From: Paenibacillus sp. W2I17
Lineage (GTDB): Bacteria; Bacillota; Bacilli; Paenibacillales; Paenibacillaceae
Reading direction: 5' to 3'
Length of the DNA stretch: 64,000 bases
Assembly: GCF_030815985.1 (NCBI RefSeq)
Contig: NZ_JAUSXM010000001.1
Span: forward strand, 4,898,001-4,962,000
Every line of letters starts with the position of its first letter. The stretch's first letter is position 1. The position numbers were made by a program, and so were the translations under genes. The notes under the pieces were generated by a model. The model did no database searches. It was given only the letters and a program-made list of their open reading frames with translations, and had not been told where the DNA came from. Positions 1 through 64,000 of the stretch are shown piece after piece.

Positions 1-1
1 C

Positions 2-910
2 CGAGTGAATGCTGATCTGAATATATATAAGCTGACCCCGGATTTCCTGGGTGTGGAATCCCTAGTCACAACGCTGTGGCCCGGACAATATCGTGAAGCG
101 CCTGCCCTATTCAAAAAAGACGGCGTCTACTTCCTGATTACTTCGGGTGCGACCGGCTGGAATCCAAATCAAGCCAAATATGCGACAGCCTCCAGCATTA
201 CAGGCACATGGAGCGGCCTAAGCAATTTTGGAGACAGCACAACGTATGGTTCCCAATCTACCTATGTTGTTCCTGTAGAAGGTTCACAGATCACATCCTA
301 TCTCTACATGGGTGACCGCTGGGCTGGTGCATGGAGCGGACCTGTACAGGATTCCAAGTATGTCTGGCTGCCACTTTCATTCCCAAGTGCAACCAGTCTG
401 GCGATGAACTGGGCCAGCAGTATTACGATTGATACAGCAACAGGGACCGTGACCGGAGTGAGTACATCGGATGTATGGGACCCGAATGCTTCATATCAGC
501 TGATTAGCCGTAAGAGTAACAAATTGCTGAATGTCATTGGGGGTTCTTCCGCCAACGGTGCGGATCTGGAGCAGCGAGCAGATGGGGGGATGACAAGTCA
601 ACAGTGGCAGATTACCGATGCGGGTGGCGGTTATGTCAAAATCATCAACCGTTCCAGTGGCAAGCTAATCGGTGTGGAAAATGGTTCCACAAACGACGGG
701 GCTGTCATTGAACAGTGGAATGATGGTGGCTGGGCCAGCCAGCAATGGCAGCTCGTCCATGTAGGTGGGGGTTATTATAAACTGAAGAACCGTAGTACAG
801 GCAAAGTATTGGATATCTCCAGTCAATCCCTGGCAGATGGGGCTGCGGCCATCCAGTGGATGGATAATGGCGGCACGAATCAGCATTTTCAGATTGTTAA
901 GGTGCAATAA
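2..910 (+). CDS. Secreted GH43 galactanase-like enzyme with C-terminal ricin-B lectin domain (5' end missing)
   Basis: The reading frame is open at the left edge, so only the C-terminal part is seen. The first ~160 residues look like the end of a GH43 five-bladed propeller of the exo-beta-1,3-galactanase type (EAPALFKKDGVYFLITSG, then a GDRWAGAW block). The last ~130 residues are a ricin-type beta-trefoil lectin with repeated QQWQ and QHFQI units. The family cleaves galactan side chains of plant arabinogalactan, and the lectin domain would tether it to polysaccharide. The protein is presumably secreted, but the signal peptide would lie outside the window. The subfamily call is from memory of the motifs. 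The GH43 plus ricin-B architecture is the firmer part. Confidence 0.8.
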   Translation, partial: RVNADLNIYKLTPDFLGVESLVTTLWPGQYREAPALFKKDGVYFLITSGATGWNPNQAKYATASSITGTWSGLSNFGDSTTYGSQSTYVVPVEGSQITSYLYMGDRWAGAWSGPVQDSKYVWLPLSFPSATSLAMNWASSITIDTATGTVTGVSTSDVWDPNASYQLISRKSNKLLNVIGGSSANGADLEQRADGGMTSQQWQITDAGGGYVKIINRSSGKLIGVENGSTNDGAVIEQWNDGGWASQQWQLVHVGGGYYKLKNRSTGKVLDISSQSLADGAAAIQWMDNGGTNQHFQIVKVQ

Positions 911-951
911 GACGTTTTAGATATTATAAAATAAGGTTCAACATAAAGTGG

Positions 952-989
952 AAGCCCTTGTCTCTTACCATAAGGTGGGACAGGGGCTT
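952..989 (+). terminator. Hairpin after the GH43 gene
   Basis: Arms 952-964 and 977-989 pair over 13 positions with two G-U pairs. The T-run is weak, so it may act as a terminator or only stabilise the mRNA end. Confidence 0.55.
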
Positions 990-1144
990 TGTGATGTATT
1001 TACGCATGTTACGTGATGCTTTTACTCGAAGGGGATATCCTGTTGATGGCTCATATCGTGACCTATTTCCGATCATTACCATCCCAATCTGTGGTAAACT
1101 AGTAGAATTGTAGAAAAAGATAGAGACAGGAGCTGGATAACGAA

Positions 1145-1930
1145 GTGAGTGAACAACAAGTGCTATCAATTGAAAGCTTGCGTATGAGATACAACGGACG
1201 TTATGTGCTGAACGGCATCGATCTGGAAGTAAATCGCGGTGAGATGATTGGATATATTGGTCCAAACGGGGCTGGCAAAAGTACAACGGTTAAGATTTTA
1301 CTCGGGCTGGTTGAAGGATATGTAGGTACGGTGCGAATCTTTGGTAAAGATATTGCGGATGGGGATGTGGAGTATAAACGCAGAATCGGCTATGTCCCGG
1401 AGGTCGCGGAATTGTACGAACAATTAACGCCCGCGGAGTATCTGACTTTTACGGGAGAGTTATACGGTATGTCCTATGAAGATGCGGATTACAAAGCCAA
1501 GCTATTAATGGATTGTTTTGGACTGGAAAAATCATATCATTCCCGCATTGCCTCATTTTCCAAAGGTATGCGTCAGAAAGTGCTGTTGATCTCTGCGCTG
1601 CTGCATGACCCGGATCTGTTGTTCCTGGATGAACCACTCAGCGGATTGGATGCCAATAGTGTGATGGTGGTCAAAGAGATTTTGTCACAATTGTCAGCCA
1701 AAGGCACAACGATCTTCTATTCGTCACACATCATGGATGTGGTGGAGAAGATCAGCAGTCGAATTGTACTGATCGCTGAAGGACGCGTAGTGGCAGACGG
1801 TACGTTCAAGCAGCTCCAACAGCAATCCATGGAAGGTACGCTGGAGGAAGTATTCAATCAATTGACAGGCTTCAATGAACATAAAGCCATTGCTGAGCGT
1901 TTTGTATCCATTGTGCAGGAGGTGTACTGA
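1145..1930 (+). CDS. ABC transporter ATP-binding protein (ABC-2 exporter type)
   Basis: A 261-residue cytoplasmic ATPase. It has Walker A GPNGAGKST (about residue 39), a signature-like SFSKGMRQKV, Walker B LLFLDEPLSGLD and the switch His in YSSHIMD. The signature is SKGMRQ rather than LSGGQ, which is normal for ABC-2 exporter ATPases. The start is GTG with an AGGAG about 12 nt upstream. The next gene begins one base after its stop, so the two are cotranscribed and likely form one exporter. The substrate cannot be told; family members move drugs, lipids or peptides. Confidence 0.9.
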   Translation: MSEQQVLSIESLRMRYNGRYVLNGIDLEVNRGEMIGYIGPNGAGKSTTVKILLGLVEGYVGTVRIFGKDIADGDVEYKRRIGYVPEVAELYEQLTPAEYLTFTGELYGMSYEDADYKAKLLMDCFGLEKSYHSRIASFSKGMRQKVLLISALLHDPDLLFLDEPLSGLDANSVMVVKEILSQLSAKGTTIFYSSHIMDVVEKISSRIVLIAEGRVVADGTFKQLQQQSMEGTLEEVFNQLTGFNEHKAIAERFVSIVQEVY

Positions 1931-1931
1931 T

Positions 1932-3599
1932 ATGGAGGAGTCCTCCGACTTCCGCACGCTCAAGATTCTGGATCGCTTTCGGCCAATCATCGCCAGAACA
2001 GGGGCTGATTATGATGTGCTGCGTCTGATCTTGCGAGTGAAGTTCCAGATGGATCAACGCAGAGTACCTACCATTTTATCCAACAATTCAGGGAAAAAGG
2101 AGCGCAAGGAAGGTAATCAGTTTCTTCGATCCTTATGGTTGTATGGATTAATGGGACTGATGATGGTTCCCTTCATCGTCTGGGATACGGGGCATTTCAT
2201 GCTTCAGATGGGACTTGTGTTTGGCATCTTAATGTTTATGATCATGACGTCCATGATCTCAGATTTTTCCTCCGTGCTGCTGGACATTCGGGATCGTAAT
2301 ATCATTATGACGAAGCCCGTTAATGGGCGAACGGTGGGGATGGCCCGAGCCATCCATGCAGGCGTTTATCTGCTATTGCTGACGGGTTCATTAACCGGTA
2401 TACCGCTAATTGCCGCGTTGGTGACGCATGGAATCGGATTCTTTCTGATCTTCCTTGTGGAACTGATTCTGATCAATATGCTGATTCTGGTGACAACGTC
2501 TCTGATCTATCTGTTCATGATGAAGTTTCTGGATGGTGAGAAGCTGAAGGATATGATCAACATGGTACAGATTCTGCTTTCGGTAGGCATTGCGATCGGT
2601 TATCAGCTGGTCATCCGTTCGTTCAGTATTATTGACTTTGGTATGGTATTTACCCCGGCATGGTGGCAGTTGCTGTTACCTCCGTTATGGTATGCGGCCG
2701 CATATGAATGGTTGTTTGCAGGGGGTGGGAATGTGTGGATCTATACGTTCACAGCACTTGCAGTCTTGGTTCCTGTGGTGAGTATGATCGTATATGTGAA
2801 GCTTATGCCTTCCTTTGAATTGTATTTGGAAAAAATGGCACATTCGGGTCAGTCCTCCGGACGCAGGCGCGGAAGATGGGATCGGTTGATCTCCAAGGTG
2901 GTCAGTCGTTCCAGAGAGGAACAGGCTTGCTTCCGTCTGTCAGCCAGCATGATGCGTAATGAACGGGAATTCAAGCTGAAGGTGTATCCATCGCTTGGTT
3001 TATCATTTGTTTTACCTTATGTATTTTGGTTTACTGAATTGCAATCTTCTAGTTGGGCGGAGTTTAGACAAAGTTCGTTTGTATACACCTTTTACATCGT
3101 ACTGATGCTGGTTGTAACGGTTGTAGTCATGCTGAAATTTTCAGGACAATATAAGGCATTCTGGACTTTTCGCGCTGCACCGATGGCGAATGATAGCGCG
3201 TTATATAAAGGCGCTCTTAAGGCATTCTTATGCAACATGTTCCTGCCTATATTTCTGGCAAATGCCATTTTGTTCACCTGGACATTTGGATTACGGATAC
3301 TGCCGGATATTGCAATTATTATGCTGACAGCTACGGCGTTTGTGCCACTGGCAGGCAAGTTGTTGCTGCGTAAGCCGCCGTTCTCCCAATCCTTCAGTAT
3401 GGCGCAGCAAAGTGATGGCTGGTATGTATTCGCCGCCCTCCCTGTGCTTGCCATGTTATGGGGAGTCCATGTCTTTTTCCGATCAGTGTCAGGGGGCGTA
3501 TGGATCTATGGTGCGTTACTGATCGTGGCGAATGTGTTGCTGTGGACGCTGCTGTTTCGGGAGAAGAAGACAGCGGCTAAGAGGCCGGTTGCAGTTTGA
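1932..3599 (+). CDS. ABC-2 type transporter permease
   Basis: A 555-residue polytopic membrane protein, partner of the ATPase just upstream. I chose the ATG at 1932, one base after the ATPase stop and preceded by its GGAGG, rather than an upstream in-frame ATG at 1875 that lies inside the ATPase gene. A charged cytoplasmic N-terminus of about 70 residues is followed by several hydrophobic helices (near 80-125, 150-200, 205-260), a cytoplasmic loop rich in Arg/Ser (about 300-345) and a second membrane block to the C-terminus. It resembles the long ABC-2 permeases of Bacillales with two membrane halves. Substrate unknown. Confidence 0.85.
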   Translation: MEESSDFRTLKILDRFRPIIARTGADYDVLRLILRVKFQMDQRRVPTILSNNSGKKERKEGNQFLRSLWLYGLMGLMMVPFIVWDTGHFMLQMGLVFGILMFMIMTSMISDFSSVLLDIRDRNIIMTKPVNGRTVGMARAIHAGVYLLLLTGSLTGIPLIAALVTHGIGFFLIFLVELILINMLILVTTSLIYLFMMKFLDGEKLKDMINMVQILLSVGIAIGYQLVIRSFSIIDFGMVFTPAWWQLLLPPLWYAAAYEWLFAGGGNVWIYTFTALAVLVPVVSMIVYVKLMPSFELYLEKMAHSGQSSGRRRGRWDRLISKVVSRSREEQACFRLSASMMRNEREFKLKVYPSLGLSFVLPYVFWFTELQSSSWAEFRQSSFVYTFYIVLMLVVTVVVMLKFSGQYKAFWTFRAAPMANDSALYKGALKAFLCNMFLPIFLANAILFTWTFGLRILPDIAIIMLTATAFVPLAGKLLLRKPPFSQSFSMAQQSDGWYVFAALPVLAMLWGVHVFFRSVSGGVWIYGALLIVANVLLWTLLFREKKTAAKRPVAV

Positions 3600-3653
3600 G
3601 AATAGAGTAGTAGAGAAAGAGAGTAAGAGCGCTAAGAGATAAGAGAGGGTAAA

Positions 3654-3692
3654 AGAGCTAACCTAGACGCTGATGTCGAGGTTAGCTCTTTT
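3654..3692 (+). terminator. Rho-independent terminator of the ABC-2 operon
   Basis: Perfect 11-bp arms AGAGCTAACCT (3654-3664) and AGGTTAGCTCT (3679-3689) with a short T-run. Confidence 0.85.
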
Positions 3693-3730
3693 GATAAGTG
3701 ATACTACCCCATAGAAACCTCGTCCGCAGC

Positions 3731-3927
3731 GCTAACGAACCAGAGACAACCTATTGGTGGGAATAATCAGAAAAATAAATTCTAACGAACCTCAGGAACG
3801 CTATCATTCGGAAAAGTAGCTATTTAGCTTGAAAAAGAACCTATCCAGGCACAATAACGTGTCTGAGATTCGTTAGATTTAAGATCCATGCTAAAAGGGG
3901 CTAATAACGTGTATCAGGTTCGTTAGA
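3731..3927 (+). repeat. Four copies of a ~25-bp repeat, two direct and two inverted
   Basis: The core is close to TCTAACGAACCTCAGACACG followed by TTATT. Copies lie at 3731-3756 and 3781-3805 (forward) and 3853-3877 and 3903-3927 (reverse complement). Forward and reverse copies could fold into long hairpins. The rest of the interval from 3600 to 3967 holds only the terminator above. It has the look of a dispersed palindromic repeat family in the intergenic space between two convergent genes. Confidence 0.7.
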
Positions 3928-3967
3928 ATGGAGTGAAGCAGTGGAGGTTCCCCGGGAAGGGGGCGCC

Positions 3968-5182
3968 CTATCTTTTATGGCCTGATCGGAGGATGGATTC
4001 CGCTAGCCGATCGGCTGCATCCGCTGTGGAGATCGCAGATTGCGTAGCCTCTGCGTATACCTTGCTTAGCGTGCCTGCAATCCCCGCCACTTTTTGGCGG
4101 ATCAGGTCAGGCCCGGCGCCTTCCAGCTCGTAGGCGGTGGAGATGATTCCGCCTGCGTTGAGCACATAATCAGGCGCGTACAGGATGCCGCGCGCCTGCA
4201 TGCGGCCTGCAACCAGCTGTCGTTCACTCAGCTGGTTGTTGGCCGCCCCGGCAACGATGGAGCAGCGCAGCTCCTCCACCGTTGCCGGGGTCAGTACGCC
4301 CCCTAGGGCACAGGGGGCGAAGACCTTGCAGTCAGCGGCGTGGATATGGGCCGGATCGGCCGAGATGGCGCCGCTGAACTGCACAAGGGCACGTTGTACA
4401 CGCTCCGGTACAACGTCTGCCACAATGAGCCGTGCCCCGGCTGCATGCAGGTAACGGCACAGGGCATACCCGACCTTGCCCAGTCCCTGGACGGCAACGG
4501 GAATGCCCTGCAAAGATGCAATGCCTTGCTGGCGCAGCGAGGTCACAATGCCGATGTGTACGCCGTAGGCGGTCATCTCGGCAGTGAAGTCATCCTGCGC
4601 CCCAAGCGAACCCGTGGTGTCCGTCACATGTGCGGTCTCAAGTCGGATCTGGTCCATGTCTGTCGCCGTGGTACCCAGATCAAGACCGGTCACGTATCGT
4701 CCGTTCAGCCGCTCCAGACAACGACCCAGTGCGCGAAAGCGCTGCGCCCGCTTGGATACGTCCGTATCCAGGCTCTTATCTATACGATCAGCAACCTGAT
4801 TGGCGACGACTTCCCGTTCAGCGGCAACGCCCTTTTGCTGCTCTACCCCTAGATCTCCAGCGACCTGCTCAACACTAAGAGATCCGCAACCATCCTCATC
4901 CGGTTTTGTATTCTTCACAAAAGGTACATCCCATATGACCACTTTCCCGCCACCATACGGCAATCCGGAGATTGCATTTTTGTACGTCATGCCTTTGGCA
5001 AGTTTCACAGCATCCCGAACAGCTTCTTCCTCGGACGCATACGTCCAGTAGCGGCATCCACCGAGCGCAGGTCCAAGGACCGTGTTATGAATGGCAATGA
5101 CCGCCCTCAATCCACTATCTGCATCATGGCAAAAAATGAGTTCCTCCATGCCTTCCCGCTCCATCTCCTGCCATAGCTGCAT
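3968..5182 (-). CDS. Leucine (branched-chain amino acid) dehydrogenase with an internal insertion
   Basis: A 404-residue Glu/Leu/Phe/Val dehydrogenase, which oxidatively deaminates branched-chain amino acids with NAD+. The substrate-binding Lys (MTYK, residue 68) and catalytic Lys (GGGK, residue 80) fall at the numbers known from Bacillus leucine dehydrogenase. A LDLGTT block carries the conserved Asp, GLGKVG is the Rossmann loop, and the C-terminal APCALGG, GAANNQL and PDYVLNAGG motifs are present. Between GGGKVVI and LNGRYVTG it carries about 50 residues more than the ~365-residue family. The start has a strong AAGGGGG site. The gene is visibly richer in GC than its neighbours. Confidence 0.9.
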   Translation of the reverse strand: MQLWQEMEREGMEELIFCHDADSGLRAVIAIHNTVLGPALGGCRYWTYASEEEAVRDAVKLAKGMTYKNAISGLPYGGGKVVIWDVPFVKNTKPDEDGCGSLSVEQVAGDLGVEQQKGVAAEREVVANQVADRIDKSLDTDVSKRAQRFRALGRCLERLNGRYVTGLDLGTTATDMDQIRLETAHVTDTTGSLGAQDDFTAEMTAYGVHIGIVTSLRQQGIASLQGIPVAVQGLGKVGYALCRYLHAAGARLIVADVVPERVQRALVQFSGAISADPAHIHAADCKVFAPCALGGVLTPATVEELRCSIVAGAANNQLSERQLVAGRMQARGILYAPDYVLNAGGIISTAYELEGAGPDLIRQKVAGIAGTLSKVYAEATQSAISTADAADRLAESILRSGHKR

Positions 5183-5527
5183 GACGGCACCCCCTTTTGT
5201 TTTGACCCATCCATCCTGGTTTTGACCTGATATCCTGTGCCAGCGTGCTTGGCTTTATGATGATACAGCATATTCAAAGACCCCCGTTTTCGACCCTGGG
5301 ACCTCCGCCGGGTTGATAATCGGTACAAACGGTTCTATAATTGCAGTTCCGGCATGCCAGAGAGCAGAAAATGCCTACGGATTTACATTCAACCGTTTAG
5401 AATGAGGGCATAACGTCCAATGATGGAGATAGAGCGAACATATCGGAAGCATAGATGAAACGAAATCGTCGAGGATATGCAGCAAAGGGCCAATTCCGTT
5501 GTGAAGGCCAGGAAAGAGGGATTGTGA
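5183..5527. other. Divergent intergenic region without an identified gene
   Basis: It separates the leucine dehydrogenase (leftward) from the UPF0316 gene (rightward), so both promoters should lie here. I could not settle on a convincing -35/-10 pair on either strand and see no coding sequence. Confidence 0.5.
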
Positions 5528-6043
5528 TTGTTTAAAATATTGGTATTTATCTTTTTGATCCAGATTGTATATGTATCGGCTTATACATTACGGATGATTC
5601 TGACACTCAAAGGACAGAAATATATCGCCGCACTGATCAGCATGGGTGAGATTGTGATCTATGTGCTCGGTCTGAATCTGGTGCTAAACTATCTGAAACA
5701 ACCGGAGGCCCTGATTGTATATGCGGTAGGTTACGGGTTGGGTGTGCTGCTCGGAGCGTGGATTGAAGAAAAGATTGCGCTCGGTTATATCACCGTTAAA
5801 GTAATCTGTAATCAGCTGGATGGAAGCGTCGCGAATGCCCTGCGGGATAAAGGGTACGGTGTTACTGCGTGGGTGGGTAGTGGACGTGACGGGGATCGGC
5901 TTGTGATGGAGATTCTGGCGAAACGAAAAAACCAGAAACTGCTCTATCAGACGATTCTCAGCTTGGACCCCAAAGCATTTGTCATTACTGTGGAGCCCAA
6001 ACAGTTCCATGGCGGCTTCTGGACACGTTCCATCAAAAAGTAA
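5528..6043 (+). CDS. UPF0316 / DUF2179 membrane protein (YebE-like)
   Basis: A 171-residue protein with three hydrophobic helices in the first ~80 residues, then a soluble DUF2179-like domain (YITVKVIC, then GYGVTAWVGSGRDGDR). The layout matches the UPF0316 family of Bacillota, whose function is not established. The start is a TTG: GAAAGAGGG sits 8 nt upstream and the preceding in-frame codon is a stop. It is a single gene with its own terminator. Confidence 0.85.
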   Translation: MFKILVFIFLIQIVYVSAYTLRMILTLKGQKYIAALISMGEIVIYVLGLNLVLNYLKQPEALIVYAVGYGLGVLLGAWIEEKIALGYITVKVICNQLDGSVANALRDKGYGVTAWVGSGRDGDRLVMEILAKRKNQKLLYQTILSLDPKAFVITVEPKQFHGGFWTRSIKK

Positions 6044-6048
6044 AATCG

Positions 6049-6082
6049 AGCAGGTCTGCGGCAGATGCAGTCCTGCTTTTTT
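6049..6082 (+). terminator. Terminator of the UPF0316 gene
   Basis: AGCAGGTCTGC (6049-6059) pairs with GCAGTCCTGCT (6067-6077), followed by a T-run. Confidence 0.9.
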
Positions 6083-6231
6083 AATTTCATCCCATCTGGA
6101 ATGTTTTTGTTGCCACGATATATCCCTGAAACCTTACTCCCCAAGTTAACTCTGTACGATTCAAGGTTGCTTACAGTACAAACCCTTACCATACCAGCCT
6201 TTCCTAACCACATGTGAGATAGGGATTATTG

Positions 6232-6246
6232 TTGTAATCGCTTTCA
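6232..6246 (+). promoter_or_regulatory. cre site (CcpA operator) of the pectate lyase gene
   Basis: TTGTAATCGCTTTCA fits the Bacillus cre consensus WTGNAANCGNWNNCW at every position. It lies about 90 bp upstream of the pectate lyase start, so carbon catabolite control is expected. Confidence 0.8.
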
Positions 6247-6333
6247 ACACTTACATTGAGAACATGTCCTTCGTAACACGGCATGGCAGCGATGGGCGAA
6301 TGTAATCATCATATATTGGGAGGAATGGAATCG

Positions 6334-7761
6334 ATGAAAACTAAATTTCGAAGTTTATGCAGCACAGCCCTGGCTCTAACGTTAGGGTTAACTTTATTGT
6401 CCGGCCCGGCAAGTGTGCAGGCAGCGGGTAACGCAGACTACAATCTAACAGGCTTCTCCCAAGGGAATGCGGGCGGCGGCATCATTAGCGAATCAAACAC
6501 AGCCACGTATAAGAAAGTGTATAATGCGACCGATCTGGCATTGGCTCTGAAAAAGAACTCCGGTGTCAAAGTTGTTGAGATCATGAACGATCTGAATCTG
6601 GGATGGAATGAAATTCCGAGCGCAGCGCAGACTTCTCCTTTTGCCAAACATAATGATGCGTTGACGCATCCCGTATTAAAACAGACCGGTGTCAGCAAGC
6701 TCACGATTGACGGGTTCAATGGACTCACGATTTTCTCCGCTAACGGCTCCAAGATCAAACACGCTGCGATCAGCGTGAAACGAAGCTCAAATGTCATCAT
6801 CCGCAACCTGGAATTCGATGAGTTATGGGAATGGGATGAATCCACCAAAGGTGATTACGACAAGAACGATTGGGATTACATCACTCTGGAGGAGAACAGC
6901 AACGTATGGATTGATCACTGCACATTTAATAAAGCCTATGACGGACTCGTCGATTCGAAAAAAGGAACCAGCGGCGTGACCATCTCCTGGTCCCTCTTCA
7001 AAGGGGATGACGGCAGCTCAAACAGCTGGGTTACCCAGCAGATTAACGAATTGGAAGCAAACAAGGCTTCCTATCCCATGTATAACTACCTGCGCAGCAG
7101 TGCGGTAGGTCTCAGCAAAGCCGATATTATCGCCATATCGGGACCACAAAAGAAAGGACATCTGGTCGGTTCGACCAGCCTGGAATCAGCTAACGCCAAC
7201 CTGTCCATGACGCTTCACCATAATCTGTACAAAGATATTCAGGACCGGATGCCACGCCTGCGTGGAGGCAACGCACATGCATACAACATCGTGATGGATT
7301 CGACAGGGGCACGTGCCGCTAAAGCCAAAATTACAACGGCGATGGCAACAGCGATTGCGTCCAAAGGTTATAAGTTCGATATCATTGGCAATGGGGCAAT
7401 CTCCACAGAGAGCGGAGCCGTATTAGTTGAGAAATCAGTCATCAAGGACGTGCTGTATCCTGTGCGCAACAATCAGACCGATCCGGCAGATCCAACCTAT
7501 ACCGGCAAAATCAGAGTGACCGATACTATGTATTCTTTGGATGGAAGCTCATTCCGTGGCAGCAGTGATACGTCTGGCAGTCCACTGGCGCCAATCCCGG
7601 CCGTGGTGAAATCGTTCTCTTGGAACGGCTTCTCGACACTTCCTTACAGCTATACCACGGATGATCCATCTACGTTGAATGCACGCCTCACGGCTTCCAA
7701 TGGCGCGGGTTCGGGTAAATTGACCTGGTCCAAGGACAATTGGTTGAAGACAAGTTATTGA
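6334..7761 (+). CDS. Secreted pectate lyase, polysaccharide lyase family 1
   Basis: A 475-residue extracellular enzyme that cleaves polygalacturonan by beta-elimination, with Ca2+. I chose the ATG at 6334, which has GGGAGGA about 9 nt upstream; the two in-frame ATGs before it have worse spacing. Residues 1 to ~30 form a Sec signal peptide ending in VQA. The PL1 parallel beta-helix is recognised by VWIDHCTF, the following Asp-rich Ca2+ site (YDGLVDSKKG) and RMPRLRGGNAHAYN, which carries the catalytic Arg. A cre site lies upstream and a terminator downstream. The gene is monocistronic. Confidence 0.93.
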   Translation: MKTKFRSLCSTALALTLGLTLLSGPASVQAAGNADYNLTGFSQGNAGGGIISESNTATYKKVYNATDLALALKKNSGVKVVEIMNDLNLGWNEIPSAAQTSPFAKHNDALTHPVLKQTGVSKLTIDGFNGLTIFSANGSKIKHAAISVKRSSNVIIRNLEFDELWEWDESTKGDYDKNDWDYITLEENSNVWIDHCTFNKAYDGLVDSKKGTSGVTISWSLFKGDDGSSNSWVTQQINELEANKASYPMYNYLRSSAVGLSKADIIAISGPQKKGHLVGSTSLESANANLSMTLHHNLYKDIQDRMPRLRGGNAHAYNIVMDSTGARAAKAKITTAMATAIASKGYKFDIIGNGAISTESGAVLVEKSVIKDVLYPVRNNQTDPADPTYTGKIRVTDTMYSLDGSSFRGSSDTSGSPLAPIPAVVKSFSWNGFSTLPYSYTTDDPSTLNARLTASNGAGSGKLTWSKDNWLKTSY

Positions 7762-7804
7762 TATCAGAGTAAACTGTTGCTTTTACGTTCTTCAAATAAG
7801 GAAA

Positions 7805-7845
7805 AGAGTGCTCCTGCAGCTACGATAGCCGGGGGTGCTCTTTTT
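7805..7845 (+). terminator. Terminator of the pectate lyase gene
   Basis: AGAGTGCTCC (7805-7814) pairs with GGGGTGCTCT (7832-7841) through some G-U pairs, followed by five T. From here to the promoter at 8024 I see nothing else. Confidence 0.8.
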
Positions 7846-8023
7846 ATATAATTTAGCTCCATATACAGTTTGGCGGGCCGCTTGAAAAGTGACTCCTTGT
7901 TAGGGTGGATCATCTCCAGCTACAGCATGTGTTGGTCTCCCCGGTGATCGTTGTAAATCTTTATTTATCTTCATTACCTTTGTGAGTAATTTATGACAAA
8001 TTAACCATTTATGCAAGTACGCC

Positions 8024-8052
8024 TTGTAATTTTACTTACCGGTAAATATAAT
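8024..8052 (+). promoter_or_regulatory. Sigma-A promoter with a palindrome in the spacer
   Basis: TTGTAA, 17 bp, TATAAT. The spacer contains the 10-bp palindrome TTACCGGTAA, which could be an operator. It drives the membrane protein gene starting at 8088. Confidence 0.7.
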
Positions 8053-8087
8053 TTATTAGAATTGACCAATAAGGATGGTGAAGCAGC

Positions 8088-8765
8088 TTGGATGTATGGA
8101 TATACTCCGCACTTACGCTTGTTTATTTGATACTTGTTGTTCGGATGGGCGTCGATTTAACCCAGAGGAAGCAATGGCTCGCGTATTCCAGTTTTCAGCT
8201 ATTTGTAGCGTTCAGCTTGGCATATGACAATGGAATTATTGCTGTAGGTAATTTGATAGGGGATGGGGAAGTGTTAATGGTCCTCAGTAGCCTTCGATTT
8301 TGGCTACATGCCTTTGCTACCCCTACCCTTATTCTTGTTGGCTACCATATCTTGCGCAGCTCAGGTGCCAAGTTTGCCAATAGAAGTATAACGAGTGTGG
8401 TGGCATGGCTGATAACTTTAGGTTTGGTTATCTACCAGATTGTAGGTTTTACTTTATCCGAGGTTAAAAATCTCAAGGTTATAGAAGAGTATGGAGTACT
8501 GAGATATATGGCAGAAGGTCATGGAGGTCCGCCGATGATGGTGATCATCGTGGGGATTGTTCTGTTATTTGTTAGCCTGGTCGTTCTTTTCAAACATAAA
8601 TGGGTTTGGCTGTTTGTTGGAACTGCCTTGTTGTTTGTAGGGCAGTTAATCTCCCTGCCAGTGGAAACCGGTACTTTAACCAATGTGTATGAGTTGATCC
8701 TCATCCTCTCGATTTGGAGAACGACTACATTTATGAAGAATTCAACAGATCATCGCCGTCGTTAA
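8088..8765 (+). CDS. Seven-helix membrane protein of unknown function
   Basis: A 225-residue protein that I do not assign to a family. Seven hydrophobic stretches are visible (near residues 4-22, 31-52, 63-87, 100-121, 150-170, 172-190 and 196-212) with a short basic tail (STDHRRR). The start is TTG at 8088 with AAGGATGGTG just upstream. It has its own promoter and is not in an operon. The PTLILVGYHIL segment and the paired Pro-Pro at a helix entrance (GGPPMMV) suggest a membrane sensor or small transporter, but nothing seen decides this. Confidence 0.7.
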   Translation: MDVWIYSALTLVYLILVVRMGVDLTQRKQWLAYSSFQLFVAFSLAYDNGIIAVGNLIGDGEVLMVLSSLRFWLHAFATPTLILVGYHILRSSGAKFANRSITSVVAWLITLGLVIYQIVGFTLSEVKNLKVIEEYGVLRYMAEGHGGPPMMVIIVGIVLLFVSLVVLFKHKWVWLFVGTALLFVGQLISLPVETGTLTNVYELILILSIWRTTTFMKNSTDHRRR

Positions 8766-8784
8766 GCTCCGATGCATCAGAAAA

Positions 8785-8811
8785 GACTGGCCCGTAAGAT
8801 AAAGGCCAGTC
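8785..8811. terminator. Perfect 8-bp hairpin between convergent genes
   Basis: GACTGGCC (8785-8792) and GGCCAGTC (8804-8811). T-rich sequence follows on the + strand. It is plausibly a shared terminator for the converging genes. Confidence 0.5.
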
Positions 8812-8840
8812 ATCTGTGTTCGTTTATTTCATTTTTTAAT

Positions 8841-9872
8841 TCAGATATCCATAGTATCTGATGAGGCAGACACAGCACTCACCGAGTCACGATAGATGAT
8901 GTTGCCTTTCACGTGTACACGGCCGAAACTGCGGTTTGGGTTGTCGACCTTTTTGAGCATGGACTGAACTGCGGTACGCGCCATCTGTTCCACATCCACT
9001 TCGACGGTTGTGAGCTTGGGATCGGAGAGCATGGCATAGATATCATTATCAAACCCAACAACAGAGCATTGGCCAGGAACCTGAATATCCATTGAAGTCA
9101 GTTTTTGAACGAGCAGATGAGCGACCTGATCACAGTTGCATACAAAAGCGGTTGGCAGCTGTTCCGGCAGATCAATCTCAATAAACGTACCCCGTTCATC
9201 CCGATCATTCAGAACCAGATCCGGATTCATCGGCAAGCGATGTTCCAGCAAGGATTTGTAGTACCCGAGGAATCGGTCCTGGATACTGCTCGTGGAATAC
9301 AGGTTACCTACATAAGCAATGTTACGGTGGCCCTGCTGAACCAGATAGTTCGTCAGCTCATAGGCAGCGTAAAAGTTATCGGTAACGACGGAATCGATAT
9401 CGGAATGTTCATCGTAAAAGTCGAGAAACATTTTGGGAACTTCCATCGATCGCACCAGTTCAATATACTCTTTGCTGATCTGTCCGAGCACGATGAAACC
9501 ATCGACCTTGTTGTCACTGTACAGCTTGGGCAACGTTAATTCTTCCTCATCCTCCACATTCAGAATGTGCAGAATACCGTAGTAGCCCTGTTCCTCCAGA
9601 TGTTTGGTGATGCGCTGGAACACGCGTACATAGAACGACTGCGTCGGCCCGGTAAAACGCTCCGGGATAATTACGCCAATATTATGGGTTAAGCCTTCCT
9701 TCATGGAACGGGCAGCAGCATTATACCGATAGCCCATTTCAATAGCAAGCACTTTAATTTTTTCCTTTAATTCGCCACTCACGCCATCTTTATCATTCAA
9801 TGCTTTCGAGACGGTCACACTGCTGACCCCGAGCCTGTCGGCGATATCCCGCATGGTGATATTGTTCTTCAG
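8841..9872 (-). CDS. LacI-family repressor of the mannan locus, probable CTG start
   Basis: A 343-residue regulator. The N-terminal LacI helix-turn-helix is ITMRDIADRLGVSSVTVSKAL, written here as two parts: ITMRDIADRLG then VSSVTVSKAL. A periplasmic-binding-protein-like effector domain follows (VIIPERF, GFIVLGQ, HRNIAYVGN, VVGFDND). The only good ribosome site, GGAGG, is 8 nt before a CTG at 9872, which gives the normal family N-terminus; the next ATG (9854) is 26 nt from it. It is the last gene of the leftward epimerase-GH130 operon and most likely binds the three operators at 12472-12624, with a manno-oligosaccharide as effector (inferred). Confidence 0.88.
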   Translation of the reverse strand: MKNNITMRDIADRLGVSSVTVSKALNDKDGVSGELKEKIKVLAIEMGYRYNAAARSMKEGLTHNIGVIIPERFTGPTQSFYVRVFQRITKHLEEQGYYGILHILNVEDEEELTLPKLYSDNKVDGFIVLGQISKEYIELVRSMEVPKMFLDFYDEHSDIDSVVTDNFYAAYELTNYLVQQGHRNIAYVGNLYSTSSIQDRFLGYYKSLLEHRLPMNPDLVLNDRDERGTFIEIDLPEQLPTAFVCNCDQVAHLLVQKLTSMDIQVPGQCSVVGFDNDIYAMLSDPKLTTVEVDVEQMARTAVQSMLKKVDNPNRSFGRVHVKGNIIYRDSVSAVSASSDTMDI

Positions 9873-10056
9873 TATGGTCGCCTCCTTCAAGCCGGTATAG
9901 GCACAATGTGCTGTCATTATGATGAGCGCTTTCTCCGCACATAATAACAATCCATATCAGTATACATCGTTACCAACTTGGAATAAAGCAATTCTGACGG
10001 TTGTTTCGCTATTTTCGGCATTTTTCAGGTTTGCATGAAAGGTTGTTATAGCGATG

Positions 10057-11241
10057 TTATGTTAATTGTTTCTGTAAAAGCTTCTCATTCTGTTCTATCA
10101 GCTGACCCCGCTGGCTGGCACAGTCCAGGGAACGATATGGATCAGCCGGTGTATTAAAAGTATAATCGACTAATTTTTCCAGCGTGGTTGTTGCCAGATG
10201 ACAGCGGGTATCACTGGAAGCGTAATAGATAAAGACTTCTTCCTTCTCATTGACCACAGCACCGTTGCAGAAAATAACATTGGACACATCGCCTACACGC
10301 TCATCGTCATAAGGGGCAATGAAGTGGCCGCCCGGCTTGGCGATAATACGCGCCGGATCATTCAGATCCGTAGCGAAGGTGTATAACACATAACGCAGGC
10401 CTGCTGCAGTGTTCCGAACCCCGTGAGCAATGTGAATCCAGCCACGATCCGTCTTGAGCGGAGCAGGGCCCTGACCGTTTTTGACCTCATATACCGTATG
10501 ATATTGCCGTTCGTCGATAATGGTCTCTTCATGAATGACAGGGTTCAAGATATCCTCACACAGACCAAAGGCGATTCCGCCGCCGCTGCCTGTCGAGATG
10601 AATCCGTCCTGTGGACGGGTGTAGAAGGCATATTTTCCATCCACGAATTCCGGGTGCAATACGACATTGCGCTGTTGAGGGGAATTCGTTGTGATGTTGG
10701 GCAACCGTTCCCAGCTTGTAAGATCCCGTGTACGAACCAGTCCTGCCTGTGCCACTGCGCTGGATGTATCAAATGCAGGAGCCTCCGGGTCTTTGCGTTC
10801 CGAGCAATAGATGCCATAGATCCAGCCGTCTTCATGTTGAACAAGGCGCATATCATACTGATTGGTTTCATCCGCATCGATATCATCCCAGACCAATGGT
10901 TTACCCGTGAAACGGAACCCGTCAATTCCATTGTCACTCTCGGCGAGCGCAAAGATCGATTTACGATCCAATCCTTCCGTACGAATGACCATGACGTATT
11001 TGCCATTGAAATAGATGGCTCCTGGATTCAGTGTAGCGTTGATACCGAGACGCTCCATAAAATGCGGGTTCGTCGTCTCATCCAGATCGAATCTCCAATG
11101 CAGCGGTACATGATGGCGAGTGATAACCGGATATTGGTACCGATCGTATATGCCGTTGTAGAAGGAAGAATTGATCTCATTAGGGCGACTAAGTAACTGC
11201 TCCTGTTTCTCCAGTAACTCCTTGTATTTCGGGTGTATCAT
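10057..11241 (-). CDS. GH130 subfamily 1, 4-O-beta-mannosyl-glucose phosphorylase type
   Basis: A 394-residue cytoplasmic phosphorylase. The family uses phosphate to split beta-1,4-mannosyl-glucose into mannose 1-phosphate and glucose. The five-bladed propeller blocks and the [15 protein letters not shown] segment, whose Asp is the expected proton donor, match the GH130_1 group known from Bacteroides mannosylglucose phosphorylase. The ATG overlaps the epimerase stop by 4 nt (ATGA) and has GAGGATGGG upstream. The adjacency to a 2-epimerase that makes mannosyl-glucose from mannobiose fits this substrate. Specificity is inferred, not seen. Confidence 0.9.
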
Positions 11242-12428
11242 TCTGATCCCATCCTCTCGATTAGTTCAATACAGAATCTGCTATTGTGATACGGGCATTT
11301 CCACGGTCCGGCAATTTCGCTCTGATCCGGTGTTCCGTTCCCATCAACCGACCAGTACCATTCCCCACCAGCGCGCTGATCAATGATGTTTTCTTTTGTA
11401 TAGGTCCACAAGCGCTCCACTCTCTCCAGAAACATTGAATCACCTGTACGCTGATACGCGTTATAGAAACCGACCATCGCCTCGGCTTGAACCCACCAAA
11501 TTCGCTTCTCATCGATATGTTCACCTTCTTGCTCATTTAACAGGGAACCATCCGCATTCACGGCTACATTGGAGATGTTATAGGCAATATCCGTTACCAT
11601 CGCTGCATACTTCGGATGTTGTTCTAGCCTCAGCACTTTTAACGTTTCGTCGATCAGCCAGCTGGCTTCAATGTCATGTCCGAACGAGCGCAGATCGATG
11701 ATGGATTCCCACTGTTTGTTGAAAAATACCCCGAGAAACTTGGTGTCTTGGTCATACACCCGTTCATATAGAATCCCGAGCAGGCGTTCCAGCGCCGCCT
11801 TCACTTGTTGATCCGGCCACACTCGATAGAGCGTGGTGTAGGCTTCCAGCACATGGATATGCGTATTCATTGTGTAATCCGCAATCACCCCGTTTTCGCT
11901 CAGCATTTCATTGGGCTGTTCCTTCCATGTGCGATCAAATTGTTCCTTGTACGCAGGTAGTTCGGCATCCAGACCTTTGTCCTCGATTAGAGAAAAAAGC
12001 GTTTTCGCAAGTTCTAATGCAGAAGTATCCCCGGTAGCACGATAGTACTCACTGAGTGAATACACACCGAATGATTGCGTATACACATGTTTGCTCGTAT
12101 CCAGTGCTTCCCCTGTGTAATCTACCATCCAGTACATGCCGCCATATTCGGTATCCATCACATGGTCAGCGAGAAAACGATAGGCGTGCTCCGCGTGATC
12201 GCGCCATCTTTCGTTTCCGGTTACCCGATAGGCTGCTGCAAAAGACCATAATTGCCGTGCTGTGGCGATCCCGCCTTTGGGCGCCTGTTGATTAACCTGA
12301 AGATCATTGCCAACCCAACCGTAGAATCCACCGTGGGTTGTATCTTTAAGGTTGGACCAGAAGGGTAAAATCTGCTTTTCCCAATGCGCCTTAATTTCAG
12401 ATTGAAGTTCGATTGTTTTTGTATTCAT
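11238..12428 (-). CDS. Cellobiose / mannobiose 2-epimerase (AGE family)
   Basis: A 396-residue (alpha/alpha)6-barrel enzyme that interconverts glucose and mannose at the reducing end of beta-1,4-disaccharides. The catalytic His blocks are visible: [23 protein letters not shown] and [10 protein letters not shown], as in Ruminococcus cellobiose epimerase. I chose the ATG at 12428, 9 nt after GGAG, over an upstream TTG. It is the first gene of the leftward operon and has a strong promoter at 12497-12525. In this setting it should turn mannobiose into mannosyl-glucose for the GH130 encoded next. Confidence 0.9.
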
Positions 12429-12471
12429 AAGTGAGCGCTCCTTCAACGTGTTACATCAATCTCAATTAGTT

Positions 12472-12487
12472 AAGTTAACGGTAACTT
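12472..12487 (-). promoter_or_regulatory. LacI-type operator 1, just downstream of the leftward promoter
   Basis: Read leftward it is AAGTTACCGTTAACTT, with perfect AAGTTA/TAACTT arms. It begins about 10 bp after the leftward -10 box, so a bound repressor would block initiation. Confidence 0.75.
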
Positions 12488-12496
12488 TATTAAACA

Positions 12497-12525
12497 ATAT
12501 TAGTGCCCTGAAAAACAGATGTCAA
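12497..12525 (-). promoter_or_regulatory. Sigma-A promoter for the epimerase-GH130-lacI operon
   Basis: On the minus strand: TTGACA (12525-12520), 17 bp, TAATAT (12502-12497). Confidence 0.85.
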
Positions 12526-12569
12526 CGAATTAACTCGCAATTTTTCTTGTTAAGTTATAAATAATTTAA

Positions 12570-12598
12570 TTGACAGGTAAGCGTTACCATAATAGAAT
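12570..12598 (+). promoter_or_regulatory. Sigma-A promoter for the mannan ABC transporter operon
   Basis: TTGACA (12570-12575), 17 bp, TAGAAT (12593-12598). Operator 2 fills the spacer and operator 3 starts near the expected transcription start. Confidence 0.88.
12575..12590 (+). promoter_or_regulatory. LacI-type operator 2, inside the rightward promoter
   Basis: AGGTAAGCGTTACCAT; GGTAA and TTACC are exact inverted repeats around GCG. It lies between -35 and -10. Confidence 0.78.
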
Positions 12599-12608
12599 TC
12601 ATTTTGTA

Positions 12609-12624
12609 ACCTTAACGATAACTT
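12609..12624 (-). promoter_or_regulatory. LacI-type operator 3, at the rightward transcription start
   Basis: Read on the minus strand it is AAGTTATCGTTAAGGT, aligned with operators 1 and 2 around a shared CGTTA core. Confidence 0.7.
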
Positions 12625-12652
12625 AATTTATTTAAGAGAGGGGCCGAAACAA

Positions 12653-13966
12653 TTGAGAAAAAACAAAGGTTGGATGATGTTGCTGACGATGCTGTTCATC
12701 ACTTCACTACTTGCTGCATGTTCATCCGGAGGTGGATCTTCACAGGCAGGGGAGGAGATCAGCACAGATCCGGCAGATATCAAAGGTGAAATAACTGTTC
12801 TGACGCAACGGACAGATATAGTGGATACCGTGTTCAAAGACTATGCGGCTGAGTTCAACAAGGAATATCCCGATGTGAAAGTAAATTTCCAGGCACTGGC
12901 CGACTACGAAGGACAAGTGAAGATCCGTATGAGCACCAAGGATTACGGTGATGTACTGATGATCCCGACCAGTGTTCCGATCGCGGATATCCCGGACTTT
13001 TTCGAGCCGCTCGGCACGTACGATGAATTGAAAGACAAATACACAGCCATTGAAGAACGCATGGTGGATGGTCAGGTCTACGGTATTCCTACCGTAATTA
13101 CGTTCTCTGGAATCATTTATAACAAACAGGTCTTCAAAGACGCAGGCATTATGGAAGTTCCAAAAACACCGGAGCAATTCCAGGCTGCGCTTCAACTGGT
13201 CAAAGACAATACAGATGCGGTTCCACTTTACACCAACTATGCATCCGGCTGGGCTCTCACCCAATGGGAATCGGATCTGCCAACCGTTGCAGGCAGTGTG
13301 GATTACGTTAACGTGGACCAACCGAACACAGATGAGAACTTTGTGCCTGGTCAGCCGCATTATGAACTATATAAAGTGCTCTATGATGCAGCCAAGAACG
13401 GTCTAATCGAGAAAGATCCAACAACAACCGACTGGGAAAGCTCCAAAGCGGATCTCGCCAAAGGCAAAATCGCTACGATGGCACTGGGCTCTTGGGCGAT
13501 CACACAGATCCAAGGAATGACGGATACTCCGGACGACATCGGATTCTTACCTTTCCCAACCAATGCAAGTGAGGTTGTGGTTCCGCTCTCCGCCGACTAT
13601 AACATCGGCATGAACGTGAACAGTGAGAACAAACCTGCTGCCAAAGCCTGGATTGACTGGTTCCTGGCGAAATCGAACTACGCAGTTGAACAGGGCGGCG
13701 GTATGGATGCAGACAAGAATGCTGAATTGCCACCGATTTTGGATCAATACAAAGATGTGAAATTCTCCACGCTTACACCTGCCAAAGAAGGTCAGGAAGG
13801 TCTGGTCGACAAGATTGATAACGAAGGTGAAATCGGTCTCTGGCAGCCTGACTTCAAGAAACGCATTATCGAAGCAGGTATTGGGAACCGCAAGGAATCG
13901 TATGACGACATCATGAAAGATCTGAACGACAAGTGGGTAAGAGCAAGAGCAGAACTCACGAAATAA
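12653..13966 (+). CDS. Sugar ABC transporter solute-binding lipoprotein (mannan locus)
   Basis: A 437-residue family-1 extracellular solute-binding protein. A lipoprotein signal peptide ends in LLAACSSGG (Cys ~22). The mature part has the usual ITVLTQRTD start, a GIPTVITFSGIIYNKQVFKDAG hinge region (given here in outline) and a MALGSWAITQI block. The start is TTG at 12653 with GAGAGGGG upstream; no nearer ATG exists. Membrane-anchored, it should hand beta-manno-oligosaccharides to the two permeases that follow. The substrate is inferred from the neighbouring GH130 and GH113 genes. No ATPase is encoded, as usual for such systems, which share MsmX-type ATPases. Confidence 0.9.
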   Translation: MRKNKGWMMLLTMLFITSLLAACSSGGGSSQAGEEISTDPADIKGEITVLTQRTDIVDTVFKDYAAEFNKEYPDVKVNFQALADYEGQVKIRMSTKDYGDVLMIPTSVPIADIPDFFEPLGTYDELKDKYTAIEERMVDGQVYGIPTVITFSGIIYNKQVFKDAGIMEVPKTPEQFQAALQLVKDNTDAVPLYTNYASGWALTQWESDLPTVAGSVDYVNVDQPNTDENFVPGQPHYELYKVLYDAAKNGLIEKDPTTTDWESSKADLAKGKIATMALGSWAITQIQGMTDTPDDIGFLPFPTNASEVVVPLSADYNIGMNVNSENKPAAKAWIDWFLAKSNYAVEQGGGMDADKNAELPPILDQYKDVKFSTLTPAKEGQEGLVDKIDNEGEIGLWQPDFKKRIIEAGIGNRKESYDDIMKDLNDKWVRARAELTK

Positions 13967-14160
13967 TTGGATTAACGTAAGTGGATCAGGTGATGAATGA
14001 ACTGCGGGGATATAGGAATCCATTTATGAATGGAGCATGGAGTATGTGGTATTTGAAAGCATGATACCCATGCTCTTCCCCGGCAGTGTTCCACCAGGAT
14101 TCCATTGGACGGGAGTCTTTCGATATATAGGCGGGAGAACCGCTTGGAGGTGTGGAGAGC

Positions 14161-15048
14161 ATGAAGTACTTAAAACTTTCGAATTGGGGCTACTCAGCGC
14201 AACGCATATTTATCATCTGTGCCTTCTCAATTATTCCGCTGGCGTTGCTGTTTACGTTTGCATACTTACCAGTCATCAACATGTTCAAATACAGTTTCAC
14301 CGATTGGAACGGATACAGTAAGAGGTTTGATTATGTTGGCTTTGAGAACTACACGCGCATATTCAGTGATCCCGAATACTTCAAAGTATTTATTGTCAGC
14401 TTGTACTACTTCGTGGCTACGTTCTTACAGATGGGCTTGGCGCTTTACTTTGCCACCATTCTGAGTTTCAAAGTTCGAGGCAAAAACTTTTTCAAAGGCA
14501 TATTGTTTTTCCCTTATTTGCTGAATGGGGTAGCCATCGGTTTTATCTTCCTCTTTTTCTTCAAACCGGACGGTACACTCGATATGCTCATGCATGCTGT
14601 AGGGCTGGGACAATACACGCAGCTCTGGCTCGGTAATCCGAATATTATCAACGTGTCACTCGCAGGTGCATCAGTATGGAGATACATGGGCTTCAACTTT
14701 ATCATTTTCCTGGGTGCAATCTCCTCCATTCCAAAGGATGTGTATGAAGCATCCGATATTGATGGCGCCAATCGCTGGCAGCAATTCCGCCACATCATCC
14801 TGCCAAGCATTACACGTATCCTGCAGCTCAACCTGATCTTGGCGATTAGCGGCGCAATTAGTGCGTTCGATATTCCATATATCATGACCGATGGTTCCAA
14901 CGGCAGTATGACATTTGTAATCCAGACGGTTCATTTGGCGTTTAAATACGGCAAGCTGGGACTGGCATCCGCCATGGCTGTGGTGCTGCTCTTAATCGTT
15001 ATTCTCGTTACGCTTGTGCAGCGCGTCACCATGAAAGGGGAGGAATAA
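14161..15048 (+). CDS. Sugar ABC transporter permease 1 (MalF type)
   Basis: A 295-residue inner-membrane permease with six predicted helices. The EAA loop is YEASDIDGANRWQQFRHIILP, seen at about residues 195-215, where the ATPase docks. I chose the ATG at 14161, 10 nt after GGAGG, because the in-frame GTG at 14152 is too close to it. The 194-nt gap after the binding-protein gene has no terminator that I can see, so the genes are likely still one transcript. Confidence 0.9.
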   Translation: MKYLKLSNWGYSAQRIFIICAFSIIPLALLFTFAYLPVINMFKYSFTDWNGYSKRFDYVGFENYTRIFSDPEYFKVFIVSLYYFVATFLQMGLALYFATILSFKVRGKNFFKGILFFPYLLNGVAIGFIFLFFFKPDGTLDMLMHAVGLGQYTQLWLGNPNIINVSLAGASVWRYMGFNFIIFLGAISSIPKDVYEASDIDGANRWQQFRHIILPSITRILQLNLILAISGAISAFDIPYIMTDGSNGSMTFVIQTVHLAFKYGKLGLASAMAVVLLLIVILVTLVQRVTMKGEE

Positions 15049-15050
15049 AC

Positions 15051-15884
15051 GTGACACAACTCAAATACACCCTTGCGAGCGTGGTTAAATATGCTTCCCT
15101 GGTGCTTGCGGCGTTTATCGCGCTTTTACCCATCGTGGTCATCCTGTTTGCATCTCTCAAAACGAATGCGGAATACGCTACCAGCAGCCCGCTTGCCCCG
15201 CCAGCCAACTGGCTGAACTTTGCAAACTACGCGAAGGCTTTTGTGGATGGCAACATGCTGGTTGGTTTCAAAAATACCATTATTATTCTGATCATCTCTA
15301 TTATAGGAGCGACCTTAACGGGCTCCATGATCGCGTATGTACTGGATCGGTTCAAATTCAAGGGCAAGAAAATCATGGTCGCGGCATTCCTGCTCGCTAC
15401 CCTGATTCCGAGTGTTACAACACAGGTCGCCACATTCCAGATCATCAACGCGCTCGACCTGTTTAACACACGCTGGGCGGCCATCGTGATGTACCTGGGT
15501 ACAGATATCATCGCGGTTTATATCTTCCTACAGTTCCTGGGCTCCATCTCAAGTGCACTGGATGAATCCGCCATGCTGGACGGCGCGTCGTACTTCACGA
15601 TCTACTGGAAAATCATTCTGCCACTGCTGAAACCGGCCATTGTAACGGTCATTATCGTGAAGGGTGTGAACATCTATAACGACTTCTACACACCGTTCCT
15701 GTACATGCCGAAGACCGATCTACAGGTCATATCCACCGCCTTGTTCAAATTCAAGGGACCGTTCGGATCGCAGTGGGAAGTCATCAGCGCCGGCATCATG
15801 ATCGCCATTATTCCAACGATGATCATCTTCCTGCTGTTACAGAAGTACATCTACAACGGCTTCGCGCAAGGCTCCGTTAAATAA
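15051..15884 (+). CDS. Sugar ABC transporter permease 2 (MalG type)
   Basis: A 277-residue inner-membrane permease beginning with GTG two bases after the stop of permease 1. Six helices; the EAA motif is DESAMLDGASYFTIYWKIILP in outline, near residue 165; the C-terminus ends in GFAQGSVK, a typical MalG tail. It pairs with permease 1 to form the membrane channel of the manno-oligosaccharide importer. Confidence 0.9.
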   Translation: MTQLKYTLASVVKYASLVLAAFIALLPIVVILFASLKTNAEYATSSPLAPPANWLNFANYAKAFVDGNMLVGFKNTIIILIISIIGATLTGSMIAYVLDRFKFKGKKIMVAAFLLATLIPSVTTQVATFQIINALDLFNTRWAAIVMYLGTDIIAVYIFLQFLGSISSALDESAMLDGASYFTIYWKIILPLLKPAIVTVIIVKGVNIYNDFYTPFLYMPKTDLQVISTALFKFKGPFGSQWEVISAGIMIAIIPTMIIFLLLQKYIYNGFAQGSVK

Positions 15885-15905
15885 AACCCGAAGGGAGAAA
15901 TGAAA

Positions 15906-16943
15906 ATGTCAGTTGCTGAAACGAAAAACGTACACATTGTTGGGGATGCTTTGCTGAATATGCCGTGGGAGAACAAACCGGAGGGAACGGAAGGCCCGGT
16001 ATGGAGACACTCGGCGAATCCAGTGGTTCCGCGTAACCCGGTCAAAGGCGTTGCCCGCATTTTCAACAGTGCCGTTGTTCCTTATGAAGGAAAATTCATT
16101 GGGGTATTCCGTGCTGAAACCGTTAATGGCCGTCCGCATCTTCACATGGGGGCGAGTGAGGACGGTTTGGAGTGGACGATTGAAGAAGAGCGCATTGCAT
16201 TTGTAGATGAGAATGGCGATCCGTTTATGCCGAACTATGCGTACGATCCACGTTTGGTCAAAGTCGAGGATACGTATTACATCATCTGGTGTACAGACTT
16301 CTACGGCGCAGCACTGGGCCTGGCCAAAACAGATGACTTCAAAACGTTTGTCCGCCTCGAAAATCCAATGCTGCCATTCAACCGTAATGGTGTGTTGTTC
16401 CCGCGCAAAATCAACGATAACTATGTGATGTTATCCAGACCAAGTGACAGTGGACATACTCCATTTGGAGATATTTTCCTGAGCGAAAGCCCGGATCTTG
16501 TGTACTGGGGCAAGCACCGTCATGTGATGAGCAAAGGCGGTCAGGGCTGGTGGCAATCGGTCAAAATTGGTGGCGGTCCTGCTCCAATCGAAACGTCCGA
16601 AGGCTGGCTGATGTTCTACCACGGCGTCACGGGAACCTGTAATGGATTGGTATATAGCATGGGTGCGGTCATTCTGGATCTGGATGAGCCATCCAAAGTA
16701 AAATATCGTTCCTCCAACTTCGTGCTGACACCGGAAAAATGGTATGAAGAACAAGGATTCGTTGATAACGTCATCTTCCCGTGTGCAACACTGCATGATG
16801 CCGATACCGGACGTATCGCCATCTATTATGGCGCTGCCGATACGTATGTGGGCGTGGCGTACACGACCATCGAAGAGATCGTGAACTATGTGATCGAGAC
16901 GGATGAAGTCATCGCCGGAGATCATGAAGAGGGCAAGCTGTAA
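15906..16943 (+). CDS. GH130 subfamily 2, beta-1,4-manno-oligosaccharide phosphorylase type
   Basis: A 345-residue cytoplasmic phosphorylase. YAYDPRLVKVEDTYYI carries the expected catalytic Asp, and the ARIFNSAVV and GGGPAPIETSEGW blocks are GH130 hallmarks. The shorter length and YDPRL place it in GH130_2, whose members release mannose 1-phosphate from manno-oligosaccharides (or mannosyl-GlcNAc). I chose the ATG at 15906, 8 nt after AAGGGAGA, not the one at 15900. It is in the transporter operon and overlaps the GH113 start by one base. It complements the GH130_1 enzyme of the divergent operon. Confidence 0.9.
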   Translation: MSVAETKNVHIVGDALLNMPWENKPEGTEGPVWRHSANPVVPRNPVKGVARIFNSAVVPYEGKFIGVFRAETVNGRPHLHMGASEDGLEWTIEEERIAFVDENGDPFMPNYAYDPRLVKVEDTYYIIWCTDFYGAALGLAKTDDFKTFVRLENPMLPFNRNGVLFPRKINDNYVMLSRPSDSGHTPFGDIFLSESPDLVYWGKHRHVMSKGGQGWWQSVKIGGGPAPIETSEGWLMFYHGVTGTCNGLVYSMGAVILDLDEPSKVKYRSSNFVLTPEKWYEEQGFVDNVIFPCATLHDADTGRIAIYYGAADTYVGVAYTTIEEIVNYVIETDEVIAGDHEEGKL

Positions 16944-17890
16944 TGCATATGGATTATATCAAGGGATTTACATTTGGCTGGATGAGTGGCAGGGGCGACT
17001 TCCGCAAGCCGGAAGCCAAAGAGTCTTTGCGTCTGATGGCAGAACGTACAGGCAGTTCTCATGTTATTTTTGCACTGGCGGCACATCAGGATCATCCGCA
17101 GGCGGTAGAGGTCAAGTATCGGGGTGCACATCAGGTGGAGGATGATGAACTGGTGGACATGATTCGTTATGCCCGTACACTCGGGCTGCATGTCATTCTG
17201 AAACCAACCGTTAACTGCACCGATGGCACATGGCGTGCACACATTAACTTTTTTGATATCGATGTGCCGTGTGAGCCAAAGTGGAAGGATTGGTTCCGCA
17301 GCTACACGGCATTTCAGAAGCATTATGCAGCGATTGCAGAGCAGGAAAAGTGTGAGATGTTCATTGTAGGCTGTGAGATGGTGCAATCTGAACGTCGGGA
17401 TCAGGAGTGGCGCGAGGTGATCGCCGGTGTGCGTGAAGTGTACACGGGACTGGTGTCATACAACACGGACAAATATCAGGAAGGTCATGTGAAATGGTGG
17501 GATGCCGTGGATGTCATCTCTTCCAGTGGTTACTATCCCATCGGAGATTGGGAGGCACAGCTGGATCGCATTGAACAGGCGATTACTCCCTATGGCAAAC
17601 CCTTTTTCTTCGCGGAAGCAGGCTGTCCCAGCCGCAGCGGATCAGCCCACGTACCAAACGATTGGGGGCTGGAAGGTGAAGTCAGCGCGGAGGAACAGGA
17701 GCATTTCTATGAAGCCATGTTCCGGCATGTCAGTCAGCGTGACTGGGTACGCGGATTCGGTCTGTGGGATTGGAGCGCAAATTTACACGCGGAGAAGGAT
17801 GCGCTGACCGATGACGGATATGGAGTGTACGGCAAGCCAGCGGAGCAGGTAATTCGTCGGTTCTATGAGGGCATCGCTGTAAAAGTTTAA
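16943..17890 (+). CDS. GH113 beta-mannanase (intracellular)
   Basis: A 315-residue TIM-barrel glycoside hydrolase resembling the Alicyclobacillus GH113 beta-mannanase. IVGCEMVQSE likely carries the acid/base Glu (GCE) and KPFFFAEAGCPS the nucleophile Glu (FAEAG). There is no signal peptide, so it should act in the cytoplasm on imported oligosaccharides rather than on polymer. The start ATG overlaps the previous stop (TAATG). It is the last gene of the operon. The family call is from overall motif order and is fairly secure; chain-length preference cannot be read. Confidence 0.85.
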   Translation: MHMDYIKGFTFGWMSGRGDFRKPEAKESLRLMAERTGSSHVIFALAAHQDHPQAVEVKYRGAHQVEDDELVDMIRYARTLGLHVILKPTVNCTDGTWRAHINFFDIDVPCEPKWKDWFRSYTAFQKHYAAIAEQEKCEMFIVGCEMVQSERRDQEWREVIAGVREVYTGLVSYNTDKYQEGHVKWWDAVDVISSSGYYPIGDWEAQLDRIEQAITPYGKPFFFAEAGCPSRSGSAHVPNDWGLEGEVSAEEQEHFYEAMFRHVSQRDWVRGFGLWDWSANLHAEKDALTDDGYGVYGKPAEQVIRRFYEGIAVKV

Positions 17891-18034
17891 ACGAGAAACA
17901 AGAAGGTGTATGTGATGATGAATCTCAGTGATATATCTCCATATGTACTTTCGTGATTTCCATGCTGTGAGCAAGGAATAACAGATTATGGTGGAGCTTA
18001 TTTTTTCAGTTGTGATTCATATGCAGGTCGAGAG

Positions 18035-18063
18035 GCTCTTCCTCCTACAGGAAGGGCTTTTTT
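18035..18063 (+). terminator. Terminator after the mannan operon
   Basis: GCTCTTCCT (18035-18043) pairs with AGGAAGGGC (18049-18057), then six T. Confidence 0.88.
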
Positions 18064-18101
18064 GGCATATTTAGTAGTGATGCATACTATGTCGAATTTT
18101 G

Positions 18102-18130
18102 TTGACAAAATGAGGGCTCCTGCCTATTCT
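18102..18130 (+). promoter_or_regulatory. Sigma-A promoter of the Nik-like ABC operon
   Basis: TTGACA, 17 bp, TATTCT. The Fur box begins 12 bp after the -10. Confidence 0.8.
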
Positions 18131-18141
18131 TAATGGATGAA

Positions 18142-18160
18142 TATGATAATCATTATCATA
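18142..18160 (+). promoter_or_regulatory. Fur box (perfect 9-1-9 palindrome)
   Basis: TATGATAATCATTATCATA. It contains the full Bacillus 7-1-7 Fur consensus TGATAATNATTATCA without mismatch and covers the expected transcription start, so iron-dependent repression is predicted. It does not fit the Zur or MntR consensus. Confidence 0.9.
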
Positions 18161-18186
18161 AAATAGAGAAAAGGGGTTCAACATCC

Positions 18187-19818
18187 ATGTCTGTACAACA
18201 TCGCAAATCTTCGGCCTTCACGCTGGCAACTATGCTCTTGTTGTTATTCGTTATTGTGGGTTGCAGCAATACAGGAAGTGGAGATGAATCCTCATCTGCT
18301 GCTTCGGATCAAACATCTACGAAGTCGATTACGATGTCATGGCCACGTGATATCGGTACAATGAATCCGCACACGTACAATCCTTCGCAATTATTTGCCC
18401 AATCGATGCTCTATGAGCCGCTGATCAGTTACCAGAAGGACGGAAAACTGGAACCTGCCCTGGCAGAATCATGGACCATCTCCGATGACGGTAAAGTATA
18501 TACATTCAAGCTTCGCCAAGGTGTGAAATTCTCGGATGGTACGCCATTTAATGCTGAGATTGTGAAAAAGAACTTTGATGCTGTAATGAAAAATAAAGAT
18601 ACACATAGCTGGCTGGGCATTGTAGGTGTGCTCGACAAGACGGAGGTTGTGGACGATCAGACTTTCCGGTTGACACTCACAGAGCCGTATTATCCGGTCT
18701 TGCAGGATTTGTCTGTAGTTCGTCCTTTCCGCTTCCTGGGTGAAGCCGGATTCCCGGATGACGGAGATACTTCCCAAGGCATCAAAGAGCCGGTGGGTAC
18801 TGGCCCGTGGATGCTGGCTGAATACAAGCAGGACGAATATGCCGTCTTCAAGCGTAACCCGAACTATTGGGGAACAGCACCGAAGGTAGATCAGATTACG
18901 GTTAAGATCATTCCTGACGGTGAAACCCGTGTCCTTGCTTTTGAAAAAGGTGATCTCGACCTGATCTACGGTGAAGGTGTGATCAGCCTGGATGCATTCC
19001 AACAACTTCGTGACAACGATGAGTATGTAACGCAATTGTCTGATCCTGTGGGAACTCGCAGTCTGTTGCTGAACTCTTCCAATCCGAAGATGTCCGATGT
19101 CAGAGTACGGATGGCGCTCCAACAAGGATTCAACAAAAAGGCGATGGTGGAAGGCGTCACTTCTGGTTTGGAAGAACCAGCCGATACCGTATTGTCCAAA
19201 AACTATCCGTACACTAATGTAGACTTGGAACCGATCACGTATGACGTGGAGAAATCCAAAGCTTTACTGGATGAAGCGGGCTGGAAGTTGCCTGCAGGTG
19301 GCACGGTTCGTGAGAAAGACGGTCAGCAGCTTGATTTTGAGATGATTTTTGACAAGACGGACCCGATTCAGAAAGCGATGGCTGAGACCATTCAGGCAGA
19401 ATGGAGCGAGCTTGGGGTTAAAGTAAACCTCACTGGATTGGAACTGACGGTACAGATCAAACGTTTGAAAGCCAATGATTTTGACCTGTATTTCTGGTAC
19501 AACTATGGTGCGCCATATGATCCACATTCCTTCATTAATGTTGTGGCAAGCCCTGGATTCGGGATTTCCGAGACCCTGAGTGCGTTGCCGATGAAAATGG
19601 AACTGGACGATCAGGTGCATGCAGCCCTTTCATCCACAGACGAGACGAAACGCCAAGAGCTATATGGCTCCATCCTGAAAACACTTCAGGAGCAGTCGGC
19701 GATCGTACCGATCTCTTATATTAAGAAAACGGCTGTATATCAGAAGAAAATCTCCAACTTTATTTTCCCGGCGAACCGTGATGAAAATCCGTTTGTGGGC
19801 ATTGAATTGGGCAATTAA
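18187..19818 (+). CDS. NikA-like ABC solute-binding lipoprotein, Fur-controlled
   Basis: A 543-residue family-5 (peptide/nickel) binding protein. The lipoprotein signal ends in VIVGCSN. The mature part follows E. coli NikA closely: MNPHTYNPSQLFAQSMLYEP, HSWLGIV, RPFRFLG (with the ligand-binding Arg) and YGAPYDPHSF. The region that holds the NikA nickel-ligand His (in VPSHADF) reads VVASPGFG here and has no His, and a Trp before GAPYD is Tyr. This suggests a different metal complex, for example a metallophore as in the Staphylococcus Cnt system. ATG 18187 is chosen for its GGGG site and the position of the signal peptide. Confidence 0.85.
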   Translation: MSVQHRKSSAFTLATMLLLLFVIVGCSNTGSGDESSSAASDQTSTKSITMSWPRDIGTMNPHTYNPSQLFAQSMLYEPLISYQKDGKLEPALAESWTISDDGKVYTFKLRQGVKFSDGTPFNAEIVKKNFDAVMKNKDTHSWLGIVGVLDKTEVVDDQTFRLTLTEPYYPVLQDLSVVRPFRFLGEAGFPDDGDTSQGIKEPVGTGPWMLAEYKQDEYAVFKRNPNYWGTAPKVDQITVKIIPDGETRVLAFEKGDLDLIYGEGVISLDAFQQLRDNDEYVTQLSDPVGTRSLLLNSSNPKMSDVRVRMALQQGFNKKAMVEGVTSGLEEPADTVLSKNYPYTNVDLEPITYDVEKSKALLDEAGWKLPAGGTVREKDGQQLDFEMIFDKTDPIQKAMAETIQAEWSELGVKVNLTGLELTVQIKRLKANDFDLYFWYNYGAPYDPHSFINVVASPGFGISETLSALPMKMELDDQVHAALSSTDETKRQELYGSILKTLQEQSAIVPISYIKKTAVYQKKISNFIFPANRDENPFVGIELGN

Positions 19819-19876
19819 TAAGTAGTGACTTTGAGAGTGGTAAGGTCAGTAGCTTGATAAAAGGGAGGAACGTTTG

Positions 19877-20821
19877 GTGATCGGTTATATTGGTAAACGA
19901 ATGATCGCGATCATTCCTATCGTTTTTATCGCTACACTTGTGACCTTTGCGCTTATTCATATATCGCCGGTTGATCCCGCCGAGGCTTATCTGACAGCCG
20001 CTCATATCTATCCAACACCGGAGCTGCTTGCGCAAAAGCGGCATGAGTTCGGTCTGGATCAGCCTATGTTAACCCAATATGTGCATACGATTCAGAAGAT
20101 TGCCAAGCTCGACTTTGGCACCTCATATCTCACCAACAAACCCGTATGGGATGAAGTGAAACTAAGGATTCCCGCTACGGCTGAACTAGCCTTCTGGAGC
20201 ATGTTGTTATCCGCTTTGGTGAGTATTCCATTGGGAATACTGGCCGCGGTGTATAAGAATAGCTGGATTGATATGGTCAGCCGGGCGATTTCCTATTTTG
20301 GAGCGTCGATCCCGCAATTCTGGCTCGGTTACCTGCTGATCTTCTTTTTCTCGGTGAAACTGGACTGGCTGCCTGTGGAGGGGCGTGGATCGTGGGAGAA
20401 TCTGGTTCTGCCTACGATTACACTCTCTTTGATTCTTATTGCGGTCTACACCCGATTGTTGCGTTCCAGTGTACTGGAGCAATTGCAGGAGACATATGTA
20501 CAGTACGCGAGAACACGCGGGATTCGCGAACGAGTCATTATGCTGAAACATGTCCTAAAGATCGCCATATCTCCCCTTATTACGGGGATGGGGATGAGTA
20601 TGGGCAAGCTGCTCACAGGCACCATTATTGTAGAGCAGGTGTTTTCCTGGCCTGGGTTCGGGCGTTATTTTGTCGATGCGATATTTAACCGGGATATTCC
20701 CGTGATTCAATGTTATGTCTTCCTGGCGGCATGCCTGTTCATCGTATGCAATCTGCTCGTTGATCTGGTGCAGCTCGTTATGGACCCACGGATTTCAGCG
20801 AAAGGACGGGCAGAACATTGA
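19877..20821 (+). CDS. Nickel/peptide-type ABC transporter permease (NikB-like)
   Basis: A 314-residue DppB/NikB-type permease. A first helix (MIAIIPIVFIATLVTFALIHI), a ~75-residue extracellular loop, then five helices and the YVQYARTRGIRER EAA-type docking loop. The start is GTG at 19877, 8 nt after GGAGG; a TTG one codon earlier is also possible. It overlaps the next gene by 4 nt. Confidence 0.88.
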   Translation: MIGYIGKRMIAIIPIVFIATLVTFALIHISPVDPAEAYLTAAHIYPTPELLAQKRHEFGLDQPMLTQYVHTIQKIAKLDFGTSYLTNKPVWDEVKLRIPATAELAFWSMLLSALVSIPLGILAAVYKNSWIDMVSRAISYFGASIPQFWLGYLLIFFFSVKLDWLPVEGRGSWENLVLPTITLSLILIAVYTRLLRSSVLEQLQETYVQYARTRGIRERVIMLKHVLKIAISPLITGMGMSMGKLLTGTIIVEQVFSWPGFGRYFVDAIFNRDIPVIQCYVFLAACLFIVCNLLVDLVQLVMDPRISAKGRAEH

Positions 20822-21648
20822 TAAACAAATGGCGTGCGGTATTTAAAGGACAGAGAGCCATCCAGATATGCTCGGTGATCATATTGCTTTTCTTCATGGT
20901 AGCGTTATTAGCCCCATGGATTGCTCCTCATGACCCTGTGAAGGTGAATCTGTTACAGAAGCTGGCGAGTCCATCGCTCGAGCATTGGCTCGGAACGGAT
21001 CATCTGGGACGCGACAATCTCACCAGGCTGATGTATGGCGCTCGGGTGTCGCTTGGATTTGCTACCCTGATCTTCCTGTCATCTTTGCTCATAGGTGTCA
21101 TTGTAGGCTCGATCTCCGGTTACCTTGGTGGCTGGGTGGACAGTCTGCTGATGCGCCTCTGTGAAGGCATCATGGCGTTTCCGAATCTGGTGCTGGTGCT
21201 GGGTATTGTGGGGATTTTTGGCCCAGGTCTGATGCAGGTGCTTCTAGCACTCATGATGGTACAGTGGGTGTATTATGCACGCATCTGTCGGAACATGGTC
21301 GTGAGTCTGAAGGAACGGAACTTCATCGCAGCGGCGCGGATTAGCGGCTCCTCTTCGTGGACAATTATCCGCAAACATATCATCCCCAATGTACAGCGTC
21401 CGATTGTTGTGATGGGCACGCTGGAGATGGGCTGGGCGATTATGGATATATCCGCTCTGTCCTTCCTCGGACTCGGTATTCAACCACCGAATGCAGAGTG
21501 GGGCGCCATGATTCATGAAGGGACGGGTTACATTCGCAGTCATCCGGAGTTGATGATCTATCCAGGTGCCTTGATTTTACTGGTAGTTATTACGTTCAAC
21601 ATCTTAGGTGAAGCGTTATCCGAGCGTTATGGTATAGCAAAAAGGTAG
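20818..21648 (+). CDS. Nickel/peptide-type ABC transporter permease (NikC-like)
   Basis: A 276-residue DppC/NikC-type permease. The start is TTG at 20818, overlapping the previous stop. LGTDHLGRDNLTRLMYGAR is the classic DppC motif after the first helix. The EAA loop is RNFIAAARISGSSSWTIIRKH, seen as ERNFIAAARISG. Translationally coupled with the NikB-like gene. Confidence 0.9.
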   Translation: MINKWRAVFKGQRAIQICSVIILLFFMVALLAPWIAPHDPVKVNLLQKLASPSLEHWLGTDHLGRDNLTRLMYGARVSLGFATLIFLSSLLIGVIVGSISGYLGGWVDSLLMRLCEGIMAFPNLVLVLGIVGIFGPGLMQVLLALMMVQWVYYARICRNMVVSLKERNFIAAARISGSSSWTIIRKHIIPNVQRPIVVMGTLEMGWAIMDISALSFLGLGIQPPNAEWGAMIHEGTGYIRSHPELMIYPGALILLVVITFNILGEALSERYGIAKR

Positions 21649-21686
21649 TGGTTCGGAACCAAAGGCATATGGAGGTGAAAGTAACG

Positions 21687-22493
21687 ATGGATGATGCAGC
21701 GAAGGTACTCGAAGTTCGTGGTCTGCAAGTGAATCTTAGAACAGCGGAGGGTTCAGTCCCGTTACTGGAGCCCATTGATTTTGAATTAAAAAAAGGTCGT
21801 GTCTTCGGTCTGGTTGGTGAGAGTGGCAGCGGCAAGACCATTACATGTAACGCGTTGCTCCATATGCTTGATCCGCGCAGGATGGAAGTGTCGGGCAGCA
21901 TCCGCCTGAATGGACGGGAGCTTGGCTCGTTGTCAGGCGAGGAGATGCGGCGCATCCGCGGCAAGGAAATCGGATTTATTATGCAGAATCCGATGAATGC
22001 TTTTACACCCGTGTACACGATTGGATCTCAATTCATTGAAACTTTGCGTACGCATACGGGAATGTCCAAAGTAGCGGCCCGAGAGCGGGCTATTGCTGCC
22101 TTGGCAGATATGAACTTGCCCGAACCAGCTAAACTGATGAAGCGATATCCATTCCAACTGAGTGGGGGCATGTTGCAGCGGGTGATGATCGCCATATCGA
22201 TGTGCTTGCGACCAGCCCTGGTCATTGCTGATGAACCAACGACGGCACTGGATGTCGTGAATCAGTTCAAGGTGCTTCAGGAATTGGATCGGCTACGTAC
22301 GGAGTATGGCACATCCATCTTGCTCATCTCCCACGATCTGGGCGTGATCTCGCAAATGGCGGATGAAGTCGCGGTTATGCAGAAGGGACGAATTGTGGAG
22401 CAGGCGGATGTGTACCAACTGTTCGATCACCCGCAGCATGAGTATACCCGGATGTTGTTAAATGCCAGACCCAGTATGTCTTTGGGACGATAG
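21687..22493 (+). CDS. Nickel/peptide-type ABC transporter ATPase (NikD/DppD-like)
   Basis: A 268-residue ATPase with Walker A GESGSGKT, signature LSGGMLQRVMIA, Walker B LVIADEPTTALD and a switch His in LLISHDLG. The long insertion between Walker A and the signature (QNPMNAFTPVYTIGSQF) is typical of DppD/NikD. I chose the ATG at 21687, which follows GGAGGTGA; two upstream in-frame starts have no such site. Confidence 0.9.
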   Translation: MDDAAKVLEVRGLQVNLRTAEGSVPLLEPIDFELKKGRVFGLVGESGSGKTITCNALLHMLDPRRMEVSGSIRLNGRELGSLSGEEMRRIRGKEIGFIMQNPMNAFTPVYTIGSQFIETLRTHTGMSKVAARERAIAALADMNLPEPAKLMKRYPFQLSGGMLQRVMIAISMCLRPALVIADEPTTALDVVNQFKVLQELDRLRTEYGTSILLISHDLGVISQMADEVAVMQKGRIVEQADVYQLFDHPQHEYTRMLLNARPSMSLGR

Positions 22494-22660
22494 GACGATA
22501 GCGACTAATAAAGAGTGGAATCGTTAGTGAATGTAAGTGTAGAACTGGTGTGAGCTCTGTTTGAAGCGGTTAGGCGTAGTGGTGGAATGAACATGGTGAT
22601 GTGTAATTTCGGCTTCTTCAGAGATTGTTTCTGCCAAGTACAAGAGAGGAGGATGACCTA

Positions 22661-23461
22661 ATGCTTCAGGTACGTGGAGTAAGCCATAACTATCGCAAAC
22701 GTAATTGGCTGGATCGTTCGGGAGCACGTCCTTCTGTGTTGGCAGACATCTCGCTTACGATTGAAAAGGGTGTGTGTCTGGGACTGCTGGGTACAAGTGG
22801 AGCAGGTAAAAGTACCTTGGGTAAAATCATCCTTGGTCTGGAGAAGCCCAGCCAGGGTCAGGTTTTATTTCAAGGTCAGGATATCTACCGCTCCAGCAAA
22901 CCCGTGCTTAAGGGATTACGACGTGATTTGCAGGTCGTGTTCCAAGACTGTTATTCGGCTGTGAATCCACTCATGACTGCCGCGCAGATCATTGGGGAGC
23001 CGCTGGATAATTACGAGCGATTGTCGGCAAAAGAACAACTTCGTGTGATTGGACAACTGCTTGACCAGGTCGGACTTACACCTGAGGATGGGAGCAAGCT
23101 TCCGCACCAGTTCAGCGGCGGTCAATTGCAGCGAGTTAACATTGCACGAGCCATCGCGCTCAAGCCAAAGTTAATCGTACTGGACGAGTCGATCAGCAGC
23201 CTGGATATGGTGCACCAGACACAAATCCTATCCTTACTGGGAGAGTTAAGAGCATCCTACGGGTTGTCTTACCTTTTTATCACACATGACATTCGAGCTG
23301 CCATGACGATCTGTGACCGCATTGCCGTGATGGATCAGGGAAAGCTGGTATATAGCGGTGATGCCGGGGATCCGGTGATGCAGTCGGATCATCCGGCTGT
23401 ACAGCAGTTGATTACAGCTATTTTGCCTGAGCATCCATCGGGTCGTATTTCGTTTAAATGA
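22661..23461 (+). CDS. Nickel/peptide-type ABC transporter ATPase (NikE/DppF-like)
   Basis: A 266-residue ATPase: Walker A GTSGAGKST, QDCYSAVNPLMTA, signature FSGGQLQRVNIARA, Walker B LIVLDESISSLD, switch His in LFITHDIR. The Walker B has DES instead of DEP, common in NikE-like subunits. The start follows GAGAGGAGGA. A 167-nt gap after the NikD-like gene has no terminator. It completes the five-gene importer, and a strong terminator follows. Confidence 0.9.
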   Translation: MLQVRGVSHNYRKRNWLDRSGARPSVLADISLTIEKGVCLGLLGTSGAGKSTLGKIILGLEKPSQGQVLFQGQDIYRSSKPVLKGLRRDLQVVFQDCYSAVNPLMTAAQIIGEPLDNYERLSAKEQLRVIGQLLDQVGLTPEDGSKLPHQFSGGQLQRVNIARAIALKPKLIVLDESISSLDMVHQTQILSLLGELRASYGLSYLFITHDIRAAMTICDRIAVMDQGKLVYSGDAGDPVMQSDHPAVQQLITAILPEHPSGRISFK

Positions 23462-23475
23462 AATTTATAGTGAAG

Positions 23476-23515
23476 GAGGCTCCTTACCATTTTGATGGTA
23501 AGGAGCCTCTTTTTT
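23476..23515 (+). terminator. Strong terminator closing the Nik-like operon
   Basis: Perfect 14-bp arms (23476-23489 and 23496-23509) with a 6-nt loop and six T. It also separates the convergent WXG100 gene. Confidence 0.95.
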
Positions 23516-23544
23516 CACATCTTATTTATCAGTTTAGGATTATC

Positions 23545-23817
23545 CTAATTTCCCCGATCTGCACGCTCCATACGATATGTATACTTCACAAGCTCAATCT
23601 GTTGCTGCTTGAAATCTTCAATCCATTCTCCTAAAATGTTCTGGAAACGATCCATCTTTCTTCGCAATTCTTCTGCAGATTTACCTTTCCAATCTCCAAT
23701 ACTCTCATCAATGGATCTTACATGACGTTTGTTAGCTTCAAGCATATCCATTAAATCATTGATTTCCTTCTCGGCATTCATCAAATCAACTAATTCTACA
23801 ACAATGCTCCGTGACAT
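23545..23817 (-). CDS. WXG100-like small protein (type VII secretion associated)
   Basis: A 90-residue, almost wholly helical protein with a central W-K-G turn (IGDWKGKSAEELRRKMD) between two amphipathic helices, the WXG100/ESAT-6 layout. I chose the ATG at 23817 (AAAGGAG upstream); a longer in-frame frame to 23940 would run into the upstream gene. It follows the 105-residue gene by 19 nt. Such pairs normally precede a large LXG toxin gene in Bacillota, and none follows here. WXG100 membership is inferred from motif and size. Confidence 0.75.
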   Translation of the reverse strand: MSRSIVVELVDLMNAEKEINDLMDMLEANKRHVRSIDESIGDWKGKSAEELRRKMDRFQNILGEWIEDFKQQQIELVKYTYRMERADRGN

Positions 23818-23836
23818 AGGCTTCGTCGCTCCTTTT

Positions 23837-24154
23837 TCAACCCTCGTCGGCTTGTCTGAAATCTTCCGCTTTTTGATTAATATACTCTGCAATGATATGT
23901 GCTTCTTCTTCATACCAGCGGCTAAATTTATGCAAATCACTTGTTAACCGATCCACAATAGGTTCAAGAAAGCGGCTATCGCTGGACTCAATAAGTCTGA
24001 GAATGGCATTGGTTGCTGTGGGGAGGCTAGATTGAAATTCATTTACATGCTGCTTCATTTTTTGTCCGGCTCTTTGAAGATTCTCTAGTGAGAGTTGGAT
24101 GCCCCAGCACCGGCTAAATGTCGTATCGAGTTTAGAATTGTTTAATAATCCCAT
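23837..24154 (-). CDS. Small helical protein paired with the WXG100-like gene
   Basis: A 105-residue, predicted all-helical protein (QRAGQKMKQHVNEFQSSLP, ATNAILRLIES, LHKFSRWYEEEAHIIAEYI). It has no signal peptide or membrane helix. Its size, helical content and place just upstream of a WXG100-like gene suggest an LXG-accessory protein of the YwqH/YwqI or Lap type, but I cannot name the family with certainty. The gene is AT-rich, as is the island to its right, and it diverges from the gene at 24262. Confidence 0.65.
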   Translation of the reverse strand: MGLLNNSKLDTTFSRCWGIQLSLENLQRAGQKMKQHVNEFQSSLPTATNAILRLIESSDSRFLEPIVDRLTSDLHKFSRWYEEEAHIIAEYINQKAEDFRQADEG

Positions 24155-24261
24155 AAAACCTTTTCAAATTATGAAAATAATGTTATTATTGGTATATTGA
24201 TTTGGGAATTAGTGTAGTAAAATTGAAATTTTTAAGAGTTTATGGAAGGTATGGGTGTAAA

Positions 24262-25635
24262 ATGAGTGATAAAAGAAAAAAAATAAATATTGTTCTTATT
24301 AGTATTGTAGCTGTACTTGTTTCTGTTTTTATTCTCTTTAATCAAACCTTGGTTGATAATGAAACTGAGGGTATTACCAAAGAGGAAGTGCTATCTATAT
24401 CTCAAAATGAAAAAATTGAAATTTTAAACTATGAAAATATTAGTAAAAAAAACTCATTGATTACAATAATTTCCTACAAATCCGATGATGAAATTGGATC
24501 AATTGAAGCCACTAAAAATGGTGATAAAGTAGATTATAGTAAAGTCGTAAGTGTTCCAATCATTAAGAATAAAAAGATTGAAGTAGTAGGGACACAAAGT
24601 TTGGGATATCTTATAGTCACATTTTTTGATAATGAACTTCTTAATAAAACAAGTAACATTAAGGTTACTTATAATAATGAGATAATTAATAGAGATATTA
24701 ATACTAAAAAGAGAAGTGTAATAATTTCTATTCCCGATTATTTGCTAGAAGATGGAAAAGTATATCAGCCTTATGTAGAATTGTATAATAAGGATAGTAC
24801 TATGATTTATAACTACCCAAGCGATGAAAGCGGCGCTTTATTAGATAATGTTGATTACTATGATTTTTACTATTCTAAAAAAACTATGAATTTGCTAAAA
24901 GAAGAAAAAGTAGATACTAGAATAAACGAAAATACAGCTTCCATAAATGACAATCCAGGTATGTACGATTTATGGCTTTATGTCATGTCGGTGAATTTGA
25001 AAGATGACACTAAAATTATTAACTTTGTTGAGGAGTTATATTCGGGAGACGGATTCTACTATTCTAATTTAAGAGAAATAGATGATAATAATAAAAAAAA
25101 TCCATTTTTGTATCTATTAGATACAAAAATGGCTTTAGAGATATACAAGAAAAGAGGGTTAGAAGTTCCTGAACAATCCAAAATAATAAACTATCTAAAA
25201 GATACAATTCAGAATTTAAATGCTCAAAGTGGTCTGGATTTTGTATCGAAGGGTAGTTACATATATCTTATTTCACAGATCGAAGAAATAATCGGTCGAG
25301 AAAAACCGAGTAAAAACATTGAATTAATATACTTTAAAGATTTAACATCACTTTATTCTAAGGCTCTTCCTTCGCTTGATAAATATTATACCGCAATAAA
25401 TTTGTTGACAGTTTATCCGGACTTGGGAATAAAACTAGATAATGAAGATGTTTACAGATATATAAAACAATTGCAGCTAGATAATGGCTTTTTTAATATC
25501 TCAGGCTACTCGGAAGGGTACGATATATTGGCGACGTATATTGCTGTTGATATCCTTCGAGTAATACACAAGCAAGTTCCGAGAAAAGAAAAATTAATAA
25601 AAAATTTAGAAACAATAACTGACGGTATCAAATAA
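24262..25635 (+). CDS. Membrane-anchored extracytoplasmic protein with alpha-toroid-like repeats, unknown
   Basis: A 457-residue protein of very AT-rich coding sequence that I do not recognise. The basic N-terminus (MSDKRKKIN) runs into one hydrophobic helix (about 10-27), so the rest should face outside. Residues ~30-200 look beta-rich. From ~230 on, helical repeats appear (LLDTKMALEIYKKRGL, KYYTAINLLTVYPDLGI, YIKQLQLDNGFFNISGYSEGYDILATYIAVDIL in parts), and the Q-x-x-x-GFF and YDxxATYxAVDIL pattern recalls the alpha/alpha toroids of prenyltransferase/cyclase-like and complement-like domains. The ATG at 24262 is chosen because the membrane anchor follows it directly. Confidence 0.6.
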   Translation: MSDKRKKINIVLISIVAVLVSVFILFNQTLVDNETEGITKEEVLSISQNEKIEILNYENISKKNSLITIISYKSDDEIGSIEATKNGDKVDYSKVVSVPIIKNKKIEVVGTQSLGYLIVTFFDNELLNKTSNIKVTYNNEIINRDINTKKRSVIISIPDYLLEDGKVYQPYVELYNKDSTMIYNYPSDESGALLDNVDYYDFYYSKKTMNLLKEEKVDTRINENTASINDNPGMYDLWLYVMSVNLKDDTKIINFVEELYSGDGFYYSNLREIDDNNKKNPFLYLLDTKMALEIYKKRGLEVPEQSKIINYLKDTIQNLNAQSGLDFVSKGSYIYLISQIEEIIGREKPSKNIELIYFKDLTSLYSKALPSLDKYYTAINLLTVYPDLGIKLDNEDVYRYIKQLQLDNGFFNISGYSEGYDILATYIAVDILRVIHKQVPRKEKLIKNLETITDGIK

Positions 25636-25671
25636 ATTGATATAAATAAAAAAAAAGGAGTTTACAAAATC

Positions 25672-26403
25672 ATGAAAGTAAAAAAAGGTATAATCTCGTT
25701 ATGTTGTGCAGTACTTCTCACAGTACCACTAAGTTATGCAAGTGCAAAGGAAAATAGCTCTCTTACTTTAATTGATACTAAATCGTATGAAGTAGAAGGT
25801 GAAGCATTTGATGTGCAAACATGGCTTGATGAATATGGAAACAAAACATTTACTATACCAAGTGAAGTGAAAAATAAAGAACTAGTTTCAGAATACGTTG
25901 ATAATCTACTAGAGAAGGAGCCAACGATTTCAACTTTCGGAACTAAATATGATTGGTCAAGAAGTGGTGTAAATGAGTTGAATGCCTTTGCACCAAATAG
26001 TAGCAGTGCTAAAATAACTTGGGCTACTAATGGGTATAGTGAATTAGCCTATCTATATCCAATTACAACAAATGTTTTAAAAGTCGATTCAGGTTCATTG
26101 AAGACATCTTGGTTAGGTACTGGCAATGCTGATAAAATTGTTCTTTCTTACAAATATAGGTTTAATGGTGTTACGCTATCTATTTCATGGCCTTTTGCTG
26201 TCACACCTAATAGTGATACAGTAACTTGGACTTCCTTGCCGCAAACTGGAACTTGGTATTTGAATACAACGAGCGAGTCTGCTACTGCAGAATCCAGAAC
26301 CAGTATTACCAGTGTTTTACTAACTGCATCCTCAGATATATACAAAGGATCCAATATATATAGACCAAAAGTAGAATCAAAAGTCTCTTTTTTAGGGAAG
26401 TAG
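25672..26403 (+). CDS. Secreted protein of unknown function
   Basis: A 243-residue protein with a clear Sec signal peptide (basic MKVKKG, hydrophobic core, cut near SYASA-KEN). A ~60-residue acidic linker region is followed by a Ser/Thr/Trp-rich, probably beta-sandwich part (SAKITWATNGYSELAYLYP, LSISWPFAVT, TWTSLPQTGTWYLN). There is no Cys in the mature protein. The start has AAAAGGAGT. It lies 36 nt after the toroid-like protein gene and is likely cotranscribed, so the two may work together at the cell surface. No family recognised. Confidence 0.65.
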   Translation: MKVKKGIISLCCAVLLTVPLSYASAKENSSLTLIDTKSYEVEGEAFDVQTWLDEYGNKTFTIPSEVKNKELVSEYVDNLLEKEPTISTFGTKYDWSRSGVNELNAFAPNSSSAKITWATNGYSELAYLYPITTNVLKVDSGSLKTSWLGTGNADKIVLSYKYRFNGVTLSISWPFAVTPNSDTVTWTSLPQTGTWYLNTTSESATAESRTSITSVLLTASSDIYKGSNIYRPKVESKVSFLGK

Positions 26404-26463
26404 TAGGCTAATTTGCTTTCAAAAATTGTTGTCATAACCATATCAAATCATAAGACTTACTTG

Positions 26464-26494
26464 ACCGTTTCCTGGTATTTTTATAGGAGACGGT
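26464..26494 (+). terminator. Hairpin after the AT-rich two-gene operon
   Basis: ACCGTTTCCT (26464-26473) pairs with AGGAGACGGT (26485-26494), one G-U pair, followed by a T-rich tract. Confidence 0.65.
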
Positions 26495-26614
26495 TATTTA
26501 CTTTTTGAAGTGGCTTTAATCTCAATAGAATAATTGATCCACTTGGACTGAGCTTTTCATAAATATGTATAATAGGTTTCGCGTTAACTATGAAAGGTCG
26601 TATTTACTATTTTG

Positions 26615-27039
26615 TATTTCTCACAAATAGACAACACAGCCTACCATACTTGCTAGAGGCTGACACCTGCTCTTAAAGTCTCTCAAATTTTCAAGATGCA
26701 CTATCTTTTTTGAAAAAAACCTTTTAGTACATAACACATATAAAAAAATGGATTTACCCCTTTATCCAAGGTGATATAGATGAATCTTATTCTTTTTCAT
26801 GTTCCGCACTGATGCCGTCATACAAGGGCTTGTTTCATGATATCTTCAAGCATCGGCTAAATTTTGCTCAATCGTATCTTTCGTTTTCCTTAATTGGCTG
26901 ATTAGGCTATCTCGTACATGTTTTTTGTCTTCTCAAACATGGAAAGTTACTAGACGACGGAACACGTTACAGTTGCTTCATATTCAAACTTCCATTTTGA
27001 GAATAATCCTTGTTTCGGGTGAAATATTTGTGAGAAATA
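26615..27039. repeat. Decayed segment bounded by exact 15-bp inverted repeats
   Basis: TATTTCTCACAAATA at 26615-26629 is the exact reverse complement of 27025-27039. The 425 bp inside carry no intact gene. On the minus strand, about 26938 to 26846, a coding-like stretch reads KHVRDSLISQLRKTKDTIEQ then NLADA and a stop, and another frame continues LEDIMKQALV, as if a gene had decayed by frameshift. It could be a remnant of an insertion element or of a toxin-island gene. The surrounding 26495-27188 holds nothing else I can support. Confidence 0.45.
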
Positions 27040-27188
27040 AAACAATTTCACCAAAGTAGCTTTAAGGATGATCATATTTTTAATAGGGGTTCAGCCTGTC
27101 TATAATAGATACTCTAGGCAGGCCTACATACTCTAGTAAATATTGTTTTTTGTTTATCTAGAACTAGCAATTAAAGTAGCTATACTAG

Positions 27189-27767
27189 TCAACTCATCTT
27201 CCGCCCAAGCTGTTCAATCTTATCCAGCCAATTCTTTCTCTGTTCATCTGACTTCTTACCAACTTGATCTACAGTTGTTATCCGCACAGGTTTGATGCCG
27301 GTGAGTCCAAATGTGGAGATTTTCATCATTTTATGTGCGGGCTCACCTTGGAACCATTTGAAATACCAGCTTGGGCCATCCATGGTAGTGATCATGCGGG
27401 CGGTGCGGCCTTTGAGCAGCTGATCCGGGAAAGGTTTTCCTTTTTGATACTTGAAGGCATAACCTGGCATGAAGATTCGGTCAACGAAACCTTTCAGCAG
27501 GGCAGGTGGTCCTCCCCACCAGATTGGGAACACCCATACGAGATGCTCGGCCCACTTGATCGCTTCTTGGGCTTGTAGCAAATCCGGTTCGAGTGGAAGT
27601 TTATTACGATATCCTCCCTCCAGATTCATGTTGAACGCCAACTCGTTCAGGGTGATCATGCGGACGTCGGCACCAGCCTGCACCGCACCTTTGCGGTACG
27701 CCTCGGCGATTGAGCCGTTATAACTGGGTGAGACGGGATTGCCTTGAATAATTAATATTTTTTTCAT
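27189..27767 (-). CDS. NAD(P)H:quinone oxidoreductase, flavodoxin fold
   Basis: A 192-residue cytoplasmic flavoprotein of the NQO/KefF/MdaB type that reduces quinones by two electrons. ILIIQGNPVSPSYNGSIAEA is the FMN phosphate loop region, LVWVFPIWWGGPPALLKGFVDR is the family-typical block, and GYAFKYQKG follows. The ATG at 27767 gives the normal N-terminus; a GTG four codons earlier lacks spacing to the AGGA. A site matching the TetR operator at 28677 lies just upstream (27793-27810), so it is probably repressed by the TetR protein encoded next door. Confidence 0.9.
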   Translation of the reverse strand: MKKILIIQGNPVSPSYNGSIAEAYRKGAVQAGADVRMITLNELAFNMNLEGGYRNKLPLEPDLLQAQEAIKWAEHLVWVFPIWWGGPPALLKGFVDRIFMPGYAFKYQKGKPFPDQLLKGRTARMITTMDGPSWYFKWFQGEPAHKMMKISTFGLTGIKPVRITTVDQVGKKSDEQRKNWLDKIEQLGRKMS

Positions 27768-27792
27768 GGAAGATGACACGTCCTGACTATTT

Positions 27793-27810
27793 TAGTTAAT
27801 GAACACTAAC
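27793..27810. promoter_or_regulatory. Likely TetR operator upstream of the quinone oxidoreductase
   Basis: TAGTTAATGAACACTAAC agrees at 14 of 18 positions with the palindrome upstream of the tetR gene (28677-28694), including both outer half-site ends. Confidence 0.7.
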
Positions 27811-27950
27811 CTCATGTGCAAAAAGAAAAGGTCACGTGTGACCCGGTAATCCATTCTTATATCCTGATGGTATGCTGACGATTCTCTTTTAGAAGTTGTT
27901 CAAAGAGTCCGTTTTTGATTACAAATCATGCCTAGCGGCATCATCCGCAT

Positions 27951-28078
27951 CGAAGATGGGATTCAGCCGAAATAAGCGGAAACTTACGAAGGTTGTTTCC
28001 TTCGGAAACAATGTAGTTGCTCACGCCGTTTTCCCTACGCTCCGCTACTCCATTTCTAGCTTCATCCCATTTCCATCG
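27951..28078. repeat. Nested inverted repeat between the two leftward genes
   Basis: Three nested pairings are visible: 27951-27967 with 28059-28078 (imperfect), AGCGGA 27975-27980 with TCCGCT 28041-28046, and the hairpin TTGTTTCC/GGAAACAA at 27993-28011. It abuts the tetR stop codon. It resembles a REP- or MITE-like folded repeat and may also act as the tetR terminator. Confidence 0.5.
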
Positions 28079-28669
28079 TTACTCCTGAGGTAAGTGCCCC
28101 AACATCGATGCAAGACGGTGAACCGTTTCCCCCGTATAAGGTACCAACAGCTCCGGTAGTTCACCTTGCATACTGGAGACCGCCATACGTGTAATTGCAC
28201 CGATCACCAGCACGGCTGTGAGCCGTGAATCCTGCTGAGGCAGTTCGCCCCGCATCATTCCCTGATCAATCAGATCCATTAACGCATCCAATGGCTGACG
28301 GTAATCCTCGCTGCTTCCGGCTTCAATGAATATTTCATGATTCTGTGAAATCAGCAGCAGTCCGTAGGGATCTTCATCATGCAGATGGAGAACCTCGGTA
28401 ATCAGTTGCTTGAAGCGTTCCAACACCGGACCTTCCTGTCGAACATACCCGTCAATCAGTGCAGTATAGTCCGCGCAGTATTGGGTGAAGGCTTCCAGAG
28501 CAACGGCATCTTTGTTTTTAAAATGTTTGTAGATCGCCGCATCGGTTACTCCGGCGGCGTCACCGATCTCTTTGACGGATATGCCGTCAACGCCTTTGGT
28601 TGCGAACAAGCGCATCGCCGCTTGTAGGATATCTTTCTTTTTGCTATCCACATGAGATTTGTTCTTCAT
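28079..28669 (-). CDS. TetR/AcrR-family regulator
   Basis: A 196-residue repressor. The N-terminal helix-turn-helix reads ILQAAMRLFATKGVDGISVKEI in part, then GVTDAAIYKHFKNKDAV. The C-terminal ligand domain is helical with a QNHEIF and Met-rich region. I chose the ATG at 28669, which starts the usual MKNKSHVDSKKKDIL N-terminus; the long upstream extension is not TetR-like. A perfect TAGTAA/TTACTA palindrome lies 8 bp upstream, so autoregulation is likely, and a matching site precedes the quinone oxidoreductase gene. Confidence 0.9.
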   Translation of the reverse strand: MKNKSHVDSKKKDILQAAMRLFATKGVDGISVKEIGDAAGVTDAAIYKHFKNKDAVALEAFTQYCADYTALIDGYVRQEGPVLERFKQLITEVLHLHDEDPYGLLLISQNHEIFIEAGSSEDYRQPLDALMDLIDQGMMRGELPQQDSRLTAVLVIGAITRMAVSSMQGELPELLVPYTGETVHRLASMLGHLPQE

Positions 28670-28676
28670 GATTGTA

Positions 28677-28694
28677 TAGTAAGTGATTACTAAC
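28677..28694. promoter_or_regulatory. TetR autoregulatory operator
   Basis: TAGTAAGTGATTACTAAC. Positions 28677-28692 are a perfect palindrome with 6-bp arms, 8 bp before the tetR start codon. Confidence 0.75.
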
Positions 28695-28829
28695 CAAAAT
28701 GCAATAAGCAATTTTGAAACTTTGAATTGAGACACTGAATAAGCGCTTATGACCAAAGCTTGCAGGCTTGTGAGCGGCAACGTATGATGAATAGAAATCA
28801 TAATCGGAGTAGCAGGGAGAACGAAATGG

Positions 28830-29813
28830 ATGGTGGGTAGCGTGAACGAAGAGTTGGATGCATACAGCTGGGTGACGCCCGAAGGAATGCTGAATGATCA
28901 ATATATAACAAGCCGTGAACAGTTGTATAAAGGAATGAACGGACGATATGTGGAGCGATTCGCTGTTCCTAGCGGTGAAAGTTATATTTTCAAACCACTG
29001 ACGAATCCTGCGCAGCATGGACGGGAACGATGGACGTACGAGCGTGTGATGTCTGGTCTACCTCCAATCTATCCGCAACTCATTGCAGCGTCGGATCTTA
29101 CCATTGCTCCAGCAAAGAGCTGGATGATCTACGAGGATCTGGGGCAACTGGTGCATGATTCGCAAGAAGCGACGATGCTCGGCGCAGCGGCACATATGGC
29201 AGCATGGCATGCATTGCCTGTTACGAATTGGAGCGAACTGCCTCGCGTGGGTCAGAAACCGTCCATTCGCACAATGTTGGATGAGTTGCAAATGCATAGG
29301 CAATCTACCGATGAACTGTTATCCAGATTGGATATGCAGCTATCCGCATCCGATTGGGATAAGATCACCAGGTTGATCCTCACGGCAGAGGAAGAACTTC
29401 CAACCGTTTTGTGTCACGGAGATTTGCATCCGGGTAACATGGCGGAGGTGGCCGGCAGACTGGTCATCTTGGACTGGGAGCATGCCCATCTGAATACTCC
29501 GCTGTGGGACGTAGTTCATCTGGTGGATCTCTCGCATCCGCTGTTTCCCAGAACGGTTATGCCTGCTTTGCGAGAGCGAGTTATAGATGTGTATTTGGAC
29601 AAACTGGGGAGCCTGGGCATGCAGATTGAACGGGTTTCTTTTGCAGGATGGTACGATGCCTATGCTATTGTATTCTCACTCTGGATGCTGCGTTTGATTG
29701 ATGGTGACCTGAGAAGTGAGGAATGTGTGTGGCCGAAGAAACAGTTGAGTAACCAGTGGTATGAGACGGCAGCGACGCTGGAACAGTGTATGAAGCACAT
29801 GGGTGAGGAATAG
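28830..29813 (+). CDS. Aminoglycoside-phosphotransferase-like kinase (APH family)
   Basis: A 327-residue kinase-fold protein. The catalytic loop is LCHGDLHPGNM (about residue 201) and the metal-binding block is LVILDWEHAHLNTPLWDV. The N-lobe is weak in sequence, as is common. Members phosphorylate antibiotics, sugars, choline or homoserine; nothing here fixes the substrate. The start at 28830 has GGGAGA 9 nt upstream. It is followed after 19 nt by a glycosyltransferase gene, so the two probably form one operon. A cell-envelope role is as likely as resistance. Confidence 0.8.
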   Translation: MVGSVNEELDAYSWVTPEGMLNDQYITSREQLYKGMNGRYVERFAVPSGESYIFKPLTNPAQHGRERWTYERVMSGLPPIYPQLIAASDLTIAPAKSWMIYEDLGQLVHDSQEATMLGAAAHMAAWHALPVTNWSELPRVGQKPSIRTMLDELQMHRQSTDELLSRLDMQLSASDWDKITRLILTAEEELPTVLCHGDLHPGNMAEVAGRLVILDWEHAHLNTPLWDVVHLVDLSHPLFPRTVMPALRERVIDVYLDKLGSLGMQIERVSFAGWYDAYAIVFSLWMLRLIDGDLRSEECVWPKKQLSNQWYETAATLEQCMKHMGEE

Positions 29814-29832
29814 AAATGAGGGGTGAGAAGCT

Positions 29833-30831
29833 TTGCGTAAAGTCGGACTTGTTATGCGTAAAATTCAATTTACAGAAGCTCAGGGGCCACGCGTATTTGC
29901 GGATCGGCTGAAGCAGATTGGTCTGGAGCTGGGCGTGGATATCGTGTTCATCTCGCCGGAGCGTCATGTCAGCGGATACGACTGGTTGCCGGGTTATGAG
30001 CATGAGAAAGGTGACCTGGTGAACTACGATATCGTGCTGGACCAGATTCATAGCCAAAATATAGAGCATGTCATCTACACCGTATCCGGGTTTACGTTTT
30101 TGAAGATGTTCTTACCAAAGAGTGTATTGTTCCCGCACAGTTTCCCCGATCCCGCGCTAACGGGATATGAGATGATGAAGCCATTTTATACGATGGTGGA
30201 TAAAGCAATTGTGCAGACGGAGTTTTTGAAAACAGAGCTGGGTCGCAATTTCGGCGTACATGACGTGAACGTCATCCCGATTGGCTTTAGCGAAGAGCTG
30301 GCGAACCGGCACTATGACCCAAGTCAGGTTGTGCATAATCGGGTGCTCTGGATCGGTCGGGATGAGGCGAACCGTCGCCCTGACCTGGTCCTGGAATATG
30401 CCCGGCAGAACCCGGACAAGGAAGTGTATATGGTGTTCGGCGGTGTGCGCTATCAGGAAACTATGAAGAAGTACGACATTCCTGCCAATGTGAAGCTGAA
30501 GTTTGCGCTCACGCAGGATGAGATATTTACTTTGATGAACTCATCCAAGGTGTATTGGAACTGTTCGGCCTTTGATACGTTTGGGATGCCGCTGACGGAA
30601 GCGATGGCGATGGGTAAAATGGTCGTGAAACCGGAGCACGCGTGTTACGGACACATTCGATCCACGCATGCCTTTGCAGGCAATGAGGACAATTGGTTTG
30701 AACTGGTGAACATGGCTGCGGCTGCGCCGCGCAGTGTGTCAGAAGACAACCGTGAGTATGCGTTTGGTGCTTTTTCGCGTACGAAGATGAAAGAAGGATA
30801 CCGGAACTTTTTCTCGGATTGGTTGAAGTAA
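29833..30831 (+). CDS. Glycosyltransferase, GT-B fold (GT4-like)
   Basis: A 332-residue cytoplasmic glycosyltransferase. The C-terminal half has the nucleotide-sugar part: RVLWIGRDEANRRPDLVLEYA, then SSKVYWNCSAFDTFGMPLTEAMAMGKMVV, where the second E (LTEAMAMG) fits the GT4 E-x7-E pattern. The N-terminal half is shorter than in most GT4 enzymes. The start is TTG at 29833 after GAGGGGTGA. Donor and acceptor are unknown. It is probably cotranscribed with the phosphotransferase-like gene before it and the small membrane gene after it. Confidence 0.8.
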   Translation: MRKVGLVMRKIQFTEAQGPRVFADRLKQIGLELGVDIVFISPERHVSGYDWLPGYEHEKGDLVNYDIVLDQIHSQNIEHVIYTVSGFTFLKMFLPKSVLFPHSFPDPALTGYEMMKPFYTMVDKAIVQTEFLKTELGRNFGVHDVNVIPIGFSEELANRHYDPSQVVHNRVLWIGRDEANRRPDLVLEYARQNPDKEVYMVFGGVRYQETMKKYDIPANVKLKFALTQDEIFTLMNSSKVYWNCSAFDTFGMPLTEAMAMGKMVVKPEHACYGHIRSTHAFAGNEDNWFELVNMAAAAPRSVSEDNREYAFGAFSRTKMKEGYRNFFSDWLK

Positions 30832-30884
30832 CGTAATGTCTGTAACAAAGGGCTTGATCCATCCAGCAACAGGAGGGGAACCTT

Positions 30885-31169
30885 ATGGAAGTACTGATCA
30901 TGTGGACATTGGGAATGTGGGCGGTGCAGCTGCTGATTGAATGGCTTATCTATCGGTTGCAAGGACGGCGAATGACGTGGGTTCAATATATATTGCCATG
31001 TGTGGCCTTGCTTGGCGGTGCCGTTGTAATCATGATCAGCATCAATATTGGCGGATGGAACGGCATCGGATATGCCCTGCTTGGCGCATCACTGGGTACC
31101 TCGGGAATGTTAACACTTATTACGGTGGCGATCAGGGATGTAATGCTTCGGCGACGGGGCAGGGATTAA
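30885..31169 (+). CDS. Small membrane protein, unknown
   Basis: A 94-residue protein with three predicted helices (about 5-22, 31-50, 57-82) and a basic end (RDVMLRRRGRD). The start has an excellent site, CAGGAGGGG, 8 nt before the ATG. It follows the glycosyltransferase by 53 nt. The size and three-helix layout recall YesK-like proteins of Bacillus, but I cannot confirm that. Confidence 0.7.
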   Translation: MEVLIMWTLGMWAVQLLIEWLIYRLQGRRMTWVQYILPCVALLGGAVVIMISINIGGWNGIGYALLGASLGTSGMLTLITVAIRDVMLRRRGRD

Positions 31170-31218
31170 TCAGAGCAGTAGCTACTGTGGAGTAAGGATG
31201 AATTGGGCGATGGGATGG

Positions 31219-31247
31219 TTGCAGGAATGCATTCGTCTGTGATATAT
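31219..31247 (+). promoter_or_regulatory. Possible promoter of the ABC-F leader
   Basis: TTGCAG, 17 bp, ATATAT preceded by TGTG (extended -10). It is weak by consensus but rightly placed ahead of the leader ORF at 31281. Confidence 0.35.
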
Positions 31248-31280
31248 TGACATTAATTATGACAGGGGAGGTGAAGACAG

Positions 31281-31442
31281 GTGAATCACGAGATGCTTAA
31301 CAACCGTATTAGCCAGCTGCCGATTGCTATGGCTGGCATTGTTCATACTTTTCTGACCAACGGGAGAAGTCTGTCCAATTTTGAATATACGGAAGTTAAC
31401 ATTTGCGAGAAGATGCCTGCCTTGACCTCATTCGGACGATAA
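31281..31442 (+). CDS. 53-codon leader ORF upstream of the ABC-F gene
   Basis: GTG start 8-10 nt after GGGGAGGTGAAG, 53 residues (MNHEMLNNRISQLPIAMAGI at the N-terminus), TAA at 31440-31442. It ends 24 nt before a strong terminator hairpin, which lies ahead of the ABC-F gene. Ribosome-protection ABC-F genes are often controlled by drug-induced ribosome stalling on a leader ORF that prevents such a terminator from forming. The peptide has no recognised domain, and it is longer than the usual leader peptides. It could instead be an independent small gene. Confidence 0.55.
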   Translation: MNHEMLNNRISQLPIAMAGIVHTFLTNGRSLSNFEYTEVNICEKMPALTSFGR

Positions 31443-31466
31443 GCGATATTGCTTGAATTCTGAAGG

Positions 31467-31496
31467 GCCGCGGAGCTAACCTCCTGCGGCTCTTTT
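31467..31496 (+). terminator. Terminator/attenuator between leader ORF and ABC-F gene
   Basis: GCCGCGGAG (31467-31475), loop CTAAC, CTCC-T-GCGGC (31481-31490), then TCTTTTT. The ABC-F start codon is 45 nt further on, and I see no promoter between them. Confidence 0.8.
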
Positions 31497-31540
31497 TGTG
31501 TTGCGGTCAGGATCTTCCATACCATAGGAGGAACCTTATT

Positions 31541-33622
31541 ATGATGATTATTAGCGCGCAACAACTGACTCAATACCACGGAGCACATCTGGTGCTGGAC
31601 GGCATTACGTTTGAAATTATGGAAGGTGACAAAGTCGCCCTGATCGGCCGCAACGGAAGCGGCAAGACCACACTTATGCGCCTGATGGCAAGACTGAACA
31701 AGCCAGATGAAGGGCAATTGATGATCAAAAAAGATACACGAATGGGATATGTGGCTCAGGTTCCAGAAGGATTGGATGACCATACCGTACTGGATGTACT
31801 GAGTCTTGGATTCAAGGAGCTTATGATATGTCGCACGCAAATGAAGGAAATGGAGCAGCAGATGTCCGATCCGGCATGTGCAGCAGACCCTAATCAATTG
31901 GAGCGCCTGCTGAAACGCTACGCGGCACTGCAAGACCAGTTCGAGCGTGAGGGTGGATACGAAATGGATGCCCGGATCGATCAGGTGGCGGACGGTCTGG
32001 ATATCGCCAAGGTGCATTATGGTTGGCGCTTTGGTTCCCTGTCTGGTGGGGAGCAGACTCGGGTGGTGCTTGCTTCACAGCTAATCGTAAGACCCGACCT
32101 GTTATTGCTGGATGAGCCGACAAACCATCTTGATCTGGAGCGGGTTGAGTGGCTGGAAGGATTTTTAAGAGAATATCCCGGCACCATTGTCCTGATCTCG
32201 CATGATCGTTATTTTCTGGATCGGGTCGTGAATCGAACACTGGAGCTGGAGGATGGAGAAGCAGAAACATCTGCTGGCGGTTATACGGAATATATGAAAG
32301 TGAAGGAACAACGGCTGTTGCAGCAATTCGAGGAGTTTAAAGAGCAGCAGAAGGTTATCAAAAAAATGAAGGAAACGATCCGCCAGCTGGAGGAGTGGGG
32401 CCGAGTTGGCGGCAATGAAAAGTTCTTCCGGCGGGCCGCTTCTATGCGCAAGGCGCTGGAGCGGATGGAACAGGTGAAGCGTCCTGTACTGGAGCGCCGT
32501 AATGCCGAATTCGATGTGCGTCCTACGGATCGAACGGGTAAACGGGTAGCGGTATTGGAACAGGTCGAGAAGAGCTATGGTGAGCGTGAAATCCTGCGCG
32601 GAATCTCGGGTCTGCTGGAATATGGAGATAAAATTGCACTCATTGGCCGCAATGGTTCCGGCAAGACGACCTTGTTCAAGCTGTTGCTTGGTGACGAGCA
32701 GCCCAATGCGGGCAAGCTGGAGTGGGGGGCGCGTGTGGATGTCGGGTATCTGGCTCAACAGGAGGAACCCACGAATCCGAAACTGAACGTACTTGAATAC
32801 TTCCGTCTGGAAGCAGGCGTGGAAGAGGGAGAGGCTCGCGGAATTCTGGCTCGATACCTGTTCTATGGAGCGGATGTATTCCGCTCGGTGGGACAGTTAT
32901 CTGGTGGGGAATGGACGCGCCTGCGTTTAGCTTTGCTGGTGCAACGCAAACCCAATGTACTGCTGCTCGATGAGCCGACCAACCATCTGGATATCGCATC
33001 GAGAGAAGCGCTGGAAGAGTCACTGGTTGATTTTGAAGGAACCGTACTTGCCATCTCGCATGATCGGTACTTCGTCAATCGCCTCGCTTCCCGTGTCTGG
33101 GAACTGGAGGACGGACAGATGACCGCTTATCTGGGAGACTATGAGGCGTATCGTGAGAAGAAGCTTGATTTGCAAGCTCGTGCGGCGGCGACAACTCAGG
33201 CTACAGCAGGAGTGGGTGTTTCTTCTCGTGGGAACGCCAAGTCAGAGATGAAATCAGGGTTAACGTCTGCGCCCGGCGGGACTGCCAGATCAGGAAAGAA
33301 ACCAGAAACAAACTCGACAATGAACGGTTCCACTGTTGCGGCTACCGAAGGAAGTCGTTATTATGAAGCTTCAACTGAATCAGGTAAGGCGATGGCCTCT
33401 TCGGCAGCAGCTGCATCGAAACATAGAAGTGGCAATGGCAACAAACCATCTGCGGAGAAGCTGGAACAGACGTTGGCTCGTCTTGAGGCACAGATTCAGG
33501 TGCTGGACCAACAGTTGGAAGTTGTGCAAAACAATCCGCTTGAACTGGAACAAATCTGGAATGATCGGGAGCAATTGTCCGCTGAATATAATGATGTTTT
33601 GGCCCAGTGGGCTGAGTTATAA
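31541..33622 (+). CDS. ABC-F ATPase (ribosome-associated, two ABC domains)
   Basis: A 693-residue soluble protein. Two Walker A (GRNGSGKTT twice), two signatures (LSGGEQTR, LSGGEWTR) and two Walker B blocks with LLLDEPTNHLD mark the ABC-F family, which acts on the ribosome E site rather than in membranes. The linker between the domains has the long helical pair with EEWGRVGGNEKFFRRAASMRK. A ~70-residue low-complexity Ser/Thr/Gly/Ala stretch (about 550-620) joins the second domain to a C-terminal coiled coil. The ATG at 31541 follows AGGAGG. The subfamily (housekeeping or antibiotic protection) cannot be settled by eye. Confidence 0.9.
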   Translation: MMIISAQQLTQYHGAHLVLDGITFEIMEGDKVALIGRNGSGKTTLMRLMARLNKPDEGQLMIKKDTRMGYVAQVPEGLDDHTVLDVLSLGFKELMICRTQMKEMEQQMSDPACAADPNQLERLLKRYAALQDQFEREGGYEMDARIDQVADGLDIAKVHYGWRFGSLSGGEQTRVVLASQLIVRPDLLLLDEPTNHLDLERVEWLEGFLREYPGTIVLISHDRYFLDRVVNRTLELEDGEAETSAGGYTEYMKVKEQRLLQQFEEFKEQQKVIKKMKETIRQLEEWGRVGGNEKFFRRAASMRKALERMEQVKRPVLERRNAEFDVRPTDRTGKRVAVLEQVEKSYGEREILRGISGLLEYGDKIALIGRNGSGKTTLFKLLLGDEQPNAGKLEWGARVDVGYLAQQEEPTNPKLNVLEYFRLEAGVEEGEARGILARYLFYGADVFRSVGQLSGGEWTRLRLALLVQRKPNVLLLDEPTNHLDIASREALEESLVDFEGTVLAISHDRYFVNRLASRVWELEDGQMTAYLGDYEAYREKKLDLQARAAATTQATAGVGVSSRGNAKSEMKSGLTSAPGGTARSGKKPETNSTMNGSTVAATEGSRYYEASTESGKAMASSAAAASKHRSGNGNKPSAEKLEQTLARLEAQIQVLDQQLEVVQNNPLELEQIWNDREQLSAEYNDVLAQWAEL

Positions 33623-33657
33623 GTCAGAATAGTATGAGCATAAGATTAAACAAGTGC

Positions 33658-33685
33658 GGTCGGAGAGTCTTCTCCGGCCTTTTTG
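33658..33685 (+). terminator. Terminator of the ABC-F gene
   Basis: GGTCGGAGA (33658-33666) pairs with TCTCCGGCC (33671-33679), loop GTCT, then a T-run. Confidence 0.88.
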
Positions 33686-33795
33686 AACTGGATTGCGTAC
33701 CAAAACAAAAGTAGAAAACAGTATGTTATTTCCTGCTTCGTTAATCGGAGAACGAAGGTAGCCAACATGTTCTTTATTACATGTCATGGTGAATA

Positions 33796-33914
33796 GAATC
33801 AATTTCATAACTCATTAAAAATGGAGTTTTGTAACTAGACATAGACAAATTAAACCATTTTGATCTATGTCTAGCCTTGATTTGAAGCAGCTAAAGGTAC
33901 TATGAAATTGATTC
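33796..33914. repeat. Nested inverted repeat upstream of the ATP-grasp cluster
   Basis: Outer exact 14-bp arms GAATCAATTTCATA (33796-33809) and 33901-33914; inner exact 11-bp arms CTAGACATAGA (33835-33845) and 33864-33874. No T-run follows the inner hairpin. It may be a MITE-like remnant or a regulatory dyad. The rest of 33686-34007 holds nothing I can name. Confidence 0.6.
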
Positions 33915-34019
33915 ACTAGTGTAACTTTTTTCCTTCTGATGCGTTAAATACGTTTGTATGAATTGAAACGGCTCACCTAAGAGCTCGCAAAAAGGGAGGT
34001 TATCGGTATCTATTATTCA

Positions 34020-34487
34020 TTGACGTATCGGAGTTGGTCGGATGATCGACAGGCGGAGACAGGGGTGCTGGAGCAGACTTCAGTCACGCGTGATGAACTA
34101 TTCATGCGCAAACTGGTGGATGCCACCTTGGTGAAAAACAAACTCTGGGCGCATCTGTCCAATGAATGCCAGGATGGGCGGGAACATGCAGTATATGTAA
34201 CGGCGTATGAGCAACAGATGCCGGATGAGTACGGTGCAGCCATTGCGGATGCTGCGCTGGCGATGTGCAAAATGTCTTCCATGTACAGCGCAGAGTATAT
34301 GCTGTGGAATGGAAGTTCGTTTCAGGAGTTGGAGCTTTCAGCGTCATCGACCTATACGATGGAGCTTGCCGAGCAACTGCTGGACCATTACATGGTTCGC
34401 GGTGGCAAGACGTATGAGTTCCTGTATTCTGTGCTAGATGCGGATCGTAAGAAAGTATTGTTTTATATGAAAGAGGTGGATCTGTGA
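34020..34487 (+). CDS. Unknown protein, first gene of the ATP-grasp/DUF350 cluster
   Basis: A 155-residue soluble protein that I do not recognise. It is mixed alpha/beta, with no signal peptide. The start is uncertain: TTG at 34020 lies 20 nt from the only ribosome site (GGGAGG at 33994-33999), while the in-frame ATC at 34008 is 8 nt from it and would give a smooth N-terminus (IYYSLTYRSW). A rare ATC start is therefore possible. Its stop overlaps the lipoprotein gene start, so it belongs to the same operon as the ATP-grasp ligase and DUF350 genes and may take part in the same modification system. Confidence 0.7.
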   Translation: MTYRSWSDDRQAETGVLEQTSVTRDELFMRKLVDATLVKNKLWAHLSNECQDGREHAVYVTAYEQQMPDEYGAAIADAALAMCKMSSMYSAEYMLWNGSSFQELELSASSTYTMELAEQLLDHYMVRGGKTYEFLYSVLDADRKKVLFYMKEVDL

Positions 34488-34771
34488 TGAGTGACCAAGA
34501 GCGGGGGCAAGCATCCAAACCCGGATCGAAAGCGAAGCTGGTTGCTTTCTCCCTGATGCTGGCGGTTCCTGCCGTGTTATCCGGTTGTGGCAGCAACAAT
34601 GATGAATGTGACCCGGAGTATGATACCGGATGTGAATATGATTCCAGCAGTGGGCACTATTACTACGGTGGGTCGTCGTATCGAAGCAATAAGGACAGTA
34701 ACAGCTCCTATAGCAAATCCAAGTCCAAATCAAGCGGCTTCGGTAGCTTCTTCCGCAGCTCGGGAGGATAA
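34487..34771 (+). CDS. Ser/Tyr/Lys-rich small lipoprotein (YgiB/DUF1190- or DUF4247-like)
   Basis: A 94-residue protein: basic N-terminus, hydrophobic stretch (AKLVAFSLMLAVPAVL) and lipobox LSGC, then an unusual tail rich in Asp, Ser, Tyr, Gly and Lys (DECDPEYDTGCEYDSSSGHY, then SYRSNKDSNSSYSKSKSKSS). In E. coli the ygiB-ygiC and yjfM-yjfC pairs place a similar low-complexity lipoprotein next to an ATP-grasp ligase, as here. The tail is a plausible substrate for modification. The ATG at 34487 is preferred over the GTG one codon before. Confidence 0.7.
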   Translation: MSDQERGQASKPGSKAKLVAFSLMLAVPAVLSGCGSNNDECDPEYDTGCEYDSSSGHYYYGGSSYRSNKDSNSSYSKSKSKSSGFGSFFRSSGG

Positions 34772-34775
34772 CCGG

Positions 34776-36176
34776 ATGAGGCAAGTGGTTCAACTGCCGT
34801 TAAGTCACGAAGAGGTATTTCAGGGTGAAACGGAACAACAGATTCCATATCATCGAATGTATGGGAAACAATATTGTGTGCCTGCATTGACGGTCTATTC
34901 TCCCTCGGAGGTACAGGAGCTGCGTATTGCAGCCGAGGCGGTAGACGGCATTTACTGTAAAGTAATGCGATTTATCCAGCAATATATGCCGGACTCTTTT
35001 TTGGAGCATCAGTTGGGTATCCATCCCGGGCTTATTCCGACGGCACGTATGGAGATGGTGACTGGAGGCATTACCCGTCAGGATTGGATTATCGGAGAAG
35101 CTGGGCCCAAGTGTATTGAAAATAATACGGACACTCCTACGGGTATACCGGAGGCTGCTGCATTGGAAGGTATTCTGGTCGATCTTGCTGAGGATGCTAC
35201 GCTAACTGCACCATCTGCCGAGATGGATACACGTATTCGGGAGTGTTTCAGGATATGGCTCGAATTCTATGCAAACCAAGGATTGCAGGTTCCCGTGACG
35301 TTTACTTCTTTTGGCGAACATGTCGAAGATCGAACAAATACGGAATACCTGATGAGACGTTGTCAGGAAGCGGGATACGAAGTTTTCTATGCTCCACTTG
35401 AGGAACTGGAGATTGTTCCAGGGGAGGCGCTTTACCATAAGGGTCGGGAGATTAATCTACTGTATCGCCTTTATCCACTGGAGTATCTGATCGATGATCG
35501 GGATGAGACGACAGGGGTGGACATTGGTGCTGCACTGCTTGAACTTGTACGTGAAGGACGACTGGGCCTGATGAATCCCGTTCAGCATGTACTGATGCAG
35601 AGTAAAGGCTTCATGGCGGCAATCTGGTCGCTCTACGAGCGGAACGAGCAAACCCCGGAATATTGCGGGTTTACCCTCTTTGATGAAGCAGAGATGGACG
35701 TAATTTCCCGATATCTGCTGCCCACCTATTTTTCGGCTGAGCCCTTCGAGCTGAACGGCATACCATATGTAGCCAAAAGCTATTGGGGGCGCGAAGGCAG
35801 AGGAACTCTTTTGCTGGATGGAGGAACGGACAATGCCTTTGGAAAGCAGGATATGGAGCATCCTCTTAACGAGGCGCTGGAATCCAATCTTGCAACTGCG
35901 GCAACAGACGAGGATGAAGAAATTACAGCTTATTACGAAAACCAACCCAAAATCTATCAGCAGCTGGTTCCGATGGAACAGGTCGTGATCGAGACGGAAG
36001 CTGGAGTATACAACGGTTATCTGCTTACAGGAGTGTTTGTTATCGGTGGGCGTTTGGCTGGGATACTACCACGGGTCGGGGAGAAAGTAACCGGAGATAT
36101 GGCCTATTATTGCGCGGCTACGGTTAGTGAACGGATGAATGATGAGGAGGAGAAGGAATGGAAAACTTGGGATTAA
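34776..36176 (+). CDS. Glutathionylspermidine-synthase-like ATP-grasp ligase (YgiC/YjfC family)
   Basis: A 466-residue C-N ligase of the GSP_synth ATP-grasp superfamily. Visible blocks are GEAGPKCIENNTDTPTGIPE, IWSLYERNEQTPEYCG in part, and PYVAKSYWGREGRGTLLLDGG, the Lys/Glu-rich ATP loop; YENQPKIYQQLVP and YNGYLLTGVFVIGGRLAGIL follow near the C-terminus. It lacks the amidase half of true glutathionylspermidine synthase. The start has GGGAGGA. It is coupled to a lipoprotein upstream and a DUF350 membrane protein downstream (19-nt overlap). Likely to join an amine or amino acid to a peptide or small molecule; the substrate is unknown. Confidence 0.85.
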   Translation: MRQVVQLPLSHEEVFQGETEQQIPYHRMYGKQYCVPALTVYSPSEVQELRIAAEAVDGIYCKVMRFIQQYMPDSFLEHQLGIHPGLIPTARMEMVTGGITRQDWIIGEAGPKCIENNTDTPTGIPEAAALEGILVDLAEDATLTAPSAEMDTRIRECFRIWLEFYANQGLQVPVTFTSFGEHVEDRTNTEYLMRRCQEAGYEVFYAPLEELEIVPGEALYHKGREINLLYRLYPLEYLIDDRDETTGVDIGAALLELVREGRLGLMNPVQHVLMQSKGFMAAIWSLYERNEQTPEYCGFTLFDEAEMDVISRYLLPTYFSAEPFELNGIPYVAKSYWGREGRGTLLLDGGTDNAFGKQDMEHPLNEALESNLATAATDEDEEITAYYENQPKIYQQLVPMEQVVIETEAGVYNGYLLTGVFVIGGRLAGILPRVGEKVTGDMAYYCAATVSERMNDEEEKEWKTWD

Positions 36177-36562
36177 ACCTCGTGAATGTGGCGGTGGGTG
36201 TAGGCATTCTGCTGGTGGTATTGGTATGTGGATATTTCGCTTTTAGCAAATTGACCCGGTATAACGATAGTGAGGAAATCGCCAAAGGTAACGAGGCGGC
36301 AGGCATGTACATGGGCAGCAAATTGCTGGGACTGTGTATTATTGTGGGCATGGTATCTTTCTCGACGCATTCGTGGTTGGATATGCTGCTGTGGTCGGCG
36401 TTTGGAATTATTGTGCTGTGCCTGGTCTATATTATATTTGATTTCCTGATTCCAAAAATGCGGGTGTGTGACGAAATTGCACGAGGTAATATGGCGGTAG
36501 CACAGCTGCTGCGTTCGATTATCATCGGCGTTTCCATCGTCATTGGTACGTTTTTGATGTAA
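36158..36562 (+). CDS. DUF350 membrane protein (YjfL-like)
   Basis: A 134-residue inner-membrane protein with four helices arranged as two similar halves, each holding the motif EEIAKGNEAAG / DEIARGNMAVA before a helix, as in DUF350. It overlaps the end of the ATP-grasp gene by 19 nt and has GAGGAGGAGAAGG upstream, so it is translationally coupled. DUF350 proteins recur next to YjfC/YgiC-type ligases and membrane-stress genes, which supports a common membrane-linked function. Confidence 0.88.
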   Translation: MENLGLNLVNVAVGVGILLVVLVCGYFAFSKLTRYNDSEEIAKGNEAAGMYMGSKLLGLCIIVGMVSFSTHSWLDMLLWSAFGIIVLCLVYIIFDFLIPKMRVCDEIARGNMAVAQLLRSIIIGVSIVIGTFLM

Positions 36563-36619
36563 AATAAGACATAGTGTTTTATGGAGTTTACTATCAAACG
36601 GAAGAAGGAGCGCGGCATC

Positions 36620-37567
36620 ATGAGAAGAGTCATCATCGATACAGATACAGCAGGAGACGATACGATTGCGATCCTGACGGCATTGCATCACTTTCAGGTA
36701 GAAGGCATCACCATTACGGGCGGTAACGTACAATTCGACCAAGAGGTTGAAAATGCTCTGTACACAGTACAGGTTGCTGGACATGGCGGCAAGGTGCCTG
36801 TGTATAAAGGTTGCGAGCGTCCGCTAATGGCCTACGGTAAAGCTCAGCACCGCACAGTGGAAGACGTGCATGGCGATGATGGCATGGGCGGCGCGCATTT
36901 CCCGAAGGCGGATCAGCGTCCCGAGAGCGGGCATGCGGTTGATTTTATCATTGAGAAGGTGCATGCACATCCAGGTGAAATTGAACTTCTGGCGATTGCC
37001 CCGCTGACCAATATTGCGATGGCGATCCAGAAAGACCCAACGATTATTCCGGAGATTGCTCACCTGTACATCATGGGCGGAACGAATAATGCACTGGGCA
37101 ATATTACACCGGCGGCGGAGTATAACTTCTACGTGGACCCGGAAGCAGCGAAAATTGTACTGCATGCAGGCATTCCAATCACGATGGTTGGTTGGGAGAT
37201 GTGCACGCAATATTCAGTGATGGACGATGACGATCATGCAGAGATTGCGGCTCTGGGTACATCGGGTGCCGATTTCTTCACTGCAATCAACAAAGTGGTT
37301 ATGCAGTTCAACAAGTCGGTACATAAACTCAATGGCACCACTCATCCTGATACGTTGTTGATGGCTGTAGCGGCGGATGAATCCATCATGACCAAGTCGG
37401 GTCAATATTATGTGGATGTGGAAGCGGCAGGAGAACTGACACGTGGATATAGCGTGGTCGATATCAACGGACGTTTTGGCAAAGAGCCGAATGTACGTGT
37501 CTGTGAAGCCATCGATCAGCCCAAGTTCAAATCCATGCTGCTGGACGTTCTCTCGGCGATCCAATAA
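36620..37567 (+). CDS. Inosine-uridine preferring nucleoside hydrolase family protein
   Basis: A 315-residue IUNH enzyme that hydrolyses the N-glycosidic bond of ribonucleosides with a Ca2+-bound water. The N-terminal Asp cluster reads IIDTDTAGDDTIAIL (family form DTDxGxDD), the LAIAPLTNIAMAI and LYIMGGTNNALGN blocks follow, and the C-terminal NGTTHPDTLLMAVA supplies the late Asp. The start at 36620 follows AGGAGCG. It is 57 nt after the DUF350 gene and may be read from the same transcript, but a link to that system is not evident. Confidence 0.9.
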   Translation: MRRVIIDTDTAGDDTIAILTALHHFQVEGITITGGNVQFDQEVENALYTVQVAGHGGKVPVYKGCERPLMAYGKAQHRTVEDVHGDDGMGGAHFPKADQRPESGHAVDFIIEKVHAHPGEIELLAIAPLTNIAMAIQKDPTIIPEIAHLYIMGGTNNALGNITPAAEYNFYVDPEAAKIVLHAGIPITMVGWEMCTQYSVMDDDDHAEIAALGTSGADFFTAINKVVMQFNKSVHKLNGTTHPDTLLMAVAADESIMTKSGQYYVDVEAAGELTRGYSVVDINGRFGKEPNVRVCEAIDQPKFKSMLLDVLSAIQ

Positions 37568-37597
37568 ACGCAGGAATTTAACTACAGGAAAAAGAAG

Positions 37598-37628
37598 AAA
37601 ATCCGTGCCTATCCCAGGTACGGATTTT
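37598..37628 (+). terminator. Terminator after the nucleoside hydrolase
   Basis: AAATCCGTGCCT pairs with AGGTACGGATTT around ATCCC, followed by T. It is A/T-flanked on both sides and so can serve the convergent gene too. Confidence 0.85.
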
Positions 37629-37645
37629 TTTATGCCCATTTTAAT

Positions 37646-38173
37646 CTAATCTTGCTGCAACAAAAACGAGCGAATGCCTGTCGTGACCAGATCATGGTCT
37701 TCCTCATCAGGCAGACCTGATACCGTAATGGTGCCGACCTGTCCCTCATTTTTCAGAATCAGCGGGAAAGCCCCTCCAGCCAGGACATAATCCGATGCAG
37801 GCAGATTGAAGTCTTGCTCAAGTGTCTGATTTTCGCTTCTCAACCGCAGAGCTGTATGCCAAGAGCTGGAAGAGAAATGATTCACCACGTTGTTCTTGCG
37901 TCGAATCCAGTCTTCGTTGTCGGGATGAGTGCCTTCCATCGCATGCAAAAAGAGGCGATGCCCCTCCAGGGTGATGTCGATGGTCACGGCTTGGGAGCGA
38001 CGCTTCGCTTCTTCGACCAGATGCAGGCCAAGTTGGAGTGCTGTTTCAGAATCAAATGTGTCAAATACCAAGTCCGTTTCTTCCTGTTGCATTTCCTTTA
38101 ATTTCTCTGTCATGGTCAGATTCAAATTACAGGCATCCCCTTTACGTATATGATTGATGTCTACATTCGACAT
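37646..38173 (-). CDS. UPF0303 / HbpS-like (DUF336) protein
   Basis: A protein of 155-175 residues. DTFDSETALQLGLHLVEEAKRRSQ, seen in parts, then VTIDITLEGHRLFLHAMEG and the C-terminal DYVLAGGAFPLILKN / VGTITVSGLPDEEDH are typical of UPF0303, related to heme-degrading HbpS/GlcG domains. Function unsettled. The start is unclear: ATG 38173 has AGAAGGGA 13 nt upstream, TTG 38125 has AAAGGGG 11 nt upstream, and ATG 38113 starts at the conserved region. It is a single gene. Confidence 0.8.
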   Translation of the reverse strand: MSNVDINHIRKGDACNLNLTMTEKLKEMQQEETDLVFDTFDSETALQLGLHLVEEAKRRSQAVTIDITLEGHRLFLHAMEGTHPDNEDWIRRKNNVVNHFSSSSWHTALRLRSENQTLEQDFNLPASDYVLAGGAFPLILKNEGQVGTITVSGLPDEEDHDLVTTGIRSFLLQQD

Positions 38174-38351
38174 GGATTGGTGTAGTCCCTTCTGGATGCA
38201 GTCTGAACGATGTTAGTGGACGTTATTTGCGTGGTTAAAGACCGTTCATTTGGAGACCGTACATCGGCTGTGTTAAAGTGAAGGGAACCTAATATACATA
38301 ACTCTTAAAGTTAAAATAAGTTATTGCTACGTAGGCAGGAGGAGAAGCACG

Positions 38352-38843
38352 ATGCTGTTTTATTTTGTAGCACTGCTGGTGACTTTGGTGGACCAGGGAA
38401 CCAAGATTGCAGTGAGGATGTATATGGAAGTTGGCGACGTCATGAGACTGGGTGACTCGGGCATGCAGTTACAGCATTACGAGAACAGTGGAATGGCGGG
38501 CAGCATGTTTCAGGGAAATGCGCGTCTGTTCGGTGTGATTGCTGTTCTGTTCATAGCAGGTATGTTGTATTATCGGAGTAAAGGTGAGATTCGCGGTTTC
38601 TGGATGCAAGCTGGCGCGGGTTTTATGGTCGGTGGGGCTTTAGGTAATGCGATCGATCGATTTATCTATGCCCGGGTAACGGATTTCCTCGTGTTTCCGT
38701 CAGGACGCGGGATTTTGAATCTCGCTGATGTCGCAATTAACATCGGTGTGGTCATGATCATCATCGGCATGTTGATTCGTGCATATCAGAGTTATCGAGC
38801 CAAGCGTTTACGCAATGCACTGCCGAAGGTTGAGCGTTCGTAA
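38352..38843 (+). CDS. lspA: Signal peptidase II (prolipoprotein signal peptidase)
   Basis: A 163-residue, four-helix membrane aspartyl protease that removes signal peptides from lipidated prolipoproteins. The conserved LspA motifs are all seen: VDQGTKIAV, ENSGMAGSMF, GGALGNAIDRF with the first catalytic Asp, VTDFL, and LNLADVAINIG with the second. GGAGGAG precedes the ATG. It is not in the usual ileS-lspA-rluD setting, so it may be a second copy. The window encodes many lipoproteins that would need it. Confidence 0.92.
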   Translation: MLFYFVALLVTLVDQGTKIAVRMYMEVGDVMRLGDSGMQLQHYENSGMAGSMFQGNARLFGVIAVLFIAGMLYYRSKGEIRGFWMQAGAGFMVGGALGNAIDRFIYARVTDFLVFPSGRGILNLADVAINIGVVMIIIGMLIRAYQSYRAKRLRNALPKVERS

Positions 38844-38893
38844 TAGGTTGGTTAAAAGCGTTACAGTGGCTGAATATAAGCATATTAAATGAG

Positions 38894-38924
38894 GGACATT
38901 GGATATCATCCAGTGTCCTTTTTG
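38894..38924 (+). terminator. Terminator of lspA
   Basis: GGACATTGGAT (38894-38904) and ATCCAGTGTCC (38908-38918) with a T-run. Confidence 0.88.
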
Positions 38925-39061
38925 TTATGCCCAATTCGGGTCATGGGAAGAACTGCCGTGATTCATTTTTACCGAAACCGTTTTAGAAATAATAAAGACC
39001 TATATCATCCATTCAGATTGAAGTCGGTTTGGAAGGATTAACCAAATGGTTATTTCACCAT

Positions 39062-39090
39062 TTGAATGGGTAAATCTTTACGTATATAAA
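39062..39090 (+). promoter_or_regulatory. Promoter driving structured leader copy A
   Basis: TTGAAT, 17 bp, TATAAA. The predicted start is within a few bases of the first paired strand of the leader (39102). Confidence 0.65.
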
Positions 39091-39101
39091 GTGAAACTAA
39101 G

Positions 39102-39285
39102 ATATACACGAACACGGAGAGTGCAGAACCAATCTGAAGAAGCGCAGCTAAAAGCTTTCTGAAAGAAAGCTGCTTCGAAAGCATACGCTAAAACCGGATT
39201 TTCCCTTTGAGGAAGGGAATCAAAAAAATCTGGGGATAACAACGATCGGAAGATGGTACTGCAATCGGAGTGACACTGTGTAAAT
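39102..39285 (+). ncRNA. Structured leader RNA element, copy A
   Basis: A non-coding element of about 184 nt. Closing stem 39102-39109 with 39278-39285; second stem GCAGAACCAATCT (39123-39135) with 39251-39262; hairpin AGCTTTCT/AGAAAGCT; a long stem-loop built on CCGGATT/AATCTGG with inner TTCCCTT/AAGGGAA. The shared tail AATCTGGGGATAAC follows. It ends 38 nt before the sugar-binding-protein gene, on the same strand. Homologous to 42526-42715 and 51619-51808. No reading frame is kept between copies. Confidence 0.7.
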
Positions 39286-39323
39286 CACATTAGTTCAATT
39301 TATTAAGCTGAGGGAGGTACAAC

Positions 39324-40562
39324 ATGAGAACAACGCTTACCAAGGCTCTCGGGACAATGTTGCTGTGTGGAATGATGGCTGTACTTTTATCTTCCTGTAC
39401 CAGTGGAGATAGCGCGAATGGCAAAGTGCAGATTGAATTTTTCCAGAACAAGCCTGAAGCCAAAACAACCTTTGATGAATTGATCAAGACGTTCAACGCG
39501 GAGCATGACGATATCCAAGTGACACAGGTGAATCCGCCAGATGCGGAGACAGTACTGAAGACGCGTGTCGTCAAAAATGATATACCGGATATTATGGCCA
39601 TGGGTGCAACCGACACCTATTCCATTCTGGCTCAGAGTGATATTTTCACCGATCTGACGGACAGCTCATTACTCCAGACGATTGATCCGAACTACATACA
39701 AATGCTGAATGATCTCACAGGCATGGACGAAGTGACTGGTATTCCTTACGCGACTAATGCAAACGGCATCATGTACAACAAAACGCTGTTTAAGGAAATG
39801 GGATTGGACGTGCCCAAGACGTGGGATGAACTCATTGCAACCGCCCAAAAGATTAAGGATGCAGGTGAGATTCCATTTTACTTCACATACAAGGATGACT
39901 GGCAGACGAGCCTGCCGTTCAATGCACTAGCCTCCAATCTGGTTGGTATTGATTTCTACCAAGAGCGACGCGATAACAAAGTGACGTTCAAGGAGAAGTA
40001 CCGCGAGGTAGCTGAGAAGCAGCTGGAACTCATGAAATACGGTCACGGCGATAACTTTGGTAAAGCTTATTCGGACGGTAACCGTGCCTTTGCTAACGGT
40101 GAAGCTTTCATGTACATCCAGGGAACCTGGGCCATCTCGGAGATTCGCAAAGCGAACCCGAATGTTGACATTGGTTTCTTCCCATTCCCAACAGGCAACG
40201 ATGCAAGCGAGATCAAGCTGGTGAACGGGATTGACTCCCTGTTTACCATTGCGGAGGACACGCCTAATCGCGAGCAGGCGGAGACGTTTATTGCGTTTCT
40301 ATTAGAGCCTGAAAATATCGGAAGATACATTGACGAACAAACGCTGTTCTCTGCGGTAGAAGGCGTGAAGCAGGATGATCCTGCCGTACAGGAATTGATG
40401 CCTTATATCGAGCAGGGTAAAGTTATTGACTTTCCCGATCACTATATTCCGGCTGCGGTGCAGCTGAATTCCATCGTACAGTCCTTTTTGCAGAACCAAA
40501 ACATCGACAACTATCTAGATACACTCGACAAAGAATGGGACAAGGTTGCCAATCGGCGCTAA
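39324..40562 (+). CDS. Sugar ABC transporter solute-binding lipoprotein 1
   Basis: A 412-residue family-1 binding protein with a lipoprotein signal ending in LLSSCTSGD. Typical blocks: IEFFQNKPEAKTTFDELI, GIPYATNANGIMYNK, FMYIQGTWAISEI and DIGFFPFPTG. The start follows GAGGGAGG. It lies behind structured leader copy A, and with the two permeases that follow it forms an importer that lacks its own ATPase. The substrate is unknown; the nearby sensor kinase and second ABC system suggest oligosaccharides. Confidence 0.9.
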   Translation: MRTTLTKALGTMLLCGMMAVLLSSCTSGDSANGKVQIEFFQNKPEAKTTFDELIKTFNAEHDDIQVTQVNPPDAETVLKTRVVKNDIPDIMAMGATDTYSILAQSDIFTDLTDSSLLQTIDPNYIQMLNDLTGMDEVTGIPYATNANGIMYNKTLFKEMGLDVPKTWDELIATAQKIKDAGEIPFYFTYKDDWQTSLPFNALASNLVGIDFYQERRDNKVTFKEKYREVAEKQLELMKYGHGDNFGKAYSDGNRAFANGEAFMYIQGTWAISEIRKANPNVDIGFFPFPTGNDASEIKLVNGIDSLFTIAEDTPNREQAETFIAFLLEPENIGRYIDEQTLFSAVEGVKQDDPAVQELMPYIEQGKVIDFPDHYIPAAVQLNSIVQSFLQNQNIDNYLDTLDKEWDKVANRR

Positions 40563-40586
40563 GCCTTGTCTGAAGGAGGATGGAGT

Positions 40587-41453
40587 ATGAACAAGCGTAT
40601 CGCACCTTATTACTGGATGACGGTTCCGGCGGTTGTATTGTTCTTTGTATTTATGACACTGCCGGCCCTCCAGGGCATCTATTATTCATTTACGAATTAT
40701 AACGGATTCGGGAAAGAGTATGATTTTGTTGGTTTCAAAAACTATTTCAACTTGTTCCAGGATGACAATGTAGGTAATGCCTACTGGTTTACGTTCAAAT
40801 TTGCGATCGTGGTGACGATCCTGACCAATATCCTGAGCTTACTCATTGCACTCGGGCTGAATGCCAAGATCAAGTTCCGTAACTTTTTCCGCGGTATCTA
40901 TTTCCTGCCCAATATTCTGAGTGTGCTGATCGTAGGTTACATATTTAACTACCTGTTCTCCAACGTATTCCCGACCTGGGGACAAAATCTGGGCATCAAT
41001 GCGCTATCCACCAACATTCTCGGCAGCGAGAGTCTGGCTTGGATCGGTATCGTCATTGTTGCAGTATGGCAATCCGTGGCCCTGAATACGATTCTGTATT
41101 TGGCTGGTCTGCAAACGATACCAACGACACTGTACGAGGCATCCAACCTAGACGGTGCAGGCAAATGGCGTGAATTCTGGAGCATTACATTCCCACTTAT
41201 TGCCCCCTTCTTCACCATTAATATGGTGCTGGCGATGAAAAACTCGCTCATGGTCTTCGATCAAATCGTAGCCTTGACCAACGGTGGTCCCGGACGGGCG
41301 ACGCAGTCCATCTCTCATCTGATCTACACCGGTGGATTTGAAGGCGGCGAATATGCATATCAATCTGCGAACTCGGTTATTTACTTCATCGTTATTGCGG
41401 TGATTTCAATTCTACAAATCCGGTTCCTGCAAAGAAGGGAGATGGATCTGTAA
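40587..41453 (+). CDS. Sugar ABC transporter permease 1a (MalF type)
   Basis: A 288-residue permease with six helices; the EAA loop (YEASNLDGAGKWREFWSITFP in outline) lies near residue 187. I chose the ATG at 40587, 8 nt after AAGGAGGA, not the TTG at 40566. Its stop overlaps the next start (TAATG). Confidence 0.9.
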   Translation: MNKRIAPYYWMTVPAVVLFFVFMTLPALQGIYYSFTNYNGFGKEYDFVGFKNYFNLFQDDNVGNAYWFTFKFAIVVTILTNILSLLIALGLNAKIKFRNFFRGIYFLPNILSVLIVGYIFNYLFSNVFPTWGQNLGINALSTNILGSESLAWIGIVIVAVWQSVALNTILYLAGLQTIPTTLYEASNLDGAGKWREFWSITFPLIAPFFTINMVLAMKNSLMVFDQIVALTNGGPGRATQSISHLIYTGGFEGGEYAYQSANSVIYFIVIAVISILQIRFLQRREMDL

Positions 41454-42280
41454 TGAGAAGCCGTACACGAATCAATTGGCTCGTTATGCTGCTCGTTGTG
41501 CTGGGTACCCTGTTTATCCTGTTCCCATTGTATATGACCGTTACGATTGCTTTGAAAAATCCGGAACAGATGGCCCAATCGGTCTTTGCCATTCCGACAA
41601 CGCTTCACTGGGAGAATTTCGCGAGGGCCATCGACATGACAAACTTCTTCCAATCGTTCCGTAACAGTGCGATCGTTACCGCATCCACCGTGCTTTTGAC
41701 GTTGCTCAGTAACTCGATGGTGGCCTATGCGATTGCGCGGAATATGGAGAAACGCAAGTTTTTCAAAGGACTGTATTATTACTTCGTCAGCGCGATGTTC
41801 ATTCCGTTCCCAATCATCATGCTGCCGATTGTTAAACTGACCGCATCGCTGGAGATGACAAATCTGGTAGGTCTGATCCTGCTTCACACGGTTTATGGCC
41901 TGGCATTTAACGTATTTGTGTACGTTGGATATATCCGGTCCATTCCGGTAGCGCTGGAGGAAGCGGCGTTTGTGGATGGGGCAACAACCTGGGGCACATT
42001 CTGGAAAATTATTTTCCCGCTCATGGCACCCATCAGTGCCACAGTTGGTATTCTGACTTGCCTGTCGACGTACAACGACTTCTTGCTGCCACTCATTATT
42101 ATCAGTGATCCGGGACAATACACGCTGCCGCTGGTACAGTATGTATTCCAAGGACAGTTTAATACCGAGTTTAACCTTGCGTTTGCATCCTACTTGCTCG
42201 CGTTGCTGCCGATGATTATCATCTACCTGTTTGCGCAGAAATGGATTATCAACGGGGTTACCCAAGGGTCTGTGAAATAA
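41453..42280 (+). CDS. Sugar ABC transporter permease 1b (MalG type)
   Basis: A 275-residue permease, translationally coupled to permease 1a by a 1-base overlap. Six helices; the docking loop is EEAAFVDGATTWGTFWKIIFP in outline; the tail ends in GVTQGSVK. Closes the operon ahead of an exceptionally long terminator. Confidence 0.9.
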   Translation: MRSRTRINWLVMLLVVLGTLFILFPLYMTVTIALKNPEQMAQSVFAIPTTLHWENFARAIDMTNFFQSFRNSAIVTASTVLLTLLSNSMVAYAIARNMEKRKFFKGLYYYFVSAMFIPFPIIMLPIVKLTASLEMTNLVGLILLHTVYGLAFNVFVYVGYIRSIPVALEEAAFVDGATTWGTFWKIIFPLMAPISATVGILTCLSTYNDFLLPLIIISDPGQYTLPLVQYVFQGQFNTEFNLAFASYLLALLPMIIIYLFAQKWIINGVTQGSVK

Positions 42281-42315
42281 CTGAAGATGTGTCACAGAAA
42301 AGGATATGTGTGAAG

Positions 42316-42373
42316 GGATCAAAACAAAGAGAGGTGGACTTTAAAAGTCCCCTCTCTTTGTTTTGATCCTTTT
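42316..42373. terminator. Very long, perfect terminator hairpin
   Basis: Outer arms of 19 bp (42316-42334 with 42351-42369) and inner arms of 7 bp (42336-42342 with 42344-42350), interrupted only by one bulged T. T-run on the + side and A-run on the other, so it could work both ways. It isolates the upstream ABC operon from the leader/kinase unit. Confidence 0.92.
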
Positions 42374-42483
42374 CATTTAACGTTTGGGAACTCTTCGGAG
42401 GATTGATTAACCTGTAAATTTATGCTATTTTTTAGTCGTTAGTTTAATCGGTAAACAAAGACGAGAAGAGAAGAAGATTAAGG

Positions 42484-42512
42484 TTCAATTTTGCAAGCGC
42501 TTTAACTATATA
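42484..42512 (+). promoter_or_regulatory. Promoter driving structured leader copy B
   Basis: TTCAAT, 17 bp, TATATA, 14-16 bp before the first paired strand of the leader, like copy A. The spacer holds a cre-like site. Confidence 0.6.
42491..42505 (+). promoter_or_regulatory. cre-like site in the promoter spacer
   Basis: TTGCAAGCGCTTTAA fits WTGNAANCGNWNNCW except at position 14 (A for C). CcpA binding here would block the promoter of the two-component system. Confidence 0.55.
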
Positions 42513-42525
42513 AATTGAACTAAAC

Positions 42526-42715
42526 ATTTGCACGAGAACGGAGAGGGCAGAAATAACCTGAAAAAGCGGAGCTAAAAGCTTTCTGAAAGAAAGCTGCATC
42601 GGAAGCATATGCTTCGCCTTTATCCCCGGATTTTCCCCTTTAAAAAGGGAATCAAAAAATCTGGGGATAACAGCGATTGGAAGGTTATTCTGTCATCGTA
42701 GTGGCTAGTGTAAAT
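42526..42715 (+). ncRNA. Structured leader RNA element, copy B
   Basis: Homologue of copy A. Closing stem ATTTGCAC (42526-42533) with GTGTAAAT (42708-42715); second stem 42547-42559 with 42682-42694, where AATAACCT/AGGTTATT replaces the CCAATCT/AGATGG of copy A; hairpin AGCTTTCT-GAA-AGAAAGCT; palindromic GAAGCATATGCTTC; CCCCGGATT with AATCTGGGG around a CCC/GGG inner stem; then GATAACAGCGAT. It lies about 125 nt before the sensor kinase start. Confidence 0.7.
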
Positions 42716-42839
42716 ATTCTTTCGTTCATTTTATATAGGGGAACTGAATACGTAGATAAATCCGGCATCGTTTGTACCCAGTCTTCAAGAGCACGGGCGT
42801 AAGGTGGTGGATTCTTTTACATGCCAAAAAGAGAGGAGA

Positions 42840-44612
42840 ATGGGGAAGTTGCACGGGAAAAAAGGACATTTTAACTCACTTCGCAATCAGATCTTCATTG
42901 GTTTTGTTATGGTGATGCTTGTTGTTCTGCTGCTCGCAGGCATATCGGCTTATGATCGGGTAGCTGCTCTGCTGAAAAGCAATGCGGAGAAACATATTCA
43001 CCAAACCGCTGTCCAAGCCAGTGGCAGATTGGATGCACTCATTGCACAAGTGAATTCGCTGACCGCCCAGGTGGCGGATGATTCATACGTGCAGCGTCTG
43101 CTCAGCGATGAGAAACAAGGCAACCCGGCCACCTTTAATCAGCGCCAAGCTCTCTTGCAGATTGCAGGCAGTTATCAGTCTTTCATCAACGGAGCGCAAA
43201 GTATGGAGATATACACTACGGGTTATAACCGCATATTTCCGATGGATGACCGATCCCTCGATCTCAGAGTGGAGCGCAACTGGATCAACCTGGCGGATGA
43301 AGGAAAAGGCAGACTGGTATGGGCAGGCGCTGACCCTGAAGATCCGGGTGTGCTCCTGGCTATTCGGCGGATCAACCTGCTGGATCATTCTTTCGAACAT
43401 GGAGGTTATGTGGTGGTGCGGATGCAGCGCAGTTTTTTTCAACTCAATGATTCGAATGGGACAGATGGTTCGCAGGACTCTATCATGCTCCTGGATGGGG
43501 CGGGCGAAGTGGTGACTTCCGATCTGGAGATTAATCTCGATCCCAAAGCCATATTGGACAGTGGATCAGTCGTCCAGAACGGGGAGGAATCCTATATCGT
43601 CGTCCGGCAAAAATCGGAGTTAACGGGATGGACACTTGCTGTCCTAACCCCGCTGCGAGAGACAACGGAAGGTGTATCCATCCTGAGAACGGCGCTGCTC
43701 GTCTCGGGAATGATTGGTGTTGTTCTGTTCCTTATCATGTCCTTCTTTCTGTCCACAATGATTACACGTCCGCTCATACGTCTGATGCGGGCCATGCGCA
43801 GTGCACAGCCGGGAGCAATGAGACCTAATCTAATGGTCAGCTCTACGCTGGAGATCAATGAACTCAACAACGTGTATAACCAGATGGTCTACAGGCAGAA
43901 TGAATTGACCCGTGTGGTTCATGAGAAGGAGGTCATGCAGTCCCGGGCCGAGTTGAAGGCGTTGCAGTCTCAGATTAATCCCCATTTTCTATTCAACACC
44001 CTGGAGGCGTTCTATTGGTCCCTTGAGGAGAAGGGAGACGAGGAGATGGCACGTATGGTTGTGGCGATGTCCCGATTATTTCGCTACATCATCTCCAGTT
44101 CGCAACAGGATGAATGGGTTACGATTGCCGACGAGCTGGAACACGCCGAGCGTTATCTTCAAATTATGCAGATGCGGTTGGGAGAGAGAATGCAATGGGA
44201 GATTCAGCTGAGTGATACGGTGCGTAAGGTCGCAATACCGAAACTTCTTATACAGCCCTTGGTCGAAAATGCGATTCTTCATGGGATTGAAAGTAAACTG
44301 GGCCCGGGAAAGATAAGCGTCCATGTGGATGCTTCGACTGAGGAGAATCTGGTTCGCATTGAGGTTCGGGATGATGGTCCCGGTATGGATGAATTACAGT
44401 TACAATCTGTCATTCATGCTTTACGTGGCGGACCGGCTGTGTCCAAGAAGGGGACAGGTGTAGGTCTAATCAACGTACATCGACGACTGAAGCTTTACTT
44501 TGGCAGCCAACTTGGCGAACGTTGCAAGCTTTCCATAACAAGTAAGGTTGGGGAAGGAACTGTCATTTGCTTTGAGATTCCCATGGGAACGGAGGGTGCA
44601 TATGATTCATGA
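42840..44612 (+). CDS. YesM-type sensor histidine kinase
   Basis: A 590-residue membrane sensor. TM helix 1 (about 13-33), a ~240-residue extracellular sensing domain, TM helix 2 (about 280-305), HAMP, then a LytS/YesM-type kinase: phospho-acceptor His in QINPHFLFNTLEA, N box PLVENAILHGIE, G boxes DDGPGMD and GTGVGLINVHRRL. It autophosphorylates and passes phosphate to the response regulator whose gene overlaps its end. The ATG at 42840 sits very close to GAGAGGAG, so TTG 42849 is an alternative. It follows leader copy B and sits between two sugar ABC systems, one or both of which it likely controls. Confidence 0.9.
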   Translation: MGKLHGKKGHFNSLRNQIFIGFVMVMLVVLLLAGISAYDRVAALLKSNAEKHIHQTAVQASGRLDALIAQVNSLTAQVADDSYVQRLLSDEKQGNPATFNQRQALLQIAGSYQSFINGAQSMEIYTTGYNRIFPMDDRSLDLRVERNWINLADEGKGRLVWAGADPEDPGVLLAIRRINLLDHSFEHGGYVVVRMQRSFFQLNDSNGTDGSQDSIMLLDGAGEVVTSDLEINLDPKAILDSGSVVQNGEESYIVVRQKSELTGWTLAVLTPLRETTEGVSILRTALLVSGMIGVVLFLIMSFFLSTMITRPLIRLMRAMRSAQPGAMRPNLMVSSTLEINELNNVYNQMVYRQNELTRVVHEKEVMQSRAELKALQSQINPHFLFNTLEAFYWSLEEKGDEEMARMVVAMSRLFRYIISSSQQDEWVTIADELEHAERYLQIMQMRLGERMQWEIQLSDTVRKVAIPKLLIQPLVENAILHGIESKLGPGKISVHVDASTEENLVRIEVRDDGPGMDELQLQSVIHALRGGPAVSKKGTGVGLINVHRRLKLYFGSQLGERCKLSITSKVGEGTVICFEIPMGTEGAYDS

Positions 44613-45396
44613 CAAAACGATTCTTATCGTGGATGATGAGCCGCGTACAAGAGAGGGTATTCGCAAAACACTGGAAGGATGGTCGGCAGGACGAAATCAC
44701 ATTCAGACTGCAGAAAGTGGCGTCGAGGCCGTGGAATGGCTCAAGAAAAAGCCGGCAGATCTGTTAATAACGGATGTTCGCATGCCGGAATTCTCTGGCT
44801 TGTCTCTGATTGAAGCCATTCAACATTTTTCGAACAAGCCTGTTGTCCTGATTATGTCGGGACATGCCGATTTTCAATACGCCCAGCAGGCCATTAAGTT
44901 GGGTGTTGTGGAGTATATGTTGAAACCGATAGATAAGGAACAATTGCTGCAGACCGTCGAAAAAGCCCTAAAGTTCAGCGAACAACAGCGACGTATTCAA
45001 ACGATGCAAGAAATGGTTGACCCCAAGCTGCTGGATGTTAAGGAGCGCGGAGAACAGAGGCTCAATAGCCAGATCAGTGAAGCTTTGACCTATGTGGATG
45101 CTCATCTGGGTGAACATGTGACCATGCGTGAAATCGCTGATTTACTCCATCTCAACTCCAGTTACTTCAGCGTATTGTTCAAGGAACAGATCGGCATCAA
45201 TTTTAGTGAATACCTTACTCGCAAACGCATTCAGCGCGCGAAGGAGTTGCTTGTGCAGACAACGATGCCAATCTCAGAGATTGCGGAACAGGTGGGTTAT
45301 CAGACGGATAAGTATTTTATAACGGTATTTAAAAGCCTTGAGGGGCTTAGTCCAAGCAAATATCGACATTCCCTATCTGAACGAGATAACAAATAA
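44602..45396 (+). CDS. YesN/AraC-type response regulator, short form
   Basis: A 264-residue regulator. Receiver domain with ILIVDDEP, phospho-acceptor Asp in LLITDVRMPE and Lys in MLKPIDK; then, after a ~40-residue linker, a C-terminal AraC double helix-turn-helix (MREIADLLHLNSSYFSVLFK, ISEIAEQVGYQTDKYFITVF). YesN proteins are often ~500 residues; the middle domain is absent here. The ATG overlaps the kinase stop by 11 nt and follows GGAGGG. Confidence 0.9.
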   Translation: MIHDKTILIVDDEPRTREGIRKTLEGWSAGRNHIQTAESGVEAVEWLKKKPADLLITDVRMPEFSGLSLIEAIQHFSNKPVVLIMSGHADFQYAQQAIKLGVVEYMLKPIDKEQLLQTVEKALKFSEQQRRIQTMQEMVDPKLLDVKERGEQRLNSQISEALTYVDAHLGEHVTMREIADLLHLNSSYFSVLFKEQIGINFSEYLTRKRIQRAKELLVQTTMPISEIAEQVGYQTDKYFITVFKSLEGLSPSKYRHSLSERDNK

Positions 45397-45433
45397 CCTC
45401 AAAAAAGTGGAGTTTTTCCAAATTGTTCTGGTC

Positions 45434-45462
45434 TTATAGAGGCAATAGGCCCGTGCTACAAT
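45434..45462 (+). promoter_or_regulatory. Promoter of the second sugar ABC operon
   Basis: TTATAG, 17 bp, TACAAT; weak -35. A cre-like site and a GGTTAA/TTAACC inverted repeat (45465-45470, 45481-45486) follow at once. Confidence 0.5.
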
Positions 45463-45466
45463 TTGG

Positions 45467-45481
45467 TTAAAGCGGTTACAT
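45467..45481 (-). promoter_or_regulatory. cre-like site at the start of the second sugar ABC operon
   Basis: Read on the minus strand, ATGTAACCGCTTTAA fits the cre consensus except at position 14, the same deviation as the site at 42491. It covers the predicted transcription start. Confidence 0.55.
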
Positions 45482-45510
45482 TAACCGAAAAAACCAAGGG
45501 GGTTGGGATT

Positions 45511-46830
45511 ATGAGCAAAAAGACGATGGCCATTCTTCTGTCATGGACGCTGGTTCTCGCCGTAATTTTATCCGGATGTAACAGTTCAAGTTCGGATGAA
45601 GAGGGGGAAACAGGCAGCAACGGCACAGATGGGAAAGTAACCCTCAAGTTTATGCACCTCTGGCCAGCAGGCAGCTCCGCACAGCAAAACAAATTGGTCA
45701 ACGATATCATCAAGCAGTATCAGACGGATCATCCGAATGTAACCATTAAGCAGGAAGTGCTGGAGAATGAACAATATAAGAACAAATTGAAAATCCTGTC
45801 TGCATCCAATGAACTTCCCGATGTGGGTGTAACTTGGGCTGCTGGATTTCTGGAGCCTTATGTGAAGGGGAACCTGTTCGCACCGGTCGATGATCTTCTG
45901 AGCGACTCGCTGGGCGACAAATTCATAGCCGGAACAACAGAAGCTTATGCCATAGACGGCAAAACATATGCGTTACCAATCGAGTTGAATATCTCCCCCA
46001 TTTATTATAACAAAGCCATTTTTGCAAAATATAACTTGCAGCCGCCAGCAACATACGATGAATTCCTGAGTGTGCTGAAGACACTGACAGAGAAGGGTGA
46101 GGTGCCGATCGCACTGGGCAATAAAGACCGCTGGACCGGCTCACTCTGGTATATGTATCTGGCGAATCGGTTAGGTGGAGATGCACTGGAAAAGGCCATC
46201 AATGGCTCCGGCAAGTTTGATGATCCAGCTCTGACTCAAGCTGCTGCTGAAGTACAAAAGCTGGTGGATATGAATGCTTTCAACAAAGGCTTCAACGGGT
46301 TGTCTAACGATGAGGGTAAATCCGAATTCATGAACGAAAAAGCTGCCATGTACCTGATGGGTACCTGGGAACTACCAAACTTCACGACTAACCCGGACAT
46401 CCCGCAGGAATTCAAAGACAAGATCGGATTTTTCAAATTCCCAACAATGGAAGATGGCAAGAGCGACATTAACAGCTGGGTAGGTGGTCCAGGCGTAGGG
46501 TTGTTCGTGGCCCAGAACTCCAAAGTGAAGGAAGAAGCGCAGAAGTTTGTGCAATACTTTGTGGAAAAATGGGGTGAAAGTTCGGTAACTGAAGCAGGCG
46601 TCATCCCGGCTACCAAAGTAGATACAGCTGCAGTACAGCTGCCACAGCTTTACATTGACCTGCTCAACGAATTGAATCAGGCCAGCAGCCTTACGCTCTT
46701 TGCAGACGTACAGATGAAACCGGCAGCCGCTCAGGCCCATCTTGACATGATTCAGGCATTGTTTGGCAAAGCGGTAACACCGGAGGACTTTGTGAAGAAT
46801 CATCAGGCTGCGATTGATAAAGGCAATTGA
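45511..46830 (+). CDS. Sugar ABC transporter solute-binding lipoprotein 2
   Basis: A 439-residue family-1 binding protein with lipobox LSGCNSSSS. TLKFMHLWPAGSS, YALPIELNISPIYYNKAIF and MYLMGTWELPNF are typical. I chose the ATG at 45511 after AAGGGGG. It starts an operon with two permeases, downstream of the YesM/YesN-type pair, the usual order of a two-component-controlled oligosaccharide importer. No ATPase is encoded here. Confidence 0.9.
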   Translation: MSKKTMAILLSWTLVLAVILSGCNSSSSDEEGETGSNGTDGKVTLKFMHLWPAGSSAQQNKLVNDIIKQYQTDHPNVTIKQEVLENEQYKNKLKILSASNELPDVGVTWAAGFLEPYVKGNLFAPVDDLLSDSLGDKFIAGTTEAYAIDGKTYALPIELNISPIYYNKAIFAKYNLQPPATYDEFLSVLKTLTEKGEVPIALGNKDRWTGSLWYMYLANRLGGDALEKAINGSGKFDDPALTQAAAEVQKLVDMNAFNKGFNGLSNDEGKSEFMNEKAAMYLMGTWELPNFTTNPDIPQEFKDKIGFFKFPTMEDGKSDINSWVGGPGVGLFVAQNSKVKEEAQKFVQYFVEKWGESSVTEAGVIPATKVDTAAVQLPQLYIDLLNELNQASSLTLFADVQMKPAAAQAHLDMIQALFGKAVTPEDFVKNHQAAIDKGN

Positions 46831-46868
46831 CGTACACACGTTTGAACGCTTGAAGGGAGGATAATGTG

Positions 46869-47750
46869 ATGGACAAAGTCATGTCCAACCGTCTCGTTGC
46901 TGCGTTGTACGTGCTTCCTGCACTGCTTCTGCTGCTGGTCTTGGTCTACATCCCGATCGTGCTCACCGGGTATTATGGGTTGATGCAATGGGACGGGATC
47001 GGTGCAATGACCTTTATTGGATTGGATAATTACACCAGACTGCTTCAGGACGGAACATTCTGGCAGAGTGCGAACCATACTTTTTTGCTTGCTTTGTTCT
47101 CTGCGCTGAGTCTGATCGGTTATCTGATGATTGCTCTGGTGCTGTCAGGCAAGATCAAGGGGGCCAATCTGTTCCGCAAAATATATTTGATCCCGATGCT
47201 GCTCTCTTCGGTCGCGATCGCCCAGTTATGGCTGAAGATCTATCATCCCAGCAATGGTGTACTGAACACCTTTCTGGAAGCGATCGGCTTTAGCAATCCG
47301 CCAGCCTGGCTGGCGGAGCCATCCCTGGTGTTGTATGCACTATTCGTACCGATTCTATGGCAGTATGCAGGCTTCTATATTTTGATCTATTATGCGGCCC
47401 TCAAAAATATTCCGGAATCTCTGGTGGAAGCAGCCCGGATTGATGGGGCAAGCCCTTGGCAGATCGCTTTTCGAATCAAGCTGCCCCTTATTACAGAAGT
47501 CATCAAGGTGACTGTGGTACTGGCAGTGGTGGGCTCACTCAAGTATTTTGACCTTATCTACGTGATGACCGATGGCGGACCGAATGGCTCCAGCGAAGTG
47601 ATGGCCTCCTATATGTATCGTCAGGCGTTCCGTAGCTTCGACTTTGGTTACGGCAGTGCTGTAGGGTTCTTCCTGCTCTTGATCTGTCTGCTTGTTACCT
47701 GGCTGCTTCGTAAAGCGACGGCATCCAAAGATACGATCCAGTATTCCTGA
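46869..47750 (+). CDS. Sugar ABC transporter permease 2a (MalF type)
   Basis: A 293-residue permease with six helices and an EAA loop (VEAARIDGASPWQIAFRIKLP in outline, near residue 195). The ATG at 46869 is 8 nt after GGAGG; the GTG one codon earlier is too close. Confidence 0.9.
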   Translation: MDKVMSNRLVAALYVLPALLLLLVLVYIPIVLTGYYGLMQWDGIGAMTFIGLDNYTRLLQDGTFWQSANHTFLLALFSALSLIGYLMIALVLSGKIKGANLFRKIYLIPMLLSSVAIAQLWLKIYHPSNGVLNTFLEAIGFSNPPAWLAEPSLVLYALFVPILWQYAGFYILIYYAALKNIPESLVEAARIDGASPWQIAFRIKLPLITEVIKVTVVLAVVGSLKYFDLIYVMTDGGPNGSSEVMASYMYRQAFRSFDFGYGSAVGFFLLLICLLVTWLLRKATASKDTIQYS

Positions 47751-47780
47751 CGTAAGTGAAATGAAAGGAGGTCCATCCCG

Positions 47781-48668
47781 GTGAAGACGGATACGGCCGT
47801 TAGATTGCCAACTTACCCGGGGACAGGCCGAGGTTCGGCGTGGTTAAGGAGATTCGGATATGTTCTGCTGTATTTCCTCTTGTCCCTGGTAGCTTTGCTG
47901 CAAATTTTGCCCTTGGTATGGCTGCTGTTGTTCTCGCTTAAAAATAATCAGGAAGTATTCGACATGGCGCCGTTTTCCCTTCCTGCTACTCCGCGTTGGG
48001 AAAACTATGTCAAGGTATGGACAGAGGGAAATATCAGCTTGTACTTCTTCAACAGTGTATGGATTACGGTGGTCTCGGTGGTGGTCACCGTGCTGTTTGC
48101 CAGTCTGGTGACCTTTGCCATTACACGTATGCGCTGGAAGGGTCGTTCGCTGGTGCTGGGGCTATTTATGGTGGGTCTGATGATCCCTGTGCACTCCACG
48201 TTGATCCCTTTGTTCAGCTTGTTCCTGAAGCTTCATCTCACAGATCATCCTTTGTCAGTCATCTTGTCTTATATTGCCTTTAATATGCCAATTACCATTA
48301 TGATTCTACTGGGATTCTACTACGCGCTTCCCCGGGAAGTAGAAGAAGCCGCAGTGATGGATGGTTGCTCCGTGCATCGGATTTTCTTTCGGATTGTGCT
48401 GCCGATGACGTCTTCGGTCATTTCCACAACGGCGATCATCAACATGATCTATAACTGGAATGAATTCATCTTTGTTAATACGTTCATCAGTACAGATTCG
48501 TACAAGACCTTAACTGTTGGGGTACAGAACTTTATCGGTCAATATACAACGGATTGGGGAGCCATTGGTGCAACGCTGATGATTAGCATTATGCCGATCC
48601 TGATTGCTTTTCTCATCCTGAGTAATCGAATCGTGGAGGGCATTGCTGCGGGTTCTGTTAAAGGTTAA
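47781..48668 (+). CDS. Sugar ABC transporter permease 2b (MalG type)
   Basis: A 295-residue permease beginning with GTG after AAAGGAGGT. It has a longer basic N-terminus (about 25 residues) than its paralogues, six helices, an EEAAVMDGCSVHRIFFRIVLP docking loop in outline, and the tail GIAAGSVKG. Confidence 0.9.
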   Translation: MKTDTAVRLPTYPGTGRGSAWLRRFGYVLLYFLLSLVALLQILPLVWLLLFSLKNNQEVFDMAPFSLPATPRWENYVKVWTEGNISLYFFNSVWITVVSVVVTVLFASLVTFAITRMRWKGRSLVLGLFMVGLMIPVHSTLIPLFSLFLKLHLTDHPLSVILSYIAFNMPITIMILLGFYYALPREVEEAAVMDGCSVHRIFFRIVLPMTSSVISTTAIINMIYNWNEFIFVNTFISTDSYKTLTVGVQNFIGQYTTDWGAIGATLMISIMPILIAFLILSNRIVEGIAAGSVKG

Positions 48669-48681
48669 AAGGCTGAGGGCC

Positions 48682-48730
48682 TAAGGTCCTTCCATTACTT
48701 GCTTAAAAGCGAGTTGGGAGGGTCCTTTTT
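48682..48730 (+). terminator. Terminator of the second sugar ABC operon
   Basis: An AAGGTCCTTCC arm pairs with GGGAGGGTCCTT (one mismatch and a G-U pair), with an inner ACTTGC/GCGAGT stem, then six T. Confidence 0.8.
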
Positions 48731-48904
48731 TGTCTTCTACAACCTCCGGCAGGCGTACGCAAGCGGGGCTTTATGAAAGTAGTGAAAATACCTATTTATG
48801 GAATTACAAAAAACTTTCAACTATTTTCGCAAAACTACTGCATTTTCAAACCACCTGTGCTAACATACCCTAAGAATTAAAGCCCACATGGGAAAGGTGA
48901 GAAA

Positions 48905-50314
48905 ATGACAGCAATATCCTCAACCAAAGAGTCCCTTCGTTCTGATGCCAAGGATCTGAATCTGATTCGACTGACATGGCCTATTTTCCTGGAACTCTTC
49001 TTATTTATGTTGATGGGGAGCGTGGATACGCTCATGCTCAGCTCGGTATCCGATAATGCGGTCTCCGGCGTTGGAGCAGCCAATCAGATTATTTCTATCG
49101 CTATCCTTGTATTGGAAGTCATTGGACATGGTGCTGCGATTGTAGTCGCACAATATATCGGATCGAAAAAGTTAAGTGAAGCAGCACAAGTTACGGGTAA
49201 TGCGATTACACTGAATCTTATCGTAGGTCTGGTCCTGAGCGGAATCTTCCTTCTGTTCGGAGGACAATTGTTAACACTTCTGAATATTCAAGGCGAAATT
49301 TATGATTTTGCCCGTTCGTATATAAATATCGTTGGTGGCGGGATCTTCCTCCAGGCACTCATTAATGCGCTGGCTGCGACGATTCGTACACATGGTTACA
49401 CCAAAGAAACGATGTATGTTGCTGTATTCATGAACGTGATTCACGTTGTTGGTAACTATGCATTGATCTTTGGACACTTCGGCCTGCCGAAGCTTGGGGT
49501 GGAAGGGGCAGCGATCTCCACGGTGGGAAGCCGTTTTATCTGCCTGCTGATCTTCTTCTGGTTGTTGTATCGTGTGAGCGAGGTACGGGTGGATTTCGAA
49601 TACTACATTAAGTTGTCCAAGAAATTCATTGGCAAAATTTTGCGGATTGGCATTCCGTCTGCGATGGAATCGATGGTATATCATTCCTGCCAGCTCGTGT
49701 TCACGCTGTATGTGACCTATCTGGGCGCAGAAGCTATGGCAACCAAACAGTATGCGGGTAATATCTCCAGCTATATCTACTTGTTCAGCATGGCGATTGG
49801 TATGGGGACATCGATCATTGTAGGCCGGCTTGTGGGTGCGCGGCGCAAAGACGATGCGTACAAACGTGTTTTTGACAGTGTAAAATGGGCCCTTCTGGCC
49901 ACGGTTATCATTGATGTAATCATCATTTTTTTCCGTGTGCCGCTGATGAGCATATTTACGGATAATCCGGAAATTATCAAGCTGGGGGCTCAAGTGATTT
50001 TACTCAGTCTGTTGCTCGAAACCGGGCGTACCTGCAATATAGTGATCATTGGTTCCCTGCGTGCGGCAGGGGATGCAAAGTTCCCGGTGTACATGGGTCT
50101 GATCTCCATGGTCTGCATGAGTCTGCCATTGGGGTACCTGCTCATATTCAAGCTTCATCTGGGGCTCGCTGGTGTGTGGCTTGCCATTGCGGCGGATGAG
50201 TGGACCCGCGCGGTCATTATGTACTTCCGCTGGAAGAGTAGAGCTTGGGAGAAACATGAATTGGTGGAGCATGATGACGAAGAGGTTGGTGCACAGCCGG
50301 TACCGGCTGTCTGA
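48905..50314 (+). CDS. MATE-family efflux transporter
   Basis: A 469-residue membrane protein with about twelve helices in two halves. It begins with the MATE pattern (IRLTWPIFLELFLFMLMGSV, DTLMLSS) and repeats it at the middle (ILRIGIPSAMESMVYHSCQL, seen in part). The family exports cationic drugs or metabolites by H+ or Na+ antiport. A hydrophilic acidic tail ends the protein. The start follows GGAAAGGTGAG. It is a single gene with no drug-specific marker. Confidence 0.92.
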   Translation: MTAISSTKESLRSDAKDLNLIRLTWPIFLELFLFMLMGSVDTLMLSSVSDNAVSGVGAANQIISIAILVLEVIGHGAAIVVAQYIGSKKLSEAAQVTGNAITLNLIVGLVLSGIFLLFGGQLLTLLNIQGEIYDFARSYINIVGGGIFLQALINALAATIRTHGYTKETMYVAVFMNVIHVVGNYALIFGHFGLPKLGVEGAAISTVGSRFICLLIFFWLLYRVSEVRVDFEYYIKLSKKFIGKILRIGIPSAMESMVYHSCQLVFTLYVTYLGAEAMATKQYAGNISSYIYLFSMAIGMGTSIIVGRLVGARRKDDAYKRVFDSVKWALLATVIIDVIIIFFRVPLMSIFTDNPEIIKLGAQVILLSLLLETGRTCNIVIIGSLRAAGDAKFPVYMGLISMVCMSLPLGYLLIFKLHLGLAGVWLAIAADEWTRAVIMYFRWKSRAWEKHELVEHDDEEVGAQPVPAV

Positions 50315-50493
50315 CGAAGAATGTTGTGCAAATAGATAAAAGGAGAGTCAATTACGGACAGGATTCCATCCGTGATTGGCTCTTTTTTGCGTTCCGGGAT
50401 AGAGGCCAACCGAAGTGAAGATAGCAAAAATGATCAAAACGGCGATGACATCCTTCACGTATAGTAAGGATATGGAAGGGGGCTTTACCTCAG

Positions 50494-51391
50494 TTGAGCC
50501 GTTACCGTGCAATGATTCAGCAAAGTTTGTTCTTTATTGAGACTCATCTGCATGAGCAGATTGGACTGGAAGAAGTGGCATCCGAGGCGTTGTTGTCGCC
50601 ATATCACTACCATCGAATTTTCCGTAATGAGGTGGGCATGACCGTGGTGGATTATATCCGAAACCGTCGGATGAGTCTGGCGTCCACCACCCTCCGATCG
50701 ACGGATGCGGGCATTTTGGACATCGCTCTGGCATGTGGTTTTGAGAGTCAGGAAGCCTTCACCCGCGCATTCCGCAAATTATATGGCATGCCACCAGGAC
50801 GTTTTCGCAAATTGTTTGATCTGAAATTATTCGAAGGAAGAACCAGAGGAGGAGAATTACAGATGAATCAGACGTCAACAATTACAGGTTGGATGTTAAC
50901 CGGAAGTCATCCGCAGAATTATGAGATGGGCATTGATCCGGCTGAAGTGCATCAGGGGGAAAGCATCAGGATATTTGAAGGCAGTTACGCCAATGGAGCC
51001 TAACGAGTTCGCAACAATGATGCAACAGTTCAGAGCGGACAAGTATGTAGGTAAGCGGATGAAATTATCGGGATTTGTGAAGACCGAGCATGTGGATGCG
51101 TTCTGCGGATTATGGATGCGTGTGGATAATAACGTCCATGATGTACTTCAATTTGATAACATGCATGATCGGCCAATCACGGGTACGCAGCCATGGAATC
51201 AGTACAGTATTGTGCTTGATGTGCCGGAGGGCAGCGCGGTCATTTCATTCGGGGTTATTTTGAACGGCAAAGGAAAAGTGTGGGTCGACAGCTTCCGCTT
51301 CGAGGAGGTTGATCTGAACACACCGCTGACACATATGGAGACAGAGTACGAGATGTCGGACGAGCCGCTCAATCTGTCATTTGAGGAGTAA
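50494..51391 (+). pseudogene. AraC-family regulator broken by a frameshift
   Basis: The first part (TTG 50494 on) gives an AraC double helix-turn-helix (IGLEEVASEALLSPYHYHRI, ILDIALACGFESQEAFTRAF) and the start of a C-terminal domain. At a run of five G (50955-50959) the frame should shift: with four G, VHQG would read on into KASGYLKAVTPMEPNEFATM and a further ~135 residues to 51391. As written, the first frame stops at 51003 and the rest has no ribosome site of its own. The C-terminal part looks like a carbohydrate-binding-like beta domain. A real mutation, slippage at the G-run, or a sequencing error are all possible. Confidence 0.8.
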
Positions 51392-51618
51392 ATGCTGAGG
51401 TGATCAATAAGTTGTTGCCTAAACAGTAACATGAAACGGGAATCTATAGATCAAGGGCTGATCCAATCACGGGTTGGCTCTTTTTGTTACCTTTAGGGTA
51501 TAAAGAAAGTAGAGCCAAGTCCAAGCTGAAAGAATGCAAGCTTCTCATACAAATTTCAAACTCATCCATAGCTAATTAGCACAGACCTTGCTAACATAAA
51601 TAAAAAAGAACTGAATAT

Positions 51619-51808
51619 TTACACGAAAACGAAGAGTGCAGAACCAGTCTGAAGAAACGAAGTTCAAAGCTTTCTGTCAGAAAGCTACTTCGGAAGCATA
51701 TGCTACGCCCTTTATCACCGGATTTCCCCTTTGGAAGAAGGGGATTAAAGAAATCTGGGGATAACAGCGATCAGAAGACGGTACTGCACTTGAAGTTATG
51801 TCGTGTAA
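51619..51808 (+). ncRNA. Structured leader RNA element, copy C
   Basis: Homologue of copies A and B. Closing stem TTACACGA (51619-51626) with TCGTGTAA (51801-51808), perfect; second stem GCAGAACCAGTCT (51638-51650) with AGACGGTACTGC (51776-51787); CGAAGT/ACTTCG around the AGCTTTCTG hairpin; inner CCCCTT/AAGGGG stem; shared AATCTGGGGATAACAGCGAT. The last paired base is 2-3 nt before the TAGAGG ribosome site of the response regulator. The left part of this intergenic region (51392-51600) holds only a possible terminator near 51455-51487. Confidence 0.7.
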
Positions 51809-51825
51809 CGTAGAGGATGAATCCC

Positions 51826-52536
51826 ATGAATAAAAAAGTGCTCGTGGTAGATGACGAATCAAGCATCGTCAGTGCCATTGCTTACGCGCTGCGGCGCGAA
51901 GGATATGAAGTAGAGACTGCGAGTGACGGTGAAGAGGCCTTGGTCAAGGTCGCATCGTTTCACCCACAGGTCATGATTCTGGACGTCATGATGCCCAGGC
52001 TCGATGGATACGGCGTATGCCGCAGGCTGGAGGACCGCGAGGATATCGGCATTATTTTGCTGACCGTCAAAAATGATATCGTGGACAAAATCGTTGGCCT
52101 GGAAATGGGCGCCGATGATTATATGACCAAGCCATTCGAGATCCGTGAACTGCTCGCAAGGGTGAAAGCGCTCATGCGCCGTGTCGAGAAAAGCAGTCCA
52201 CCACCTGACGATTCGAAGAATCAGGCCATCGTGAATGGCACACTGCGTATTCATGTTGCTCACCGCACAGTGACCGTGAATGAGGAGAAGCTGGATCTGA
52301 CACCAAAAGAGTTCGACCTGTTGACCATTCTCATGTCCAATCCTGAGCGTGTGTACACACGAGACGATCTGCTGGACCGGGTCTGGGGCATGGAGTATGC
52401 GGGTGGTACACGAACCGTAGACATTCACATCCAGCGTTTGCGTAAAAAAATTGGAGATACGGATCAGCAAAAATTGCAGACCGTATACGGGATTGGCTAC
52501 AAAGCATCTGCACCTGATACAGGCGGGGCCATATGA
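51826..52536 (+). CDS. OmpR/PhoB-type response regulator
   Basis: A 236-residue regulator: receiver domain with VLVVDDES, Asp in VMILDVMMPR and Lys in DDYMTKPFE; then the winged-helix DNA-binding domain (LDLTPKEFDLLTILMSNPER, TVDIHIQRLRKKIGD). I chose the ATG at 51826, 9 nt after TAGAGG; the in-frame ATG at 51817 touches that site. The stop overlaps the kinase start by 4 nt. It follows structured leader copy C. Confidence 0.93.
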   Translation: MNKKVLVVDDESSIVSAIAYALRREGYEVETASDGEEALVKVASFHPQVMILDVMMPRLDGYGVCRRLEDREDIGIILLTVKNDIVDKIVGLEMGADDYMTKPFEIRELLARVKALMRRVEKSSPPPDDSKNQAIVNGTLRIHVAHRTVTVNEEKLDLTPKEFDLLTILMSNPERVYTRDDLLDRVWGMEYAGGTRTVDIHIQRLRKKIGDTDQQKLQTVYGIGYKASAPDTGGAI

Positions 52537-54038
52537 GAGTCAGCATCAAGCTGAAGTTCAGTGTTTTTCTGGCAGCCTTGCTTATCCTGACCGTGGTGGT
52601 GCTTAGTTCACTGGTCCTGCGCGGTATTGAACGCAATCAGCAGTCACAGATTGAAGGTATTCTATCACAGCAGACACGGCTGGTGAATCTGAATGTGCGA
52701 CAGTCTTACTACACCGAGTCCGTTCATCTCGATCAGGACGTTTTTTTACAGCGAAACGGCCGCAGGCTGGCACAGGAACTGGCCAACTCTACCGGATTGC
52801 CAATAGCACTCTATAACATGACAGGTCAGCAGGTGGGAGCATCCTTCGCCTCCGGTGAGAGTGAACTCGTTCAGGAAACGTTAGACTATGCGCTGCAAAA
52901 TAAAATTGCCTATCATGAACAAGGGGACACCCTGCTCTACGCTGCACCATTGGACGGTCCGGATGGGCAGATGGGTGCCGTGTGGATACAGTATCCGGTC
53001 CAGAGTTACCATGAATTCTATACTCGCATCCTTCAATTGTTCACATGGGCAGGAATTACCGTTGTTGCGCTGAGCTTCATGTTAGGTTATCTGTTCTACA
53101 ATCGCTTTGCCGTTGCGATTACCCGGCTGAAAAAGTCTGCAGATTCCATTCGCGAAGGGAATTACATTACGGAGTCTCCTTTAAAGCGCAAGGATGAGTT
53201 GGGGGAGCTGGGGCAGGGCATCTATTATATGAGTACATCCATTCAGCAAAATATCACAGCCATGATTGCGGAGCAGCAGAAGCTGCAACTGGCGATTGAG
53301 AAACTTCAGGCGCTGGAACAGCAGCAGAAACAATACATCGGTAACATCAGCCATGAGTTCAAGACACCGCTGACATCGATCAAAGCTTATGTGGAGCTAC
53401 TCGACATGTATAAGGATGATCCGCAACTGCTGGAGGATGCCACGAGTAACATTGGCAAAGAAACAGAGCGGCTGTACGAGATGGTGGAGAAAGTACTCCA
53501 TTTATCTGCCCTGGAGAAGTATGACTTCGAGAACCAGGCCGTAGATGTAGAGGTCAGCGCTCTGCTGGAGGATGCCTGTGGCCGGATGCGTGGGAAAGCG
53601 GAGAAGTTTGCGCTGAACATGGAACTGGATCTTGAACCGGCGGTGATCCGTAGCGATCGGGAGAGTCTTATGCATATTTTCATCAACATGCTGGATAATG
53701 CCATCAAATATAACGTTCCGGATGGTGTGATCCGGGTGAAGAGTGAACTGCGGATGCAGGAGCGTCAAGCGATCATTCGCATCTATAACTCGGGTACGCC
53801 GATTCCTGCAGAGGCGCAGGAGAAGATTTTTGAACCCTTTTACACCGTAAACAAAGACAGAGCCAGAAAAACCGGCGGAACCGGACTGGGGCTATCTCTC
53901 GTGAAGCAGTTTGTTGAAAAACAGGGCGGTACAATCACCCTGCTGTCGGGTGATCCAGAAGATGGGGAAGGTGTGACATTCCAGCTCATGTTCCCTTTGG
54001 CTGATTCAAGTTTACAAGTTCGAAACAAGTCTGAATAA
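52533..54038 (+). CDS. Sensor histidine kinase (HisKA/HATPase_c)
   Basis: A 501-residue membrane kinase. TM 1 at about 8-29, an extracellular domain of ~140 residues, TM 2 at about 170-190, HAMP, a coiled segment rich in Gln, phospho-His in NISHEFKTPLTSIKAYVELL, N box INMLDNAIKYNV and G boxes TGGTGLGLSLVKQF. Partner of the OmpR-type regulator with which it overlaps. The lipoprotein gene 60 nt downstream may be an accessory sensor or a target. Confidence 0.93.
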   Translation: MRVSIKLKFSVFLAALLILTVVVLSSLVLRGIERNQQSQIEGILSQQTRLVNLNVRQSYYTESVHLDQDVFLQRNGRRLAQELANSTGLPIALYNMTGQQVGASFASGESELVQETLDYALQNKIAYHEQGDTLLYAAPLDGPDGQMGAVWIQYPVQSYHEFYTRILQLFTWAGITVVALSFMLGYLFYNRFAVAITRLKKSADSIREGNYITESPLKRKDELGELGQGIYYMSTSIQQNITAMIAEQQKLQLAIEKLQALEQQQKQYIGNISHEFKTPLTSIKAYVELLDMYKDDPQLLEDATSNIGKETERLYEMVEKVLHLSALEKYDFENQAVDVEVSALLEDACGRMRGKAEKFALNMELDLEPAVIRSDRESLMHIFINMLDNAIKYNVPDGVIRVKSELRMQERQAIIRIYNSGTPIPAEAQEKIFEPFYTVNKDRARKTGGTGLGLSLVKQFVEKQGGTITLLSGDPEDGEGVTFQLMFPLADSSLQVRNKSE

Positions 54039-54098
54039 CTTTGGAAGTATGCGATGTGTATGCTTGGTCTATAGCAAGAGAAACCAGGGGGGACCATC

Positions 54099-55205
54099 AT
54101 GAATTGGAAACAAGCAGCTTTGGGCACGTTCGGAGCCATTGCCCTGTTAACGACAGCGGCATGCGGAGGGACAACGGAGCCGGGGGGCAACGCACAAGGT
54201 GGGAAAACGGGCACCGACATTACAGTAAAAGATAATACCAATACGTCCGTGTACCAGAGCTTTAAGCTGGAGAAAATCGATAAACTTCCAAATATGCGCG
54301 GGATCGCATGGCTTAGTGATGATTGGATTGTATCCGACAAGGAGAACAAGTCCTTGAAACCCGTCACGGTTGAAGGCCAGGAAAGATACCCGCATAACTT
54401 ATATATGTATGATCTGACGAAAGGCACAGACACGCCGCTCAAGGAAAGTGAAGCCACTCTGGGTGCACCGCTAGTGTCACCGGATGGGCAGTACCTGTTC
54501 TATCGGGAGCCGGAGGAAAATACGGGCAAAGGTTACTTCCTGAACCTGCATAACGGGGAGACAACCCCTGCCGGTAAGGAGGATGGATTCATCCAAGAGG
54601 GCGCGTGGCTGGATAATGAACATGTTGTTTTCCCCAATATGAAGGGGGATCTGATCTCGGCAACCGTGGACGGTACAACAAAGGTACTGGTGGAGACAGG
54701 CAATTTCAATGTACGGAGTATCAAGGTGTCAGGCGATATGCTCTATTATATTACGGGCGAGGACGGCCAGTTGAATGCATACGATGCGAAGACGGGTGAA
54801 GTAAAACAGGTGCTGAAAAGTGTGGAATGGGTCATCCCTTCTAATGATGGAACAAGGCTTGCGATTGTGAAAAGAACAGCGGATACCAAACGGGCGCTGG
54901 TGCTCACCGATCTGGAAGGCAATGAGAAGGCCACGCTCGCCAGAGGCACACAAATCTTTGGCACAAGCTGGTCGAGTGATGATACCAAGATTGCATACAC
55001 CATTAATTCTGAGAATGACAATGAGAAAGGGCTGTTTGTCTCCAACACGGAGTCGGCAGAACAGTTCCAGATCTCGGCCGATATGGACAACGCTTCTGAC
55101 CCACTCGCCTGGAGCCCGAAAGGAAATAAAATCCTGTTATCGCAGGCGGTATTGGAGAATGAATTGTATCACTTTGTAACCTCGGTCATTACGATCTCGG
55201 AATAG
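54099..55205 (+). CDS. Lipoprotein with TolB-like beta-propeller repeats
   Basis: A 368-residue protein with signal peptide and lipobox TAACGG. The rest is made of ~45-residue repeats of WD40/TolB-like type (APLVSPDGQYLFYREPEE, WVIPSNDGTRLAIVKRTA, TSWSSDDTKIAYTINSEND, LAWSPKGNKILLSQAV). It is anchored outside the cell membrane. The start follows AGGGGGGA. It comes right after the two-component genes, probably in the same transcript. Function unknown; a sensing or surface-binding role is an inference from the context. Confidence 0.8.
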   Translation: MNWKQAALGTFGAIALLTTAACGGTTEPGGNAQGGKTGTDITVKDNTNTSVYQSFKLEKIDKLPNMRGIAWLSDDWIVSDKENKSLKPVTVEGQERYPHNLYMYDLTKGTDTPLKESEATLGAPLVSPDGQYLFYREPEENTGKGYFLNLHNGETTPAGKEDGFIQEGAWLDNEHVVFPNMKGDLISATVDGTTKVLVETGNFNVRSIKVSGDMLYYITGEDGQLNAYDAKTGEVKQVLKSVEWVIPSNDGTRLAIVKRTADTKRALVLTDLEGNEKATLARGTQIFGTSWSSDDTKIAYTINSENDNEKGLFVSNTESAEQFQISADMDNASDPLAWSPKGNKILLSQAVLENELYHFVTSVITISE

Positions 55206-55218
55206 GGTGAATGGTGCA

Positions 55219-55241
55219 GAAAGATATGTTCCATATCTTTC
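55219..55241 (+). terminator. Hairpin after the lipoprotein gene
   Basis: GAAAGATATG (55219-55228) and CATATCTTTC (55232-55241), perfect 10-bp stem with a 3-nt loop; no clear T-run. Confidence 0.6.
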
Positions 55242-55444
55242 ATCCCTTTCTATACATTTATATTGACTAAGCTATTCCGCTTCCGATAAACTAGAATGCA
55301 GGAATAAAAGTCGAATGTCAGGCAGCAGTTCGAGACGATGTTTCGGGCGGCTGTTTATTTTCTTTTTAACAGTAAGGGTGCAACGTAGTCGTCTTGCCGG
55401 GTGATCCGGCTAATAACAACATGGAATAGGAACAGGTGATATAC

Positions 55445-56332
55445 ATGTGTAACAGCGCGTACCGCGTGCTTTTATATTATAAGTTCGTGAAGATTGAAGA
55501 TCCTGAGACGTTTACACAAGAGCATCTGCAATACTGCAAGGACCTCGGTGTGAAAGGCCGTATTCTGATCGCATCCGAAGGCATTAACGGCACGGTATCC
55601 GGAACGCCTGAACAGACAGAGCAGTACATGAAAGACATGCATGCCAACCCGCTGTTCAGCGATATGGTGTTCAAGATTGATGATGTGGAAGAGCATGCGT
55701 TCAAAAAAATCTTTGTTCGTCACAAAGCAGAGCTGGTTACGTTCCGCGTGGATGAAGACCTTGATCCAAATGTGATTAGTGGCAAACGCCTTTCACCGAA
55801 AGAGTTCCATGAACATCTGCAACGTGATGACGTCATCGTTATCGATGGTCGCAATGATTATGAATATGAAATTGGTCACTTCCGCGGGGCCATTCGTCCA
55901 GATGTCGAGTCGTTCCGTGAGTTTCCGGAGTGGATCCGCGAGAACCTGGGTGACATGAAGGACAAAACGATTATTACCTATTGCACTGGCGGCATTCGCT
56001 GCGAGAAGCTGACTGGCTTCATGATCAATGAAGGATTCCAGGATGTAGCTCAATTGGACGGCGGTATTGTCACGTACGGTAAAGATCCTGAAGTACAAGG
56101 CCATCTGTTCGATGGCAAGTGTTACGTGTTTGACGAGCGGATCTCTGTACCGATCAACCGGACAGAAGAAGATATCGTCATTGCCAGCTGTTATCACTGT
56201 GGAACGACACATGACCGATATATTAATTGTCCAACCTGCAACCTGCAGCATGTAAGCTGTGAGGATTGCGAAGAGACGCATAACCGCTTTTGCTCGGATG
56301 CCTGCCGGGAGGCAGCACCGGTACACGCATAA
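55445..56332 (+). CDS. trhO: tRNA uridine(34) hydroxylase TrhO (rhodanese-like)
   Basis: A 295-residue enzyme that hydroxylates U34 of certain tRNAs on the way to 5-methoxyuridine. An N-terminal UPF0176 domain ([20 protein letters not shown]) is followed by a rhodanese domain with the active Cys in [11 protein letters not shown], and a C-terminal Cys-rich region ([25 protein letters not shown]) that likely binds metal. I chose the ATG at 55445 after the CAGGTGA site. The next gene follows after 12 nt. Confidence 0.92.
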
Positions 56333-56344
56333 GCAGGAGAGCAG

Positions 56345-56992
56345 GTGCTGATCGTGAAGCGCGAAGAGGAACGAACGACGCGTGAACGGATTTTGTTCAT
56401 GTTGAAGCAGCAAGGTACATTGACCGCCAGGGAAATGACAGCTGATCTGGGTCTGACCGGCATGGCCATTCGCCGTCATCTGACGGCACTGGAGCAGGAC
56501 GGCTGGATCGAGGTTCGGGAGGCCCGGGCTACGGCCGGACGTCCGTCCTCGGTGTACCAATTGACGGTACGCGGGGACAGCTTTTTTCCAAAATCATATT
56601 CCTCCCTTACGCTGGAACTGCTTGAAGAATTGTCTGACTCAGCCGGGAGCGGTGTGGTAGATGCATTGTTCGAGAGTCGCCGGGACAAGCTGCTTCGCAG
56701 CGGATTGCCACAGATGGAGGGCCAGGATCTGGCCGGACGGGTGGAGGAACTCGCGCGAATCCAGAATACCAACGGATATATGGCGGATGCGTCCAGAGAA
56801 GACGATGGAACCTACGTCATTACGGAAATGAACTGCCCGATTGTACAAGTTGCAAGTGTCTACAAGCAGGCTTGCCGCTGTGAACTGGAACTGTTTCGCT
56901 CGCTGCTTCAAGCTGAGGTAGAGCGTACCGAATGTTACGCCGATGGCGGCAAAAGGTGCAAGTATGAGATTCGCGAAGCGTCGGGGAATTAA
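56345..56992 (+). CDS. SufR-like winged-helix regulator with candidate Fe-S cysteines
   Basis: A 215-residue DeoR/ArsR-like regulator. N-terminal helix-turn-helix: ILFMLKQQGTLTAREMTADL then GLTGMAIRRHLTALEQDGW. The C-terminal part holds four Cys in the SufR arrangement: MNCPIVQVA, KQACRCELEL, and GGKRCKYEI (a further Cys in TECYADG). SufR proteins use such Cys to bind an Fe-S cluster and control Fe-S assembly genes. The start is GTG at 56345, and a GTG three codons later is possible. It is cotranscribed with trhO, whose product is also Cys-rich. Confidence 0.8.
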   Translation: MLIVKREEERTTRERILFMLKQQGTLTAREMTADLGLTGMAIRRHLTALEQDGWIEVREARATAGRPSSVYQLTVRGDSFFPKSYSSLTLELLEELSDSAGSGVVDALFESRRDKLLRSGLPQMEGQDLAGRVEELARIQNTNGYMADASREDDGTYVITEMNCPIVQVASVYKQACRCELELFRSLLQAEVERTECYADGGKRCKYEIREASGN

Positions 56993-57005
56993 TTGGTTTA
57001 TACAA

Positions 57006-57043
57006 AGAGATTGTTTCGATTCGTCGAAATAGTCTCTTTTTTT
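57006..57043 (+). terminator. Terminator of the trhO-regulator operon
   Basis: AGAGA-TTG-TTTCGA pairs with TCGAAA-TAG-TCTCT, loop TTCG, then seven T. Confidence 0.9.
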
Positions 57044-57187
57044 GGTAATGAATTACGTATAAACGCTATTTACGTATGGCGATGCGTGTTATAATGGAAC
57101 TAACATCCAGTGCATGTTCGCATCCTTATATTTGCTGATACTTCAGGAGATATATCCTGTCCATTTTGCGTGTAGGAGTGAATAATA

Positions 57188-58045
57188 ATGACAGAGTTGC
57201 TTGATCCCAAGAACGATTATGTGTTTAAACGAATCTTTGGAAGTGAAGAGAATAAGGATGTTCTTTTGGCTTTTCTGAATCATACCTTCAAAAATGCAGG
57301 TGAATCTTTACTGACCGAGATTGTGTTAATCAACCCTTATCTGGACAAGGATACACCGAGAGATAAACAGTCCATACTGGACATACGGGCCAAAACAGAT
57401 CAAGGTGAGCTAATTAATGTTGAAATGCAGTTGTTTAATCAGTATGATTTAGAGAAGAGGACTTTGTTCTATTGGGGTAAACAATATTCCGGACAATTAC
57501 TTGAAGGACAGAGATATAGTCAACTCAAAAAATGCGTAGCGATCAACATTGTTAATTTCAAGATGCTAGCTAATGATCAGTACCACAACGTATTTCATTT
57601 AAGAGAAGACCATACTGATATTCCGTTGACGGATGTTATAGAGATTCATTTTATGGAAATACCAAAGCTGAATGATGAAAATATTCAAATAAAGGATGGA
57701 TTGGTGCGTTGGCTGTTATTTCTGAAAGGAATGACTAAATCAAGCTGGGAGGCGTTAATGATGCACGAACCCGAACCGGCTTTGAAAAAAGCCATGAGTG
57801 TATTAGAGTTTCTGAGCCAGGATGAGCAAGCACGTCAACGATATATCGACCGTCAGAAATTTCTATGGGACGAAGCTTCCATGATTGAGGGCGCACGAGA
57901 AGAGGGTCTCAAGAAAGGTGAAGCTGAGAGCAAGCGGAAAATTGCATTGAATATGCTCAATTTAGGTCTTGATCAGGCTACGATTATTAAGGCTACCGGG
58001 CTAACTTCATCTGAATTAGAGGAACTGCAAAAAGAAAAGGAATAA
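57188..58045 (+). CDS. Rpn-family PD-(D/E)XK nuclease (recombination-promoting / transposase-like)
   Basis: A 285-residue protein of the Rpn/PDDEXK_2 family, which in E. coli gives DNA cleavage and promotes RecA-independent recombination. It begins with the typical DPKNDYVFKRIFGSEENKDV and has the catalytic set in ILDIRAKTDQGELINVEMQL (D, then E-x-Q). The helical tail (EGAREEGLKKGEAESKRKIA) and final GLTSSELEEL are also typical. The start follows GGAGTG. Often found as an accessory, horizontally moving gene; a decayed gene follows it here. Confidence 0.9.
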   Translation: MTELLDPKNDYVFKRIFGSEENKDVLLAFLNHTFKNAGESLLTEIVLINPYLDKDTPRDKQSILDIRAKTDQGELINVEMQLFNQYDLEKRTLFYWGKQYSGQLLEGQRYSQLKKCVAINIVNFKMLANDQYHNVFHLREDHTDIPLTDVIEIHFMEIPKLNDENIQIKDGLVRWLLFLKGMTKSSWEALMMHEPEPALKKAMSVLEFLSQDEQARQRYIDRQKFLWDEASMIEGAREEGLKKGEAESKRKIALNMLNLGLDQATIIKATGLTSSELEELQKEKE

Positions 58046-58106
58046 GCACTCTGGAGCTATCCTTTGATTGATATAAGGCGACCATACCCAAAGTACATTG
58101 GGAGGG

Positions 58107-58597
58107 ATGCCTCTTTTTTTTGAAAATTTTAAATATGAAAAATCTCATGATGAAGCACAATACTTGTCTGAAGCGGAGAAAGCTGCCGTGATTGCCCAGT
58201 TGGATCAATTACCCATGAAGTAGCAACTATGTCACGGTGATCCCAACCCGGGTAACATACTCCTTCGAAATCATGATACCTTTATTATTGACTGGAACAA
58301 TGCTTCTACCGGAAATCCGGAAGCCGACTTGGCCGAATACATCATTATGATTTGATACGCCATACTGCCCCCGCATCTGCCACATGAAGCGACGGTTGTT
58401 CTTGATACTACCAGAGAGGCCAGCATTCGCATCTTTATGGAGAGTATGAGAAGTTGTCCGGTATTGGCTATGCGGATATCGAACCCTGGATTGCGCCTGT
58501 TGCGGCACGCAAATTGATCGCGGATGCCATATCGGAAGCGGAGAAAACAATGCTTGTGGACGAGATTAGAAGAAGACTTCATACTCGACTTTCATGA
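58107..58597 (+). pseudogene. Decayed phosphotransferase (APH-like) gene fragment
   Basis: One frame reads LSEAEKAAVIAQLDQLPMK, stop (TAG 58221-58223), QLCHGDPNPGNILLRNHDTF, then IIDWNNASTGNPEADLAEY, a second stop (TGA 58353-58355) and YAILPPHLPHEA. Near 58438 the frame shifts and continues YEKLSGIGYADIEPWIAPVA up to a stop at 58597. HGDPNPGN and IIDWNNAS are the catalytic and metal motifs of the APH kinase family. The N-terminal half is missing. There are at least two nonsense changes and one frameshift, so it cannot be functional. Confidence 0.85.
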
Positions 58598-58721
58598 GTA
58601 GGATCTTATTTTGTTGTACCCATGGCGACCATCTACAGAACAATGTGGGTGGTTTTTATGTTTTATGTAATGTTTTCTATCACAACCATACGATGAAACT
58701 AAATTGGAAGTGGTTCAACCA

Positions 58722-58750
58722 TTGACGGATATCGGGACGCCCCTTAATAT
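58722..58750 (+). promoter_or_regulatory. Sigma-A promoter of the TrpXYZ-type ABC operon
   Basis: TTGACG, 17 bp, TAATAT. A CCCCT/AGGGG hairpin straddles the -10. The transcript would carry a leader of about 175 nt with small hairpins but no riboswitch or T-box motif I recognise. Confidence 0.65.
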
Positions 58751-58934
58751 TAGGGGAACAATAAAACACCAACACGGGTCATGGACTTCAGTCGCATGAG
58801 AAAAGTCTATATTTGTCTGCTTTTGTCGATCAAAGCAACAATGCGTTGAAGCGTTTGTTTTGTCCCGCCCTATCGTGCCAATGGAATTCGATAAGGGTAA
58901 CCACATTTTATAAGATGGAGAGGGGTTCTCACAC

Positions 58935-59984
58935 ATGAAAAAGAAATTCTGGATGTCACTGATGATGGTTGCTTCAATGATCGTTGCAGCAGGTTGTGGA
59001 AATAACAGCGGTACAGGCTCGGAATCCGAAGGATCGGGGACTACAACAGGTGGAGGCAGTGAGGAAAAATCATATCAGATTGCCATCTCGCAGATTGTTG
59101 AGCATCCATCTCTGGATGCTACACGCGAAGGTTTCATCGCAGCCCTGAAGGAAGCGGGCATTGAAGAGAACAAGAACCTCAAAATCGATTACAATAACGC
59201 ACAAGGTGATTCGACGAACAACTTGTCCATTGCACAGAAAATCTCGGGTGATTCCAAAAATGATCTCGTACTCGGAATTGCAACACCATCTGCGCTGGCT
59301 CTGGCTCAACAAGTGAAGGACAAGCCATTGTTGTTCGCAGCGGTAACGGACCCGTTGGGTGCCAAACTGGTGACTGACATGGACAAGCCAGGCGGCAACG
59401 TTACAGGTGCATCCGACACGAACCCGGAGGCCATTGTACAATTGGCTGACTTTATCGCTAAAAATCTGCCAGATGTGAAAACGGTAGGCTTGGTCATTAA
59501 CGAAGGTGAACCAAATGCGGTGGTTATGGCAGATAACGCAGAAAAAGCGCTCGCAACACATAATATCAAGCTGGTGAAAGCACCAGTTACGAATACATCT
59601 GAAGTAAAACAGGCAACGGATTCTCTGGTTGGCAAAGTAGATGCCTTCTACATTACGCTTGATAATTCTGTCGTGAGTGCGGTTGATACGATCATCCAAA
59701 CGGCAAACAGTAATAAAATTCCGTTCTTCTCCAGTGATCGGGATACCGTTGAAAAAGGAGCTTTCGCAACGGTTGGCTTCAAATATTATGACCATGGATA
59801 TCAGGTGGGTGAGATGGCCGCGGACATTCTGAAAAATGGTACGAATCCTGGTGATATGAAAGTCACCGTTCCGGACAAACTGGATCTGATCCTGAACCTA
59901 AAAGCGGCTGAAGCCCAAGGAATCACGGTTACGGATGAGATGAAAGCGGAAGTAAAAGACCAGGAAAACAACGTTATTCAATAA
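58935..59984 (+). CDS. ABC substrate-binding lipoprotein (ABC_sub_bind / TrpX type)
   Basis: A 349-residue lipoprotein (lipobox VAAGCGN) with a Gly/Ser/Thr-rich linker, then a two-lobe binding domain: IAISQIVEHPSLDATREGFI, LVLGIATPSALALAQQ, LLFAAVTDPLGAKLV, GNVTGASD, IPFFSSDRDTV. These motifs define the ABC_sub_bind family, whose studied members bind tryptophan or other aromatic amino acids. With the permease and ATPase that follow it forms a complete importer. The substrate is not fixed by the sequence. Confidence 0.88.
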   Translation: MKKKFWMSLMMVASMIVAAGCGNNSGTGSESEGSGTTTGGGSEEKSYQIAISQIVEHPSLDATREGFIAALKEAGIEENKNLKIDYNNAQGDSTNNLSIAQKISGDSKNDLVLGIATPSALALAQQVKDKPLLFAAVTDPLGAKLVTDMDKPGGNVTGASDTNPEAIVQLADFIAKNLPDVKTVGLVINEGEPNAVVMADNAEKALATHNIKLVKAPVTNTSEVKQATDSLVGKVDAFYITLDNSVVSAVDTIIQTANSNKIPFFSSDRDTVEKGAFATVGFKYYDHGYQVGEMAADILKNGTNPGDMKVTVPDKLDLILNLKAAEAQGITVTDEMKAEVKDQENNVIQ

Positions 59985-60074
59985 TCTGACCGGAGTGTAA
60001 TCCGGCTGTATGGATGCGAGGCGAACATGCAACGGGTTCGCCTCATTCTTTTCGATAGACAGGGAGGAAGTAGT

Positions 60075-60995
60075 GTGAGTATAAGCTGGAATTCAATTGA
60101 AGGGGCGATCGAGCTGGGGCTTCTATACGCACTGATGGCACTTGGTGTGTATATTACGTTCCGCATACTCGATTTTCCTGACCTTACCGTAGACGGAAGT
60201 TTTACAACAGGAGGCGCAATCGCGGCGGTTATGATCTCCAATGACTTCTCTCCTTGGCTTGCCTGTTTGGCGGCAATGGCTGGCGGCATGGTGGCTGGGG
60301 CTTGTACAGGTCTGCTTCATACCAAAGGCAAAATCAACGGATTATTATCCGGGATTTTGATGATGATCGCGCTCTACTCCATTAATATGCGTATTCTTGG
60401 CGCACCGAATAAATCCATTATGGGTATGGATAATCCATTCTCAGGTGAGCATGTCATGGTGTTAATTATCATCGTCGTGCTGGTGTTTAAAATTATGCTC
60501 GATCTGTTCATGAAAACAGATGTTGGACTGGCACTCCGCGCGACAGGTGATAACAAACGTATGATTCGCAGCTTTGGTGCAAATACGGATGTGACTACCA
60601 TTGTAGGTGTCAGCCTATCCAATGGATTGGTCGCACTATCTGGTGCATTCATTGCACAGCAATCAGGTTTTGCAGACATCACGATGGGCATCGGTATGAT
60701 CGTTATTGGACTGGCTTCCGTGATTATCGGTGAGGCCATTCTTGGAGCAAGAACGGTATTCTGGGCTACACTTGCAGCGATCGTTGGTTCAATCATTTAC
60801 CGGATTGTGGTCGCACTTGCCCTACAGGTCGAATGGTTCGATACATCTGATCTGAAGTTGATCACCGCGGTGATCGTCATTATTGCTCTTGTATTCCCAA
60901 CGATGCAGCGCTCCATGAAGCAGCGAAGTCTGGCTCGCAAACGAACGGAAGAGTTGATGCGATCCGGTGGTCAACAAGCGAAGGGAGGTATGTGA
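60075..60995 (+). CDS. ABC transporter permease (TrpY type)
   Basis: A 306-residue branched-chain-amino-acid-permease-like protein with about eight to nine helices: LGLLYALMALGVYITFRILD, FPDLTVDGSFTTGGAIAAVM, LMKTDVGLALRATGDNKRMI, then SNGLVALSGAFIAQQ. GTG at 60075 follows GGGAGG; the longer upstream frame would lack a ribosome site. It overlaps nothing and is 2 nt from the ATPase start. Confidence 0.88.
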   Translation: MSISWNSIEGAIELGLLYALMALGVYITFRILDFPDLTVDGSFTTGGAIAAVMISNDFSPWLACLAAMAGGMVAGACTGLLHTKGKINGLLSGILMMIALYSINMRILGAPNKSIMGMDNPFSGEHVMVLIIIVVLVFKIMLDLFMKTDVGLALRATGDNKRMIRSFGANTDVTTIVGVSLSNGLVALSGAFIAQQSGFADITMGIGMIVIGLASVIIGEAILGARTVFWATLAAIVGSIIYRIVVALALQVEWFDTSDLKLITAVIVIIALVFPTMQRSMKQRSLARKRTEELMRSGGQQAKGGM

Positions 60996-60997
60996 TC

Positions 60998-61792
60998 ATG
61001 CTGGAGATTACGCAAGTAACCAAGCTGTTCAATCCAGGCACAACGGATGAGAAGACCGCGCTGGTCGGTGTGAATCTGACAATGAATCCGGGAGACTTTG
61101 TGACAGTGATTGGCAGTAACGGAGCGGGTAAATCCACGCTGATGAACATCATTTCGGGTGTGATGAAGCCGGACATGGGTGATGTGCTGATCAATGACCG
61201 CTCCATTAAAAACCTGCCGGAGCATAAACGTAGCAGCTGGATTGGCCGGGTATTTCAGGACCCGATGGCAGGAACAGCACCACATATGTCCATTGAAGAA
61301 AACATGGCGATGGCATACAAACGTGGCAAAGGACGCGGACTGGGCTTCGGAGTTACCCGTGCCAGACGGGAGATTTTTAACACGCAACTGGAGAAGCTGG
61401 GAATTGGACTGGAAAAGCGGCCGAATGCAAAAGTGGGTCTCCTGTCTGGCGGGGAGCGGCAAGCACTCAGTCTGTTGATGGCTACCTTTACCCAGCCGCA
61501 GATTTTGCTATTGGATGAGCATACGGCGGCCCTTGACCCTTCACGTGCCGAACTGATCACGGAACTGACGGAGACACTTGTGCGTGAGATGAGACTTACT
61601 ACATTGATGGTGACGCACAATATGGAGCAGGCCATTCGTCTGGGTAACCGTCTGATCATGATGGACAAAGGCCGAATTATTCTGGATGTCAGCGAAGAGC
61701 GCAAGCGTACGTTGACTGTACCTGAGTTGCTTGGTGAATTCGAACGGATTAGCGGCAAAAAAATGGCAGATGATCGTGTCGTGCTGGGTTAA
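60998..61792 (+). CDS. ABC transporter ATPase (TrpZ type)
   Basis: A 264-residue ATPase: Walker A GSNGAGKST, signature LLSGGERQALSLLMA, Walker B ILLLDEHTAALD and switch His in VTHNMEQA. Walker B has DEH in place of DEP, usual in this subfamily. The ATG at 60998 is 9 nt after GGGAGG. Last gene of the operon. Confidence 0.9.
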   Translation: MLEITQVTKLFNPGTTDEKTALVGVNLTMNPGDFVTVIGSNGAGKSTLMNIISGVMKPDMGDVLINDRSIKNLPEHKRSSWIGRVFQDPMAGTAPHMSIEENMAMAYKRGKGRGLGFGVTRARREIFNTQLEKLGIGLEKRPNAKVGLLSGGERQALSLLMATFTQPQILLLDEHTAALDPSRAELITELTETLVREMRLTTLMVTHNMEQAIRLGNRLIMMDKGRIILDVSEERKRTLTVPELLGEFERISGKKMADDRVVLG

Positions 61793-61868
61793 GACAAGTG
61801 AATACTTGTTGGAAGAACAGATATACGTAGCGTGATCTATAATCTAAGCCAGCTATAAGATAGACGAT

Positions 61869-61900
61869 AAAAACCTTTTGCGTTCTCGCAAAGGGTTTTT
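61869..61900 (+). terminator. Terminator of the TrpXYZ-type operon
   Basis: Nearly perfect 14-bp stem (61869-61882 with 61887-61900), loop TTCT, ending in five T. A-run on the left allows bidirectional use. Confidence 0.92.
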
Positions 61901-61985
61901 ATGGTATGTTGAACACGTTGAAGAAAATGGAATGAATCTATACGATTTCGGATTAGCGAATTATACATAGTAGGAGGAACCAGGC

Positions 61986-63164
61986 ATGTCTTTGCAATTG
62001 GATGAAGGGACATATACGGTCGCGCGGCGTACAGAGTCCATTCGCCTGCTCGCCAAGGAATTTGCACTGCTGCATTTTCTGTATGAAAACAAGGAAAAAG
62101 CCTTCACCCGCAGCCAACTGCTGGATCGGGTCTGGCCGCTTGAATATCCGGTTGAACGCACCGTGGACGATCATATCTATCGCCTGCGCAAGAAGCTGAA
62201 ACGCTGGGATGAGATCCGTCTGGATACAGTACGGGGCTACGGTTATCGGCTTGCTGTACAAGAGAACAAGTCCGTTCTACCTTCTAGCCCTTCTGCTCAG
62301 GACCCAGAAATGCAGGAGGTCATTCACGGATTACTTCGTAAATATCATGTGTTTGGGCAGGGAAACGCCATACAGACCCTGGTTCAACAACAGGAAGCAC
62401 TCGGTATTCAGATTGCCCCTTATTATCAGTTGTATATCCGTTTTATAGAGGGAGATCTGGAATGGCTGATTACAACGAAAGAAATTGCTTTTGAAGAGCG
62501 ACTATATTGGCTACTGATTTTCGTGCACCCGCTGATCGAGCCAGCGGATAGTATTCAGTTGTATGAACAGGCGCTGAATTCAGCTGCATTGTCTGCCGAT
62601 CAGCTTCGCGAACTCCGCATTCTGAATATCGTTGAAGTCTATGTAGAGGTGGGCCAATATCAACGGGCGAAAGAGCAGCTGGAAGAAACATATCGTGTAA
62701 TAGACACAGATGAGCTCAAGAATTTCAGACTGCCTGTAGCACTTGCAGCGTTGTATGTGGAACTGTGGGGTGGCAGCGGTGAAGCTGTTGAGGCCCAGAT
62801 GGCAGTTCTGCGGTTAGGATTGAAGGATGCCCCGTATCTGCGGGAGATCGGACGTTTTCAGGTGATGGAAGGATTATGGTTACTTCGGCAGGGACGGATT
62901 CGTGAGGCAGAGTTAAGAATGGATGACGGTCTGGATGTATTGAAAATGTCGCTGAACGTACCGCTATATCTGAATGCTGCATATCAGATTCTCCTATTCC
63001 TGGGTCATCATCGAATTGAAGGTAGAATTCGCAGTAAGTATCGTCAAGTGTATGTAGAGATCGGCAAAAGTTACGGTGTACCCGCATATGGACAACAAAT
63101 TGTAGATGAAATACGTAACTTTTTATCTCCTACCTCCCCATCCTCTGATCTTCCTCTGATATAA
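61986..63164 (+). CDS. Winged-helix regulator with helical-repeat domain
   Basis: A 392-residue soluble protein. Residues 1 to ~90 are an OmpR/PhoB-type winged helix without a receiver domain (LLAKEFALLHFLYENKEKAF, VERTVDDHIYRLRKKLKRW, DTVRGYGYRL). Residues ~105-380 are helical, with TPR-like pairs (IVEVYVEVGQYQRAKEQLEE, LWLLRQGRIREAELRMDDGL). Likely a one-component transcription regulator that senses a ligand or protein through the repeats. AGGAGGAACC precedes the ATG. The MFS gene 69 nt downstream is a likely partner or target. Confidence 0.78.
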   Translation: MSLQLDEGTYTVARRTESIRLLAKEFALLHFLYENKEKAFTRSQLLDRVWPLEYPVERTVDDHIYRLRKKLKRWDEIRLDTVRGYGYRLAVQENKSVLPSSPSAQDPEMQEVIHGLLRKYHVFGQGNAIQTLVQQQEALGIQIAPYYQLYIRFIEGDLEWLITTKEIAFEERLYWLLIFVHPLIEPADSIQLYEQALNSAALSADQLRELRILNIVEVYVEVGQYQRAKEQLEETYRVIDTDELKNFRLPVALAALYVELWGGSGEAVEAQMAVLRLGLKDAPYLREIGRFQVMEGLWLLRQGRIREAELRMDDGLDVLKMSLNVPLYLNAAYQILLFLGHHRIEGRIRSKYRQVYVEIGKSYGVPAYGQQIVDEIRNFLSPTSPSSDLPLI

Positions 63165-63233
63165 CTCCTTTATGATTACAGCCAAGGAACATACAGGCCA
63201 CAAGCGGCTGTAATCAAGGGAGGAAGTACATGT

Positions 63234-64000
63234 ATGACCGTCATTTCAAATGAACCCACATCCAATGAATCCACCGAATCACCCGCCTCATCTGCGGAAT
63301 CTTCCAAAAGCTTATGGACCAACCTCCGGTTTGTCCGCATGTTTATCGCATACTCTCTGGCTACGTTTGGAGATTGGTTCGATGCACTCGCCATCCAGGT
63401 GATGGTGGCCTACCGCTGGGGCGCCGATCCGCTGATCATTGCACTTATTCCTGTATGTATGGCTGTCCCGGGCATACTGCTGGGCTCCTTTGCAGGTGCC
63501 CTGGCTGATCGACTGCACAAAGTAAAGATCATGATCCTTTGTGATGTGATCACCGTGGGATTAACCGTTGCTATTTTATTCGCACCAAGCCCGGCATGGT
63601 TGCTTCCACTGCTCGCTCTGCGTGCCATGATGGGAGTGTTCCATGTTCCGGCCCAGCAGGCGTTAACCCGTCAGGTGGTGGCAGAGGAGCATCTGTTTCA
63701 GGCATCGTCCCTAAACGGTTTTGTGAGCCAGTATTCTAAAGTGGCGGGACCACTTCTGGGTGCAGTCATTTTGGCCTTCTTTTCACCACAAATCTGTATT
63801 GTCATTAATGCCTGTACCCGCCTGTTGTCGGGTGCGGTATTATGGCCCTTGCGGCGTTTGATAGAAAAGTCGGAGTCCGTTGAATCAGACGGAAGTGCTG
63901 CAAGTGAAAAGGATGGATCGGAATCTTTGTTCTCCCAGTGGAAGCAAGGCTGGCGTTTTATACAGAGCAGTCGCACCGTGCTGAGTACGATTTTGTTCGG
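63234..64000 (+). CDS. MFS transporter (3' end outside the window)
   Basis: An open frame to the right edge, 255 residues seen. A ~30-residue Ser/Glu-rich N-terminus is followed by the first MFS helix (FVRMFIAYSLATFGDWFDAL), then GSFAGALADRLHKVKIMILCD, the loop 2-3 MFS motif, and VPAQQALTRQVV. This is the EntS/MFS_3-like group that exports siderophores or drugs. The ATG at 63234 is 10 nt after GGGAGG. A closer ATG at 63230 reads only seven sense codons before a stop. Confidence 0.85.
   Translation, partial: MTVISNEPTSNESTESPASSAESSKSLWTNLRFVRMFIAYSLATFGDWFDALAIQVMVAYRWGADPLIIALIPVCMAVPGILLGSFAGALADRLHKVKIMILCDVITVGLTVAILFAPSPAWLLPLLALRAMMGVFHVPAQQALTRQVVAEEHLFQASSLNGFVSQYSKVAGPLLGAVILAFFSPQICIVINACTRLLSGAVLWPLRRLIEKSESVESDGSAASEKDGSESLFSQWKQGWRFIQSSRTVLSTILF

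Follow-up and report, generated by a model that had tools for sequence, protein, structure and literature searches.

Organization of the locus

The window analysed here is a stretch of 64,000 nucleotides from Paenibacillus sp. W2I17 (contig NZ_JAUSXM010000001.1, positions 4,898,001 to 4,962,000). It contains three copies of a structured repeat, A, B and C, all on the plus strand and each followed by a gene on the same strand. The features are listed below by their positions in the window.

39083..39305, plus strand: copy A, whole element with outer inverted-repeat arms, long form with module (arms located by comparison with 40 aligned copies)
39115..39271, plus strand: copy A, structured core (blastn, model R1, alignment A4)
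39324..40562, plus strand: gene 3′ of copy A, extracellular solute-binding lipoprotein (Pfam SBP_bac_1)
42507..42737, plus strand: copy B, whole element with outer inverted-repeat arms, long form
42539..42702, plus strand: copy B, structured core (blastn, model R1, alignment A4)
42840..44612, plus strand: gene 3′ of copy B, sensor histidine kinase (Pfam His_kinase, HATPase_c; start picked by its ribosome-binding site)
51594..51811, plus strand: copy C, whole element with degenerate outer arms (orthologous site empty in 20 of 29 loci of relatives)
51630..51796, plus strand: copy C, structured core (blastn, model R1, alignment A4)
51826..52536, plus strand: gene 3′ of copy C, response regulator (Pfam Response_reg, Trans_reg_C; start picked by its ribosome-binding site)

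A preliminary description, made from the letters of the window, had proposed a three-copy structured RNA element. The three copies are present where it placed them and can be aligned from end to end, but copies A and B reach further out than it supposed, into the inverted-repeat arms. The double-sided stem changes that it named between the copies are found in the sequence, while its list of kept loops needs one correction, GGAAGCATATGCT being GAAAGCATACGCT in copy A. The downstream genes, which it had assigned to transport or signalling, are by Pfam those of a solute-binding protein, a histidine kinase and a response regulator.

The start codon of the lipoprotein gene lies 52 nt beyond the core of copy A. 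No terminator-like site overlaps any of the three copies, and an intrinsic terminator was accordingly rejected as an explanation. Copy B is overlapped by one promoter-like site, which lies on the minus strand; such sites are fewer across the stretch than in shuffles. The predicted folds occlude the ribosome-binding site differently, in copy A through the gene’s own coding sequence, in copy C partly through the element and in copy B hardly at all. Ahead of copy B, at 42310-42375, the window also has a long, near-perfect hairpin with a T-rich flank, terminator-like by eye, which gives a sub-threshold Rfam match to mir-1255 (34.3 bits versus 63).

Architecture of the element

The element occurs in two forms, a short one with a core of about 125 nt and a long one of about 165 nt that carries an extra hairpin module. 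The module, located near P3, consists of the hairpin AGCTTTCTnnnAGAAAGCT followed by GCATCGGAAGCATA. The window copies are of the long form; among the best 99 of the at least 175 copies in the genome, 36 cores are long and 63 short. The core stacks three stems, P2, P3 and P4, around a large purine-rich internal loop. Going inwards, P2 is followed by this loop, then by P3 and P4, and a variable apical loop caps the structure. In the internal loop, UGRAGAAGCGAAG faces GnAAG, while P3 pairs CGnUCGC with GCGAUCG or, in some copies, UCGU with ACGA. As a nearly invariant stretch, the internal loop reads UGRAGAAGCGAAGCG / GCGAUCGnAAG. Throughout alignment A6, which holds 71 sequences, the stems are highly variable and the internal loop is almost unchanged. 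The outer arms of many copies are inverted repeats, TATATAAGTTGAACTAAAnATTTACAC and its complement. A coding repeat was rejected, since any given frame runs open through the core in at most 42 of 99 copies.

The place orthologous to copy C in one relative (locus L404, genome G001) is occupied by a short form, which suggests that the module has been gained or lost in place. The module, as a hairpin with GCATCGGAAGCAT, also stands alone in tandem arrays (about 38 nt) whose hairpin stems vary (L078 in G021, 1501-1595; L072 in G024, 1501-1604). Since it is found by itself, it may have been a repeat in its own right before it became part of the element.

Copy number and occurrence

The size of the family is invisible from the window, which holds three copies against at least 175 in the genome. 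With copy C as the query, blastn finds 41 places in the 7.0-Mb genome. Covariance models R1, built from 40 aligned copies, and R2, built from 71 diverse relatives, each match 150 of 150 scored candidates, and the union of their matches gives the figure of at least 175. Alignment A6 consists of 60 kept rows and 11 copies from low-copy or more distant genomes. Eleven of 71 non-redundant rows were dropped from it by hand, chiefly for poor alignment of P2, a choice that favours structure; all 11 dropped copies match the resulting model, with 79.5-111.9 bits. Of 108 matches in one step of the analysis, 84 were used; left out were matches weaker than about 5e-5, three that had the length of the long form, and partial matches or matches of odd length, some of which were strong.

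Model R2 has matches in 157 of 198 genomes of the order, in 29 of its 43 genera. A phylum-wide draw gives matches in 5 of 299 genomes, all five in the window’s own family; filters were stricter in both draws, and just 6 genomes among the 299 come from the same class outside the order. Within this sampling, the family is seen only in Paenibacillales. A pattern scan with one genome per species yields at least 80 loci, nearly all from Paenibacillus or Saccharibacillus, and the two loci labelled Acidobacteriaceae and Clostridia (L119 and L125) have no match to the model. Four genomes of the genus have just 2 to 9 R1 matches each, all of short-form length except one array of the module alone. A plasmid or phage origin was rejected, copy C matching nothing in the plasmid or phage collection.

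Scans with Rfam 15 at gathering scores give no match in the window and none in 79 distinct loci. These scores are strict, real T-boxes falling below theirs, so the permissive scans weigh more. Over positions 39000-52000 and up to E 10, no match to a core rises above chance level; the only one that covers a core, Staphylococcus-1, is of chance level (20.9 bits versus 87.7). In six alaS loci, up to E 0.05, T-box is the only match. An Rfam match, which the preliminary description had named as evidence against its proposal, is thus not found, and neither kind of scan identifies the element as a known RNA family. The repeat does not appear among the titles and abstracts listed by the literature searches, most subscription papers being beyond their reach. 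To what Paenibacillus genomes are seen to encode, the element adds a structured RNA class for which Rfam 15 has no match.

Conservation of the core as RNA

Copies A, B and C alone give weak covariation, in 7 of 55 predicted pairs. In the larger family, covariation, which had been proposed as a check, is significant. Pairing is seen in 91.4% of the cells of alignment A6, and 26 of 33 pairs show double-sided change. Cells with double-sided change number 332, against a shuffle mean of 89, none of 500 shuffles reaches any of the five measures, and slid structures give at most 129 such cells.

Since shuffles leave the relatedness of the sequences in place, two further tests were run. When arms are mixed between copies, a copy’s own arms pair better than the mean of the mixed arms in 71 of 71 cases for P2, 71 of 71 for P4 and 82 of 99 for the outer arms; individual mixed pairs equal or exceed the own pairing in 3.5%, 6.9% and 26%, respectively. 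The second test compares G-U with A-C on the sense strand. Over 28 pairs, five of the 33 being omitted for poor alignment, G-U outnumbers A-C by 74 to 29 (p 1e-5), and over all 33 pairs by 110 to 56 (p 3e-5). Equal numbers would be expected of a structure that acts at the level of DNA, such as a cruciform or a DNA-protein binding site. Inverted repeats are, as a matter of general knowledge, common in DNA-level elements; even so, the G-U asymmetry, together with an orientation that tracks gene direction in codirectional pairs and does not clearly track replication (22:13, p 0.18), makes such a structure extremely improbable. Across the aligned copies, pairing and asymmetry show the core to be conserved as RNA on the sense strand.

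Mobility and repeat ends

The repeat end TATATAAGTTSAACTAAA, with at most two mismatches, occurs at 109 sites in the genome of the window, against 2 for a reversed-pattern control, and 80 of 100 listed end sites (of the 109) lie within 300 nt of an R1 match. Many old copies are without repeat ends. The same inverted-repeat ends also flank other elements of about 41-103 bp that have no R1 match (C1:332006-332046, about 1632976-1633078 and about 4043942-4044039).

Copy C and its surroundings were searched in 75 genomes of the genus, and 30 loci, one of them its own, were compared. The other 29 comprise five filled sites, 20 empty ones and four that are not measurable; the empty sites have a gap of 28-32 nt in place of the element. 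Comparison of L404 with the empty sites gives no clean target-site duplication, the TA at the ends blurring the boundary. At locus L262, the apical loop of an older copy holds an element with repeat ends; once this insert is removed, the older copy folds into P2, P3 and P4. L255 and L271 look, by eye, like more nested cases. Tandem copies with periods of about 222-318 bp occur at L160, L122, L144 and L100 and, in genome G009, at L079/L082/L086 and L068/L075.

The terminal inverted repeats, the dispersed copies with empty sites and the lack of coding capacity are traits of a MITE. Support for the mobile repeat, which the preliminary description had kept as its main alternative, comes from the number of copies, their inverted-repeat ends, the empty sites in relatives and the nesting of one copy in another, and in the genomes compared the empty sites and nested copies show that the element has been mobile. 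An autonomous partner with matching ends was looked for in this genome and not found. No transposase is seen by eye near lone repeat ends in 17 regions of the genome with 20 listed ends, and a Pfam scan of 10 genes beside lone ends (100 of the 109 end sites being listed) detects no transposase family.

The fold might itself be required for mobility, if the RNA were an intermediate of the process, worked as a ribozyme or guided a transposase of unknown kind. A nearly invariant internal loop and tandem copies with periods of 222-318 bp would suit such a role. TIR-type ends, however, point to DNA transposition, the 10 genes beside lone ends include no transposase family, and in old copies the fold outlasts the ends, so that this explanation is very unlikely.

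Placement relative to genes and replication

Placement was determined for the best 99 of the at least 175 copies in the genome, taken by score and not as a random draw, with genes called by a simple ORF rule rather than by annotation. Between codirectional genes, 57 copies are in sense and 7 in antisense orientation (p 8e-11); the remaining contexts are 23 divergent and 12 convergent. In other genomes, where nine of 56 loci were skipped because orientation was not automatically readable, 47 copies were placed: between codirectional genes, 30 lie in sense and 3 in antisense, and 5 copies are in divergent and 9 in convergent contexts. Random orientation, which had been named as a sign of a mobile repeat, is therefore not seen between codirectional genes, neither here (57:7) nor elsewhere (30:3). 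The earlier statement that each copy lies just ahead of a gene on its strand is true of the three in the window, but the downstream gene is on the opposite strand in 19 of 99 copies of this genome and in 12 of 47 elsewhere. Convergent placements imply that the element is more than a 5′ leader.

With the origin placed by dnaA and the terminus assumed to be opposite, 116 of 150 copies are on the leading strand. The ratio of sense to antisense is 52:3 in leading-strand gene pairs and 5:4 in lagging-strand pairs. Since the leading bias is weak outside codirectional pairs (22:13, p 0.18), an orientation driven by replication was rejected, and gene direction explains orientation better. The DnaA domain match in this genome is split, at C1:4604575-4605061, into two overlapping pieces whose open frames differ, perhaps because the assembly contains a frameshift.

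Of the 80 copies of this genome that have a sense downstream gene, 39 are spaced so that 40-70 nt separate the core from the start codon. In this peak the ribosome-binding site closely follows the outer arm; distances to the upstream gene are broad. The spacing is weaker in other genomes (10 of 35). The downstream genes have no evident common pathway, and such unrelated targets make a riboswitch tied to one pathway less likely, though they are compatible with a global signal.

Retention in alaS leaders

All 60 genomes of the genus that were searched have an alaS gene. Among 30 alaS loci compared, seven have the element before alaS, two of them (L327 and L328) scoring alike, and an eighth, L329, has a remnant from which most of the element is gone. 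Since the flanks of the six loci shown align, the alaS element looks like one old insertion. The T-box model (RF00230) matches all six alaS loci that were scanned, of which four have the element and two lack it, at E 8e-11 to 2e-14, below the gathering score. Measured to alaS, the T-box core motif is 325-381 nt upstream where the element is intact (six loci) and 124 and 103 nt upstream in the two loci that lack it. The order in the six leaders is T-box, element, ribosome-binding site and alaS start. In T-box leaders the read-through region lies downstream of the T-box, which places the element in the alaS read-through leader, between the T-box and the ribosome-binding site.

In the six alaS orthologues, 12 pairs have changed on both sides, in 24 cells against 9.6 in shuffles (0 of 500), in an alignment that was fitted to the model and so favours structure; further pair types are not above shuffles (199 of 500). 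More broadly, among 46 usable copies from other genomes (of 50), 11 stand before a gene that also follows one of 80 copies in the window’s genome. At the place of copy C, P4 is deleted in the orthologues L386 and L387.

One rival explanation is a purely selfish MITE, in which the fold would serve the element alone, for example by protection or harmless read-through, and the sense bias would reflect the purging of antisense insertions. Inverted-repeat ends, empty sites, nested and tandem copies, convergent placements, unrelated neighbouring genes and the decay of some orthologues all agree with it. Decay is also what a dead insertion should undergo, yet old copies that lack recognisable ends keep the fold while their stem sequences turn over, even within one orthologous locus. 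A selfish element is for these reasons judged unlikely.

Interpretation and proposed mechanism

The preliminary description had set a cis-acting, riboswitch-like leader against a mobile repeat. Both halves find support and hence do not exclude each other. The absence of an Rfam match, the covariation, the G-U asymmetry, the sense orientation and the retention at alaS speak for a functional RNA in cis. The element is probably, as far as comparative sequence analysis can tell, a MITE-like, non-autonomous mobile element of Paenibacillales that carries a cis-acting structured mRNA element as its payload, with a probable effect on translation or on mRNA stability. The sense bias and the retention are evident in the genomes compared; transcription at each place and regulation are inferred.

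In the proposed mechanism, the copies would be transcribed and the RNA, in a leader or an intercistronic region, would act in cis on the mRNA next to it. Its outer arms would form a long helix, often ending beside the ribosome-binding site, and the conserved internal loop would be the putative site for a protein or another factor. Translation initiation, or mRNA processing and stability, would be altered as a result. Useful copies would stay, losing their repeat ends and keeping the fold, while antisense copies would be purged. A bound factor that acts on translation or stability is preferred on three grounds: none of the window copies overlaps a terminator-like site, the arms often close near the ribosome-binding site, and RNase action is reported for the ERIC and Correia repeats. 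Direct blocking of the ribosome-binding site by the element is possible, the predicted folds differing among the three copies.

Several observations count against the payload reading. Convergent placements (12 of 99 and 9 of 47), the 5:4 ratio in lagging pairs and the weaker 40-70 nt peak elsewhere are among them, as are the lack of a common pathway and the decay of the orthologues L386/L387 and L329. The window copies give no sign of a switch, having no terminator-like site and differing in the occlusion of the ribosome-binding site, and in the alaS orthologues further pair types are not above shuffles.

A more far-reaching proposal, offered tentatively and on balance doubtful, is that a mobile leader has been copied to at least 175 places and held in sense by selection, so that a regulon was built by transposition, with unrelated genes placed on one signal or RNA-binding factor. 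If true, tRNA synthetases, two-component systems and amino-acid and lipid genes would be wired to one signal through the invariant loop, in a post-transcriptional control network. Copy number, covariation, orientation, leader position at alaS and orthologous retention converge in one order-wide family, in which the spread of a regulatory RNA becomes testable.

Comparison with known systems

In the Bacillus cereus group, bcr1 is a mobile, structured intergenic repeat of about 155 bp in a Gram-positive spore former. Its host group is not that of the Paenibacillus element, and the two are likened by description, not by sequence. The T-box (RF00230) shares the alaS leaders with the element, which it precedes, but is a separate RNA, the element itself having no Rfam match. 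As to riboswitch traits, the core is conserved and its stems covary, leader position holds at alaS but not for all copies, and the window copies have no terminator-like site and differ in how the predicted folds pair the ribosome-binding site.

Structured mobile repeats of bacteria are often regarded as parasites. Regulation by a MITE that forms a riboswitch is called conceivable in PMC10969869. The BOX, RUP and SPRITE repeats of Streptococcus pneumoniae are described in PMC3049150 as small interspersed repeats with extensive predicted RNA structure that are transcribed as operon extensions, and BOX is modular. The Paenibacillus element is likewise a small, structured, interspersed and modular repeat, a likeness of description and not of sequence. 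The pneumococcal repeats are, according to the same source, over-represented between convergent genes, and 60.8-63.3% of them lie on the leading strand, which matches the coding bias and is taken there as a sign of parasitism. The Paenibacillus element, unlike them, is sense-oriented 57:7 among the best 99 of at least 175 copies and has 116 of 150 copies on the leading strand.

ERIC and Correia repeats are MITE-like and, once transcribed, change mRNA stability through cleavage by RNase E or RNase III, as related in PMC3049150 and PMC10969869. Their hosts, enterobacteria and Neisseria, differ from that of the Paenibacillus element, to which they are likened by description, not by sequence. The motif MRSC-65-2, as presented in PMC11109978, is structured, covarying and present in dozens of copies per genome, and is classed as selfish. 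It differs in its single long stem, its occurrence in diverse phyla and its UYCCGG repeat, and is not the Paenibacillus core.
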